Shown: positions 1 through 64,000 of the stretch, one piece after another
How positions within the stretch are numbered: position 1 is the stretch's first letter
Layout: every line of letters begins with the position of its first letter
Assembly: GCF_000003815.2 (NCBI RefSeq)
Contig: NC_049983.1
Location: 658,524-722,523 of the forward strand
Reading direction: 5' to 3'
Length of the DNA: 64,000 nucleotides
Origin: Branchiostoma floridae
Taxonomy: Eukaryota > Chordata > Leptocardii > Amphioxiformes > Branchiostomatidae
Program-made: the position numbers and the translations under genes
The notes under the pieces: generated by a model
The model's input: the letters and a program-made list of their open reading frames with translations, nothing else
What the model was told of the DNA's origin: nothing
Database searches by the model: none

Positions 1-317
1 ACGATTATTGTTATTGGCTCTATTTTTCTGTGTTGACCAATGCTTGATGTCATGACTGTGAAAAGTAGCAAGTACATTTAAAAATGTCGCATACTGGAAA
101 AAAAATCAAATATGCCCGATCAAGTGGGGTAGGACATGCACATGCCAGATCTGCCTTTTCACTTGCCGGCCCGGACAATAGGGTTAGTGGACTTGTCCAA
201 CCCTGTGCTCAATATTGTATCTCCTTGTGAATATGTATTAATGATTGTGAATTGTAGGCAATTCAGTGTCGTGAACACTGCAAAATCTCAACAAGTACAT
301 TTTGTATCTTGCATCAG

Positions 318-3300
318 ATGCTGCCGACAGTGAAGAAGCGAGCACGCCGAAAGAAGGGGAACCAAAGATGGCGGTTGTTCACGGCCAGCAGCAGGATCCG
401 CCGCCCGAGCGAGACATCCTACCGTTCTTCCTCAAGCCCTGTAACGAGAGGGGTCAGGGCAAGGTCGGGCCAGACGGGGAGCGGCTACAAGATCAAGGTA
501 GAAACTTGGTTTAAGTGTCTCTATAATTTCTGAACAATCTGCTGTCCTCTTTGAGTTTTTGCTATCTATAGCTAACAGTTTGAAATTGTACAATAGATAC
601 ACGTAGTCTCACATGAAAGAGTTGTCATTGTGTTAGAAACTTTAGAGATAAAATATGTTCAGTGACTTCAGAGTCAGTATATTGTAGTTTTCTTTTACAT
701 AACCAGGACTGCCTGTCAGACATCTTCCTCAGAGCTTCTGACTGGAATGCTGCTTCTCGCCGCTATAATGTTGCCTATGTAGGTGGCGCCTTTGCGTCGA
801 GAACACAATCCCAAACGTGGCTAAGTTTGTATCCCCCCCATTGTCCAGGCTCATCACTGGGGTTGAAACGTAAGCCGGTCAAAGACAGCAATAGTTGTGC
901 AAAAGAAAAGTCTAGTATCTTAATATGTTCTGCCAAACTGATAAAATAATTCTAAGGTCAGTTTTAAGGTCTAATGATGCATTCATGTTGCATGGCTGTA
1001 AGATTTAAGACTGATGTTGTTGTCTCAGGAAACGTCCCCTTGGACCTGTCAGACCTGACCTACCTGGCCATGGACTGGAGAAACCATGAGAAGTCCAAGA
1101 ACTACGTCCTGGTGCAGTCCAAACAACTGGTATGATATGTTTTACTTTAGAATTCGTTGATTTCTTCACTGTCTCCCCTTAAAATGTTGTAACAGCTTGT
1201 CTTACATATACGTACATGTATCATGTTTACTTCATATACTAATTGTATCTAGAAAGTGATAAGAGTAATATTGATTTAAGCCAATGATCGTGTTCAGTGA
1301 TGAAATATTCTAGGTCAGAAGTGCACATTAATGAACATGGTGGCCAAATGTAATGTTTCTTGGTTTTGAACATGTGCATCTGTGTTATTATTATTAATAG
1401 GAGTATGAAGAGGATGAAAGTGTCCATTCCACACCTACCTCAGGTAAGTTGATTATTACATAATTATAGTTCTTTTCCTTGGGCATGTTTTGCTGTAATG
1501 AATTTGATACCATCAATGAAAAACAAAGGAAGCAAGACATGAGTCTATGTTTATTGGGAATTGCCGAAACACAGACAGACAGAAAGACAACCTAGATTAA
1601 AGGAATACAATATAACCATAGTGATATTTTAGTGATAGACATTGATACAGTCAAACCTGTATTAGCGGCCACCTTTGCATAGCGACCACCTGGTCATTGC
1701 GGTCGCCTTTTGTCTGTCCCTTGGATTTTTCCCATTGATCTAAGCAATCAGAAATAGTCTATAGCGGTCCCCTTTCCATTGCGGCCTCGGCCACATGATT
1801 TCCGGTCCCGTGGATACAGAAACACAGCATATTGCGACCAAGTCTTTGTCGGCAAATTTACCAACGTTTCTTATGGCAATATCTATCATTTTCGGCTTAG
1901 GTTTGACTGTATGTTTTTTAATCATTATGTGTTTGTGACCACAGATGGCCCCATCACCCTACAGCAGTGTCTTCAGCTGTTCACAGAGCCTGAGACACTG
2001 GCGCCTGAGGAGGCCTGGTGAGTTCACAATCATTCTTAACGACTCATGCTCAAGAAAATTTTCTCTCAGGCTGGATATAATTCTAGATGCCACATCTAGT
2101 ATGGTTGTACACTTATTGTCTTGAATAATTATCAATCATACGTTTTGAAGCAAAGCCATCCAAGCAAAATCTACTAGTGTATCCAGTTGAAGGATATGAC
2201 AGAAGAGGCACATTATCATCCTAATCAAAGTCACAATATGTAGATAAATAAGAAACTAGTGTACCCTTCTCAGTACACAGGGCTCGAAATACTGGGTGCA
2301 TGTGCACCCAAGTGCATCCAAAATTGGAGCTGTGCACAGGGTGCACCCAAATATTCTCTTAGCTTTATGTATGTAAAGATATCAAAGTACACATGTATAC
2401 TAGTATACAACATATTCTTGACATCTAAGTTAGAAAGATGATGGAAATGTCTGTCATGGTTTAAGAATTTGATAGCTTGTAACTAAGTTTTATCATTAAG
2501 TTATTACTTAAACTTAAGTTAAGTGGTGCACCCAAAATCTTTTTAGTGCACCCAATTTTCAAAGCTGGGTGCACCAGTGCACCTAATCCCAAAAATGAAT
2601 TTCGAGCCCTGGTACAACATACCGATGTTGTTGTTTTTTCCCTCCTGATCCCCAGGTACTGCCCCAGCTGTAAGCAGCACCGTGAGGCCACCAAACAGAT
2701 GTCCCTGTGGCGTCTGCCTCACACACTCATCATCCAGCTCAAACGATTCTCCTTCCGTAACCTCATCTGGAGGGACAAGATCACCAAGATGGTCCAGTTC
2801 CCTCTCACGTAGGGGTCTTCATACAGTCTTCTTTTAGTTGTTCAGAGTCCTCCCCAGAGGATGGAATAAGGGAGGCCTTCCACTATACTCCTAGCTCAGC
2901 TCCACTATACTACTTTTGAAATTCAGTGTGTTTCTTCCCTATTTTCTTGGTTAGTTTTGCTAGAATTAATTGCATCACTTTTTTGGCATTGTCTGCAAAA
3001 CTTGTGAATGGGTGATGACCAAAACAAAAGTTGTTTTCCCACTTCACAACAAAGGAATCACTATAATATGTTATACTATGTCTTGTTGTATTTGACACCC
3101 TGTCATTGCAAAATGAACCCATGAATTTCCATGAAAGCGCAGCGCTTTTTGTTTGTTTGTTTGTTTTGCGTTGGTTTGGGTTATTTTTGCCATCCCCTCC
3201 ACTATACTAAAAAATTCTGTGGTTTTACTCCGAGTTTTACTTGAAGAAAGCACTACTCTGTATACTATAGACTGACACTTACATGTATGAGTGAAACACG

Positions 3301-6208
3301 CGTACATGTAATACCCAGGGCATCTGCTTGTACATCGACTTTGTCCAATAAATGTAGATGGGGGTGACGTTTTAGATGCATACAATGTATTAGTACATTC
3401 TGTATGGTCACTATCATAGATATCTCACTTAAACTTATGTGAAGCTTGCTCTTACTCCGGCTCAGCCTCTTACAAATTATCATTGGTTTAAAGGAATTCA
3501 TTGACCAAGTTATAACTTTGATTTAAACCACATTGAAGACATGTGGGTGATGCACAATTTCCTTGGTGTTATATTATGTATATTTATTATATGATCTTCG
3601 ATTTACATATAAGCTCTATATGTGATGCATTGTATTCAAATTTTCATCTCAAGTTTGTAACACCACTTGACCATTGACTGTATTTCAACAGGAGTTTGGA
3701 CATGTCCGGCTACTGTGGCTCCGATATCGGACCGGGAGAGGCCCCGCCCATCTACGATCTGTACGCGACGGTCGACCACCACGGCGGCCTGCTGGGCGGA
3801 CATTACACGGCCTACGCACAGCTGCCCGACACCTCGGGAAGCTCCAATGCCATTGGTGAGTCATCTATGAGACTTAGAGCTGCCTTCATTGGTTTACCAG
3901 AAAAAATTGTCGGTTCGAAAAACAGTTCAGTCAAGGCATCTACTGTAAATGCAGAAATGTTCGCGGCAGTTTTAGGTTTGCGGTTTTCGCGGTGGCCGCT
4001 TCACCGCAAACTTAAATCCACCGCAAACATTTTTCCATGGCAGTAAGAGATAACCGTGCATGGTGCTACCGAAATTAAAACCACCGTGAAAAGTCATTTT
4101 TCCTGCTACCGCGAAATTAAATCTCCGCGAACTTAAATGCATTTTACAGTATACTAATCTAATAGTTGCAATGTATGGTACAGCTATAGGGTTACAAAAG
4201 ACATGCTATCAGAAGTTTGTTTGTTTGTTTGTTTGTTTGTTTGTTTGTTTGTTTATTAAGGAATCTCAATTAGTGATGACATACAATGCGCAACCACTAC
4301 TCTTCCTCTAGTCTTCCGTAAAATAAAATAGATTATGACTACTATTTGCAAAATGTCGTCACACTTGTAAGTTACTCCATACTTGTAGTGAAGGCAGTTG
4401 CTTTTCTATACAATAAGCATTGCTGTGTCCTATACTTTTCGTACAAAAGTGAAAAACTTGAATTGACCATTAATGACTGTACCAAACTAAATGTGGCCAC
4501 AGTCTTCAATTTTTTTCTTAAAAAAAGAATGATAATATTATTAAAATCGGCAATAGATCGTTCTAAAAGAAACGATTGTTCTATATGATCTGCAGAAGAT
4601 CTCAGTGATACATCAAAGAGCAACGAGCTAAAAACAATGACCGTGATCTAGTCGCTGACTTCTAAAGACTCCCTGCATCCTTTAGATATACATGTATTTC
4701 TCAAGGTTTTCCTCTTTTTGGCATCCATATAGGCTGGCGCCTGTTTGACGACAGCCACGTGCGTGCCGTGCACGAGACAGAAGTGATGAGGCCGTCTGCG
4801 TACCTCCTGTTCTACCGGCGCCGTGGGGCTGACGTCCACGCCATCGGCCCGGAAAAACCGCTCAACGCTAACAAGGCAGAGGAAACATCTAATCAGGTAT
4901 GTGGAGAAAAATTTGATGGTTTACTGACATCATGGGGCTCAGTGTTCGGAACAGGCATCTTCTTACTTCAGAATTGGCTGAGCTACTTAATATTTATAGT
5001 ACTAGAGCTAGACTATAAAAATTATAGTTTTGAGGGGTGTTACATGTATCCTAGCTATCTTACTGGTAATTCAACAATTAGGATCTTTTCTCACAAAGAC
5101 AAGTAGTTTTCACCCTCCCACACTGGGTTGACTCTCGCAGCAATTACCTACAACATTAACCCTGCTTTTCCAGTGTCAGAAAAACTGTATTAGGGGAGTG
5201 GCCTCTAACCAACTGTCAGCCAATCAGAGAAATGGCTTCCTGTTGTCCAAAGGCACCATATAAGGTGTCTCATTGATATTCGAGAGCAAGATGACAGTAC
5301 TGGCATAACGTTTCACAGTTCTTTCAGCGTTTGTTTATCAGGTACCAAATTTAACATTTGACAGTTCTGTGGGTAGAGGGCAACCATGGCACCACCGAAT
5401 ACCGACTGAGCATACAAACAGCCATTACTGTAAATGCATTTAAGTTCGTGGGGATTTAATTTCGCGGTAGCGGGGAAAATGACTTTTTGCGGTGGATTTA
5501 AGTTCTCGGTAACACCATCGAATGCAGTCTAATACCTTAATACAAAAATGTTCGCGGTGGATTTAAGTTCGCATTGAAGTGGTCGCCGCGAAAACCGAGA
5601 ATATTAATCCACCGCGAACATTTCTGCATTTACAGTATCATCACACAAAAATAAACACTAAGATCTTTATGCATGCCGCGCCTTACACTTTTTGTTCAAA
5701 ATTTGCTATCTGGTTGCTGATTGTCCTGCGACAAATCAGGCAAGCTCAGTGATATTCATAAGCAAGACGAGGTTGATATTCAAATGTTAAAATAATCACA
5801 GCTAGAAGAGACTGCTTCAAATTTTCTTTTTTCCCTCGCACGGTTGTCGAGTTGAACAGGCTGCCGGGGCACACTGCCCAGGCCCCGTCAGTCGAGGCCT
5901 TTAAGGCCGGTTTGGCTGCCTTGCCCTAATCCGCAAGCCCCCACCCCCCTCAGCGACACCCCAGTGGGGTTTTTCGAGGGTAACGAAGACGAAGACAAAA
6001 AGTCAACCCTGTGTGGGATTGTGGTGTTAACCAAATTTTTCTCTTTTCCTTTCTCCAGGAGAGCACAGAAGACCAGGAGATGGCCACCCCACTGTCGGCC
6101 TCCAGCAGCAGCGAAGCGCAGGACAATATCAGCGATGATGATGATGACGAAGAAGTACCCATATACGAGAAACCCTTACAGTGTACCGACCTGGATGAGG
6201 TGGACTAA
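318..6208 (+). CDS. USP19: USP19-type ubiquitin carboxyl-terminal hydrolase, C-terminal 341 residues (5' part outside window)
   Basis: Eight exons read in one frame across GT-AG junctions: 318-497, 1029-1129, 1401-1443, 1945-2017, 2656-2808, 3692-3855, 4733-4896 and 6059-6208 (TAG... stop codon at the end). The phases match at every join. Seen: the second zinc-ribbon CxxC (YCPSC) opening exon 5, the USP core block [14 protein letters not shown], the His box [10 protein letters not shown] in exon 6 carrying the catalytic His, and WRLFDDS in exon 7 carrying the catalytic Asp, then the closing AYLLFYRRR. Peptidase C19 enzymes remove ubiquitin from proteins; the YDLYA...GWRLFDDS spacing and the YRRR end match USP19 better than USP4/11/15. 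The last exon adds an acidic tail (run of Asp/Glu, ending DLDEVD) and shows no hydrophobic anchor, unlike the ER-anchored vertebrate isoform. The catalytic Cys box lies upstream of the window. Orthology is from memory of the family, not a search. Confidence 0.9.
1648..1909. mobile_element. MITE with TA target duplication in a USP19 intron
   Basis: Perfect terminal inverted repeats CAGTCAAACCT (1648-1658) and AGGTTTGACTG (1899-1909), each flanked by TA (1646-1647 and 1910-1911). The interior (262 bp) is GC-rich, full of GCGGTC/GCGACC words, and has no open frame. TA duplication with a CAGT start is the pattern of non-autonomous Tc1/mariner-type elements. Confidence 0.85.
2278..2611. mobile_element. 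hAT-like foldback element in a USP19 intron
   Basis: Terminal inverted repeats CAGGGCTCGAAAT (2278-2290) and ATTTCGAGCCCTG (2599-2611), with a 5-bp direct repeat GTACA directly outside both ends. Subterminal GTGCACCCA words repeat many times in both orientations. The TIR start CAGGG resembles hAT elements, whose usual duplication is 8 bp; here only 5 bp match, so the class is tentative. Confidence 0.75.
3943..4149. mobile_element. CTGTAAATGC foldback MITE (family A), copy 1
   Basis: Ends CTGTAAATGCA and TGCATTTTACAG flanked by TA. Interior is a set of inverted CGCGAA/TTCGCG and ACCGCGAAxTTAAA words that fold back on each other. The same family occurs at 5428-5635, 20420-20596 and 44439-44640. 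No coding capacity. Confidence 0.85.
4218..4254. repeat. (GTTT)n microsatellite
   Basis: About nine uninterrupted GTTT units in a USP19 intron. Confidence 0.95.
5428..5635. mobile_element. CTGTAAATGC foldback MITE (family A), copy 2
   Basis: Starts CTGTAAATGCATTTAAGTTC and ends with TTCTGCATTTACAG, flanked by TA on both sides. Orientation is opposite to the copy at 3943. Lies in the last intron of the USP19 gene. Confidence 0.85.
5837..5996 (+). mobile_element. 3' end of a LINE, relic in the last USP19 intron
   Basis: A 30-codon frame ending at TAA (5927-5929) reads [15 protein letters not shown] then [15 protein letters not shown]. The pattern NxLP...[11 protein letters not shown] is the usual C-terminus of many LINE reverse-transcriptase proteins. 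A short GC-rich 3' tail follows. The rest of the element is absent. Confidence 0.7.
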
Positions 6209-8240
6209 GTGCTTGGCATTTCTGGACTTGAACACAATCGTTTTTAAAGCAAGAGCCACACCAAATGTATTCGTTACTCCTCTTATTTGCCAGTCCATTT
6301 AATGAAAAAAAAAAGGTCAGAGAAAAAGTCATACAGGATTTGTTATGTACATACACAAAAGAAATTCAAATCAGCTAAAACTGTGCTAGAAAAAGTTGTG
6401 TTTTTTTCTGGCAAACCATTATTGAAGCAAGTGCTAATATAACCAGTTTATATCAGTACTTAAAAATGTATCAGGTTCTCAGGCATAATAGTAGAAACAT
6501 TGCTCAGGTTTCACCTCAGGACAAAGCAACGCGAACAACTCTCTCTGGTTAAGCTTCATATTTTACCCCCCTCCACTAGCAGTAAGGGTCCTTTCAGTGA
6601 CTAAAACTTTGCCAGATGGCTGGACAAACTCCATAGATACAGCACAGTTTTTTGCATGTTTTGTTTGTGAAATTTGTTGTTATTTTTTTTTCAATCATAT
6701 CTTAACATTGTCCATTATATTCCAGATGGAAAATCAAAAGTCACCCAAATCCAGTTGTGTCAGGGTTGGACATGTTTTTAAAAAATTCACTGGCCCTTAA
6801 AGGGCTAGTACATTTACATGGTGTTTTTCACTTGCTTGAAATTTAAACAACATGATATTTATATGCTGCAGTCAATAGACATGTCCAGTCCAGTTTGGTT
6901 GTCAGGCCAATAAGTGATTTCCATCCTGTGAAGGGGGAGGGGGGCTAAATCAGGTTGAGTTAATAACAGTAGCAAGTAGAACAGTTATTGTTTGAGAGGT
7001 GCTTTACTTTATATATGAGCTCTCGGCACTTTGTATATAATGTAGTTTGGGGAGGCATACAGCTAAAAGAATGGGGGTTATAGATGTATACAATGTGAAA
7101 TAATAGTTGATAGTAGTTGGGTATTTATTGCACAGGTTACCAACTGTGGTTGTCTATTTCCATGCATTCTGTGTGTAATAGAAAGTAGGAAACTCTGCAC
7201 AAAATAGTTGTATTTCCTAAAGAGTTGGATAGAAAGAAGGATTGTGCTAGCCTGTATTAAGATAAGAAGGAAACATTTTACCCAAATTTAGGCCAAACTG
7301 ATGCAATTATAGAGATGACATCTTCAGACGTATCAATTTTTATCCGTTTCCAGAACGAGAACGCCTATTTTTCTGTCAAAAAATGACTGATTTTGTTGTA
7401 CATTTACTCCTTGCTCAAATAAGATTCATATTCTGTGTGTTCAGTCATATGTTAGACCTTCGTGACTAGCTCATAATGAATGCAACTTTTTTTTTTCCCA
7501 TCTTTTCTTTTTTACACACTTGCATCCAATTGCAGAGGATGTCATCTATATAATCAAATCAACATGGCCTTACAAGAAAAAGTTTGCACAAAGTTAATTA
7601 GTAAAAGTTTGTACCCGCAATTTGTACTTATTCACACATACTCACTTGTCCCTTACTGGCCATAGTTTATAACAGTATTAAAACTTTGGAATGTTGTCAA
7701 TAACCTTATATTACAGAGTGTTGAAAGCTGCGATATGTACAGACATATATAAAAAACATGGTTGTGAAGATGTGATGGTTTTCTAGGTCTAAAGAAGAGA
7801 AGTCAGCGTTACCGTTATGTTGCTGTTTTGAAGCGTAGTTCATTGTCATTTGGAGAGTATCTTTTGTTATGATATTCGAAGTAGATACTCATCCAACTAG
7901 ATATAATTTTGGAAACGGTCAGACATTTCAAACAGCTTCTGTTGTCTTACATCAGTTCCTCACTTTAGAGCCACCTCAAACATTTTGTCCTGTCTATACC
8001 CCCCCCTGCCTAGTACCCCCTTGTTTGAACTGAAAACTACCGCAACAATAAATGTACATGTTCCCCCTACCGCAAAATTAAATTGCTGCAAAACTTAAAG
8101 GTATTTACAGTATTTGTGAAGAAGTAGAGATATTGGAGTTGTGACAGCATTGCACATTTGTGTGCCACTTCTATGTACAATTTAGCTCTATGTGTTCATT
8201 CTTGAGAATTGGAATAAATGGTTTGGACTTGATTCTAGCA
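6209..8240 (+). other. USP19 3' untranslated region, no gene seen
   Basis: After the stop codon there is about 2 kb of AT-rich sequence without a credible reading frame. An AATAAA signal on the + strand at 8213-8218 is the best candidate for the end of the message. A decayed piece of the CTGTAAATGC foldback family lies near 8033-8112. The extent of the UTR is inferred. Confidence 0.5.
8213..8218 (+). terminator. Candidate poly(A) signal of USP19
   Basis: AATAAA on the + strand, the last such hexamer before the convergent minus-strand gene. Assignment is inferred from position. Confidence 0.4.
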
Positions 8241-8271
8241 TGCAGTTTGTTTGCTTTTGTACTACACATAA

Positions 8272-8340
8272 TGGCTTCTTTACATGCACATACACACGAA
8301 CACACGCTAAGATTCGTATGTGCCCACACACACACACACG
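8272..8340. repeat. CA-rich simple repeat
   Basis: ACACAC runs mixed with CATACACACG words, between the two convergent 3' ends. Confidence 0.8.
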
Positions 8341-8390
8341 TAAGAAAATGCAAACACAAGTAAGGTTTTGTCTGATCAAACAAATAGTTT

Positions 8391-8396
8391 TTTATT
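8391..8396 (-). terminator. Candidate poly(A) signal of the BRICHOS gene
   Basis: AATAAA on the minus strand, about 700 bp downstream of the stop codon. The convergent USP19 signal is at 8213-8218. If both are used, the two transcripts end close together without overlapping. Confidence 0.45.
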
Positions 8397-8822
8397 CAAA
8401 TGGAACACCACCAAATACAACACATCTGGTCTGAATGTTGTAACTAACACTTAAACTATTGTACAACGGTAACAGTACAACTATAAACTGTAAAGCAATG
8501 GGTATAAAAACGACTAAAATGCTATCAAATCTCAGTCTATATACATGCAACATTGCTAGGCACAAGACTGATCCATTCACCATTCAATCTACGATTCAAG
8601 CCTGGGGAGGCACCTTTCAAACTCTAGATCTGTACAGAGAAAACTAGCGTTCCTTGCCAAAGTGCATGTAGTGCGATCAACACAGTAGTTTAGCAAATTT
8701 GTAAACTTTCCATTTGCATGATATAGTCGCGATAGAAAACCCACCTTAAACAGATACTTTCGAAATTGCAAATACTAGTGATATATTTTGGTTAGCAGCA
8801 TTTTGAGTTGGCTAGAACCATT

Positions 8823-9052
8823 CCTGGCACTATGCCAGGTAACCTGGTCTCCAGTCAACCGTGGTTTGGACAAGCTTTCTTCGGGGCAGGAGAAGATTTC
8901 TTCCGCCCGGGTAATCTTTCGTACCCGGTAGTAGTTTTTAGGAGAATTCGTCGTACAAAATATACCGGGTGCGAAATATAATTCCGGCGGCAGAAAGCTT
9001 CATCTGCCCCGTGGAGAGCCTCGCCAATCCACGGTCAAACTGAGTGCCAGGT
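8823..9052. repeat. Imperfect inverted repeat in the 3' UTR of the BRICHOS gene
   Basis: The left arm runs from CCTGGCACT at 8823 through CCGTGG, AAGCTTTC and GGGGCAG to ACCCGGTA near 8935. The right arm is its imperfect reverse complement, ending AGTGCCAGG at 9052. Arms are about 100 bp around a short AT-rich loop, so the transcript should form a long hairpin. No target duplication was identified. Confidence 0.7.
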
Positions 9053-9089
9053 TATATTTATCAAAGCCAGGTTGACAGGCATTTCAAGT

Positions 9090-12000
9090 TTAGAAGCGGA
9101 ATGTGTAGGTGACTTTGGCGGACCCGGCGAAGGGGTTAGCCGTACCGCTGATGCTGTGACGGCCGCCGCCCCACGTGTAGGTAGGCGGCAGCCAGCTGAA
9201 ACCGTCCCGGTACTGGCGGCGGACCCGCTGGTGGCCCTCGGCGGAGGCGGCATCGTCCTCGGCAGGCCCGACGCGCAGGACGGTGTACCCGGTGCAGAGG
9301 TCGGCGGCATCGGTGCCGGCAAGGTTGCCCAGATCCGACACGGTCTCCAACACGTTCAGCTGCTCCTCTGGACCGTCATCTTCCGCAGACTCCTCGGCCT
9401 GGAAACGTAAAGTAGTAGGTTAGTAGTCGCCCTCGACTCTTGAGTCACTGGTAGTGTTACGTACAAGTCTCATGTAAGTTTCCAAACCGGGGCCCGACCG
9501 GGCAACTTTCGGGTACGAAAAGTATGATATAAAAGACACCAAACTACACAAGACGTAAAGAGAAAAGTATGCATTGCTATTTTTCGTTCCCCCGAACAGT
9601 CCGGACGGGCCCCGGTTTTGAAACACGGCTTCGCAAACGGCTTGCGTTTTCCGATAAGTACACGGGGACACCCTACTCTTCTCTATAACTTTGCTGTGTT
9701 CTTTGAGGGATCAGTCACACGAGTGCGTAAAAAACATGTCCATATTCAATTCAAGTCCGTATGAGTTGCGTATTGACATTATTTTAGCTCTAGTAAATTT
9801 CTCTGAGTAAACTTTGAGGTCGACAAATTGTTTGTGGTTCGATAACCAGGCTGCCAAAATAAAAAAATAGCTTCTTCCCCGCAAACTTTACCTAAACCAA
9901 TACTTTATCTAAACCAACAAAAAGTACGCAAGTCATACGGATTTGAATATGTACTTCTTTGTCCGCGCCCTCATGTGCGGAAATTTGACGCATGAAACTC
10001 TCTCATACACGGAGGAACCACGCGTTGTAGCTACTTTTCTCTCCACTTAGCAGTTCTTAAAAAGAGCAAAGAAGTTCAACGCACAGAGCTATACTATCAG
10101 ACTAAGTTGTATTAGTAGAATTTTGAAATCTATTCTGCATTCCTTTTCTTTGTAGTCTATAGTTGACCATACAAAAGTCACAGTACCTTTTTGTCGTATC
10201 AATAAAGCTTGTTGTTGTTGTTGTTAACCCCCCCTCCCCCTTGTGTGACCCATGTCCAATAGCTACAGAATCAGAGAAAGGCATCTCCCCTTCACGTCGA
10301 GAGGTGTGGGAAAGATTTAACAACTTTGAAATGTAGAGGAAATAAAACAAGTGACGTACCACCTCTCCCTTGGTGGTGGTCAGCATCTTGTCCAGAATGT
10401 CAGGAGTGAATTCCCGGGGGTTGTCCATGGCACGGACGAAACACACACGATCATCGTCATCCTTGTACACAATCAGGTTCTAAAATAACAAGAAGGAACA
10501 ATCAGCATGAAAGTTCATTCAGAGTTGGTAAATTACATAATGTGAAAATTGAACCTTTCTCCCACTCAAGAATTTGCTTGGTGATTATTGAAAATGATAC
10601 ATAAGTAGGAACAGATTACGGTGTGACCATTGTCTACTTCTACATTGCCCGGCACAAATACAAGAACTTCCGGAGCGACGGCGTTCATTTCTTTTTCTTT
10701 TCTTTTCTTTTTTTCATTTCTTTTTTTTTTGGGGGGGGGGGCGGTTATTCGCAATTGTCAACATTGGCTAAGATTCTCTATGCCTGGAAAGTGCGCCAAA
10801 CTACATTTTGAAACATAGAGAACATTTAGCCCATGTTGCCCCCCCCCCATACGCTATCTGGCATACAGTAGCTGTGAGCAGTGTGCAAGCAATCGTGCGA
10901 CTGCTAGTCAAGCTGTAAACACGGATCGCCTCTGTTGTCAAAGTTACCTGTATCGTTAATACTGTTGTATATTGTATACTATTGTATCGTGTATTTTGTA
11001 TTGTTACCAGGGCTATCACCTTGATAATAGCCTCCGGCTAGTTGGGTAGCCCTGGCTGTATTTCTTATGACTATACAGCCGAATAAATCAAATCAAATCA
11101 AACAAACTTAAGGCTTAGTAACATGGACGTAGTTAAGACACTGTTTCTCAATGGTAGATGATGATCCACAAAAAAAGACAAGCCTACCCGCTTGAAGTCC
11201 TTCCTGACAGTGACGGCCTGGTACTGTCCGTTCTGCGGTACGTGGAACATCTCCACCTGCTTGTCCAGGTCCACCGTGATCTGTTCGCTGACACGCCGCC
11301 CGTCCACCTCGTACACACGCACGTACACGTGCACCTGCAAGATAGAGGGATCCTTAGTTCAAATAGCGCTCCTAGCGGTAGGCCCGATAATTACCGCCCC
11401 CAGAAGTAGGGGGCATCGACCCCAGCCGGCGAGAGATTGTGTAAACACAGGCTACTTGAGTTCAATGCGACAGGAAACCACTTGAATATTTGTTTGTTTG
11501 TTTGGCTTTTGTCTTTATATATATAGCTGAGAGATTGTGAGGATGCGGCACTGTACAATATTGTGAGGATGCGGCACTGTACAATAACACACGAAGAGAA
11601 AAAAATATCACTACCTGTTCGGTCAAGGTTTGAACGGATGGCCTCCAAATACTTGTTGTTATTGTTTTGATGCGTTTAACACACTGCAAATGTTACTACG
11701 ACGAAGATATGCCACCATAGAATAAAACAATAGCGCCCCACCTGACGCCCGCTGTCGGAGCCCTTGTAAGGTTTGTCAGCCCCGTTTCTGTTGTTCCACA
11801 GGTGCGCTGACGCCAGCAGCCCTGCCACGATGATACCTGTCACCAACACCACAGTAACCGCCGTGATCACCCACTTAGTCTTCACCGAGCCCGACTTGGA
11901 CCCTCTTTCGTACGCCTGCAAGTAAGACAAAAATTCACGGTTAATCATTAAATATGACGCACCGTAGCAGGGAGATTTAATCCGACTTTGAACTGAAGAA

Positions 12001-12854
12001 AAGAAAAGATACTATAATCTGAGATCTTAGCGCACCTTCCTACTACCACGGAGGTTAAAGACTTAAAAGAGGTCTTTCTTTAACCTCTTTGCTACTACAA
12101 CTACCACCACTACCACTACGTTTACTACTACTACTACTACTACTAGTGCTGCTACTTCTTCTTCTGCTGCTACATACAACTATATGTGCTAAGTACTACT
12201 ACGTACTACTTCCGAAGCTGCATTGTATTACTACTGTAGAAGGCTTACAGTCGCCTGCGCTGCAGCCGAACGATGATGATGAAGTACTTAATATTTTACG
12301 ATATAAAAAGAAGAAAAGAGATACAAACTACTACTGCCACCACCACTACTAATACTATTGTCGCTGCGGCTACTACTACTACATTCTGCTACTACGCATA
12401 TTTTACTATAGAAAATGACAGCAAGAGAAAAAGTATATACGCAGAGACGAAAGAATGACAATAACAAAAGGTGGGTTCACACGTTCGTATATACTAGTAT
12501 TCAAGTCCGTATGAGGTCCGTATGGACGTCTTAGCCCCTACCAGGCTCCTCGGGTCACTCGAAAAAATAGTTCAGAAATTGGACAAATATAGACACCTAA
12601 TATGCCATACCTTTAGATGGTCGCATGCGCAAACCATACTCCTCTGGCATGCTACGTGTCTAATAAATTTGTACCGTTCAATTTCTTCTTCTTTTTTTAG
12701 CAACATGTGGAGCCTGGTAGAGGCTAAAAAATCCACACGGACAACGGACGGACTAAAATATATACGCACGTGTGAACCAAACCCAAAGACCTAATAACAA
12801 ACTCACCGGTGGGTCTATGAGCGCAACTTCGCAGATAGCGTCCTTCGAAGCCAT
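9090..12854 (-). CDS. BRICHOS-domain type II membrane proprotein, 265 residues
   Basis: Five exons on minus, all phase 0: 12807-12854, 11742-11915, 11188-11334, 10360-10479, 9090-9398 (TAA at 9090-9092). The start ATG is at 12854-12852; a TATAAAAG box sits about 70 bp upstream. Seen: a short basic cytoplasmic N-terminus, one membrane helix at about residues 28-54 (KWVITAVTVVLVTGIIVAGL), a linker, then a BRICHOS pattern: FHVPQ...VRKDFKRNLIVYKDDDDR, C136 (VCFVRAMD) and C198 (DLCTGYTV), the two Cys that pair in this family. After the domain comes RVRR (221-224), a furin-type site, and a 41-residue tail rich in Tyr, Thr, Gly and aromatic residues. This is the Bri2/chondromodulin/proSP-C layout, in which BRICHOS chaperones its own beta-prone C-terminal segment in the secretory pathway. 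The mature peptide's job is unknown. No close named orthologue is claimed. Confidence 0.85.
10160..10225 (+). mobile_element. Retroelement 3' tail with (TTG)n
   Basis: A short stretch ending AATAAAGCTTGTTGTTGTTG in an intron of the BRICHOS gene. A poly(A)-like signal joined to a simple triplet tail is typical of LINE or SINE 3' ends. The body is not recognisable. Confidence 0.45.
10684..10742 (+). repeat. Polypyrimidine tract joined to a G run
   Basis: About 50 bases of T/C followed by ten G. Low complexity and prone to assembly length error; reading frames across it are meaningless. Confidence 0.9.
10940..11104 (+). mobile_element. Retroelement 3' end with (AAATC)n tail
   Basis: Ends GAATAAATCAAATCAAATCA, preceded by a GTAGCCCTGGCTGTATTTC block. 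The repeated pentamer after an AATAAA-like word is a LINE-type tail. It lies in an intron of the minus-strand BRICHOS gene. Confidence 0.5.
12089..12180. repeat. CTA/CTT trinucleotide repeat
   Basis: Runs of CTACTA, CCACTA and CTTCTT words. A related degenerate stretch lies at 12325-12390. Both are in the first intron of the BRICHOS gene. Confidence 0.85.
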
Positions 12855-12922
12855 GGCTAGATCTCTGATGTGTCGGTTGTACACAGGATACGTGTAGAAC
12901 TGAACGCCCCGCTCATTCACCG

Positions 12923-12931
12923 GCTTTTATA
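12923..12931 (-). promoter_or_regulatory. TATA box of the BRICHOS gene
   Basis: The minus strand reads CTATAAAAG about 70 bp upstream of the first ATG, a standard distance for a short 5' UTR. Nothing else in the next kilobase looks like a first exon. Confidence 0.6.
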
Positions 12932-14017
12932 GACCAGGTTCACCCTCTGACAGGATGTGGTCGTTTGGGGGAAACCCGCCACCTTCTTAGAAGCCTAAAC
13001 CCCCTCAGCAAATCTACGAAGTTTGCAGATTGGCTCAAGATCTGCTTGTGTGCGCAGAAACATGATATTTTTTGTCCCGTTGTTTCCTCATATAGTCTTT
13101 CTTGGATAGCTCCGTTTTAAAATGTTCACCACATAACTGAAAGAAGCCAACCAATGTAGGTCACAGCAAGGAACCAGCGCTGGCGAGTTCAAACACCTTT
13201 TCGTGTTATATTGCACGTACGCACGCGACGGCATGATTTTGTTTTTGTGTCAGTTGTTGCTCGATGGTAGACTATTTTTTTATAAGTGAGAAGCTAAGGT
13301 GTTCGTTCCTTGATAGTACACCTTTGCAAGTCAATATCTACATACTTCAAATTTCCATGTTGCCCACTTTTTAATACTGAGACATAGCTTTCACTGTTTG
13401 CCTTTTGTTGCTGTTCTATAAGATCGGGGTCAACGACCGCAGAAAATGAGGTTTGCTTTGATTAAAAGGCTTAATACATTATCAGCAGAGGACAGGATGT
13501 CCCAAATTACTTCCTCAATCACAATTTTTCGCCTCTGTTTGCAACTTCGAAGATTTGGCTCGGTTAAAGCTTCCAAGAAGGACTGGTCCGAGCTTAGGAC
13601 CTTGAGGGTCACGTGACTGTGCTACAGCGCAGAATGCGACCGGAAGAGTCAGACTCGCCAAGCAGAGGTTCGGCTCCAGATATTTTTCACGTGTCTTTAT
13701 GGGATTTTGTAGGGCTGTGCTGTTTTTTTTTCGTGGGTAGTCGACAATGGTTATAAATAGAAAACCCTAAAAACGTTTAAAATCACGTCAAAAACAGCCG
13801 GAGGCGAAGCTCTGCTAGTAGATAATCGGAAGACCAGTCATGATGACAATGTTTCGGTAGTTTGCACGGCTTGGCCCAAACTCTGACAAGCTTCGTAATT
13901 GTTGTATTGTCGGGAAACCTACCGAAACGTTATTTTATTACTAACTGACTATTGAGCTCGTCCAACTTTACCGCGAAGAAGTCTTTTTTGGCACATGTGG
14001 TAACAGCGAGTTTAACC
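12932..14017. other. Intergenic stretch, no gene seen
   Basis: Upstream of the BRICHOS promoter. No splice-flanked coding block, RNA gene or clear repeat end was found on either strand. Confidence 0.5.
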
Positions 14018-14189
14018 TAATCTCCAAGCAGATCCTACGGTAGCATAAATTAGTATCAAAAGCAGGCAGAGGAGTGAAGCCGGCTTAGGAGTGTGTTTCG
14101 CTACCGGCAAATGTACACCTCTTGGCTGCCTACACTCCTTGGCCAGTTTGGTACTATCTTATGCCATTGTAGGATCTGCTTGGAGATTA
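14018..14189. mobile_element. 172-bp MITE with 9-bp target duplication
   Basis: Terminal inverted repeats start TAATCTCCAAGCAGATCCTA on the left and end with the reverse complement on the right (near-perfect over about 38 bp). AGTTTAACC is repeated exactly outside both ends (14009-14017 and 14190-14198). A 9-bp duplication is typical of Mutator-like elements. No coding capacity. Confidence 0.9.
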
Positions 14190-14573
14190 AGTTTAACCAC
14201 ATTGCGTGGTTCTCCGATATATAGCCTGAAACCCCGCAAAAATGTGTAGCACCATGATTTACTCAATTACAATGCGCAATAAAGGTATATATATATATAT
14301 ATATAATATATTTTAACGGTGGGAAAGGTCTTCTTCCTAAGATCATTGTCTCTGCTGACTTCTGCCCCAGAAGATTGGTAATGAAACATATACAGAGGCA
14401 TGTCAACATTACCCGGAAGTAAGGTTGTTGTGTGTTGTTTGTACTTTAGGCCGTTGACCCCCGCGGACGAGACCATAGTGGACCATGGGGGTGGGTTACT
14501 TTTTTCGCCCACACAATGTGGATCAATATTTATCACCTTATAAGAAATAATCAAGGCGATTATATTTTCAGCT

Positions 14574-14574
14574 G

Positions 14575-14609
<35 letters not shown>

Positions 14610-14825
14610 GTCTCTCTCTGCTCTCTCTGTCTCCCTTCCTCTCTCTGTCTCTCGAGTCCCCCTATCTCTCTCTCTGTCTCCCTGTCTCTCTCTGTATCTC
14701 TCTCTCTCTCTCTCTCTCTGTGTCTCCCTCTGTCTCCCTCTCTATGTCTCTCTCTCTCTCTCTCTGTCTCCCTCTCTCTGTCTCTCTCTCTTTCTCTCTC
14801 TCTATGTATCTCTCTCTTTCTCTGT
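14574..14825. repeat. (TC)n-rich microsatellite
   Basis: About 250 bp of TCTC with TGTCTC and CCCTC interruptions. The long Arg/Glu and Leu/Ser reading frames crossing it are artefacts of the repeat. Confidence 0.95.
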
Positions 14826-15493
14826 ATGCAATTTATAGCATGAAGTGGCTTCACTTTTCTTTCAAATTCATTTCAATCTTTACAACAGTTACTGGATTAA
14901 AAAACAACAACAGAGATTTACTCCCGGGGGCTTCGAGTGACATCCATCACTCTTCTTCAGTGTCGTCACTACCTTATACGATAATGGTGCGCACTTCATT
15001 GACAAGAAAAGTAATGGATACCACGTAAAACGTCATGTTGTAAATCTACGGGTTTTTTTGCATAAACCTAGTTGTAGAGACTGAATTGTATTTAATTTTG
15101 TTTACCTAGACGTCTAACTTTCATAAACGGAGCTTTCATTTACTTTACTTTACTATTGGAGAGTTTACATCTCGAACTGATACTTAATTTCGCCAGGAGT
15201 GGATCATCTTCGGTCCTCAAAATCGATATCTGCAACTCGTTCCCTGAATGGAGTACCTCAAATTTTCACTAGGCGACGCTTCTGTACCACACAGGAGCCG
15301 GATATAGCAGGTACACCAGGTTCCAATCGTGCGTGTATGTAGAAACGGGATAAAGATTAACCCGGGAGCGGGTAACAAATAGACGCCGTGACCTACATGT
15401 ACCCGTCAGGAACACCGAGGAGTATCCCCCGTAACCGGCAATCCACCGGGGCAATTGTGGTTTCAGAGCCCGGCCGGGGCTGAGACATCCCTG

Positions 15494-15845
15494 AAGCCCC
15501 GTTTACAAATCAATAATTTAGCTCGGCCGACTTGTCAGCGAGTTCGAAATGGGCAGTTTCGACCGGAGTATGACCGGCGTTTGGGCGATTACGCGGGCTT
15601 CGGGCGACTTTTAACAGCTCGTCCGTTGGGATTTAAACTCCCGCGTGATGTCAGTTGTGCACCAAAAAAGCAGAAAAAACAATGACTTGAACTTTCCGGA
15701 GGGAAACACCGAGCCCCGTCCAATTTGTGACGGTGCAGATTATTTGATAAAAAGTAAAGCCGATGCTCGGGCGATGTTGATTTTCGGCGAGCTCTGACCG
15801 ATCTACAAATTCGGCCGGCGTCCGCATGAATTGTAAACGGGGCTT
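15494..15845. mobile_element. 352-bp MITE with AAGCCCCGTTTACAA ends
   Basis: A perfect 15-bp inverted repeat, AAGCCCCGTTTACAA (15494-15508) and TTGTAAACGGGGCTT (15831-15845). Taking the repeat as AGCCCC..., TGA flanks both ends, so the duplication may be 3 bp. The interior holds several CGGCCG/GGGCGA words. Between 14190 and 15493, apart from the TC repeat, nothing recognisable was seen. Confidence 0.8.
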
Positions 15846-16228
15846 GACCGCGGCACCGATGCAAAAAAAAAAAAAAAATGGGACCGAAGACTATCTCGGG
15901 TATCTCAAGCTTGTATATACAATATAGTCAGTCCTACACGGTACACCACTCTTTCTGTAGCTGGTAAACGACTTCATTTTTCAGTGTGTGTGACAGAGAA
16001 CGTACGAGTGATGTTGGAAAACAGGATAACTTCAAACCAGCAGATGTATCCATAACCTGGCCCTCAGTCTATTGTGGTTGTTTTGATACAGAAGTATATC
16101 AGAGGGAGATTTAACGGGTGTATACAGTGTCGTTTTAGGAGCACAACATACTGTCGCAGTGTGTAAGCAGACCCAGTCCTGATTGATGGAGGAAAAACTG
16201 CCTTCCAATCATTGACATTATACGGATT

Positions 16229-16380
16229 CCTTTTACAACTAAAATTCCGAACATACGACATGTAAGATGAAAGGTCCTTCTCTGTCTGTATCCATCCACG
16301 TTGTGGTACATGTCTTTTGTATGTCTTTGTAATGTTTATTGAAATGAAATAAAAAAGTTGAAATAAAAAATTTAAAAAAA
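16229..16380 (+). mobile_element. Short retroposon with A-rich tail and 9-bp target duplication
   Basis: ATACGGATT occurs at 16220-16228 and again at 16381-16389. The 152 bp between them end in GAAATAAAAAATTTAAAAAA. A direct repeat on both sides of an A-tailed body marks target-primed insertion. The body matches nothing I recognise; it may be a LINE 3' end or a SINE. Confidence 0.7.
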
Positions 16381-16389
16381 ATACGGATT

Positions 16390-17359
16390 GGGTCAGGGTG
16401 ACCAAACTCTCCTTACCTGACAAATTGCTCTCCCTATAGCCAGCGTAGACAGTCTAGTAGAACGTAGGCCTGAGCTGAGATGGAAGAACTTCATTGCACG
16501 ACCTTTGTATATGGTACAATGTATGTCAACGGCAGTCACTATATAACACAAGTACCATATATATAGGTATAGAACCAAGCCTAACATCCTAATTAACATA
16601 ACAATAGATGAGCCCACATATTGTCAGCAAAAATTTTCCCTAGAACTGAACACCACGCACAATTCCGTTTTTACACAAACAACCGACCGGTCTCTTCTTG
16701 AACCATTAAACCGGTCCCTAGCCCTGGTGCATCTGCTATCAAGCACCTGCTTTGTACAGAGGTGCCGCCTAGTGAGCATTGGCGGTACTTACTCGCAAAC
16801 ACCGATTTTGAGGACCGGAGATTAATACCATCTGGCGAAATAAAATATTATTGCAAGATGTCAAAGTTCGGAAAGGAGATTTAAGGTCCATTAATGTAAT
16901 GTAGAAATCCATGTAAACAATCTTAAATGCAATTCAGTCCGTACAGATGACGTCAGTGAAGCGAATCATACACCTAAAACATTTATGGCGAGTTTCTTTC
17001 TTTTTGTGTAAGAACAATGTTTAAACTTAACAACTAGAAATCTTGTTCTTTTTAAACAGAAGCATTCGATAAAACAACCATATCCTTTTTGCATCCGCAC
17101 GAAAACATATAAAATGGAGGAATAACACAACAGATATCTGACAAAAACCAAACAATATCATATTATGACCTTATAGGCAAAGTATGACATGATGTATTAC
17201 ATTTGTAATGTGGCTCGATTTAAACAAATCACAGCATCTTATATCTTATTTAGACAGCAATCACAGGTTCAAATACATGGCTTGAAAATGTTTCGGCAAA
17301 AATCTTTTTCTTGATTTCATAAATCTTTTTCTTGAACCGCAAGTAATTGAGTTGCCTAA
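16390..17359. other. Non-coding stretch downstream of the copy 1 gene
   Basis: No exon, RNA gene or clear repeat boundary was seen on either strand. Short open frames here lack any recognisable composition. Confidence 0.45.
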
Positions 17360-17619
17360 GGCCCCATTTCCGCCAGACGGCGATCACGATGCGCTCTCAT
17401 TGCTACCTAAATAGGATATGTGTAACCTCTGATTTCCTACTGGGTGCATCATACAGTGCATACAGCATGTAAAGGTGATAGCGAGACCGAGAGAACTACA
17501 AAACACACAAAACATTTTTTTAAAATCGTTTCTTTTCTATACAATTCGTTGAGCGATCTGTCACATTCTATGTCACAGAGAGAGCGCGGCGAGAGCGCCG
17601 TCCTAGTGGAAAGGGGGTA
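17360..17619. mobile_element. Foldback MITE (family B), copy 1
   Basis: Ends GGCCCCATTTCCGCCAGACG (left) and CGTCCTAGTGGAAAGGGGGT (right, approximate inverse). The interior shares ATACAATTCGTTGAGCGATC and GAGAGAGCGCGGCGAGAGCG with the copy at 30290. Lies just 3' of the last exon of the copy 1 gene. Confidence 0.75.
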
Positions 17620-17773
17620 TAACGCCTTTTTCATTTATAGCATGTGTAAGATCCAAAGCTTTCAAATGCGTAAAATATCTTCTATTCGCACACCAAGACA
17701 CGCTGCATCCAGCACAGTCAACCAAAGAAGTTAGGTATTCAACATGTCTTGAACAACTGATTATTAGTACTTC

Positions 17774-20700
17774 TCAGATAAAAGGATGCTCCAGGACTCC
17801 AAGGTCAGCGTTGTCGTCCGCTGGGTCGTTGATGCGTCTGATCGTTTCTTCCTGCTGTCGGCGACGTCTGATCGCTTGTTCCTCCTCTCGGCGTCGGGCT
17901 TCCCGTTCAGCCTGAAAAAAACACCTAATAAACACCCAATAACGTGGCAATAAAATTGTTGCCATGGCGACGGTTTCATTGTTTTTAAGTATTAATTGTT
18001 GTCTGAAGCATCTCTGAAGCTATCTACAGTCGAAATATTATGGAGATCCGTCAACCCGTTCCCGAGGTATTCCTGTCTAAAGGGATGATGCAACTAAAAT
18101 TCCTGGTATGTCTGGAAAAAATTCATGAAAAAAACGGACGCAAGGCTAGCCCCTGAGGCGTCGCCAAAAACACAGCTTCAACATATAAGCATAATTTCTA
18201 GTGTTTGCAACGATTTTCAAAACAAAAACTCTATGGCATTAGCAACTCATCACACCCTATCATAATGATAATGGTAGGTAACAGTAAATAGGGAAAACGA
18301 AAAGAGGAGGAAAAAAGGAGATGTCACACAGATGTATTTACCTCAACCCTCCTTCTGATTTCCTCTCTCTCCTAAATTGGAAAAACAACAAGAGTTCTGG
18401 ATAAACTTTTGACATAAACGCTCATAGAACACATCATACTAGTATTGTTATGGTTGTGACAGCGAGTATCAATCCTTCGTATTTTAATTTCAGAGGATCA
18501 AAGTAACGAATTCTAGACTGTACCCTTTGCCGTCTCAGTCGCTCCTCTTCTTCCTGAAATGGAGATACGGATACAGTTGAATTCTTCAAGAGTGATTTCA
18601 CCAATATATAGTCTCTATCAACTGTTGAGAAATGAAACAAGAGCGCAACGTACAAAACAGAGGATAGCACATACAATATAGGATCGATGATCTGTCTTAA
18701 ACCTTCGTAGTGGCAATCTATTGTGTGGAGAATAGAGGAAGACTAGCAAGATTGTCAGCAATACTGAACAGTACAGACCTGTTGTCGCCTTGCCGGTCTC
18801 TCCTCCTCCAGTTGTCTGAACCGTGCGCTCCGGCTGCTGAGGGCATTTCTCAAGTGATCTGCCTGGTCTGAACTCATATTTAGGGTCCTCAACTGACCGG
18901 AGCTGAGGACAACATGACATGTACCGCCCAAAAAACTGATTTCTTCAATTTTGGATACAGGAATCACGTCAATTATATCATTTCGGGCGTAGATCAAGTA
19001 ATTATTCGCAACAAAAAGCCTGAAATTTTCTTCGTTGACGATTGCGTAGACTTCATCCGAGAAGAGAAGTTTTTCCTGTAGCTTCAGAGCAGCCAATTCG
19101 TAAATAGACAAAGAGGTGTTCACTTGCCAGCCTTCTGACTGAGCAATGTGTTTTAGTGGTTCAAGAATTCGTTTCTGAAATTCGGTTGATCCGAAAGAGG
19201 TCAACATACGAGAAGAAGACACCCATATCTGAATAATTTCACAAATGCTAAGCCCAGACATCATGGCAAACAAGATGGCACCAATCATAATGGAAACTTC
19301 AAAGCGTTTGGTAGGAACATTAGTAGCTATGTCTTCAATAGTTATATAGGGCGGTGGACTACTAAACACAGAGTATGGGTTGCATGTATCCAATACCAGA
19401 TCCATATATTCTGCTTTTTTATATACACTGAGTGCACTAAAGTCTGTCAGAAAGCCGACCAAAACGTGAGACTCAGTGGCGAAATTAAAGTATTTTGGAT
19501 CTGATTCGTATGCCGTCGATATGAGAGAAACTAGTCCGGACTTTTCCATGCCACGGAGGTAATGCTTTTCCACGCCAATCGCCCCTAAGATGGACATAAG
19601 TTTTTTCGATGGCATGGCGCTGAAGTTGATTGGATGTCGCACGGAATAACTAGGATGGGAGTAAGTTAGTGGCCTCATGACCACGAGTTGGTTGATGTTT
19701 GGGTCGTGAGCCGCGTGCTTCTTAAACTGGAAGATCATGCGTTTGCATCTGTCACTGCCACAGCCAACATCGATGGTTTCGAGACGTATGGCGGTGCCGT
19801 GGTGAACCTGAACAACGGAAGGAATCATTGAGTAGTCCTTGTCAGACTGTCTCTATTGACTATCATAGTCAAGGAAAGCTAAGCGTTTGCGTTTAGGCGT
19901 GGGCTGGCTAACCCTAATGATGTCACGGAGTGAAGGGTACAATTACTTGCCCACTTATATGAGCTTGAACTTGAATTTCTTTTTAATCATACGGCGGCTA
20001 TTTCTCACCGTGTCAAGAGTTAGAAAAAATCAGGGGCCGGCCAAGCCCACATTTAGCCCGATAGCAACGGGGAATCTCGGGGCCACGGGGTCAAGCAGGT
20101 GTTACGTCCGAATTTTTAAAACAAAAAAAAGCCCGTGAACTATCGGACAGCGTTCCTTTTTTCTAAGCATTACGAGGATGGAATCTTCAAACAGCTACGG
20201 GGTAGTCGAGTATATTCAGCATGGCATCATACGCTTCTTAAACAAACATTCAATTTTCTTGGTTTGGAAAATGACGACAAGACAATTATCTCGTCTCAAT
20301 TCAGCCCAATGAGGATCTAGCTATATCTACAATATTTACTGGTTCATTGTGTCTTCGCTTGGAAATTATCCGGATTCATTTCGGCAAGATAATAAATAAC
20401 AGACACAGAGTGCTTACTACTGTAAATGCAGAAACTTTCTCGGTAGTTTAATGTTCGCGGTTTTCACAGCGGCCGCTTCACCGCAAATTTAAAACCACCG
20501 CGAACATTTTTCCATGGCAGTAAGAGACTACAGTGCATGGTGCTACAGCGAACTTAAAACCACCGCGAAATTAAATCCCCTTGAAATTAAATGCATGCCC
20601 TACCTGAACGTACTGTTTCGACAGGTTCTCTGGTCGTGAGTCCACAATCTCCTGTTCGCTGAGAACAAACGGCCCGTTCTTCACATTGTACTGGTAGCGT

Positions 20701-21095
20701 TGACGTTGCTTGACCAACAGGGGATCCTCTCGTAGCATTTGTGTGACCCACAGATGACCTTGTAAGACCAACTCCAGCACCAGGACGATGAAGATAGTGA
20801 AACATGCGGATGACTGTAGGAAAGTAAAATGTATTTTTCTTTACTTGACTTGACAGTCGTGTTTGTCGTGTTATATAATCAGCTGCTTTTCTAGTAGACG
20901 TTTTCCAAAAGACCTGGTTTCTAAATGCGGTAACATAAAATTAACATGTGGAGAACTCATACTTCCATTAAGTTTTTTTTTCAATCACATGCATAGCATT
21001 TCTGTTATGCAACAGAAATGAATAAGAAAATATGAACACTTCCAATCTCTTCTGGTAGGTACCGCATTTCAAAGCATGTCCGAAAACACAGATAG

Positions 21096-21136
<41 letters not shown>

Positions 21137-22503
21137 TACACACACACACACACACACACACATACACACACACACATACACACTGTCACATACACACACA
21201 CACACACATACACATACACATACACACACACGCACACATACACACACGCACACACACGCACGCACGCGCGCGCGCATCGTTATTGTCACCCTTCACCACA
21301 GCAGGGATGGTTTTGTCTCCACTTTTGCTTAAAATGACTTCTACTAATCACATTTAAGCCCCAAAATGAATCTTTAAAAGTCCCCATGCAAGAATGGACT
21401 TTTCCTGTGCACCCCATGTCACCCAATGTAGAATGGTAAAATATACCAATCCAAAAACGCTTCCGCCAAAAAACTGGAATTTTGAATCATCACCCGACCA
21501 AAAATGAATTTGAAAAAAAAACCATCCCCCTCCGTACAAACATGGACTCTTCCTGTGATGTCCCCATGTAAATTGGAGCACTCCAAAAGTATTTCCGCTA
21601 AAATAGGAACTTGACATAATCACCAAAGTCAGAAAATGAATTTTGAACAATGCCTGTGCCGAATTCCAGGTCATTTGGCTGTAAAACCAGGGTACAGGAG
21701 CGAAAAATGTACTTTTTTTATTACAAAAATGCAAAATTAAGCATTTTGTTGTACTGCATGTCAAAAGTGTTATTGATTCTGTATTGTCATATGATCAAAG
21801 CTATCCTGTAACGCGATGCTTTGCCGTACGCGCCTAGCAACGGGACAGAATACCCTAGCAACCGACCGCAGTGTAATGTTCCAGTTTTTGTCACAGCCTA
21901 CTAACACACCAAATAGAAAACCAATTCATCAAGCCGTTCTTTAGTTATTTTTTAAATACTGACACATGTGCAAACGGATAAACGCTGTCCTGAATAAAAC
22001 CTTATTGAGAACTACAGGTGCACTCTCACTGGACTTGCGTCAAGCTTGCGTCACTGCGGGGTTCGTTTGCTGCGCCACCGTTTTGTTATTTTCTCCGATT
22101 TTTTTATAATTCAGATATTGTGTAATACGTAAAAGTATGACCTGCAAGACGAAAAAATACACAAAAAGTAAGAAACTTCGATCTCTATGTCTGAAATTCG
22201 TTGAGTATCTTTCGAACCCGCAGTGACGCAAGCGTGACGCAAGTGCAGTGAGATGCAACCTTTACGGTAGCCTGGACATATATAGCTTTGGTCCGCTACC
22301 GAAGGTTGCTAACTGAGGTAGCGAGGTAGCGACCATTGGAAGCGGACCAAAGCAAAGCTTGACTCTAGGCTACAACTACGAAGTCCATGAATGATATTGT
22401 AGTAGCATACAATGATGCGGGCCAAGCATGTCCTTATCCTGTCTTTTCTACTCCATAGGATCGGTTCTGCAAAAATGGTGTCCCAGCCGCTTCGCTTCGC
22501 CAT
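17774..22503 (-). CDS. Two-TM protein with SAP-like motif, PH/GRAM-like region and coiled coil, family copy 1, 499 residues, no RING
   Basis: Minus-strand exons, all phase 0: 22411-22503, 20604-20813, 18779-19807, 18524-18553, 17774-17911 (TGA at 17776-17774). I chose the ATG at 22503 because the other family copies share it; an in-frame ATG is 9 bp upstream. Residues 1-31 hold the conserved block [11 protein letters not shown] hydrophobic segment at 33-52 and another at 272-297 look like membrane helices. Residues 166-201 ([12 protein letters not shown]...[11 protein letters not shown]) fit the SAP-like motif of MANF and RNF34/RFFL. Residues 363-425 ([20 protein letters not shown]) alternate as in PH/GRAM folds; that is inference. 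From 430 on it is a basic/acidic coiled coil ending EHPFI. Copy 2 continues from the same point into a RING finger; this copy stops. A 29-nt exon-like block at 18343-18371 would shift the frame. Function unknown; perhaps a RING-less regulator of its E3 paralogue. Confidence 0.78.
18343..18371 (-). other. Exon-like 29-nt block, relict or alternative microexon of family copy 1
   Basis: Flanked by TTTAG and GTAAAT on the minus strand. One frame reads RGIRRRVE, which suits the neighbouring coiled coil, but 29 nt does not fit between the phase-0 exons at 18524 and 17911. Including it would switch exon 17774-17911 into another open frame and give a different C-terminus. Either an exon that lost one base or a rare alternative. 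Confidence 0.35.
20420..20596. mobile_element. CTGTAAATGC foldback MITE (family A), abutting a splice donor
   Basis: Left end CTGTAAATGCAGAAACTTTC after TA. The right end stops at AAATTAAATGCA, without the terminal TTTACAG. It reaches to within about 7 bp of the donor (minus GTAGGGCATGC) of exon 20604-20813 of the copy 1 gene. Confidence 0.75.
21096..21272. repeat. (CA)n microsatellite
   Basis: About 170 bp of CA with ATACAC and CGCACG interruptions in an intron of the copy 1 gene. Cys/Val and His/Thr frames across it are artefacts. Confidence 0.97.
21358..21700. repeat. Degenerate two-unit tandem repeat
   Basis: Two related blocks, each with a TTCCTGTG...CCCCATGT segment, a TTCCGC segment and a CCAAA..ATGAATTT segment, at about 21400-21520 and 21545-21650. 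Unknown family; an intron of the copy 1 gene. Confidence 0.4.
22017..22260. mobile_element. 244-bp foldback element with about 44-bp inverted repeats
   Basis: Left arm GGTGCACTCTCACTGGACTT followed by GCGTCAAGCTTGCGTCACTG; the right arm is its reverse complement with few mismatches. TTGCGTCA is repeated twice in each arm. No target duplication was found. A second small hairpin (AGCTTTGGTCCGCT / AGCGGACCAAAGC) follows at 22266-22372. Confidence 0.7.
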
Positions 22504-23882
22504 TGTCACCATGCACGACAGCAGTAACGTTTCTGTCAGTAAGGTGAAAAAGAAGTAAACATTTGCAGCGTGCGAAAATGTCTTACCGATTCTAGACCAC
22601 ACAAATATCCTTAAAGTTAATTATTCACGTTGTCTAGTACGAACAAGAATAAACATAATTTATATGAGTAATGACTGATCTCCTACAGACGCATTAAATA
22701 TTATACGTAGCATGCCTTTAATTTTTTACGGCGTCATAACCATCATGAAATGGGGCCTTCTGATTGGCCCACGTCCCCTGGCTATATGATAATAGCCTAT
22801 ATTATACCGATCCATCTACAGCTTTTCAGTTATCGATGCACACAATATCAATTCGTGCAATTAAAAAAACATATAGATCGTAATACTGTTAATTGAATGT
22901 CTCCGCGCCTGACGTGTCACTAATAGAGGAAAAATATTTTCTATTGAGCGTTCGAAAATGTCCGGTGTCACAGCGACCCCCCCTACGCCCTCTTTGACAC
23001 CGGAATGCACAAAGATCCAAGATATTGAAAACAAAAAGCGTTGTCTTTTAGACTCACAAAAACAAAGACAAACGTTGTTCATTATGTAACACATACATAG
23101 CCTAGTATGTAACAAAATATATAACACATATAACAATTTGTATAAGGAGTTTTTGTACTCGCTAACTAGTAATATGGTCGCCTTACACATAGTCTCCCTC
23201 GCGAAAAGATGACGACACATAACCGTATGTTCAGTTACAAAGGTCGGTCAATTTATCAAGCTACAAAGAGCCCGGGCACATAATGCAGGTTTTGTTTTTT
23301 GGCCAATGTTGCAGGCCGCGTTGGGACAACTTCGGTATTTTTGCTCTATATTTGACAATTTTAGACTTTTCTGACATTTGGCAATTCGAACTCAATCTGC
23401 GAAAAGCGGCGTGCGTGGAAAAAAAAACAGGAGCAATAAAGTAAGAAATTCTCATCGGAAAAAGTCGAAACCAAGGCTAAAGCCTTTAGGCTGACGTGAC
23501 TAACATCACGTCTCATGTTTTTGTCGTATTGACCGTCCAAAATGTAGTTATCATGACCACAAAATGTGGGAAGGTGTAAAACGGTTATTCTGCAAACGTC
23601 TTATGTTTCTACGTTTTATTACAGGAAGATTCGCTGCTTACAAATCTCTCGTGTTAGCTAATGGACTTGATAAAGTATCTATAAGTATCCAAAGTATCCA
23701 AACCTGGTCTTCGTTTATAAATCGGTCCAAACGCAGCTACTACTTACAAGTGCACACCAACCCCATATGGTTCCACAGTTTTCTAATACCTACCTACCTA
23801 CCTAGTCCCTTGCCCTCCTGGTCGTTGGGGGGACAAGGTAGACATGAAGATGGAGAGTTGAGTCGTACTAAGATAAGCTTAC

Positions 23883-23935
23883 CTTTTTTCTGTCGTAGCC
23901 GAGTTGCCGTTTTTTGTTGTATACGTGCCTGAGGT
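23883..23935 (-). promoter_or_regulatory. Noncoding first exon and promoter of family copy 1
   Basis: Minus-strand donor GTAAGCTTAT at 23882, preceded by GCTACGACAGAAAAAAG. The same layout recurs at 37136, 42454 and 46867 in front of the other family copies. A TATA-like GGGTATAG lies at about 23968-23975. The exon would splice to an acceptor just before the coding exon at 22503. Confidence 0.5.
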
Positions 23936-23975
23936 ACCTGTGCTAATTTTCTATACCCTGTTATTTGTTTAACTA

Positions 23976-25157
23976 CTTTTATTATCTCATCGCTATGGTC
24001 ACGGTGTCCCTGTTCAAACACTGTGCAGACCAAAGCGGAGGACATGACTGTACATGCTGTGTAAACTTTCACCTCTGGAATGTGCTATGGTGATTTTCAT
24101 TGGTGTGCAGTCAATGATTTACAGCTTCATACATTGTACTCCGTGCACCTGTCTATTGTCAAGCCATAATCATTTTTTTTGCTAAATATTTGCCCCGATA
24201 CTTTATTGGACTGTCCAATTCATTGCTTGTATAGGGCCTGAGAAGCATAGAGAAAATTAGCCTGTGTTACACAATATCTTCCTGCCATTGGCTAATTAGC
24301 TAGAGGCCGGTTAGTCGGGCGGTTCGTTAGGGGTGCGATTTAGTCAGACTATTTATTTTGTATCTACACACAAAAACACTCACCAAGTATAGCAACCGGA
24401 ATTTATTGATTGATCAAATGGATGATCAAATACTTTCCCCTACATTCAATTAGTCAATTAGTGATTACATCTCTAATAACGTATTCAGTACATATACTAG
24501 TCACCAAGTGTTTTACTTCAACTTTTAAGACCGTCCAAATCAATGCTTATTTCTTTTTTTCAACCAGCAGAAAGATAATCATATCAATTATGCATTCACA
24601 CACGAAAGGAGAAAAAGTCAATTACTACACAGCAAATATGTCTTATACAACCATACGTTATGAAACTCTTGATTAGCATACACAAAGTATGATATAATAC
24701 ATCACATATCATATATGTAAATTCTTACAATATAGGTTGATACTATAAAATAGCAATCTTTCTTAAATTGATTACAGCTCCAAAAAAACTTGGTTCAAAC
24801 GAACTTCTTTTTTTTCTTCGTCTTTTACATGACCCAAAACTGTCATAGGGGTAAACTATTATATCCACGACGACACACTGCAGTAAATATAGAAATAGAG
24901 CCAACTGATTGAGATACTTATTTCCTAAGAACGCTAAAGTAGCCATTGAATACCAATGTTATTTTGTCCATCTTTTTTAGTTCATTCCCTCAGTGACATA
25001 ACACTTATTTCCTAAGAGGCATATATACAAGGCAAACACATTTGTGCATTAAATACCAGAACCGTTATCCATAGTCGTAGTCCTTATCGATATCCATGCC
25101 AGGTCGTACCGTATACCAGCAGAGAGAATGACCCATGGCATTTTAAGTGAAATTTGT
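23976..25157. other. Stretch between family copies 1 and 2, no gene seen
   Basis: Upstream of the copy 1 promoter and downstream of the assembly gap. No credible exon. The 3' end of copy 2 may reach into 25084-25157, where a short frame continues from the gap, but that cannot be supported. Confidence 0.4.
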
Positions 25158-25731
25158 NNNNNNNNNNNNNNNNNNNNNNNNNNNNNNNNNNNNNNNNNNN
25201 NNNNNNNNNNNNNNNNNNNNNNNNNNNNNNNNNNNNNNNNNNNNNNNNNNNNNNNNNNNNNNNNNNNNNNNNNNNNNNNNNNNNNNNNNNNNNNNNNNNN
25301 NNNNNNNNNNNNNNNNNNNNNNNNNNNNNNNNNNNNNNNNNNNNNNNNNNNNNNNNNNNNNNNNNNNNNNNNNNNNNNNNNNNNNNNNNNNNNNNNNNNN
25401 NNNNNNNNNNNNNNNNNNNNNNNNNNNNNNNNNNNNNNNNNNNNNNNNNNNNNNNNNNNNNNNNNNNNNNNNNNNNNNNNNNNNNNNNNNNNNNNNNNNN
25501 NNNNNNNNNNNNNNNNNNNNNNNNNNNNNNNNNNNNNNNNNNNNNNNNNNNNNNNNNNNNNNNNNNNNNNNNNNNNNNNNNNNNNNNNNNNNNNNNNNNN
25601 NNNNNNNNNNNNNNNNNNNNNNNNNNNNNNNNNNNNNNNNNNNNNNNNNNNNNNNNNNNNNNNNNNNNNNNNNNNNNNNNNNNNNNNNNNNNNNNNNNNN
25701 NNNNNNNNNNNNNNNNNNNNNNNNNNNNNNN
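25158..25731. other. Assembly gap
   Basis: 574 unresolved bases. The gap cuts the RING exon of the copy 2 gene directly after LLQWLQR, so the last zinc-ligand pair (expected CPxC) is hidden. Confidence 1.
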
Positions 25732-28700
25732 CCGCGCTGCAGCCACTGGAGCAGGCAGTCCTCGTGGTACTGGTGCCTGGCCGGGCAGGGAAACTTGATC
25801 ACCCTTTCTCCTGTGCAGCGTACAAATGTCAGCGTTACGATTGACTTTCCACTGTTTTCGATCACAACACAGGCAAAACTGTGACACCAAGCACACCATC
25901 CTTCCCACCTAGCAGCTGGAAGTAGAGCCTATCAGTAGTCACCTGTGAAAGCTACCACCAAAATCTTGATAGCTAATTGGTATCAGTTGTTTAAAACAAA
26001 ACAGTGATAACCAGTTATCTAATGTTTCTATCATTACCGGTATTATGAAGATTTCACTAATGAGAAAAGTCTCACTGTAAAATTTATGCCTCCTTCTAAC
26101 CTTATACTAGACACTACACCGTGGACTCTACTAGGCGACCCTTTTGGTGTAATGTGCCCCTTTCTGGTGGCACTTCAGTTCTATTGCAACTTTTCTCAGG
26201 AAGTCTACAAAAACCGAGTTCAATAGAACTGATATGCTATTACCTATCAGTTTTTCATTCTCATTTCCTCTTTTCTTCCAAGAAATGATAAGTGTCCATG
26301 AACACTTGTATCAGGTCGTTAGGTCGCTGAATACCAAAGTCAGTCTTGAAGTAAGAAAAAAAAATTGGTTGTGGACTTTGTTATTCAAATGCTGAATCAG
26401 CCTGGGACTGTGACTAATATAGTTGTATCATCTATAACGTGCACTTATCTAAACTCAAAGATAGTAGTATACTGGTAGCTTTAATATCAACGAGAATGAT
26501 ATTGTGACGGAGAATAGACCATTTACCTTCCTTCATGTCTTCTTGGCAAATGACACAGTTCTGTTCGGTATCCAGCTCGAGTATGAAAGCACTTTGTCTC
26601 ATCTCTTCCGCAGCCTCCTCTGTGGCAGGACGTTCGCCCGCTGTGTGTCAAAAATGAGCAACCCCGTAACTCTTCGTGCACTTTTCCTTACAATACTCCT
26701 CTTTGTGGATCATGCTATCATTGACCAACATCGTGTATACTGGATAATGAGTATCAATAGATTAAAAAAATGCCTTGGCCGAGATATTCAAAGACATGCA
26801 GATTCAGATCAGATAGACTTTGAAATTAGGACATTTTTACAAATTATCCATGAAAATGAATGAATGAAGACCTTTATTGTACATTCATACCCACTGGGTT
26901 TAGTACAGGTCACAACAAATGATACAACATGATATAATGATACAATGAATCTACACTACTCAAGGATCGTATTCTACTGCGTACATTCGGCTTCTTCTCG
27001 TTTCTTTGTGATATTGAAAATGTAAGAACAGATATGCTTTATAAGTAAAGGTTTGTCTAGATTCATAAGGAATATAAATTTGTCTATATTACTTAGTTGT
27101 ATGAAGTGGGGGAACATGGATTCTATTAGTCTGTAGAGTTCAGCTCTCTCTTTCTTGTACAAACTACATTCTACTACAAAATGGTGTTCGTCTTCTAACT
27201 TATCTAGATTGCAGTATCTACATATTCGTTGTTCTAGAGGAGTGCGGTTATGTCTTCCGGTTTCGATGTGTAATTTGTGGCAACTGACTCGTAGTTTTGT
27301 GACGGCCGTCCTGTGCCGAATATTGTCAATATCCAGGTATTGTTCCACATTATAAGTGGACTTGAACAGTCTGTAAGACCTCAATTTGTTTTTAGCGGAT
27401 CCACCTTTGTTGTCATTGTGTATCTCTCTTAGAAAAGTTTGAAAATAAATGTCTTTCAGACGCTGATTGATAGAATTGATAATTTGAGACGAATTTGTAT
27501 TGTGCTGTAGAGGACAATGCCATACATAACCATAGCCGCATTCCTCCAGTGATTGGCGAACTCCTGACGCCCAACACTTGGCTCCAGCCTTGTCTAAATC
27601 TATCTGGCAAGAAAGAGCGTCTGACTGGAAACTGTCTGCTGGTACTTTCTGGCGAAGTCTAATTAAGTGTTTAATAGCATTTAGGGAGGCTTCCAAATGA
27701 ATGGGGAACCTCCCTAACTCGGCTCTAGCGGCGAGGCCACTTGTGGATCTTGGCACGTGTAGGGTTTGCTTACAGAATTTTAGATGTATTGTTTCAATAG
27801 GACAGGATTTGGGGCTTTTAACAGAACCCCAGATTTCCGATCCATAGAGAATTATGGGCTTAACACATGTATCAAAAAGTTTGTTTCTGACAGACAAAGG
27901 AGCATCGGCTTTGTCTAGGGATTGATTTATCCCGAATAAAGCTTTCAGACCCTTACTGTACAAGTGTTTGTTGTTCGCCTTGAAAGTACCCGCAGAATTG
28001 ACAACAATACCTAAATAACAATAGTTTGTCACTATTTCAACAGGATTGTTCTTATACATGAAATACACATCTTTTGGTATACGACCACCCCTAGTGAAAA
28101 CAATTATTTTTGTTTTCCTAAGGTTCACATTTAGGTGCCATGTTTGACAGTATTCTTCTAGTCTATTCAAAGAACATTGTAGACCTTGTTTGGATTCAGA
28201 GAAAAGAACTAAATCATCTGCATACAATAGACAAGAGACACGCTTACTGTACATAGTTGGAGGGTTACAAATATCATTATCAAAGACAGATGTAATATCA
28301 CTTAAAAATAAATTGAATAAAGTTGGGCTTAAATTACAACCCTGTCTGACACCACAGTTTGTGACAAAAGGTTCAGTCAGACCTTGACTGTATTTCACAC
28401 GATTTGTAGTTTTTGAATACATGTCTTTGATAGTTCGAAGAAAGTTGCCCTGTATACCTAACTTGTTTAATTTGTAAAGGAGGCCATTTCTCCAGACGGA
28501 GTCGAACGCTTTACTAAAATCTACGAAACATGCAAAGAGACGGGAATTTTTACTTAGATACTTGCTAACTAATGTACTTAACACGAAAAGATTATCTGTA
28601 GTTCTAAAGTTCTTCCTAAACCCTGCCTGGTGGGGTTTGAAAAGACTATTGTTTTCGGCATAACTAACTAAGCGATTGTTTAATATAGAGGAGAATAGTT

Positions 28701-31700
28701 TACCTAAGCAGCTAATTATGGAAATTCCGCGGTAGTTGTCTGGGAGAGATGGGTCGCCGGATTTGTGAATTGGAACAATATGGCTAAGGGACCACTCCTG
28801 TGGGTAATACCCGTTTTGCAGACAATTGTTAAAAAGTTGCAGGAGTGGCGTTTGAAGTACCGATTTACCAAATTTCAACATTTCATTTAAGATCAAATCA
28901 TTTCCACTCGATTTATTGTTCTTGAGGTTTGAAATGGCATTATGTAATTCTTCTGAAGTTATAGGGGAATCTAGAACAGATGGATTAGTAGCGGAGGACG
29001 ACGGATTTAGTTGATCGTTTTCCGGAATTGGAGAGTCGTTTTTACCATTATTAGGGAGTTTGTCTAAATTGCTAAAATGTTCAAACCACTCTTCTTCTGA
29101 GATTTGGTTATTTTCTTGCGTTTTCGTCGGTTTTAGCTTATTAACTAAGTTCCAAAAGGCGCCTGGATTTTTGTCTTTGAGGGAAGACAATTGGGTCATG
29201 ATTTGTTTGTGAAAGTCTGTTTTCTTCTTTTTTATCAGTTTTTTAAATTCTTTCTTTCTTTTGAAATATCTTCCCCTTATGTCGGAATTAAATGGTTGTT
29301 TGGATAGTAAATATGCTAGGTTCTTTATTTCACGTTTTAGTTCGTTACAACTCTTGTCAAACCATTGTTTATTTTGTCGTAGCTGCGGGTGTTTCTTATG
29401 TTTAGTTATCTGTACTGATAGGGATTTGAAACCAACGTCTCTCAGGATTGAACTAAATTCAGAAACAAAGGCTTCTATTTCTCCATTAGATTTTGTGTCC
29501 TTCGTATTTTGTGATGAGAGTGAATTCAGTCTATCGATAAAATGAGATTGAGAAAGGATGTGGTTGAATTTCTGTGCAGATTTATCATCCCAATGAAATC
29601 GTTTTGGAGCGGGATTTCTTTTACGCTTTTGTTGTTTTTCATGCTGGTTTTGATGGTCTGTGTTTGATTTAATGAAGACTGATATCAGGCAGTGATCTGA
29701 AAAGACAGTTAGCGGATGAATTTGAAATAATAAAATGTTTTGCAGAAACGATTGGCTGGAAATTATGTAGTCGACCGTGCTACTACCGTTTGGTTGGTGA
29801 CAGGTATAGTTACCTTGCAGGTCCCCAGCCACCCTGCCATGAAAATGGGATCATCAGTAGTAGACTGAAAACTCTTGGACATGCTTGGGGGAAGGGGCTG
29901 GCGTGGATGCCATGCTCTCTTAACGTGACAAGGAGAGTTGTAAGTCAGTAAGAGAAACGTAGTAAGAACCGTGGGCACACCAACACCCACCTCTTTCAGC
30001 CAGGCTGGCGAGAAACGCGTTGATGCGTCTGATCGCTTCTTCGTGCTCACGGTGGCGTCTGATCTCTTCTTCCTGCTCGCGGTGGCGTCTGGTCACTTCT
30101 TCCTGCTCACGGTGGCGTCTGGTCAATTCTTCCTGCTCGCGGCGGCGTCTGGCTTCTTGTTCAGCCTGAATACATACACGTACATATTCACAAAACTAAC
30201 TTCATAATCTCGATCTCTGCTGTCTGATACGATTGAGGAAAACTTTACATTTGAACTTGTGATACATATCGCTGGCCGCGAAGACGGTTAGGCCCCCTTT
30301 CCACTAGACGGCGATCGCGCTTCCTTCTGACTGCGACCTACATAGGATATGTGTAACCTTCACTTTCATACTAGGTATATCATACACAATGTAAAAGAGT
30401 GACCGAAAAGACAACAAAACGCACAAATTGTAAAAAGACTCGGTTTTTTTCAATACAATTCGTTGAGCGATCTGTCAAATTTTAGGTCGCAGAGAGAGCG
30501 CGGCGAGAGCGCCGTCCTAGTGGAAAGGGGGTATGAGCGATACTTATTTCGTTTTTTTTAGTGTAATTCGTGCCAGTGAGTATTCAACATAGGTAACATG
30601 ATTTGTAGGAGTGACTGTTATATGTTGGTTTCATTGCCAATGGGGTACTACAAATGTATTCATGTAAAGAAGTTATGTTTTAATTGGGACTTTGCAACTC
30701 GGTGGTACTACAGCATGGAACTAACTTCTTGGACTCTAAGGTCCTCAAGAACGACTTTTCACTTGCATTCTCAGTTAACCTTATCTTAACGTCGATGAAG
30801 TTAGACATCCAGGTAATAAGATACGCCAAAAAGTAGTTACTCAAGGAACTGGATATGATTTTGGAAACGGTCAGACGTTTCATATCCAGTTGCTTGAGTA
30901 ACTGCTTTTAGGCGAACCTTATCTTAATTTTCTGATAACAGTTGAGCAGAAAATCAACACCCGAGTGGGGTCCATTTGGACCCCATGCGTAAACTTTGAA
31001 GTGCCATTTGAACATTTTCAATCTGAAGAAAAATTCCTTCCGTGACTTTGTCAATCAATATCTGCTATACCTTCTCCTAAGTTTTTACGAAGATTGGTAC
31101 ATTACTGTGAAAACTATAAAGAAAGTCTGTGTTCAGTCGTCAGCAAAAATGTGCAGTTTTTAAAACAAACTTTTGAGACTAACTCCTTAACTACTTATTA
31201 TAGGACCACCAAACTTTCAGAGATTGATAAACATGTAAAACTAAATCCTCACAAAAATTTCTGTGTCATCACTATATAATATGACGACATTATGACGCCA
31301 TTTAGCTTATAAGGGCGGCCATCTTGGATTTTGACCAATGACGTCATGAAATTAGCATAAATTATAAATTCTAAATTATGAAAATTACATTGAATTTCAT
31401 AGAATTTAATTGTTGTAAGAAAACAAGTGTAGTTTACCAAGAAAACCTTGTTTAAATCGAAATTTGCAAATTTTGGCAAAAATATGCCTGACATAATTCC
31501 GTTGCCATGGCAACCCCCAAAAATGATAAACTTATTTTAATGACTTTAAAATTTTGCTAACAATATGTTGTGATATATAACCAAATTTCGTAGCTTTATC
31601 TTTACCCGTTTATGAGTTATACGCCATAAAAGTTGCTCAGGACCCCAAAATTCTCCTCTCTGGTCAGAATAGGCTTAGTGCAAAACTGGTCCTTCTGATC

Positions 31701-34258
31701 TTTTACATAAATTATGATAATAAGCAGGAATTATCAACACCTTAACATGTCAAAATATTCCTCTTACATTGACAAAGCAATGTATGTACAATGATCACTG
31801 ATAAGAATTGGAATTAAGGTTTTATGAACAAAACATTTTAGGGTCCGTTTGGACCCCACTCGGTCATTTCAGTCGCAAAAAAGGTCGGGTGCTTGAGGGT
31901 TAAGCGCGCAAATCTGAGAAAGGAGATACGTTGACTTTAAAGTTAACATGATCTAACAGTTACATAATGGCAATCTATCGCTGTGAAATATAGAAGCTGT
32001 TAGATTAGTAGAAATCCATTAAAACAGACCTGCTGTCTCCTGACCCTCCTCTCCTCCTGCAGCTGTCTGAACCGTGCGCACCGGCTGCTGAGTACATTCT
32101 TCATGTGACCTGCCTGTTCTTGACTCATATGTAGGATTCTCAACTGACCGGAGCTGAGGACAATATCGCACGTATGGCCCCAAGTCCTGATTTCGTCAAT
32201 TGTGGACACAGAAACCACGTCAACAACATCATTTCTGACGTAGATCACGTGTCTGTTCGTAACAAAAAGCCTGAAATGAGCTTCGTTAACGATTGTGGAT
32301 ACTTCATCTGAGAGAATTTCTTCCTGCAGCTTCAGAGCAACCAAGTCGTAAACAGACAAAGAGGTGTTCTCTCGCGGACCTTCTGACGGGGCAATGTGTT
32401 TTATTGGTTCAAGAATTAGTTTTTGAATTTCGGTTGATCCAAACGAAGTGAAGAGCCGAGAAAAAAACGCCCATATCTGAGCAATTTTCAAAGCGTAGCA
32501 CACTATCTTCATCACAAAATAAGCGTAGAGAATGGCACAAAGGCCAAGGATAGAAAAAATGGTGACGTATGGGTCAGATGTATTCAAAACGAGATCCATA
32601 TATTCAGGTTCTCTGGTTACACTGAGAACACCAAGTACAAAGTCTGTCAGAAAGCCGACCAAAACGTGAGACTCAGTGGCGAGATTAAACTCTTTTGGAT
32701 TTGAATCATATGCCTTCGATATGATAGAAACTAGATCTGATTTTTCCATGCCGGGGAGAACGTATCTTCCCATGCCTATCGCTCGTATGATGGCCATGAG
32801 TTTTTTTACTGACATGACGCTGAAGTTGATTGGATGTCGCACGGAATAACTACGATGGGAGTAACGTAGTGGCCTCTTGACTACAAGCTGGTTGATGTTT
32901 GAGTCGTGAGCTGCGTGCTTCTTAAACTGGAAGATCATGGGTTTGCATATGTCCATGCCACAGCCGACCTCCTTGGTTTTGAGACGCAAGGGTATGCCAT
33001 GGTGAACCTAAACAACGGAATTCATCAGAAATTATTGGAGCCCTTGTCGTACTTTCTGTAATGTGACATCATAGTCTGTTATATGTGTTAGTTTGATAGT
33101 CTGAGAAAAGAGGTAAATAAGATCATCCCCATGCTGATTTATCTCACTGAATAGCATCTGGTCGTGACAGAGACGAATAAAAATTGTAATGATAAAGTGT
33201 AGTTCCACGCTCAGAACCGCAAACGTACAGAGAAAAGGGAATTGCTGTGCAAGAACGACTGCTGGACAGTAGACCCAATGATGAAGTTTATCCAATATTT
33301 TAGCAAACCCTTGGCTATGTGAGTAAAAGTGATCATTTTGTTGCTAAAGTCGTATATTGTATATATATATAATGTATATATATATTATAATGGCTCTCCC
33401 GTGTGGGATAAAGGATGGAAATGAAGGAATTAATGAATTAATTAATGACCTTTATTGTTCCTATTTTCCCAATCAAGCTAACTACAGGTCACAATAAAGA
33501 CAAAACATACATGTATCTTAGATCTAGCCTAGTATAGACTTCTTCTCGCTTCTTGATACATGTAATAGTGAAAACTGTGAGATTGCATAAGGAATATGAA
33601 TATTTCAGTGTTACTTATATGTCTAAAGTGAGGAAATCTACTTTCTATGTGATTTTTTATGCCTTACCTGAACGTACTGCTTCCACAAGTTGCCGCGAGT
33701 AGTATCCACAATCTCCTGTTCGCTGAGAACGAACGGCCCGTACATGGCGTTGTAAAGGTAGCGGTGAACTTGTGTAAACCACAGGAATACCATGATGGAC
33801 ACAGCGACCACCATTGTGTACTAAAGGAAAGTCAATTTTATTCCTACTTTGTACCTGTGTGATTCTTTTCCAGTAGACGGAAATTGGCAGTTAGACATGT
33901 AGTAACATAAATAAAAAATATAAACGGAGATTAAGGTTGACTTTCAAACATAACTAATATTCTAGAACAGATAATTAATCTTTTACCATTGACCGTTTAA
34001 TCATTCATTCATCAATTCTTCATTACTCTACAGCCCCCTTCAACCAAAATTTTCTCTTTTAACATACTCTGTTCAACGTTAACGCCAGATCCTAATAATT
34101 TAGCTACTCCAGTTTATGATAAACAGAAATACGGTGAGCCATGAATAATGTTGTAGTAATAAAACCTTGATGTGGTCCCAACATTCCTTCATCATCTGGT
34201 TTCTTTTCCAGCGGATCGGTTCAGCAAAAATGGTGTCCCAGCCGCTTCGCAAGGCCAT
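25732..34258 (-). CDS. Membrane RING-H2 E3-like protein, family copy 2 (3' end in assembly gap)
   Basis: Minus-strand exons: 34166-34258, 33668-33820, 32030-33007, 29991-30165, 26527-26640, and 25810 running into the gap at 25731. Residues 1-31 carry [10 protein letters not shown]; a membrane segment lies in exon 2 (VVAVSIMVFLW) and a second in exon 3 (FSILGLCAILYAYFVM). Exon 3 also has the SAP-like motif (KKLMAIIRAIGM...MEKSDLVSII) and the PH/GRAM-like stretch. Exon 4 is a coiled coil of four REQEExTRRH-type repeats ending ...LASLAER in phase 1. The exon at 26640 starts in the same phase and reads to CVICQEDMKEG; its own phase-1 end joins ERVIKFPCPARHQYHEDC. Together these give a RING-H2 finger, Cx2C...Cx3Hx2Hx2C. 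A 2978-bp LINE sits in the intron between the coiled-coil and RING exons. Likely a membrane-anchored ubiquitin ligase; domain calls are by eye. The three 5' exons and exon 4 are firm; joining to the RING exons rests on phase and order. Confidence 0.7.
26859..29836 (-). mobile_element. 5'-truncated non-LTR retrotransposon with 11-bp target duplication
   Basis: CCATGAAAATG occurs at 26848-26858 and 29837-29847, exactly bounding the element. A single 952-codon frame (26974-29832, minus) is intact. It opens at the GDLQ end of an APE-type endonuclease (SDHCLI near residue 45), has a full reverse transcriptase with FSKAFDSVW, GVRQGCNLSPTLF and catalytic LLYADDLVLF near residue 540, and ends with a CRYCNLDKLEDEHHFVVEC zinc-knuckle-like motif. 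The 3' tail is (ATTC)n. The open frame and perfect duplication point to a young insertion. Clade not assigned. It lacks most of the endonuclease, so it is unlikely to be autonomous. Confidence 0.92.
30290..30533. mobile_element. Foldback MITE (family B), copy 2
   Basis: Ends GGCCCCCTTTCCACTAGACG and CGTCCTAGTGGAAAGGGGGT. It shares its whole interior plan with the copy at 17360, including GAGAGAGCGCGGCGAGAGCG. It sits just 5' of the coiled-coil exon of copy 2, whereas the first copy is 3' of the last exon of copy 1, so the two insertions are independent. Confidence 0.8.
30826..30908. repeat. Hairpin repeat TAGTTACTCAAGxAACTGGA
   Basis: An inverted repeat (AGTTACTCAAGGAACTGGAT / ATCCAGTTGCTTGAGTAACT) around AAACGGTCAGACGTTT, itself a near palindrome. 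A related hairpin is nested at 60302-60358 and a weaker trace lies near 7885-7930. Confidence 0.6.
30961..31903. mobile_element. Non-autonomous DNA element related to the TTAA element at 56132
   Basis: Inverted repeats CCGAGTGGGGTCCATTTGGA (30961) and the matching TCCGTTTGGACCCCACTCGG near 31842-31863. The right edge GGG-TTAA (31897-31903) fits a piggyBac-type end; the left edge lacks it. The interior shares GCCATCTTGGATTTTGACC, ATGACGTCAT and GTTGCCATGGCAAC with the 56132 element. It lies in an intron of copy 2. Confidence 0.6.
33419..33660 (-). mobile_element. 3' fragment of the same LINE family as 26859-29836
   Basis: Shares ACCTTTATTGT, CTACAGGTCACAA, CTTCTTCTCGCTTCTT and the AATATGAATATTT...CTAAAGTGAGG order with the 3' end of the large LINE, in the same orientation. 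Heavily decayed and without a frame. It lies immediately next to the donor of exon 33668-33820. Confidence 0.65.
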
Positions 34259-35124
34259 TGTCATCTAATCCCGTAGTGGCAATATTTTTTTCCGTAAACT
34301 GAAAAAAAAACAAGTGTCCACAAGTGACATACTCCCTGACGTAATTATGTTTTTCACGCTGGATTGTTTGTGTTTTGTATCGAGTGTGACATGGTTGTGA
34401 TTATGGTTTGACGACTATTTGTTATAGACTTAGTTTGTCACCGAACATGGCGTGTTTGTGTGTGTATAGCAGTCTGGAATAGGGTCATGTTTGCCTGGCT
34501 GTGTGTTGTCTCTGATGAGCAGCAGGGCCAGTTTGTTCGTCCTTGTCTCTCACACTAGTTAAATGATAGCCACATAATTATGTTATATAGAGTTATATTT
34601 TGGACATCTTTGGTGATGGCGTTACTTTGTAACATCTAACGATAATAGAAAGCAGCAAAGACGCCTAGGCAAAAGTGTAATTCTCCTGTCCTTGCTGTTT
34701 CCCTGTTATTTTCCGGTAAGCCAGACGACAAGCGAAAACTGACCCACCTGAACATTTCGTCAGCTGTTGTCGTATACACCACCTATATTTCGTCAGTGAT
34801 TTTTTAATTCACATCTGTAAGTTCCGCCAAATCAGTTACAACTATATATACTATGACAAAGACAGTGGCAATTCCAAGCATAACGTTACAAAGAATAAAA
34901 CTAAACTTGTCAGTATAAGCAGCCACAGTTGGACCAGACATAATATCTGAGGTTCCGGACGGTCACCCAAAGGTAAACTTGCATCGTAAACACACGAAAA
35001 ACGGCCTTTTTTCCGGTTGCCGTGCGTCAGAAAAAAAAACAAATATTTTCACAAATATATATATAAACCTTTATCTGGCCAGCATAGTTTTGCTGTCCTT
35101 AGTTGAGTGGGGTAAGGAGCGCTC

Positions 35125-35475
35125 CCGGAGCCAGGCCTACCGTGCCCATATGGGCACGATACTCTGGGCACGAGAGGCTGGGCATTATACGTGTCGGGGG
35201 CCTTTCCTAACTGGAAAAAAAAATTCAATCATTTTCTTATGTTTTCTATCGCTAGAGCACCCCTTCTGTGATTCTCAATCACTAGTTTTTAACAAATGAG
35301 TTGAATTACTCAAAAGACACCCCTTAGGTATCAGAGAGACCATGGTCACGAGAGTCTGGAACTATAGGCTTTCTCCTAACTGAGAAAAGCCAATTTTCAG
35401 TCAATGCTTATAATGTTTTCTATCACTAGAGCAACCATTCTGTGATTCTCAATCATCAGTTCTTAACTAATACCT
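35125..35475. repeat. Two-unit imperfect tandem duplication
   Basis: Units at about 35125-35299 and 35330-35475 share CACGAGAG, TTTCCTAACTG, TTATGTTTTCTATC, CTAGAGCA, TTCTGTGATTCTCAATCA in the same order. Unit length is about 190 bp including the spacer. Not recognised. Confidence 0.6.
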
Positions 35476-35964
35476 ACCGGCCCTAATCGTTTTTTAATAT
35501 CACTTTCATGCGCCGTTTCCATGAAGGCTCCGCCGGGCCGGTAGTCAGAGAAAGCCAGCAATCAGCGACCCAGTACAAAAAGAAATGGCCAGCAAAAGTG
35601 TATTATGAGCCCCAAAAGAAGGCCCCAGAGAGCCTGCTATGGAGGCTAAGTTTAACCAGTCATGTTGTGTCCCCTAACATTACAACTCACAGTCAGCGCC
35701 ATGCATGAATGGGTGACATGCGACCGTTTACCATGTAAACATATAGGATAACAGTAACAAGGCACGGTCTATACGATACCCAGCAATGGACCAAGAGTGA
35801 AAAGCTTGTTTTCGGACCATTGTGGCAGGTCGCGATTGTAGCATTGTAGTATGTTTAGTCTATTTATGCCTTCTTTCCCGACTGTCAGACTTTTGTTGCA
35901 AGGCTTGTCTATATAGCTAGTCGCACTAGGAATAGGATTTCGTCTACAGAAATAGGGGGATTGC

Positions 35965-36178
35965 TCTTGTAAAGGCCTATACAGTTCATTTCTTTCTTTG
36001 TCATGGCCATGAATCTACATTCACTTACAAAATGGCCTTCGTACTCTATTCAGAGTACAGAAATTATATAACCTATGTTCCAGTGGGGTGCGGTTATGTC
36101 TTCCAGTTTCAATATATTCTTTGTGATAATATTAACTAACATCTTGTATTGATGATCAGTTACCCTTGCACTATAACA
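35965..36178 (-). mobile_element. LINE fragment (C-terminal zinc-knuckle region), decayed
   Basis: Matches 27135-27330 of the large LINE in order and strand: ACAAAATGG, GTGCGGTTATGTCTTCC and TTTGTG blocks. Many indels; no open frame. Confidence 0.6.
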
Positions 36179-36416
36179 CCCTAGGAAAGCGTGTGTGTGT
36201 GCGGTGGGGGTAAACTATCATTCCGCAGAGGCCTCAAGCATAGACATAGATTCGACAAAAAGTACTGACTTTCGTATGGTCGCCTATAAACTACAAAATA
36301 GAGTGACAGAATAAATCTTACGTTTTGAACTATCTTGACATGTGTTTTATTTATACACATGAATGTTAATAACTTATTGCGTAAGATATCATACCTAGAG
36401 CGTCCCATGACAAAGT

Positions 36417-36840
36417 GAAATTCATTTTTTTTATTTGCTTTGGACAGAATGGGTGGAAGCTTTGGTCAGGGGCTACATTGTGTTACCCACGCACGCACTC
36501 ACACATATATAATGTTACTTTAAAACCTACCGAAAAAGAAACAAAGTTGTGGACCCCTCTCCAATTCGCCATGTTGACGAGGACAATGTGGCACTGCACT
36601 CAAGTTAGCAACATATATCAACAGTTCCACATACACAGTAGATACAGAAGGCAAATGTAGTCTTTCCTTTTACCTCCCCGACCGAAGTCAGGTACCCATT
36701 GTACACCTGGGTGAAGTGAGGAAGGTCGTGTAAAGTGCCTTTCCCAATGGCACAACGTCGGGGGCAAGGCAGGTATCGAACTCGGGACCTCTAGATTCCG
36801 AGCCGACCGCTCTACCAGTTACGCCACACACAACGCCACC
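36417..36840 (-). mobile_element. tRNA-derived SINE, long form
   Basis: On minus: a pol III A box (ACTGGTAGAGC), a B box region (GAGGTCCCGAGTTCGATACC), a body ending GGGGAGGTAAAAGGAAAG, and a tail TCTGTCCAAAGCAAATAAAA. The + strand copy at 47005 shares head, body and tail but lacks about 140 bp before the tail. Confidence 0.8.
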
Positions 36841-37135
36841 TTAACATGATATTTATATGTTCAACGTGTCATTCACACAATAGGCCTACTTTATTAATCT
36901 ATTCATCACCATTTTTGTTATGGAACATTCCAGTCACGGGAACTCACTTAACCTGGACGTCTATTACGACACCCCCCTCCCCAACCACTGCGGACAAACA
37001 CCTGTACGGCAAACCAACAATAAGGCCATAGTATCCTCTGCAGTCATTGATTTCCGGTGGTTCACATGGCAATACCATAATCTTTCACTATTTGAGATCT
37101 AAAAGTATCTAATAAATGTTTCGTACTAAGCTTAC

Positions 37136-37196
37136 CTTTCGTCTGTCGTGGCTGAAATGTCGTGTGTTATTGTTAACTCTGCTACGTTTATATACC
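37136..37196 (-). promoter_or_regulatory. Noncoding first exon and TATA promoter of family copy 2
   Basis: Minus donor GTAAGCTTAGTAC at 37135, exon body GCCACGACAGACGAAAG, and TATATAAAC at 37187-37195. Closely similar to the blocks at 23883, 42454 and 46867, and the nearest promoter upstream of the copy 2 coding exons. Confidence 0.6.
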
Positions 37197-37948
37197 CAGC
37201 TCTTAGTTTCACTTCCCTTTTTTTACAATGACCTCATCGCTCAAATATGTCTATGTCCAAACACAATGAAAGCCAACTGCGTGGGACACGCCTGGACGTA
37301 TACCTTTGGTAAGGTGAGCTTTATCTATGCAAGCAGGTGTGCACAGCCACAGACTCTCTGGTGACCCGGATCTATGGGCCAAGTGAAGTTGCTGCTTTCA
37401 AAAACGTTCTATGAAGTAAAGAGTCGCATGTTTTCCTTACTCCGCAAAAACTGTAACAGTTATTCATCTTAACGCAAGACAGCAAGCTTCTACTGCTATT
37501 TGTATTTACCGCCTACATCCACCGTCGACAAAATATTGGGCTCGCGTGAAGATAATGTTGCCACCTTTAATATATATTATTATAATATCTATTTCCTATT
37601 TCTTACACGAAAATAGATAGTGATAAAGTCAGAGAATCCGTTTTCAAAGTATGATACAGACAAACTTGATAAGCTTACTAATAGGTAAGCGCACACATAT
37701 CTTATGTCATGTGTTACGTACGTCGTGTTATTTTATAATGCGTGACTATAATATATACATTGCCAACTGTACAAACAATCACAGCAGCACACAGGTTTCA
37801 TCACTTCAACGAAAATTTCGTCATTAAGATTTAAAAAATTAACTTAGTGTATCAATTCGATGAAACTGAAGCGTGTGCTGGACCCGATTTCCAAAAGAGG
37901 GGTTAGGATTAATGTTTGTTCATGCATTTTTTCTTTATCAATAACTTG

Positions 37949-38041
37949 ATGAGGTTCCAACTTGTTTTCACCGCCTGCATGGTTCCTTTTCCATCGGATC
38001 GGTTCGACAAAAATGGTGTCCCAGGCGCTTCGTTTCACCAT
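37949..38041 (-). pseudogene. Orphan first coding exon of family copy 4
   Basis: Reads from ATG at 38041 as MVKRSAWDTIFVEPIRWKRN, matching the conserved first exon of copies 1-3. The second half has lost the conserved CW...IIK ending, and the donor has changed to AAGTTATT. No exon 2 or 3 follows before the copy 2 promoter at 37196. With the promoter at 42454 this is a remnant fourth copy. Confidence 0.7.
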
Positions 38042-39089
38042 TGTCACCCAACACTATGGCGGCAACGTTTGGTCTGTAGACTGAAAAAGCGGATCTTACA
38101 TGTATATACTTTGTCTTTGAAGTCGTGCGAAAATGTCATACAAATGTCAGACCGCAAAAAAGATATAGATACTGTTCTTTTGCATACACAAAACAAGAAC
38201 TTTTGTGTCTACTAGCAAGACAGCCTTTTGTGTAGCAAGTCAGCTGAACTTTGCAGGACACATGCATTGCAGTACAAAAAGTGGTACATACTTTGTACCT
38301 GCTCGGGCGATTGCCGCAGAATCGTCGTCCGATCTAGTTTCACCAAATGTGACAGGGGTATAAGTTAGTGATGGTACGACGATGGCACGACGTTTGTGAC
38401 CGAGCCCTAACATGACATAACATAACAACTAACAGGCACGGTAACGAATGGGTGACTCGCGGCGGTAAACATGGAAACATATTGAAAGACAGTAACAAAG
38501 CACAGTCTATTTGTGTAATAACAATAAGCCAAGGGTGAAAGGTCTGTTTTTAGGTAAACCACTTAGGCCGCGATAGCAAGATTGCAATGTTTTGTCTGCA
38601 AACTGCAAAAGAAGAACTATAGACTTGGAGTGTGTGAAAATGTCTGACAGGCACCAGACCATAAAACGGGCCCTAGTTATCTAATTAGCATTCTTTCTTG
38701 CAAAATAAAACAAAACAAGAAAAATATTATTCATATGCGTATGAGTTATTGTCATACAGTACTCCGATCAGCAATATGGTCGCCCAACTTTTCACTGTAA
38801 CCGTATCACACGTATCAAGCGACAGTAACAAAGCACCTTCTATTTGTCCAACAGCAAGTGAAAGGCTTGTTTTCTGGCCAGTGTCGAATGCCGCAATGGT
38901 AGAACAGTCAACAGTATTTTTGCTCCATACATGTACATGTATGTGCATTTTTTTTCTTTAGCAATTCGAACTCAGTCTTCTGTAGGGAGTGAGGTGGGGG
39001 TCAGAAAACAATGACAACTACGAACTTATAATCTGAAAGAGGCTGACATCACGGTGGCCGCCATGGTGTAAATGTTGTCTAAAATGCTC
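38042..39089. other. Duplicated 5' flank of the family, no gene seen
   Basis: Contains words shared with the regions upstream of the coding first exons of copies 1 and 3, such as GAAAATGTC, CAGACCGTAAAAAAGAT and GCAATATGGTCG. This is the upstream portion of each tandem duplication unit. No exon was recognised. Confidence 0.5.
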
Positions 39090-39410
39090 TAATCATATGA
39101 CCTTGAAGAAAGTGGGAGGACTGTCATTCTGTACAGGTCACAAGCATTTCCTATGCACTTACATACTTGATATACAGACATACTTAGAACCTCTGAATGT
39201 AAGGCGTAAAGCTCTCTGCCTCAAGTATGCCAGATCTATTGTTCATTCTGAGGTTTTCAACTGCTGGCTACCACCACGCCGCTCTGAGGTACATGGCAGG
39301 GACCTCAGAAATGCTGACAACTTCAGCCAGTTTAAGTGCCGAACATAGCGTTTCAGGAATACCACGCTGCCTTATTGTATCGATCTGTTAAACTCACATT
39401 AGTCTCTGAA
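39090..39410 (+). mobile_element. 3' end of a CR1/L2-type LINE
   Basis: A frame reads NVRRKALCLKYARSIVHSEV then FNCWLPPRRSEVHGRDLRN and RFRNTTLP further on. The same motif chain (LKxRRExLCLKFAKS...WLPxxRxEVHxRDL) ends the LINE at 61367. Endonuclease and reverse transcriptase parts are absent. Confidence 0.75.
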
Positions 39411-39984
39411 GTGTCACATTTTAATCATTCAGAATGAGATCGGTTTTATTTCGATATTTACTTGATGGTGTGTAGACCCACAATTTTAAATTGTAAAGTT
39501 TAGTGGAAATTGTGATAAGTATGTTAATGCACTTAGGCAGGACATTCCATTGTTTTAGTCCTAAGCGCCAGCCTCCCCTGTAGAATGTACGAGGCAATTT
39601 AGTCCTCGGACTATAATCTTGTACACGACATTGTGTGTTTAAATAAATAAACCAGTTCTCTCTACTTGATAAAATACGGAGAAAGAAACGATTCGGAAGC
39701 TGTCGTAGACCACGTCATGATGTTTGTATGTTCAACATGTCATCGAAACATTAATTATGCCCGCACTTATTTCTTGTTATAGATATTCACCGGAACTCAC
39801 TACCTGACCCTCTCTTGCACTCACGCAGCGCACGGAAAACCATATTCGTGCCGTCTACCCCACCCCTCCCTCCTGCAACCACAACGAACACATACACAAG
39901 TATTTTCTACAGCCATGGGTTTCGCATACGTGAGTAGTATAGTAGGAGTGCGCTGCTATTATTTATTCAGGCGCAAGCAGGCGC

Positions 39985-40180
39985 AGGTCAAAGGTCATCA
40001 CCTGCCGATATAATGTATTCAGGCGGAGCAGGTCAGAGGTCAGATATGATGTATTCAGGTGGAGCAGGTCAGAGGTCAAATATGATTTATTCAGGCGCAG
40101 GTCAGAGGTCAGATATAATGTATTCAGGCGCAGGTGAAAGGTCAGATATTATGTATTTAGGCGGGGCAGGTCAGGGGTCA
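39985..40180 (+). promoter_or_regulatory. Minisatellite of six DR1 nuclear-receptor elements, left arm
   Basis: Six copies of AGGTCA-N-AGGTCA or near variants at 39985-39997, 40030-40042, 40066-40078, 40099-40111, 40132-40144 (first half AGGTGA) and 40168-40180 (second half GGGTCA). Spacing is 33-45 bp, each within a TATTCAGGCGxAGCAGGTCA unit. DR1 is the established site for RXR, PPAR-RXR, HNF4 and COUP-TF. All lie upstream of the Bcl-2-like ATG at 40312. Function is inferred from sequence only; the short open frame across the repeat is not a gene. Confidence 0.7.
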
Positions 40181-40311
40181 GATATCATATATTCAGGCGG
40201 AGTAAGGTAACTATGACAACCCCACCCCACCCCAAATGAACCCCCCCCCTCTCTAATCGTGAATGACATGCCCTTATTTGGCCTGGTTAAGTCTACTGAG
40301 ATCAGTCTTTA

Positions 40312-40812
40312 ATGGATGCGCTGAAAGCACAAACAACAGACGTCTTTCGTCAGTTACTATATCACAAAGCCCCAGACTTGTTTCCTGAATACAGACACCC
40401 CAGTTCGGTGACGTACGTAAAAGTAGTACAATGGGTGGATGTGATCTCGGCGGAAGAGGAATATGGAAAGATTATTGACAGCTTCATGGACAACGTACCC
40501 AACGCGAGGGATGGGCTGAAAACGGTGCTCGAAAAAGTACTGCAAGAGCGACGATTAAACTGGGGTCGACTCGTTACCGCAATGGCTTTTGCCGTGGACG
40601 TATGTGTCAACTCGCACGAACGGTATGAAAGAAATACCGATGCCATCTCCACCGAGGTAGCAACGTTGATTTGCGACTATGCGGGAAACTGGGTATTACG
40701 CCAACTTGGATGGGACGGATGGCTTGACCGTCGTCGGCACGACAAGTACCCGTCGTTTGTACAGTGTCTCTGTTGGCTTCTCACTGCACGCGTTTGCATC
40801 ATCGTGACGTAG
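40312..40812 (+). CDS. Intronless Bcl-2-like apoptosis regulator, left palindrome copy, 166 residues
   Basis: A continuous frame from ATG to TAG. Residues 79-93 (ERRLNWGRLVTAMAF) fit BH1 and 126-138 (NWVLRQLGWDGWL) fit BH2, with the expected helix between them. An N-terminal helix (residues 8-20) could act as BH4. A clear BH3 with Leu-x3-Gly-Asp is not visible around 35-60. Residues 149-165 are hydrophobic and Cys-rich and could anchor the protein in a membrane, as in most Bcl-2 proteins, which control mitochondrial outer-membrane permeability. Length is near the short end of the family. Metazoan Bcl-2 genes usually have an intron in the BH2 region; its absence suggests a retrogene or transferred gene. 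The ATG context is weak. Direction of action (pro- or anti-apoptotic) cannot be told. Six DR1 elements lie 130-330 bp upstream. Confidence 0.83.
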   Translation: MDALKAQTTDVFRQLLYHKAPDLFPEYRHPSSVTYVKVVQWVDVISAEEEYGKIIDSFMDNVPNARDGLKTVLEKVLQERRLNWGRLVTAMAFAVDVCVNSHERYERNTDAISTEVATLICDYAGNWVLRQLGWDGWLDRRRHDKYPSFVQCLCWLLTARVCIIVT

Positions 40813-40934
40813 ATTTTGCACTGAACACGCCCGAACATGCCCGAGCATGTTAAAACACGCCCACGCACGGTACGCTGGTTGGCCAACGCTAGATGTAATG
40901 TTGATTTACATAATTGCATAAGATTATTGCTTTG

Positions 40935-41365
40935 GAGTAGCTATACGTGTTGCTCCGGAGTAAAAACACTGCTCCGGAGCAGTTTATTTTGCTCCGGAGT
41001 AAAATAAACTGCTCCGGAGCAGTTTATTTTACTCCGGAGCAGCAACACGTATAGTTACTCCAAAACAATGTTTCACTGCATGTACATACAGATATGTTCG
41101 TACGTACATGACAAATATACTAACTTATTACACCAAATATACTTACTCATTTACTCCGGACCAGTATTTTTTACTCCGGAGCAGTGTTTTTGCTCCGGAG
41201 CAACACTATACGTTACTCCAAAGCAATGTTTTACTGCATGTACATATAGATATGTTCGTACGTGCATGACAAATATACATACTTACAACAAATATAGTTA
41301 CTCACTTACTCCGGAGCATACTCCGGAGCAGTGTTTTTACTCCGGAGCAACACGTATATCTACTC
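40935..41365. repeat. Palindrome loop packed with CTCCGGAG repeats
   Basis: About ten copies of CTCCGGAG or GCTCCGGAGC, plus a nested inverted repeat (CTATACGTGTTGCTCCGGAG / its inverse at about 40941-41055) and a two-unit direct repeat of about 150 bp (TACTCCAAAxCAATGTTT... at 41055 and 41213). Each unit carries CATGTACATA and TTCGTACGT palindromes. Confidence 0.85.
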
Positions 41366-41487
41366 CAAAGCAATAATCTTATGCAATTATGTAAATCAAC
41401 ATTACATCTAGCGTTGGCCAACCAGCGTACCGTGCGTGGGCGTGTTTTAACATGCTCGGGCATGTTCGGACGTGTTCAGTGCAAAAT

Positions 41488-41988
41488 CTACGTCACGATG
41501 ATGCAAACGCGTGCAGTGAGAAGCCAACAGAGACACTGCACAAACGACGGGTACTTGTCGTGCCGACGACGGTCAAGCCATCCGTCCCATCCAAGTTGGC
41601 GTAATACCCAGTTTCCCGCATAGTCGCAAATCAACGTTGCTACCTCGGTGGAGATGGCATCGGTATTTCTTTCATACCGTTCGTGCGAGTTGACACATAC
41701 GTCCACGGCAAAAGCCATTGCGGTAACGAGTCGACCCCAGTTTAATCGTCGCTCTTGCAGTACTTTTTCGAGCACCGTTTTCAGCCCATCCCTCGCGTTG
41801 GGTACGTTGTCCATGAAGCTGTCAATAATCTTTCCATATTCCTCTTCCGCCGAGATCGCATCCACCCATTGTACTACTTTTACGTACGTCACCGAACTGG
41901 GGTGTCTGTATTCAGGAAACAAGTCTGGGGCTTTGTGATATAGTAACTGACGAAAGACGTCTGTTGTTTGTGCTTTCAGCGCATCCAT
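41488..41988 (-). CDS. Intronless Bcl-2-like apoptosis regulator, right palindrome copy, 166 residues
   Basis: Mirror image of the gene at 40312. The protein is identical except residue 44, Ala here and Val in the left copy (GCG versus GTG). BH1, BH2 and the hydrophobic C-terminus are unchanged, and the frame is intact. The two genes converge, with 3' ends facing each other across the loop, so readthrough transcripts would be complementary. Near identity means very recent duplication, ongoing gene conversion, or an assembly artefact. Confidence 0.83.
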   Translation of the reverse strand: MDALKAQTTDVFRQLLYHKAPDLFPEYRHPSSVTYVKVVQWVDAISAEEEYGKIIDSFMDNVPNARDGLKTVLEKVLQERRLNWGRLVTAMAFAVDVCVNSHERYERNTDAISTEVATLICDYAGNWVLRQLGWDGWLDRRRHDKYPSFVQCLCWLLTARVCIIVT

Positions 41989-42122
41989 TAAAGACTGATC
42001 TCAGTAGACTTAACCAGGCCAAATAAGGGCATGTCATTCACGATTAGAGAGGGGGGGGGGGGTTCATTTGGGGTGGGGTGGGGTTGTCATAGTTACCTTA
42101 CTCCGCCTGAATATATGATATC

Positions 42123-42318
42123 TGACCCCTGACCTGCCCCGCCTAAATACATAATATCTGACCTTTCACCTGCGCCTGAATACATTATATCTGACCTCTG
42201 ACCTGCGCCTGAATAAATCATATTTGACCTCTGACCTGCTCCACCTGAATACATCATATCTGACCTCTGACCTGCTCCGCCTGAATACATTATATCGGCA
42301 GGTGATGACCTTTGACCT
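42123..42318 (-). promoter_or_regulatory. Minisatellite of six DR1 nuclear-receptor elements, right arm
   Basis: Reverse complement of the left-arm array, from TGACCCCTGACCT at 42123-42135 to TGACCTTTGACCT at 42306-42318. It lies upstream of the minus-strand Bcl-2-like gene starting at 41988. Confidence 0.7.
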
Positions 42319-42453
42319 GCGCCTGCTTGCGCCTGAATAAATAATAGCAGCGCACTCCTACTATACTACTTACGTGTGACATAAGGTCACAACAATGCAC
42401 CAATACATTAATCGGTCACTATTTCTATCCTCTCTGTTCCGTACTAAACTCAC

Positions 42454-42520
42454 CTTTCTTCTGTAGTAGATGAAATGCCTCGTGTTGCTGTAAAGATGGC
42501 TGAGCTACCTTTATCTAAAC
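42454..42520 (-). promoter_or_regulatory. Noncoding first exon and promoter of family copy 4
   Basis: Minus donor GTGAGTTTAGTAC at 42453 and exon body CATCTACTACAGAAGAAAG. The TATA position reads GATAAAG, weaker than in copies 2 and 3. The next family exon downstream on this strand is the orphan at 38041, beyond the palindrome. Confidence 0.5.
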
Positions 42521-43369
42521 TTCCTCTTTTTTTGTACAATTACCTTACCGGCGTGGTATGTCTCTGTTCAAAGACCATGCAAGCCCGATGCGCGGGACAC
42601 GCACGTATTTGATATTTACAGTTACACCTGAGACCGTCTGGAATGTGTTAAGGTGAGCTTTACTGGTGAAAGCAGGTGCGCACAGACAGAAATTCTATCA
42701 TCCCTACTGTTTTGCGCCGGATATAATCTATAAGCCAAGCGTCGCTGTTGCTTTCAATGATGTGACGAGTGCTACAGAACCAGTCGTTCCCTCGTGTTGT
42801 CACAGTCCCTGTTCAAGGTGCAAATGCTACACGTTTTTCCTCACAAAAAATCTGGTGTTTCATTCAACGTCTGATGGCAAGCTTCCTCTCACAGACTACA
42901 ACCACCGTCGGCAAATCATGGTTCTCGCATCATAGAGACCGTGGTGCCATCTTTAATATTTGATATGCAATCATATCTATTTCATATTCCGTGCATTAAA
43001 TATAGATCGTGATAAAGTCAGCGATTCCACTTCAATTATACAATACAGGCAAAAAGATAAGATCAGGTATTTAGCGCTCAAATTTTAGTGTCATATGTTA
43101 CGTACATCTCAGTAATTTTGTAATGCGTCAATATAATATTACCAACAGTACACACAATAACAGAAGCATATATACAGGTTCAATCGCTTTAGTTGAAATA
43201 TCTTCACAAAGACTTGAAATTTTTTCACTTATAGTGCATAAATGAGATCAAACTTTAGCAGTTTGAACAAATTAGAACTTTAGTGACTGAAATATTCTTT
43301 TACTCAAAATAGTTCATACGTATTTGAAATATCATTTCGAATCCCTCTCGGTGACTCGGAATGGACTCT
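42521..43369. other. Stretch between copy 4 promoter and copy 3 pseudogene, no gene seen
   Basis: Words shared with 37200-37850 (upstream of the copy 2 promoter), such as GTGATAAAGTCAG and GTTACGTAC, show that this is the same part of the duplication unit. No coding block was found. Confidence 0.45.
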
Positions 43370-45809
43370 ACATACATACATACACTATCATCGTCACAAA
43401 ACCGACGAAGAGAAGGACCAGGAACGTTGGGACAGAAATAACTGAAAAATATGGGTCGGATGCATCCAAAACGAGATCCATATATTCGGTTCTTTTATGT
43501 ACCTCGAGAACACCAAAATTTGTCAGAAAGCCGACCAAAACCTGAGACTCAGTGGCCAGATTAAATTATTTCGGATTTGAGTCGTATGCCGTGGATATTA
43601 TAGAAACTAGTTCTGATTTTGCCATGCCAGCGATGACGCTCTTTTGCATTCCAATTTCCCCTATGATGGCCAGTAGTTTTTCCACTGACATGACGTTGAA
43701 GTTGATCGGATGACGAACAGAATAACTCTGATGGTTGTGTGTGTGTGGCCTCTTGACTACGAGCTGGTTGATGTTTGAGTCGTGAGCTGCGCTCTTCTTA
43801 AACTGGAAGATCATGGGTTTGCACACGTGAAGGCCACGGTCACAAAACACCTCGGTGACATCTAGACGTAAGGCGGTGCCGTGGTGAACCTGAAATGGAA
43901 ATCAACGTGAAATGAATCATTGTAGTCCTTCACATACTTTCTGTAATGTCCATAATAGTCTGTTATATGGATTATAATTTTAACGGCTGAGAAAAATAAT
44001 ATTTAAGAGCTTATCTTCAACAAAACAGACCAACGCTATATCTGCAGTATTCACAGTACCAGGTAAATTCTAAGAGCGAGATCTTTTCGGCAAGCAAAAT
44101 TAGTGCTGCGTACGTACCTAAAACCTGGAAATGGAACTGGACTTGTAAAAGCATTTAGGTCCAAGTAAAAACCTAGAGGTTGGGAACCAGGTCCGGACTT
44201 AAAAGCTGTCTCTTACTTATATGTTCTAAACCATCTAAAACCTTCCAAAGATAGTGAAATTTGTACCGAAAAAAAGGCAAAAACATTGCTGGGTTTGTCT
44301 TTATTACTGACCTTTTGTGTTTACTACAGACTGTATATGATTTTGCATATATTTTTCACATTGCATGTCAAATTTATGCTAACATGCAATTTCATATGAA
44401 ACCAAAAAAAATTAGCGCACATATGCAATGATGGGTTTCTGTAAATGCATTTAAGTTCGCGGGGATTTAATTTCGCGGTACCGGGACTTTTCGCGGTGGA
44501 TTTAATTTCGCGGTAACACCATAGACGGCAGTCTAATACCACAATAGAAAAAATGTTCGCGGTGGTGTTAAATTCGCGGTTAAATGATCGCCGCGAAAAC
44601 CGCGAACATTGATCCACCGCGAACATTTCTGCATTTACAGTAATGTCCGGACTGACAAGTCCAGACCTGAACCTGAACTGCTGGACCTGAATCCGGACCT
44701 GCACCTAAATATGAGTTTAGGTATGCAGCACTAAGCACAATTTATGGACAGTGGACAGTGCGTATTCTCTATGTCTTACCTGAACGTACTGTTTCCACAG
44801 GTTATCTGGTCGTGTGTCACAATCTCCTGTTCGCTGAGGACGAAAGGTCCGTACAGCACATTGTACAGGTAGCGGTGACCTTGTCTGGGCCAAATGATCC
44901 CAACACTATCACCACGAAGACCATTGAGATCAAAATAGCTTTCTGGAGGAGAGTGAAGAAGATTTTCTGGTGTTGGTGTCTCTGGACATGCTATGGTCGA
45001 GATTTTGTAGCTTCATTCCATGGTAATGTGACATATGTAATTGAGAAAGTGAAGAATATTCATAGATGGAATTATGCAAATAGAGATTACTGCATGATTA
45101 ATAATGAGAAAACATCATAATACCATTGCGCTTAATCACAGAAATTTCATACTTGTGCTATTTGAATATTACATGTGCAAATTATGACCTCATTTGCTTA
45201 AATTATCATAAAATGCTGGTATAACCATAATCCGTTTTGTTAGGAGATGACGGCCATACTTTGACAATTTCTGTTAATTGTGTGAAAAAGATGAGCAGAT
45301 GCTTTGATGTATGCAAATGACCTCATTTGTATAATAAATGTGAAACGATCAAAATAACTTGGCATGTATAGGGTCGTGGAACTCTAGTTATCTTCTAGTA
45401 GACGAGTAGACGGACGTGTAGATACTTTCCAAATGCAGTAGCATAAATAACAAACTCAAACGGAGATTGAGATTGCTTTTCAAACACATGAATTATTCTT
45501 GAACTTAGGATTGCTATTCATTAATGACCCCTGATTGTTCTCCCACTCAACCTCCACGAAAAGCGGCCTTGATATGGATCAAATATCGAATTTTAATAAA
45601 GGTACAAAACGAAAAATCAAAACAGTCCATCGAACGTTTACCGTCGGCAATAGCTCTTTTACCATCGGCTGTTTAAACTTTCATCCATTCATTAATTAGT
45701 TCATCATAACTCAAACCTTGATGATGTTCCAACATGTCCTCATCGTCTGGTTTCTTCTCCATACGATTGGTTCGGCAAAAATGGTGTCCCAGCGGCTTCG
45801 CGTCGCCAT
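43370..45809 (-). pseudogene. Family copy 3, broken: first three coding exons only
   Basis: Exon 1 at 45717-45809 is intact ([20 protein letters not shown]). Exon 2 at about 44780-44945 keeps [12 protein letters not shown] and LWKQYVQ but has a one-base deletion after EIV and another frame break upstream. Exon 3 starts at 43889 (VHHGTALRL) and keeps the SAP-like motif, but has an in-frame TAA at 43566-43568 where copies 1 and 2 have a sense codon. The frame then continues (FNLATESQVLVGFLTNF) into the second membrane segment and ends near 43370. PH-like, coiled-coil and RING parts are missing. Several independent lesions make a non-functional relic the best reading. Confidence 0.8.
44439..44640. 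mobile_element. CTGTAAATGC foldback MITE (family A), copy in pseudogene intron
   Basis: Starts CTGTAAATGCATTTAAGTTC and ends TTCTGCATTTACAG followed by TA. Same orientation and internal order as 5428-5635. Lies in the second intron of family copy 3. Confidence 0.85.
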
Positions 45810-46866
45810 TGTCACCCTACACGTATCGGCAATGTTTTGTCTGTAAACTGAAAAAGAGGAACTATATACCTTGTCTTTGGAGCGTGCGAAAATGTCTTAC
45901 AGTTGCCAGACCGTAAAAAAGATCCTAATTAGCTATCTAGTTCTTACAAAAAGAGAACATACACTAATATTGTTCATATTTGTATGACCCATGATCGAAC
46001 TCAGATCAGCAATATGGTCGTCTAACATTTCAGTCACCGTCACGAATGGTTGACACGCCAACGTATTGAATGACATGTAACAAAGCACGGTCCAACAACA
46101 GTGTACACCGAAGGGGAACGTTTTGTTTAGTTTTGGTCAGCGTTGCAAGCCGAGAACAGCCAACGTTGTACTTTTGCTCTACATGTCTGACACTTGCCAA
46201 TTCGAACTCACGGGATGGGGTGTGGGATAGGGTAAGGGGTTGCTTGGGGGAGGGACAAAAACTATGAAAGTATATTCTGTAAGAGGCTGCAATTAAATAT
46301 ATAAGGCTGAAACTTTGCGATAGTTGCCATGTGTTTGACATGACTGAACGTCACGTCTCGTGCTTTTGTCGCATGTATATGACCTTGAATAGCCACTACT
46401 GAAGAAAGTTGCAGGGGGGGGGAGGGGCTAAAAACTGCTATTCAGAGGTCACAAGCATTACCTACACGCATTAACTATTCACTTATCTTTCACATATATA
46501 CTTGATAACACACTGACGAAGTTTTGGAACGCTCGTCCGACCGCCAGGCATGGGGACCATAACATGACATCTACACATATGTTCACACGAAACATTATGA
46601 ATTCTCCATCACCTTTCATCGTCCTGTTTAAGAACATTCTAATCACTGGAACTCTCTACCTGGTCGTATCTAATTTAATTAATTATCCCTCCCACACCAA
46701 ACGCCCCCCTCCAACAGCCACGTTACCAACACCTGTGCAAGAACCACAATATTTACCCATAGTATCTACTGCAATTATGTTTTTGTGTGTAATATAAGTT
46801 CAAGAAATTGCACTAAATCAGTAACCTGCCAATATTTCCACCTTTCCTGTTCCGTACGAAGCTTAC

Positions 46867-46930
46867 CTTTCGTATGTCGCAGCCGAAATACCTTGTGTTG
46901 TTGTACGTACGTACCTGCCTTTATATTCCT
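46867..46930 (-). promoter_or_regulatory. Noncoding first exon and TATA promoter of family copy 3
   Basis: Minus donor GTAAGCTTCGTAC at 46866, exon body GCTGCGACATACGAAAG, and AATATAAAGG at 46919-46928. The promoter looks intact although the gene downstream is broken. Confidence 0.55.
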
Positions 46931-47004
46931 GGTTGTTTCATCACTTCCTCTTTTTTTATAATGACGTCATGACATGCGCTGTACAAGCACACGGCGAGCG
47001 ACAT

Positions 47005-47287
47005 GGTCACCCGCCACAACTGGTAGAGCATTCGTCTCGGAATCTATAGGTCCTGAGTTCGATCCCCGCCGTGCGCCGACGTCGTTGTGCCCTTCGGAAA
47101 GGCACTTAACACAACCTTCCTCACTTCACCCAGGTGTAAAAATGAGTACCTGACTTCGGTTGGGGAGGTAAAAGACTAACTTTACCTTTTGTCTGTACTA
47201 TGTATGTGGCACTGTTAATATATGTTACAGAACTTGAGTGCAGTGCCCCATTGTCCTCATCTGTCCAAAAGCAAATAGAAAAAAAAT
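47005..47287 (+). mobile_element. tRNA-derived SINE, short form
   Basis: A box AACTGGTAGAGCA and B box GGTCCTGAGTTCGATCC near the start, then a body ending GGGGAGGTAAAAGACTAAC, and a tail CTGTCCAAAAGCAAATAG followed by A's. Compared with 36417-36840 it lacks about 140 bp before the tail. Confidence 0.8.
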
Positions 47288-48417
47288 GCGTGCCAATAGT
47301 TGGCAACTTGGCATCATTAGAATGTGGTCAATAGTAGTGACGAAAGTGGGGCTAAACATGAGTGCCATTATCTTTTTTTAACTACAGCTACAAAACGGTT
47401 ACCTTTCACTGCAAACTCTCTTTCTCGGCATTAGAGAACCTTACCACTTCTCATCGCTACTGTCACCCAAACCAAGGAGGCAACGTTTTGTCTGTAAACT
47501 CAAAAGAGGAACTATCTAACATTACCTTGTCCTTGAAGCATACGACAATGTCTCACAAGTGACAGACCGTAAAAAGTATTTTCATAGATATATATTCACT
47601 TTTTTAGACTTTTCCGACAGTTTCAAATTCGAACTCAGTGTTACGGGGGGGGGGGGGGGGGTATAAAACACCAACTAAGAACATAATAACTAATTGATCG
47701 TTATGTGTTACTCGGTACGTGCTTTCTTTGGAATTGTTTTGTTTCTAATTCTGCCAGTGTGTGGTTGGAAGAAATAGTCCTACGGATACTTCCTATATAT
47801 TTAAGGATAATCTGTTTGTTCTTGAAAAACAATATATAAAGAAAGCACAAGACCTAATCTACGATAAGATGCATGTAAGTTATTCTGCCCAACACTGCAT
47901 AGTTCAAGGCGTATTTCAAGTAAGTGATAAAAGAATACCATTAGAACCTGCAATGAAAACAACAATGTAAACTTTTACATTTATTTTCGACAGAGCTAAA
48001 AGAACATAAATCTCTTGATATGGTCGAGAAAAGCGTTGTCACTTGCCCTGACTGTCTGTAAGCAATACGTACATGAGTGCATAGCCTCATCTCAATGAAG
48101 ACTACTAAACTTTTCGTCACTTACACCGCAGCAATTGCAGTGTGTGATAGTAGCGTCAAAATCGCAGGAAAGTAAATGCAACGTGACGTGGGGTGTGCCG
48201 CCAAAGGGTTGACCTACTTTAAAACACATGTCCTCTTTTTACGCTCTAAATCAATTACCGTGTCCTCTTTTGTTCGCTGTTATGGTCCCCTAGCTCCCAT
48301 GCATACATTACTCTTACACAAGGGTGTGCGAGCAAACTGGCACAACCGCTTTGCCCGTTCCTGTCCAACAGGTGATATTCTTAAAAGTTGGGAAGACAAC
48401 AGTCAAGACACCCCACC
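47288..48417. other. Upstream of the polyamine oxidase gene, no other gene seen
   Basis: Contains a run of about 17 G at 47645 and traces of the family duplication unit (CTGTAAACTCAAAAGAGGAACTA). No coding exon was recognised. Confidence 0.4.
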
Positions 48418-51400
48418 ATGTTCTCCCTGTGGCTAGGAATAGCAGTGTCTCTTCTAATAACGCTACCCATCTGCAAAGGCGAAACGGTAAGTATATTTTA
48501 ACGTTGCGTCTTGTGTATGCTGTTAACCGTGGGAGGTGTTCTCTTGGTTAGAGTTATTGACAAATAATCCAAAGATTCTGGGCTCAAATAAGGCCAGACG
48601 TTTTGTTAAGACAGTGCTAAGGTACAGGTGTGTGTGTCGGTGTGTGTGGAGACCTGTGCTTGTTGACAGTGTTCAGGAACTTAGGTTGCTTAGCACAAGA
48701 GGGACAAGACAAGTGTTTTCATCACCAAAGTTTACCGAACGATGCAACCAACGCGCCAAACCAAATATAAGAACTCGGAAGACAATGAAAGGAAGTCTAT
48801 ACAGAATAATTTACTTACTAATTGTTACTATACTTACTTATTTATACAGAATAAAGATTATCGATGAGGGAGTAGGTTGAAATTGCTAGTTCTTTGGGTC
48901 CCCTAGGGGAAGAAGATCTCCATGCCCCCCTCCCCCTGATAACTTGGGCTGGGCGAAATCGCTGTGACACCAGTCTCACCCAGCTTGTTGCGCCTAAAGG
49001 TGGTTTGCCACCGATGGGAAACAAACAAACACTGTAGGACCTAAAAGTAGGTTCTTCAAGTTCCAAGCAAGCCTAAACGGATGGGCATTAGAAGCCCTGA
49101 AAAAGGTCAGTTTACAACCGCAAAGTCATAATGTATTACGTTGTTGCAATTTCGACATAGAAAGAAAGAACATCAAATCATTGTGCCGGGGGCAGCCCCA
49201 TATATGTTCCTACACCCCTATATGTTAGTATCAACGTTAGGGGTAGGGTCTTGGCAGCAAATGGCTCTCTGTACAAACATGTATGGTTGTAATAACCAGA
49301 AGTGCCATTAAGTTAAAAATTTTCAGTGACAGTAATAATGGTCAGTATTGTCTAAGATGGTATTGGCCCTATCAATAATGGTTGCTACAAAACATTGCAT
49401 TTCATACGTCGTTACCATCCGCCATCTCCTTATTTGTTTTAAATTTGGTTGCACGATTCTCCAAATTTACGGAGTCATGCTCTAGATACAATGACAAACA
49501 TACCAAACAGTTTATATAACACTGAGAAAAAAAATCCAGCAACTGCACCTAATAGTTTGTGTAACGCAAACTTCCCTGTCTAGGGCATTAACGGGCCCTT
49601 CATAATCTTAAGCCAGGTGGCACAAGCTAGTTACAATAATCTAATGTGTTGAAGTTCAGGATTCAATGTAACAAATATGTGAAAATGAGCTTTCTTTTTA
49701 AAAGCCAGTGGAGGTCATTGAACTACAGCCGACGCACAGGCAGTATTCGGTAGCAGCATCAAGGCGTAAATTCACGGCGACCGAAGAAACATCCGACTTA
49801 TACAGTCTCGGAACGAATGTATTCCTTTACCATTCAGCATAGTTTCCAGCTCAATGTAGCTCACAGAGGAGTTTTAAGCTTAAAGAAAAAAGCATGTTTC
49901 AGAATGCCACCAACATGCCGCCAACGTACTGCGATAAATGGGAACCAATAGGCGCAAATGGGCAGGAACTAAACACTAACTAATAAACGCCAACAAGCGC
50001 CATCAATTCTGTTAAGAGTCAGATGTCTGTTTCAGGGTTTGTTCTTATGAGTCTACAAACCTAATTTGATATCATTAAACATACATAGTACGAAAATACA
50101 ATGACGTAAAATTTGGTAAATAGTTTGTATCCGTTCCACTAGGTCATTTCTGTTACTGTCTTTCAAGGTTATACTTATACTTTATGATATGTTACCTATG
50201 TTGTACGAAGTATGATTAAACATCTTTGTATCATTAAAAATCTCTTTTTTATGCATTCAATCATTTCACATTAGTTTTAATTCATTGAAAACGCTGCGGT
50301 ATTCAATAACCTGAGAAAAGTAAAACGTACTTTGCCGCTTGGCACCTCAACTGTGGGCTGACTTACTGGAGAGAAAATATAGATTTCAAGGAATACTGCA
50401 CATTCAATAACTCAGTTTTCGTATGTGTTGTTTTCCCTCTTCACATACAGGTGAAGACCAAAGTGTTGGTCCTGGGTGCCGGGATGGCGGGAATATCGGC
50501 CGCACGTAGCCTCAACCAGAGCGGCCTGACCGACTTCATCATCCTCGAAGGTACCAACCGTATCGGGGGTCGAGTTTGGAAGGTGCCGTTCGGCGGAAAG
50601 ACCATTGACATCGGCGGGAACTGGGTTCATGGGGTCTCCGATGACAATCCGGTATGGGCGATGGTTAAGAGTTATAACATGACTGGAACCTTTAGCAACT
50701 GGGACAACATCACGGTAAGGAACAGCACTGGTCAAGTTGTGACCTCACAGTGGCACACAGTCCTCGCTTCCCTCGACGAACCATCTGAGACCGCCTACGA
50801 CCTAGCTGTTGAGAGAAACGCGACAGGACAACCCGATATGCCGCTACGAGCTGCTCTGAAGTTAAGCGGTTGGAACCCAACCTTGCCCATGCAGAAAGCT
50901 GTTGAGTACGTCAGCTATGACTGGGGTTATGGAGAAGAGCCAGATGTGTCGTCTTTGCTCAGGGGGGAGATCGAACCGACAATCGAGCAGTTTGGCGAGG
51001 ATGATTACTTTCTAACAGACCCACGAGGATATGTCTACATCATCGATCAAATGGCAAAAAGCTTTCTCGCAGGAAATGACCAACGGCTCAAGCTCAACAA
51101 AACGATCACCAGCATCCAATGGGGGAACAATGGTGTCACTGCCACCACCAAGGATGGTTCTAGATACACCGCCGACTATGCTATCGTGACCTTCAGCATG
51201 GGGGTTCTCCAAGACAACTTGGTCCAGTTTGTCCCGAGTCTGCCCGATTGGAAGCGAGAGGCCATCTTTCGAGTTCGCATGGCCTTGTACACGACGATCT
51301 ACCTGAAGTTTCCATCTAAATTCTGGGACGACGATGAGTACATCGTGTACGTGGCGGAGCGCAGGGGCTACTACACCGTGTGGCAGAACATGGAGGCTGA

Positions 51401-52467
51401 GGGGTTGTTTCCAACAGGGACCAATCTTCTTTTAGGTCAGTCATAATAACTTTCTCACATTCACTCACAAAAAGAAAAGAGTTCTCCTTAATTCTAACAT
51501 CACAAAACCCACACATATTAGAAAATGTGGGATCTTTCGTCTCCCACTGTCTTTGAAAATGGAGTCGAACCCAATAACCCCGCCTCTAGAGTTTGCTTTT
51601 ACTAGCTTTAGACAAGAGTAAACACTTGTGATATTGTTTTTTTTGCACTGCAGTTGTTTGAATCCCTTATGTTACCTGCAATTATTCCACGGGCAAGAAT
51701 TTGCAATAAACTTTATATGATGATGTATGAAGATGAACAAATGTTTGGCATCCGTCAACAGCCCTAGGAACTAAAGCCCAAAGCTGTTTTTATGTTTTGC
51801 TGATAAGTATTTTGAAGGCAGTAATGTTCGCATTTAACGAGCATCATATTTTCTTCCTTAAGTGACAGGCTTTGCTCTTCTCCAGGCTGTAATGTTCTCG
51901 TTCATCGAGTTTCATTTGTGTTCTCTTTTCCTTTCAGTGACCTTGATGGATGATGAGGCACGACGTGTAGAGGCCCAGTCTGACCAAGCAACTCAGGCCG
52001 AAGTCATGGCTGTCCTCCGCACCATGTACGGAGCCGGCATCCCCGACCCTACAGACATCCTGGTGCCGAGATGGGAACAGGACCCGTTCTTCCGCGGCTG
52101 CTACGCCAACTGGGGAGTCGGCATCAATGATGAGGAGCTGCACAAGCTGCAGGCTCCTGTCGCCGGGCGTCTTTTCTTCGCAGGAGACGGGACAGGACCG
52201 CACTATGGCTACCTGCAGGGTGCCTTCTTCGAGGGAGCGAGAGTAGCTGACGCCATCGCGACGTGTGTGGGAGGAGGCCGGTGTGAGAAGGAGTACCAGC
52301 CGCCCCGCGGGGGTTGTACCTGTCCCGCTGCAGACAACTTCGACAGCCAGGCCACGGTAGACAACGGTTCCTGCATGTACCCCACCAGCAATGGAGACCG
52401 TACCATGCCGTTTTCAACATCATTCTACATTTTGTCTGTTATGATCGCAGTCAAAGATATGTTGTAA
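48418..52467 (+). CDS. Secreted FAD-dependent polyamine oxidase, 527 residues
   Basis: Three exons: 48418-48486, 50451-51435, 51938-52467, phases 0 and 1. Exon 1 encodes MFSLWLGIAVSLLITLPICK, a signal peptide. Exon 2 opens with the dinucleotide-binding motif VLVLGAGMAGISAARSL, then LEGTNRIGGRVW and the flavin-contacting IGGNWVHGV. Exon 3 has TDILVPRWEQDPFFRGCYANW and the C-terminal FAD motif FFAGDGTGPHYGYLQGAFFEG. This is the amine oxidase fold of plant and animal polyamine oxidases, which oxidise spermine or spermidine and release hydrogen peroxide. After the domain comes a Cys-rich segment (GGGRCEKEYQPPRGGCTCPA) and a hydrophobic C-terminus (residues about 510-527) that could be a GPI signal or weak anchor. 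The usual His in GEHTSxxHYG is replaced by Asp-Gly here (GDGTGPHYG). Likely extracellular; substrate not determinable by eye. Confidence 0.9.
48487..50450 (+). other. First intron of the polyamine oxidase gene
   Basis: GTAAGTATA donor and TTCACATACAG acceptor. No embedded gene was seen; short frames here look like noise. Confidence 0.8.
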
Positions 52468-53110
52468 TGTTATGCACTTTCTCCTTAAGAGCGAATATCT
52501 GTAAGGGTCAAACAATGGTGGCACCGGTCAAAAAATCGATTTGGCTCATACTTTGCACAGTGATAGTACTTGCTACATAACCCCTCAAAATAGTTTCTTT
52601 CTGCTCAGAACCTCTCGTTGCTATGGCAACATTCCAAAGAAGTTTGTGGGTCATTTTTCCAGGTTTTGGCTTGTAAAAAAACATGAAAATTGGCCAACTT
52701 TAGGGCACTATGACTGATCAATGCTTTAACTTAATAAAAGCAGAATCTGCTGATTAGAGAAATGCCCAAACCTGCATTGAATAGCAGTAAAGTCAATCTT
52801 TTGTACACTTCTACTCAGATCTCAACTCTCCTGGCATGAAGGAAAATCAAGGAAATAAGTTAAGAATGCCCAAGAAGCGATTTTTATAACTGCAGTATTT
52901 ATTTTAGTAGCTGGAGCATTTACAACTAGAGTTCGGGGACCTCATACCTCCATGAAATATTTATTGCTTTTTTGTGGATGGTATGTATAGTCGGTTGTAT
53001 TTGAGAGTAATGGTTATAAATGTTATGGGAAAGTAGTGGTGTATTTATTTAATGACACAGAGGATGTCCATCTGATTAGTAATTATTAAAATATGACACT
53101 TAATTGTGTA
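52468..53110 (+). other. 3' flank of the polyamine oxidase gene
   Basis: AATAAA at 52733-52738 is a candidate poly(A) signal, about 265 bp after the stop codon. No gene follows. Confidence 0.45.
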
Positions 53111-53262
53111 ATGTGCGTTTAAGAGGTCGACGGCATATGGTAGCGTGGTGTTCCTTAAGCTTGATGTTTGGCATTTAAACTGTCTAAGGTTGTCAGCATT
53201 ATTGAGGTTCGACTATGTGCCTCAGAGCGGTGTGGTGGGAGGAAGTTGGGAAACTCAGAAAG
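53111..53262 (-). mobile_element. 3' scrap of a CR1/L2-type LINE
   Basis: The minus strand reads with frameshifts LPPHRSEAH..R...ADN..QFKC..RNTTLPY, the same chain as at 39240-39380 on the opposite strand. Confidence 0.6.
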
Positions 53263-53674
53263 AAGAAGGGATGTGGCCAACTTTAGTCAGATGGTGATTT
53301 GATTTTTCATTAATATGTCATAACATCAGCTGTTCACACGGTACAAAAATGAGATGCACACTTTCCTCTGATAGCCCTACATTAACTGTAAGATGAATAC
53401 TTGGCGCCAACCCCGTCTGCTAAAAAACAAGTACCATTGGCTACGAAAGAGACAACTAACAACTGTCCCTTATCATAACGAAATCAGAACATCTGTATCG
53501 CCCATAAAACTTCTGACACCCAACCCATCTAAGATGAGAGGACCTAATGGCATTTTAATCACCATGTCACTCAAATCAGCAGTACAGTATGTGAGACATC
53601 CATACCTGTTAAGCATTACCGTTAAATGTACCTCAACTTCTTACAATTATACTTACGCTTCACATCTCCATGAT

Positions 53675-54029
53675 ATCCCAAGCAGACATAAATAAAACTA
53701 ATTATCATATTAAAAAAACTCGGGGTTCCCCAAACAGCTGTCATACAAATCACCTCACTATCTGCTTGGAGCTAAGCCCATTAACAAACACTTAAAGCAC
53801 GATGCCTGTTCCAATATATCGCAGATATAGGGGGGATTTCTGATATTATTACATCGATTATAACGACAGATACGGCGCCCAAAATCACTTCGATTCGAGC
53901 TTTCATCACAGCCCACCAACACAACAAGTATGAAACCAATCCATCCAGCCGTTTTTGAGTAATCTTGTACACAGACAGAGACACATAACAGAAAATATAA
54001 CCTCCATGACATTTCATGGAGGTAACTAC
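53675..54029. repeat. About 350-bp repeat (family C), left copy flanking a LINE
   Basis: Runs from AAGCAGACATAAATAAAACT to a terminal hairpin CCTCCATGACATTTCATGGAGG. It matches 55287-55615 in the same orientation over nearly its full length (for example TGATATTATTACATCGATTA and CATCCAGCCGTT). Unknown class. Confidence 0.8.
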
Positions 54030-55286
54030 TGTGCCAACTGTTACAGTTCTGTTTATTATCAGGCACTATGGCCAATATGGACGGACAATTGACAGTACAT
54101 TTAAAAGAAAGAACAATAATCTACTGTTTAAAATCAAAAATACAGGACTCACATTGCGTCTCGTCGTGCACGTGGTCTGTGCACGACCTTACAGTAGTTA
54201 CTCCAGAAGGTGCTTGTGGAGACAGCATCAGAGCATGTCAGCGCTCTTACAATATCGTTCTCGGACGCCAGGAGGCGAGTCGCAAATGAATGCGTCAGCT
54301 TACGCCTCCTGGCGTCGAAGGTGTCTAAGCGCAACAGTGCAAACAGCCAGCTGTTGCTGGTGGATCTAGGTTGCGACGTCATGATTTTAAGGGCGTCGTG
54401 GAATGCAACTCTGACTCTCTGGAGCGCGGCGGCGCTGTGATTAGACCACACCTGTACACAGTACAGGGAACAACAATGTGACATGAACAGGACTCGTTTT
54501 GTCTCAGCAGAACAGTTACCGAATGTTCGGGATAGGGTGTTGGCTTTGGTGTACAGATAGCGAGTTTGTTTGCGAATGGAGTCATCGTCGGAAAGATCAG
54601 AAGTAATTTGGTAGCCAAGATATGTGGTTGATTGGACATAAGGTAAAGGTCTGCTGTTGAGCGTAACCGAGGGAGGCGTCCCCTGTAAGCGGATACGCTT
54701 GCAGGGGAAATACATACAACTCGTTTTCCTATCACAAAATGTCATGTCATTTGCGAGACCGAAGGACTCGCAAACATTGATCAATTTCTGTAGGGCCTTT
54801 ACAGAGGGGCAAATCAAGCAGATGTCGTCGGCATACAATAAATGATTTACGCAGACCTTACCGTGGAAGCACCCGACATTGGCGGAATTAAGCCTCGCAG
54901 TTAGGTCTGCAACATACGTATTAAACAATAACGGGGACAATAGGCTGCCCTGGGGGACACCGTTACCGAGGCTGAAGCTGTCTGAGACGGTAGTTCCCCA
55001 GCGCACAGTGAGGACTATCATCTTAAACCAATATACAATGATACGCACTAAGTATACAGGTACGTTTTTGTCTATCAATTTCTGAAACAATACATAGTGA
55101 TTAACCTTGTCAAAAGCCTTGGCGGCATCAAGAAAACAAACGAAGACGGGAGAACCTCGGTTTTTAAAATAGGAGATGATCTCTTTGAGGGCAAAAATGC
55201 ACATGTCTGTACCATGGTGCTTTTTAAAGCCAAATTGGTTCGCTGGGGAAGTCAGATATTACAGATGTTACAAATATTTCAAACAG
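54030..55286 (-). mobile_element. LINE reverse-transcriptase fragment between two family C repeats
   Basis: An open frame of 351 codons (54149-55204, minus) covers the reverse transcriptase: FLDAAKAFDKVNH, NGVPQGSLLSPLLFN and catalytic LLYADDICLI, then the thumb with YLGYQITSDLSDDD. The endonuclease and the start of the reverse transcriptase are missing. Not the same family as the LINE at 26859. Confidence 0.85.
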
Positions 55287-55615
55287 TCCTAAGCAGACAT
55301 AAATAAAACTACTGGGGGTTCCCCAAACAGCTGTCACCTCACTATCTGCTTGCAGCTAAGCCCATTAACAAACACATACAGCACGATGCCTGTACCAATA
55401 TGTCTCAAATATAGGGGTGATTTCTGATATTATTACATCGATTATAACGACAGATACGGCTCCTAAGATCTCATCGATTCGAGCTTTCATCACACCCCAC
55501 CAACACAACAAGTATGAAACCAATCCATCCAGCCGTTCTTGAGTAATCATCTACACAGACAGAGACACATAACAGAAAATATAACCTCCATTCCATGACA
55601 TTTCATGGAGGTAAT
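55287..55615. repeat. About 330-bp repeat (family C), right copy
   Basis: Same order and orientation as 53675-54029, from AAGCAGACATAAATAAAACT to ATGACATTTCATGGAGGTAA. Differs by small indels and point changes. Confidence 0.8.
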
Positions 55616-55982
55616 TATACAAACTACTTTGCAATATTACTGACGCACACCTGGCCAAAACCTTTGCTTGGAGAATACTTATTGATTGCTTCTACCATTG
55701 TGCGTTATTTGAGTAGAGATGAATGCTACCCTTTGATAACATATTGATGTCACGGGCAGGCATGCTGGGAAATATGAGACATGAAATGAACCCCTTTTTT
55801 TGTAGCGAACTGTAGGTAATCTATAATGAAAACACAATGAGCTATATATATTGTTATGTTCTAATTATTGCCGATGCGTAGCACCGGCTATGAGACGGAA
55901 GAAGCGGTTCCATGGATGCATGGATGGATGGATGGATCGGTCACTGTAACCAAATAGCCCTTCTATACATGCTATTACGTAA

Positions 55983-56052
55983 TCGAGCCAGCGTGGTCTA
56001 CAGCACGGTACCTATCTTCCGTAGATCGTAGGTTCGAACCCCACTTGCTAAA
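55983..56052 (+). other. tRNA-like sequence followed by a T run
   Basis: AGCGTGGTCTACAGCACGG resembles an A box and D arm, and GTAGGTTCGAACCCCAC is a good B box and T arm with one stem mismatch. A run of nine T follows, as for a pol III terminator. The anticodon stem is poor, so this is more likely a tRNA pseudogene or SINE head than a working tRNA. Confidence 0.4.
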
Positions 56053-56131
56053 TTTTTTTTTCTTTGTTAGACAAATCTCATGTAGTGTTTTTTTAATAGA
56101 AGAAAGACCAACTCAGTAATTCGATGTTTAA

Positions 56132-57053
56132 CCCTATCTAGACCAGGCTTTTTCGGGATTCCTGGGACCAGGGGGGGGGGGGGGGGGGCTCTTTTGACCC
56201 CCCCTTCGTTATTTCAAAACGGCTTGGGTTACGATCACCAAATTTGGTGGGAATGATTTACAAGTATAGTTTTATATTTTCTGTAATTTTGGTATTGTTT
56301 TGACGTAATATGACATAATTATGACGTCATAATGTCATATTTTGGGCTAAAATCATCAAAATATGAAATTTCCGCTATACTTATATGAATTGAACAAATC
56401 GATGACTATAAAGGTTATCTTATTGGTGTCTAAGTCTGCCAAGTCTTTTGTTGCCAATGACGACGACGCTGACGTCTGTATGACGTCAGAAATGACGTCA
56501 TTTGTCCGCCATCTTGGATCGACAAGCTTGAATTTTCTAAAATACGACTTTTTCCACATATAACCCCAAAACCGAATAGAAATGGACTAAAAATGATCAA
56601 GTGATTGTGTTTTGTAAGAAAATAAAAGATTTTGACGGTATTTGAGTAAAAATTACATGTATTTATCGTTGAAAATGACATTGTCCGCCATCTTAGATTT
56701 TGACCCATGACGTCATCAAATTAGCATAAATTATGAATATCTAATTAGAAATGTAACTTAAAATTACAAAGGATGTTTATGATATAAATAATCAAGTTTG
56801 ATCTAGCAATAAAAGTATGAAATCCTATAATTCAAACTGAAATTAGTAAATTTGGGAAAAATTGCCTGTCAGAAACCCGTTGCCATGGCAACACGAAAAA
56901 TCACAAAGTAAATTTTTTTTCGCAGAATTGTTGCCAACAATATTCTAGGAAAAGTCAGCAAGTTTCCTAGTCCTAGCACATTTCGTTCGCCAGTTATACG
57001 ACGTCAAAGTTGGCGCGGACACTTTTAGCCCCCCCCCCCCGGCCTAGATAGGG
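56132..57053. mobile_element. 922-bp piggyBac-like non-autonomous element with CRE palindromes
   Basis: TTAA at 56128-56131 and 57054-57057 flanks inverted repeats CCCTATCTAGACC and GGCCTAGATAGGG. A TTAA target and CCCT start are the established piggyBac hallmarks. Next to each end lies a G or C run. The interior has four TGACGTCA palindromes and no coding frame, and shares blocks with 30961-31903. Confidence 0.85.
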
Positions 57054-57299
57054 TTAAAAACTCTTTTTTTTTCGTGTGATTTTGTTTAACATCCAGGCTT
57101 TTTCCAAAATACGCACCGGCCAGCTTTTTCAGAAGCTTTCTTGTTTCTGTAAGGTTTTCTGTTCGGTTTGGAAATGCCCCTTGTTCTGCAGTGTCCAATA
57201 TATTGCCACTACTGTTAGCTTTGAGAGCTGTTTATCTTAAAATCGCACGGACTCGAGACACCTGAAATAAAATTTGCCTCATTAAAGCCAGGACGCGGC

Positions 57300-60200
57300 C
57301 TATGGTGCATACAGCTACTCGAGGAGGCTGACATGGCTGAGCAACATCACATCAACATGAAGGTTGAAGAGTTAGGCAGTGTGTGCCCAGCTCTTTACCT
57401 TCTGCTACGCAAGAGCCGAGTATCAAATTGCCTAACAAATGTTACCAGCCGCAATGATAAGCTGCACTGGAAATTAATTGCTGTCGTGTTTTTGCGTTGT
57501 TCTGTAGGCAATCTAATGTTATTCAAAGGGTCAAAAGTGCGTCCTGGGGACAAAGATATATCTTTTAGCTGGGAATTACGGTACACACCTTATATCTTTA
57601 GAGAATGCTTGAGAAGAATATCATTAATTGGAACGTCTTACTCCGACGTCACGAGGACAACAACATCGGTGGATTTTCGAGGACGGGGAGCCCCCAGCAG
57701 CAGGTGGAAGACGCGCACAGCAGAGCAGACAAGGCTGCTGAGGCTGGCCGAGACAATGTGGGACTAAGTAGAAGTCTTCCATCTTTTCTGCTTAGTAATG
57801 CTCGATCATTGTTGAATAAGTTGGATGATTTGTCTGATTCGTTGAATACTAGTAGTTATGGGATTGATATAGCCGTAATTTCTGAAACTTGGTTTACTCA
57901 TGAACACCCTCCGGAATGTACACATATTGAAGGCTTTAACTTTTTCTCTCTATGTCGTAAGGAAAGCCGTGGTGGGGGTGTTGCAATATGTGTTAAGGAT
58001 TACTGAGATCCTAAACTTCATAGAAATACCTACAGAACTCGAATGTCTGTGGGTGTGGGCTAAGCCCTTTTGGCTACCACGTTCCATTGCAAATATTGCC
58101 ATATGTGCTGTTTACAATCCTCCGGCGTCACCTTACCAAGAATTGTTACGTATATACACATTATTGATAGAACTGATAAGATTAATACTAGGTACCCACT
58201 TGCAGGAATTTGTGTTTTAGGAGATTTTAATAGATGTGATATTAGCAATATTCTTAATGGAACCCACCTAAAACAGCTTGTCAGACAGCCTAATGGGGGG
58301 GAGAAGCCATTCTTTATTTGATCATTACCAATTTGAAGTCATTCTACCAAATTCCTCGAATTGAGGAGCCTGTAGGAATGAGCGACCACAATACTGTGTT
58401 ATGGTTTCCCAGTGACTACAAAGCTATCAATACGAAAACGAGGTCAAATATTCGCCCTTTTAATTAAGGACTCTGAGGTCCGCTCTTTCGGACAGTGGAT
58501 TTCCTCCCAACCGTGGATTGAAGTTTTTGATGCCCACGACATCCAAACCAAAGCCGATATTTTTTATCAAACTCTCCAAAGTAGAATAGACCATCATTTC
58601 CCAATGAAGTCTGTCATTAAACACAATACTGATAAGGAATGGATTACTCCCCATATCAAATCACTTATTAAGAAAAGACAGATAGCTTTTCACTCTGGCA
58701 ATATGACATTGTATAGAAAGCTAAGAAACAGTGTAAATCGACTGTGTATTAAGGTAAGGAAAAGATATTATGTTTGTAAGTTTGTAAGTTATTAAGTTTT
58801 AAAGAAGGAGAATCCGGCCAGATGGCACGCGTGTCTACGTGACATACTAAATTCTCGGCGAAGCTTATCAGTGTCTGTGCCCAGCAGCGCTCCTCTGACT
58901 GACAATGATATTGCTAATGTAATCAATCATCACTTTTCTGACATCGTTAACGAACTTCCATGCCTTGACCTTGAGTCACTGCCATCTTACCTGCCTTCTC
59001 CTTCTAGACCTCCGCATATACATTCATATGAGGTTCATGAAATCTTGAAGCGCCTTGATGCAAGGAAAAGCTGCGGCCCTGATAACATTTCCCCGAAAAT
59101 CGTCAAAACATTTGCTGTCGAATTTAGTGAAATTCTTGCCCATATTTTCAACTGCTCATTGGAAGAGGGACGTGTTCCCAAACAATGGAAAGAAGCCATT
59201 ATTGCCCCGATTCCAAACTCGGAAAGTCCCAGCGTCAGTAGAGCATCTACGACCAATATCACTCACTTCTGCTTTTATGAAAACGTTTGAATCGTTCATT
59301 TCAAAATGGATTTTCCAAGACATTGACAAAATTCTGGATCCAAATCAATATGGCAGTAGAAAAGGGCACTCATCTGTCCACTACTTGATTAGTATGATTG
59401 ATTCAATTCTTCGCGGTGCTAAGACCCCTAAAAGCATCCAGACTGTTTTGCTGACTGATTTTAGCAAAGCGTTTGATAGAATTGATCATACTATCTTAAT
59501 CCGTAAATTGTTAACATGTGGTGTGCGTACTTGTATTTTACCATGGCTTTGTGATTTTCTGACTGAGCGTACACAATGTGTCCGGTACCGATGCGTTATT
59601 TCCAGTTGGGAGAAAATTGCCTCTGGTGCCCCACAGGGGACAAAACTAGGGCCGATCCTGTTCCTAGTATATGTGAATGATGCAATGAATTTTTTTCTGG
59701 ATAGATGGAAGTATGTTGATGATCTGTCGTTTATGCCTAGGTTACACATAGCCGACTTTGGCTCCCGAACACTAGCCGACTCTCAGCCGACCCAAGTCGG
59801 CAGTAGTTCGGGAGTAGTCTGACCAGTTTAGGCAACGCCTATTTTTCTAGCGCCGAACATGTCCCGAACATCTCCCGACCAGTAAATGACTTACTCTCGA
59901 CTGTGTCCCGAATGCTGCCAAACCTATTCCCTACCGTGCCGACCTCTAGCCGCAGATTGTCGAATCACTCCTGACTGATCCCCAACTGATTGCCGACCCT
60001 CTCTCGACTTGAAATGGACATAATCAGCGATTTTCAAAAGAGTGGTCATTTTTGTTTTTAATCAAGATTGTCCTTTCTTCTATTTTGTAAACATCACCAA
60101 GAGATCAAATTTGGATCACGGCATTTATGGTTCTTTTTGTTTTTGGCTGGATTACGGTCGTGTGAAGTTCGGGGGTGATTCGTCTACGTCCTGGCAATAG

Positions 60201-61370
60201 TCTTTTTGCTTGGGAATGAGTTAGCAGAGATTTGTCTACGGTCTTGGGGTGAATCATTGGTACGTTGGAAACAAGCTGGGAGTAAGTCAGCAGTCAAAAA
60301 TAGTTACTCAAGCAACTGGATATGGTTTTGAAACTATATCCAGTTGCTTGAGTAACTATGTTTGGTGTATCTTATTACCTGGATGTCTAACCTACATCGA
60401 CGTAAGTCAGCAGTGTTTATGGCGTGGTTAAGATCTAGTTTGACTGCTGACTTACTCCCGAACACCAACCGAACACTAGCCGACCGTGTCGAACACCAGC
60501 CGACCACCAACCGACTCATTCCAGAGTTGCCGTTCAGAGTCGAATGTTTTGAACATTTCAAAACATTCGGATGGAGCAGCCGAACACCAGCCGACTGAGC
60601 AGAACGCCAGCCGAACGCCAGCCGACTGAGCAGAACGCCAGCCGACTACAGCCGGCTAGCTCCCGAATTACTCCTAAACCATAGTCGGGAGAGAGTCGGG
60701 AGCCAAATTCGGCTATGTGTAACCTAGGCATAAAAGAGAGTAGATTATTCAGTGAAGAGCTAGAGCTCAATGCAGACAACAATCAACCAACTAGATGCAT
60801 GGTCATCCTAAAACCGTATGACATGGAACGAAGATAAGTGCAAATTAATGTGTATTTCCTTCATGAAGGATCCCCCTCTACCTCCTGTGTTATTACTGAA
60901 TGGCAAAGCCTCAGAGTACACTGAAGATGCCTCTATACTAGGTATCTGGATGTCTGCGGACTTGAAATGGGGAAAACATACTAACTTCATTATAAAAAAA
61001 GGAAGCCGTCGCCTTTTTTTTGCTTAAAAACCTACGCTTTGGTGTCTGCACTGAAGATCTCTGTGAGATTTACCTATTATATGTCCGACCTATCATGGAA
61101 TATGCGGCCCCAGTATGGCATCCAGGTTTAACATGTCAACAATCGGCTGCATTAGAACGCATACAAAAGCGTGCGCTAAGAATTATTCTGGGCAGCGAAT
61201 ATACTTGTTATATCGAAGCTCTATGTAGGCTAAATATGAACACTTTAAAAGCAAGAAGAGAATTTCTATGTCTTAAGTTCGCGAAATCCATGTTTAATTC
61301 ACCCATTTTTCGAAGCTGGTTGCCAGCTACTCGTAATGAAGTTCACAACAGAGACTTAAAACTATAGACA
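57300..61370 (+). mobile_element. Broken CR1/L2-type LINE with nested insertion
   Basis: Pieces of one element in order: endonuclease N-terminus (SNARSLLNKLDDLSDSLN, VISETWF, 57780-58005), endonuclease middle after a frameshift (ICAVYNPPASPY, 58020-58220), GDFN motif (58215), a linker (58430-58795), and reverse transcriptase from 58871 with a frameshift near 59225 (LRPISLTSAFMKTFE, TDFSKAFDRIDH, SGAPQGTKLGPILF, YVDDLSF ending 59731). It resumes after the inserted element at 60732 and ends at 61367 with LCLKFAKS...WLPATRNEVHNRDLKL. At least four frame breaks; dead. The frame at 57333-57767 may be part of its 5' region, but I do not recognise it. Confidence 0.85.
59734..60730. mobile_element. 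997-bp TA-flanked foldback element inserted at the reverse-transcriptase active site
   Basis: Ends TGCCTAGGTTACACATAGCC and the inverse GGCTATGTGTAACCTAGGCA, flanked by TA at 59732-59733 and 60731-60732. Subterminal arms are full of CCGACT, CCGAAC and TCGGGAG words in inverted orientation. A smaller hairpin (TAGTTACTCAAGCAACTGGA) is nested at 60302-60358. No coding capacity. Confidence 0.88.
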
Positions 61371-61591
61371 TTCTATTTCTCTTTCTCTCTCTCTCTTCTT
61401 CCACCACTCCCTTAATGTCATTTCCAACCTCTCTTTTTCTATTAACTAACCACTGGGGATACAAGGGAAGGGAAGATGGCGGCCCCCAGATAGGACGTGT
61501 CACGGTTGAGGTGCTCCTACCAACTTTATTTTTCCACGCTATGCTTGAATAGAACGCAAACCGCTTCAGTTTCTGGGGGTCTACAACGTTT

Positions 61592-62488
61592 GTGTTGGAC
61601 TGTCGAATGGGAAAGAGAACCAGACGTTCCAGAGGCTCGAGCAGCACGGAAGAAGGTAGTCCGAATCTGAAACGCTGCCCCCCACCCAAGACACCAAAGA
61701 TGGCGGCAGGTACGGGTAGCGACGAGTTGCAGTCTCTTTCACCAGAGCTTCAGACGCTCGCGCATCTGATCCTCAAACAGACTCAAAAACAGCAGGAGAC
61801 TCTACTAGGTCAGTTTCAGAATGTTGGGGAAAAACTGTCTGGCCAAATTCACGCATTAGACAACAAGGTCGAAGGCTTGTCAGCCGACTTAACCAGTTTA
61901 CGTGAGCGGGTGGGAGCCAACGAACACGCCGCGGAGTTCCAGACGGAGGAAATTCAAGACCTACGCCGAGCGCTGGATGAGGAACGACGTGCGAGACTGA
62001 AGGCTGACTTGCTGGCAGAGCGTTACTCGAGGAAAGCCGACATAATCATTAGAGGTCTGCCATGCAACGAGAAGGAAGATTCACAACAGGTATTTGCTGT
62101 TTTTTTGTCGGAGAAACTTCATCTTGCGCCTGTGCCTTTCGCCGCGGTCCATCGCCTCTCGAGACCCACAAAAACGCGCCCGAACCCACCCCTGTTGGTC
62201 AGATTGCTCAACTTCCACGATCGGGATCGGATTCTACGAGAGGGAAGGAAGTTACGCGGGAACAAGGAGGGACTGGCGGTTTTCGAGCATCTCCCCCCTC
62301 CCCTACAGGCAGCGAGGGCCAGCCTTGTCCCGGTTCGAGACGCTGAAGCAGCAAAAGCCAAAGGTACTGATACTAGGGTTTCGATTTGGGTGCCTCCCAA
62401 GGCAACGTACGCAATGTTACTTGTGAACGGTCAAGAGAAGAAACGCGCCGATGCGATTGACCTTATGCTATCTACAAAGAACACATGA
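61592..62488 (+). CDS. L1-type ORF1 protein, intact frame, up to 298 residues
   Basis: Start at 61592, or more likely the second ATG at 61607 (MGKRTRRSRG). A basic N-terminus is followed by a long coiled coil at about residues 70-155 (LQTLAHLILKQTQKQQETLL to LRRALDEERRARLKADLLAE) and an RRM-like domain with IIIRGLPCNEKED and VHRLSRP, then LLVRLLNFHDRDRILREGRK and a C-terminal domain. This is the Transposase_22/L1 ORF1p plan: an RNA-binding trimeric chaperone of the retrotransposon particle. Confidence 0.85.
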   Translation: MLDCRMGKRTRRSRGSSSTEEGSPNLKRCPPPKTPKMAAGTGSDELQSLSPELQTLAHLILKQTQKQQETLLGQFQNVGEKLSGQIHALDNKVEGLSADLTSLRERVGANEHAAEFQTEEIQDLRRALDEERRARLKADLLAERYSRKADIIIRGLPCNEKEDSQQVFAVFLSEKLHLAPVPFAAVHRLSRPTKTRPNPPLLVRLLNFHDRDRILREGRKLRGNKEGLAVFEHLPPPLQAARASLVPVRDAEAAKAKGTDTRVSIWVPPKATYAMLLVNGQEKKRADAIDLMLSTKNT

Positions 62489-63218
62489 TGGTGAACATGT
62501 TGTTTAAAATTTGACTGAAATAATTAAACGAACATTTCTTCTCTTTGAGGCGCTGGTGTGTTTTTTATGTATGTGAAGACAGTACTAGTACATAGGAATC
62601 AGAATACCTTCTTGTTTTGTTTGCAAGTCACAGGTAGTAACAAATATGCGGCGGCATGGATTTTTGTAATTGGCTTGCATGCTTCACAGGTGCAAGCATT
62701 CGTTTGAACACGTGCTGATCAGCGTGCACTTAATTGACTTGAAATGTCAACACCTTGCGTAACCCACAGCCGAGCCGGTGTATTCCGTTGCTGCCTGTTC
62801 TTTTCTTTTGTTACAGTATTGTCTGAGTTCTGAATCGGACCGATTCTCCTACTTGTGTTGATTTAATTTGTACTTTCTGTTACTTTTTGGTTTATTATGT
62901 ATATAAAACTTTTGCGGAATACTGAAATAATTGAAATAATGGAGCTTATATGAGAAAGGCCACCAACTTCAGTTATGATCTTGTGTTTTGGTGGTGTTTA
63001 TGTTGTTTCCTTTGTGTTTTTGAACCATCCAGCAATATTGATCCCCAGTGTTATGTTTTGTTATGTCTATTGTACAGATATTATGATTTCCAATCATTCA
63101 GTAACATTGTATGTGATTTTCAGTTTTGTTAACTTTTATTCAGTTGCTACAGATACAGTATTACTTTGCCCGCTTACCCCAGATGCTCTCCAATCATACT
63201 TGACATTCCCAACAAACC
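62489..63218 (+). other. Spacer between ORF1 and ORF2 of the L1-like element
   Basis: About 730 bp without a sustained frame. Unusually long for an L1 inter-ORF spacer, so it may include a decayed end of ORF1 or an insertion. Confidence 0.5.
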
Positions 63219-63976
63219 ATGACCCAGGTTGAAGTTCAAATTGCTAGCTATAACTGTAATGGACTTAGAGACCATATGAAACGTAGGGGGGTCTTTACAT
63301 GGCTCAGGGATAAGCCATATCAAATTATATGCCTACAGGAGACCCATTCAACATTATCTGAAGAGAGTAGGTGGCAGAATGAGTGGGGGGATCCATGATT
63401 TTCTCTCATGGAACCTCTAGTCAAAGAGGGACAGTCATTCTTTTCAAAAACAACATTAATCCATCCGTCCATCAAACTTAAACTGATCCTCATGGCAGAT
63501 GGATTATTGTAGATTTAACTATTGATAGTTATAGATTTTGTATAGTCAATATTTATGCCCCTAATGAGGACTCCCCGGAGTTCTTTTTTAGTTTATCAGA
63601 AGAATTAGATAACTTCCCAGAGTGTAATGAAAGCTTAATCATAACTGGAGACTTTAATACTGTACAAAATCCACAATTAGACAGACTTGGAACCAACAGA
63701 TCTTACCACCCCAAAGCCTATGAATCTATCTCTGAAATGAAAGGTAAACATGACTTACATGACATATGGCGTTTTAGAAATCCAAATAATATTAGATACA
63801 CATGGAGGCGAAAAAATCAAGCAAGTAGAATTGATTACTTCTTAGTTAGTTTTTCATTGATTAACAGGATTTCCAAATGCGTTATTGCAGATTCTTTTAA
63901 ATCGGACCATAAATTAATTTCCATGTCTCTTATAACTGCCGAGTTTCCTTCGGGGAAAGGGGTTCTGGAAGTTTAA
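63219..63976 (+). pseudogene. L1-type ORF2, endonuclease part, frameshifted
   Basis: Opens MTQVEVQIASYNCNGLRDHM and has LQETH, then a TGA at about 63397 with the frame shifting to GTSSQRGTVILFKNNI, a second stop near 63480, and resumption at VDLTIDSYRFCIVNIYAPNE, TGDFNTV, YTWRRKNQASRIDYFLVS and SDHKLIS. These are the APE endonuclease motifs in order. The reverse transcriptase would lie beyond the window. Confidence 0.8.
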
Positions 63977-64000
63977 TACTTCATTATTAGACGACACAAT

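What the first reader, a model, noticed from the sequence alone, without database searches (positions are those of the whole stretch)
39928..42375. Palindrome carrying twin intronless Bcl-2-like genes
Two 166-residue BH1/BH2 proteins differing at one residue sit head-in on ~1.05-kb inverted arms, without the intron that animal Bcl-2 genes usually carry near BH2. A gene-bearing palindrome with intact frames in both arms implies recent inverted duplication or arm-to-arm gene conversion. Intronlessness points to retroposition or transfer, possibly from a DNA virus or a mobile element. This is the best candidate for something undescribed here.
Basis: partly seen in the sequence, partly recalled or inferred. 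Interest (0 to 1): 0.88.

Follow-up and report, generated by a model that had tools for sequence, protein, structure and literature searches.

The report
Miniature Maverick carrying two Bcl-2 genes
The palindrome is a short, inserted relative of a virus-like mobile element (Polinton/Maverick) whose two mirror-image ends each carry an uninterrupted gene of the Bcl-2 cell-death-control family, a gene that also sits at the integrase end of long elements scattered through this animal's genome.

Summary
Confirmed, with a change of frame. The palindrome (39933-42370) is not a duplicated host gene but a 2,438-bp mobile element. Its ends are AGTAGT...ACTACT, with a perfect 6-bp target-site duplication, TACGTG. 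Its arms differ by 4 substitutions and a 3-base C-run. Both arms encode a 166-aa PF00452 protein (E 2e-11). The own genome holds about 46 copies of this gene, fragments included. Eleven of 12 close integrase copies have it 0.7-1.3 kb away; the twelfth keeps its flanks only. Two 17-kb elements with 6-bp duplications have TIRs of only 0.2-0.3 kb and a single Bcl-2 gene, inside the integrase-side TIR; a third (C14) has it at both ends. The palindromes therefore most likely duplicated that end and lost the interior. Host Bcl-2 exons show a GT donor after BH2; the element gene does not. The coding sequence is under purifying selection (omega 0.54). Anti-apoptotic action is inferred. A divergent element (C19) also carries a Bcl-2 gene. 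My searches of the held library showed no Bcl-2-bearing Polinton.

The parts
39927..39932 (.). left copy of 6-bp target-site duplication TACGTG
   Evidence: 6/6 match with 42371-42376
39933..40979 (+). left inverted-repeat arm, starting with tip AGTAGTATAGTAG
   Evidence: 4 substitutions and one C-run difference to the right arm; AGTAGTATAG exact at 23 of 30 fetched Bcl-2 loci, one change at 6, two at one (window loci included)
40007..40202 (+). 33/36-bp minisatellite in the arm; in the C17 long element it lies in the TIR
40312..40812 (+). Bcl-2-like gene, 166 aa, uninterrupted
   Evidence: PF00452 E 1.9e-11; NWGR in BH1, C-terminal hydrophobic stretch
40813..40924 (+). stretch shared with integrase-bearing copies, ending before their PC4 gene leader
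   Evidence: to 40924 in L012, L015, L025, L037; to 40884-40919 in seven others
40925..41375 (.). TCCGGAG-repeat centre in place of the interior; continuation past 40924 shared with other integrase-less copies
41321..42370 (-). right inverted-repeat arm, same tip
41488..41988 (-). second Bcl-2-like gene, 166 aa, A44 where the first has V44
   Evidence: PF00452 E 1.7e-11
42101..42296 (-). minisatellite of the right arm
42371..42376 (.). right copy of target-site duplication TACGTG

Best explanation
The feature is a miniature, non-autonomous member of a Polinton/Maverick (adintovirus-like) family of this genome. In two of the three integrase-bearing elements measured end to end, one Bcl-2 gene lies inside the short terminal repeat at the integrase end; in the third it is at both ends. 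In a derived line that end was copied inverted onto the other end, so that the terminal repeat grew to include Bcl-2. The interior was lost and TCCGGAG repeats stand in its place. The product was then moved in trans, presumably by the integrase of long relatives, giving the 6-bp target-site duplication. The Bcl-2 protein most likely works for the parent element as viral Bcl-2 proteins do: it sits on mitochondrial or ER membrane by its C-terminal tail, binds BH3 segments of host death proteins through the BH1/BH2 groove, and delays death of a cell in which the element replicates. Shown: anatomy, family, target-site duplications, linkage to integrase, selection on the coding sequence. Inferred: end duplication as the route, trans-mobilisation, membrane location, anti-apoptotic action.
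For: TSD 6/6 at 10 of 14 two-ended copies examined, 5/6 at one more. A tip within two changes of AGTAGTATAG at 30 of 30 fetched Bcl-2 loci, exact at 23, matching the (AGT)2//(ACT)2 ends and 6-bp duplications described for vertebrate Mavericks (passage of PMC8097293). Integrase with rve + chromo domains, 12 copies at 97% or more, 11 with Bcl-2 beside them and the twelfth with its flanks. Adenain-like protease: PF00770 6.6e-4, below cut-off; ASFV S273R 1e-7. PolB PF03175 3.1e-21 in the divergent C19 element. In C17 (17.2 kb) and C15 (17.3 kb) the TIR stops before Bcl-2. Five of seven integrase-less copies tested share the sequence past 40924 at 97-100% (L021, L022, L024, L026, L030). omega 0.536, 2dlnL 27.0 against 1. 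Host exons have a GT after BH2, element genes do not.
Against: Paired loci C7 and C3 have no matching TSD (1/6, 2/6), so some pairs are not simple elements; the C6 pair was not examined. At C15:10.75 only the outer tips give a match, the inner ones do not. Past 40924, L017 matches weakly (79.5%) and L011 not at all. In the main family PolB rests on one 61-aa match to the C19 protein; PF03175 was not hit in the C17 pieces. Capsid genes were not identified. Part of the C14 interior reads N. The C19 ends show no AGTAGTATAG tip within two changes at its inferred ends, and its Bcl-2 is at the other end from the integrase. The structure model is poor (mean pLDDT 50). There are no expression data. 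omega 0.60 in the integrase-less set is only mildly below 1. Twenty of the 46 copies are not full open frames.
Confidence: 0.85

Rival explanations
1. A local inverted duplication of a host Bcl-2 retrogene, kept alike by arm-to-arm gene conversion.
For: The gene is intronless and the arms are nearly identical. An intronless host retrocopy exists at C13:9100785 (L003).
Against: 6-bp TSD, shared tip, about 46 copies on 18 contigs, integrase linkage and the split from host genes.
Confidence: 0.03
2. The Bcl-2 gene is a passenger without function, kept open in young copies only because they are recent.
For: Of 46 copies, 26 have frames of 160-171 aa (one of them, L038, with a shifted C-terminus); 4 of the 30 fetched loci are shortened or run into N (L013, L018, L023, L030), and the 16 others are partial, split or stop-bearing matches. 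Small palindromes need no gene of their own to be moved in trans.
Against: omega 0.536, 2dlnL 27.0 for 25 frames; 0.505, 17.7 for 10 integrase-linked frames. A Bcl-2 domain above cut-off persists in the C19 element at 25-27% identity.
Confidence: 0.15
3. The window element belongs to a long-TIR DNA transposon group unrelated to Polintons.
For: The window copy itself encodes none of the five C14 proteins tested (tblastn, E up to 1e-3).
Against: Tips, TSD length and arm sequence are shared with 17-kb elements that hold an integrase and a polymerase-like gene.
Confidence: 0.03
4. Assembly artefact: fold-back of a single arm.
For: Inverted arms are a common assembly error (recalled).
Against: Arm differences, TSD and recurrent architecture.
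Confidence: 0.02

Closest known systems
Polinton/Maverick elements (vertebrate Mavericks of PMC8097293, passages read)
   Same: (AGT)2//(ACT)2 ends, 6-bp TSD, intronless genes; integrase with chromodomain and cysteine protease (here; as Polinton traits recalled), 17-kb size
   Different: A Bcl-2 gene and a double-PC4 gene at the integrase end; a miniature palindromic subfamily keeping little but the Bcl-2 gene
Adintoviridae
   Same: Retrovirus-like integrase and adenain-like protease; [quoted passage not shown]
   Different: Family membership not tested by PolB or hexon phylogeny. The founding adintovirus paper is not held, so what it says on Bcl-2 is unknown here
Viral Bcl-2 proteins (adenovirus E1B-19K, herpes- and poxvirus Bcl-2; recalled, except the start of the abstract of PMC7695858 listed)
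   Same: Short intronless Bcl-2 protein with NWGR and hydrophobic tail in a DNA virus-like genome
   Different: Carried in the inverted repeats, two copies per small element
BCL-2 domain in planarian Burro Gypsy elements (passage of PMC6431247)
   Same: Bcl-2 domain carried by a mobile element
   Different: Part of a large ORF of an LTR retrotransposon, not a free-standing gene in a DNA element

Membership tests
Polinton/Maverick | AGT-type ends with 6-bp target-site duplication | tested here: met
   6/6 in 10 of 14 two-ended copies, 5/6 in one, 2/6 or less in three (C7, C3, C13); window 6/6
Polinton/Maverick | terminal inverted repeats | tested here: met
   about 0.3 kb in C17, 0.18 kb in C15; 1.05 kb in the window
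Polinton/Maverick | retrovirus-like integrase | tested here: met
   rve 1.7e-9, chromo 1.9e-11 in C14; absent from the window copy
[quoted passage not shown]
   PF03175 3.1e-21 in divergent C19; in the main family only a 61-aa match to it, no PF03175 hit in C17 pieces; whole-genome PF03175 search did not complete
Polinton/Maverick | adenain-like cysteine protease | tested here: met
   ASFV S273R 1e-7; PF00770 6.6e-4, 19.8 bits against cut-off 21.3
Polinton/Maverick | double jelly-roll major capsid protein and packaging ATPase | not tested
   not all of any long element was read; ORFs of 281 and 269 aa gave no database match
Bcl-2 family | Bcl-2 domain with BH1 (NWGR) and BH2 | tested here: met
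   PF00452 44.8 bits over cut-off 31.4; best PDB match Bcl-2-related protein A1, 2.1e-6
Bcl-2 family | helical Bcl-2 fold with BH3-binding groove | tested here: inconclusive
   model mean pLDDT 50; fold search switched off
host Bcl-2 genes of this genome | intron straight after BH2 | tested here: not met
   GT after GGW in L001, L002, L004, L005; none in the element genes, whose frames run on
Adintoviridae | clustering of PolB or hexon with adintoviruses | not tested
   no adintovirus references at hand; viral-contig scans with Bcl-2 and integrase queries found no relative

The most novel reading that the evidence does not exclude
The small palindromes are selfish elements reduced to their ends plus a survival gene: a miniature transposon selected to keep Bcl-2, which profits because cells or lineages in which elements move are kept from dying.
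Probability: 0.18. Interest if true: 0.85.

Novelty: new variant of a known kind. Interest (0 to 1): 0.66.

Why it matters
It shows a virus-like transposon of an animal carrying its own cell-death regulator, in at least two diverged lineages of one genome, with many copies that can be dated. That makes it testable whether Polintons behave as viruses that need to keep host cells alive, and whether a non-autonomous element can be selected for an anti-death gene. Bcl-2-like genes counted in such a genome may be element genes, which matters for reading Bcl-2 family expansions.

Tried and rejected
Searches beyond the genome led nowhere: three viral-contig scans with Bcl-2, integrase and C19 Bcl-2 queries found no relative (records of this or a very near genome may be left out there). 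The protein collection gave only P0001 and P0002, 84-87% identical, on contigs under 1.5 kb. The structure model was too weak to use. Host retrogene, local duplication and assembly error were considered and rejected as set out above. A first idea that the long elements carry Bcl-2 in both TIRs was dropped when C17 and C15 showed short TIRs and one Bcl-2 gene. The ten paper searches showed no paper on Bcl-2 in Polintons among the titles and abstract starts listed and the passages opened; several lists were capped (for instance 25 of 171, 30 of 31).

Full report
What is there. The window holds a 2,438-bp element at 39933-42370. Its arms differ by 4 substitutions and a 3-base C-run difference in 1,050 aligned columns (99.6% without the indel). 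They face each other across a 341-bp centre, begin with AGTAGTATAGTAG, and are flanked by TACGTG on both sides. Each arm carries a 33/36-bp minisatellite and a 166-aa frame that scores 44.8 or 45 bits against Pfam Bcl-2, cut-off 31.4. The nearest solved structures are Bcl-2-related protein A1, E 2.1e-6. BH1 reads NWGR, and the last 18 residues are the most hydrophobic stretch (KD 1.93).

A multicopy family. A search of the own genome (513 Mb, 431 contigs) with the protein gave 63 matches at E up to 1e-3, a lower bound. Merged, these make 49 gene copies, 46 of them of the main family, on 18 contigs. Thirty loci, the two window genes among them, were fetched by that search. All 30 have a tip within two changes of AGTAGTATAG before the gene: exact at 23, one change at 6, two at one. 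Of the 30, 26 have frames of 160-171 aa; L013, L018, L023 and L030 were dropped as shortened or running into N. The other 16 copies are partial, split or stop-bearing matches. The genome's size and its roughly 19 large contigs fit a lancelet of the genus Branchiostoma; that is recalled, no call names the species.

It is a Polinton/Maverick. The C14 copy has, inward of its right-hand Bcl-2 gene, an integrase with rve and chromo domains, a 281-aa frame, a basic 139-aa frame, a 269-aa frame and an adenain-like protease. Twelve integrase copies at 97% or more were found. Eleven have the Bcl-2 gene 0.7-1.3 kb away on the same strand; the twelfth, C158, keeps the sequences on both sides of Bcl-2 but not the gene. 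A gene with two PC4 domains (PF02229 4.1e-27 in C158) lies between Bcl-2 and integrase. It is full length at 11 distinct loci (12 rows, L008 and L032 being one place), 10 of them among the 12 integrase copies; it is cut short in C14 and in the left arm of C7, and C4 was not fetched. Vertebrate Mavericks are described with (AGT)2//(ACT)2 ends, 6-bp duplications and intronless genes (passages of PMC8097293).

Target-site duplications. Of 14 copies with two ends examined, 10 have 6/6 duplications: window, C9:1.40, C1:26.98, C14, C17, C15:3.69, C5, C15:10.75, C18, C11. At C15:10.75 there are two tips on each side; the outer pair matches, the inner pair does not. C9:15.28 has 5/6. C7 has 1/6, C3 2/6 and C13 2/6. 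C13 lies inside larger, 100% identical inverted arms, so its tips are not simple insertion ends. By chance a given pair would match 6/6 once in 4,096. The C6 pair was not examined.

Where Bcl-2 sits, and how the palindrome arose. C17 (9991681-10008893) and C15 (3688421-3705755) were measured end to end. Their terminal repeats share only about 0.30 and 0.18 kb, and each holds one Bcl-2 match, at the integrase end. In C17 it follows the repeat directly; in C15 a second PC4 gene lies between repeat and Bcl-2. A third integrase-bearing element, C14 (16.6 kb), has Bcl-2 at both ends, its left one cut by N. In the window and in other two-ended short copies the gene is in both arms. The window arm follows the integrase-side end up to about 40924, where the long elements go on to the PC4 gene and the short ones switch to TCCGGAG repeats. 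Of seven integrase-less copies tested there, five continue past 40924 like the window at 97-100%, L017 does so weakly and L011 does not. So both window arms most likely derive from the integrase end. End duplication during linear, protein-primed replication, or recombination between ends, would give this; which of the two is not shown. The window is also a mosaic: its Bcl-2 frame is 493/500 like C14, while the next 167 bases are 166/167 like the short C1 copy, whose frame is only 464/500. Ends are thus exchanged between long and short elements.

Origin of the gene. All four host Bcl-2 exons read here (L001, L002, L004, L005) have a GT straight after GGW; element genes run through, and L003 is an intronless host retrocopy. 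An unrooted tree of ten sequences separates the four host sequences from the six element ones (99.8/100; L005 was not in it, and the joining of C19 with C13 has weak support, 49.6/64). A divergent element on C19 carries an integrase 69% identical, a PolB with PF03175 at 3.1e-21 and its own Bcl-2 gene, PF00452 1e-9, at 25-27% identity. With that gene as query the genome search returned 35 matches, every one an element copy. Bcl-2 thus seems an old resident of these elements. In C19 it lies near the end opposite to the integrase; that they form one element is inferred from short inverted repeats and the PolB between them, and no AGTAGTATAG tip was seen there.

Selection. A codon model on 25 frames (L038 dropped for a shifted end) gives omega 0.536 against 1, 2dlnL 27.0. 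Ten integrase-linked frames give 0.505, 2dlnL 17.7; twelve TCCGGAG-type frames 0.600, 2dlnL 7.5. With L038 included omega was 0.56-0.57. In the null fits kappa was held at its fitted value and the tree reused. The weaker signal in the short copies may be inherited from long ones through end exchange. Simulated neutral substitutions leave a frame without stops in 40% of cases after 20 changes and 18% after 40, indels not counted.

How it works. Best reading: a viral-type Bcl-2 protein of a virus-like element that delays death of the cell in which the element replicates; the short palindromes are end-duplicated, interior-less derivatives moved in trans. The death-blocking step is inferred from family and motifs, not shown; the structure model was too weak to add support (mean pLDDT 50).

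Against what is known. [quoted passage not shown] In the held library, 'Polinton' with 'Bcl2' gave four papers: one is the Burro paper, one matched only through bcl2fastq, and two were seen as listings only. 'Adintovirus' with 'Bcl-2' gave none, and the founding adintovirus paper is not held. I rate it a new variant of a known kind: a Polinton lineage with resident Bcl-2, and a miniature palindromic subfamily that keeps it twice.

Noticed in passing
L045 and L046 (C13:9090800-9094300 and 9105000-9108500): Inverted arms identical over the 3,309 bp seen (100%, may extend further), with a Maverick-type tip, a PC4 gene and a divergent, stop-bearing Bcl-2 remnant; an intronless host Bcl-2 retrocopy (L003) lies between them.
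   Followed up: partly
L008/L032, L015, L016, L025, L028, L029, L033, L035, L036, L037, L047: A gene with two PC4 (ssDNA-binding coactivator) domains beside Bcl-2 and integrase; L029, L033, L036 and L037 have a second PC4 gene, 43-46% alike, outside Bcl-2.
   Followed up: partly
L050:1772-2473 and L051:660-2996: C2H2 zinc-finger frames at the polymerase-like end of the C17 and C15 elements.
   Followed up: no
window 18708-19852, 31965-33085, 43450-43969: Diverged repeats of one unknown gene, 79-83% alike at DNA level; frames of 365 and 335 aa without Pfam match.
   Followed up: partly
window 50310-51443: Flavin amine oxidase gene (PF01593 9.5e-44); 51862-52467 looks like its continuation, by eye.
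   Followed up: partly
window 26974-29850: Reverse transcriptase frame of 958 aa, LINE-like (PF00078 2.5e-38).
   Followed up: no
C17:9991681 and C5:27583783: Two separate insertions share the same target hexamer GACGTA.
   Followed up: no
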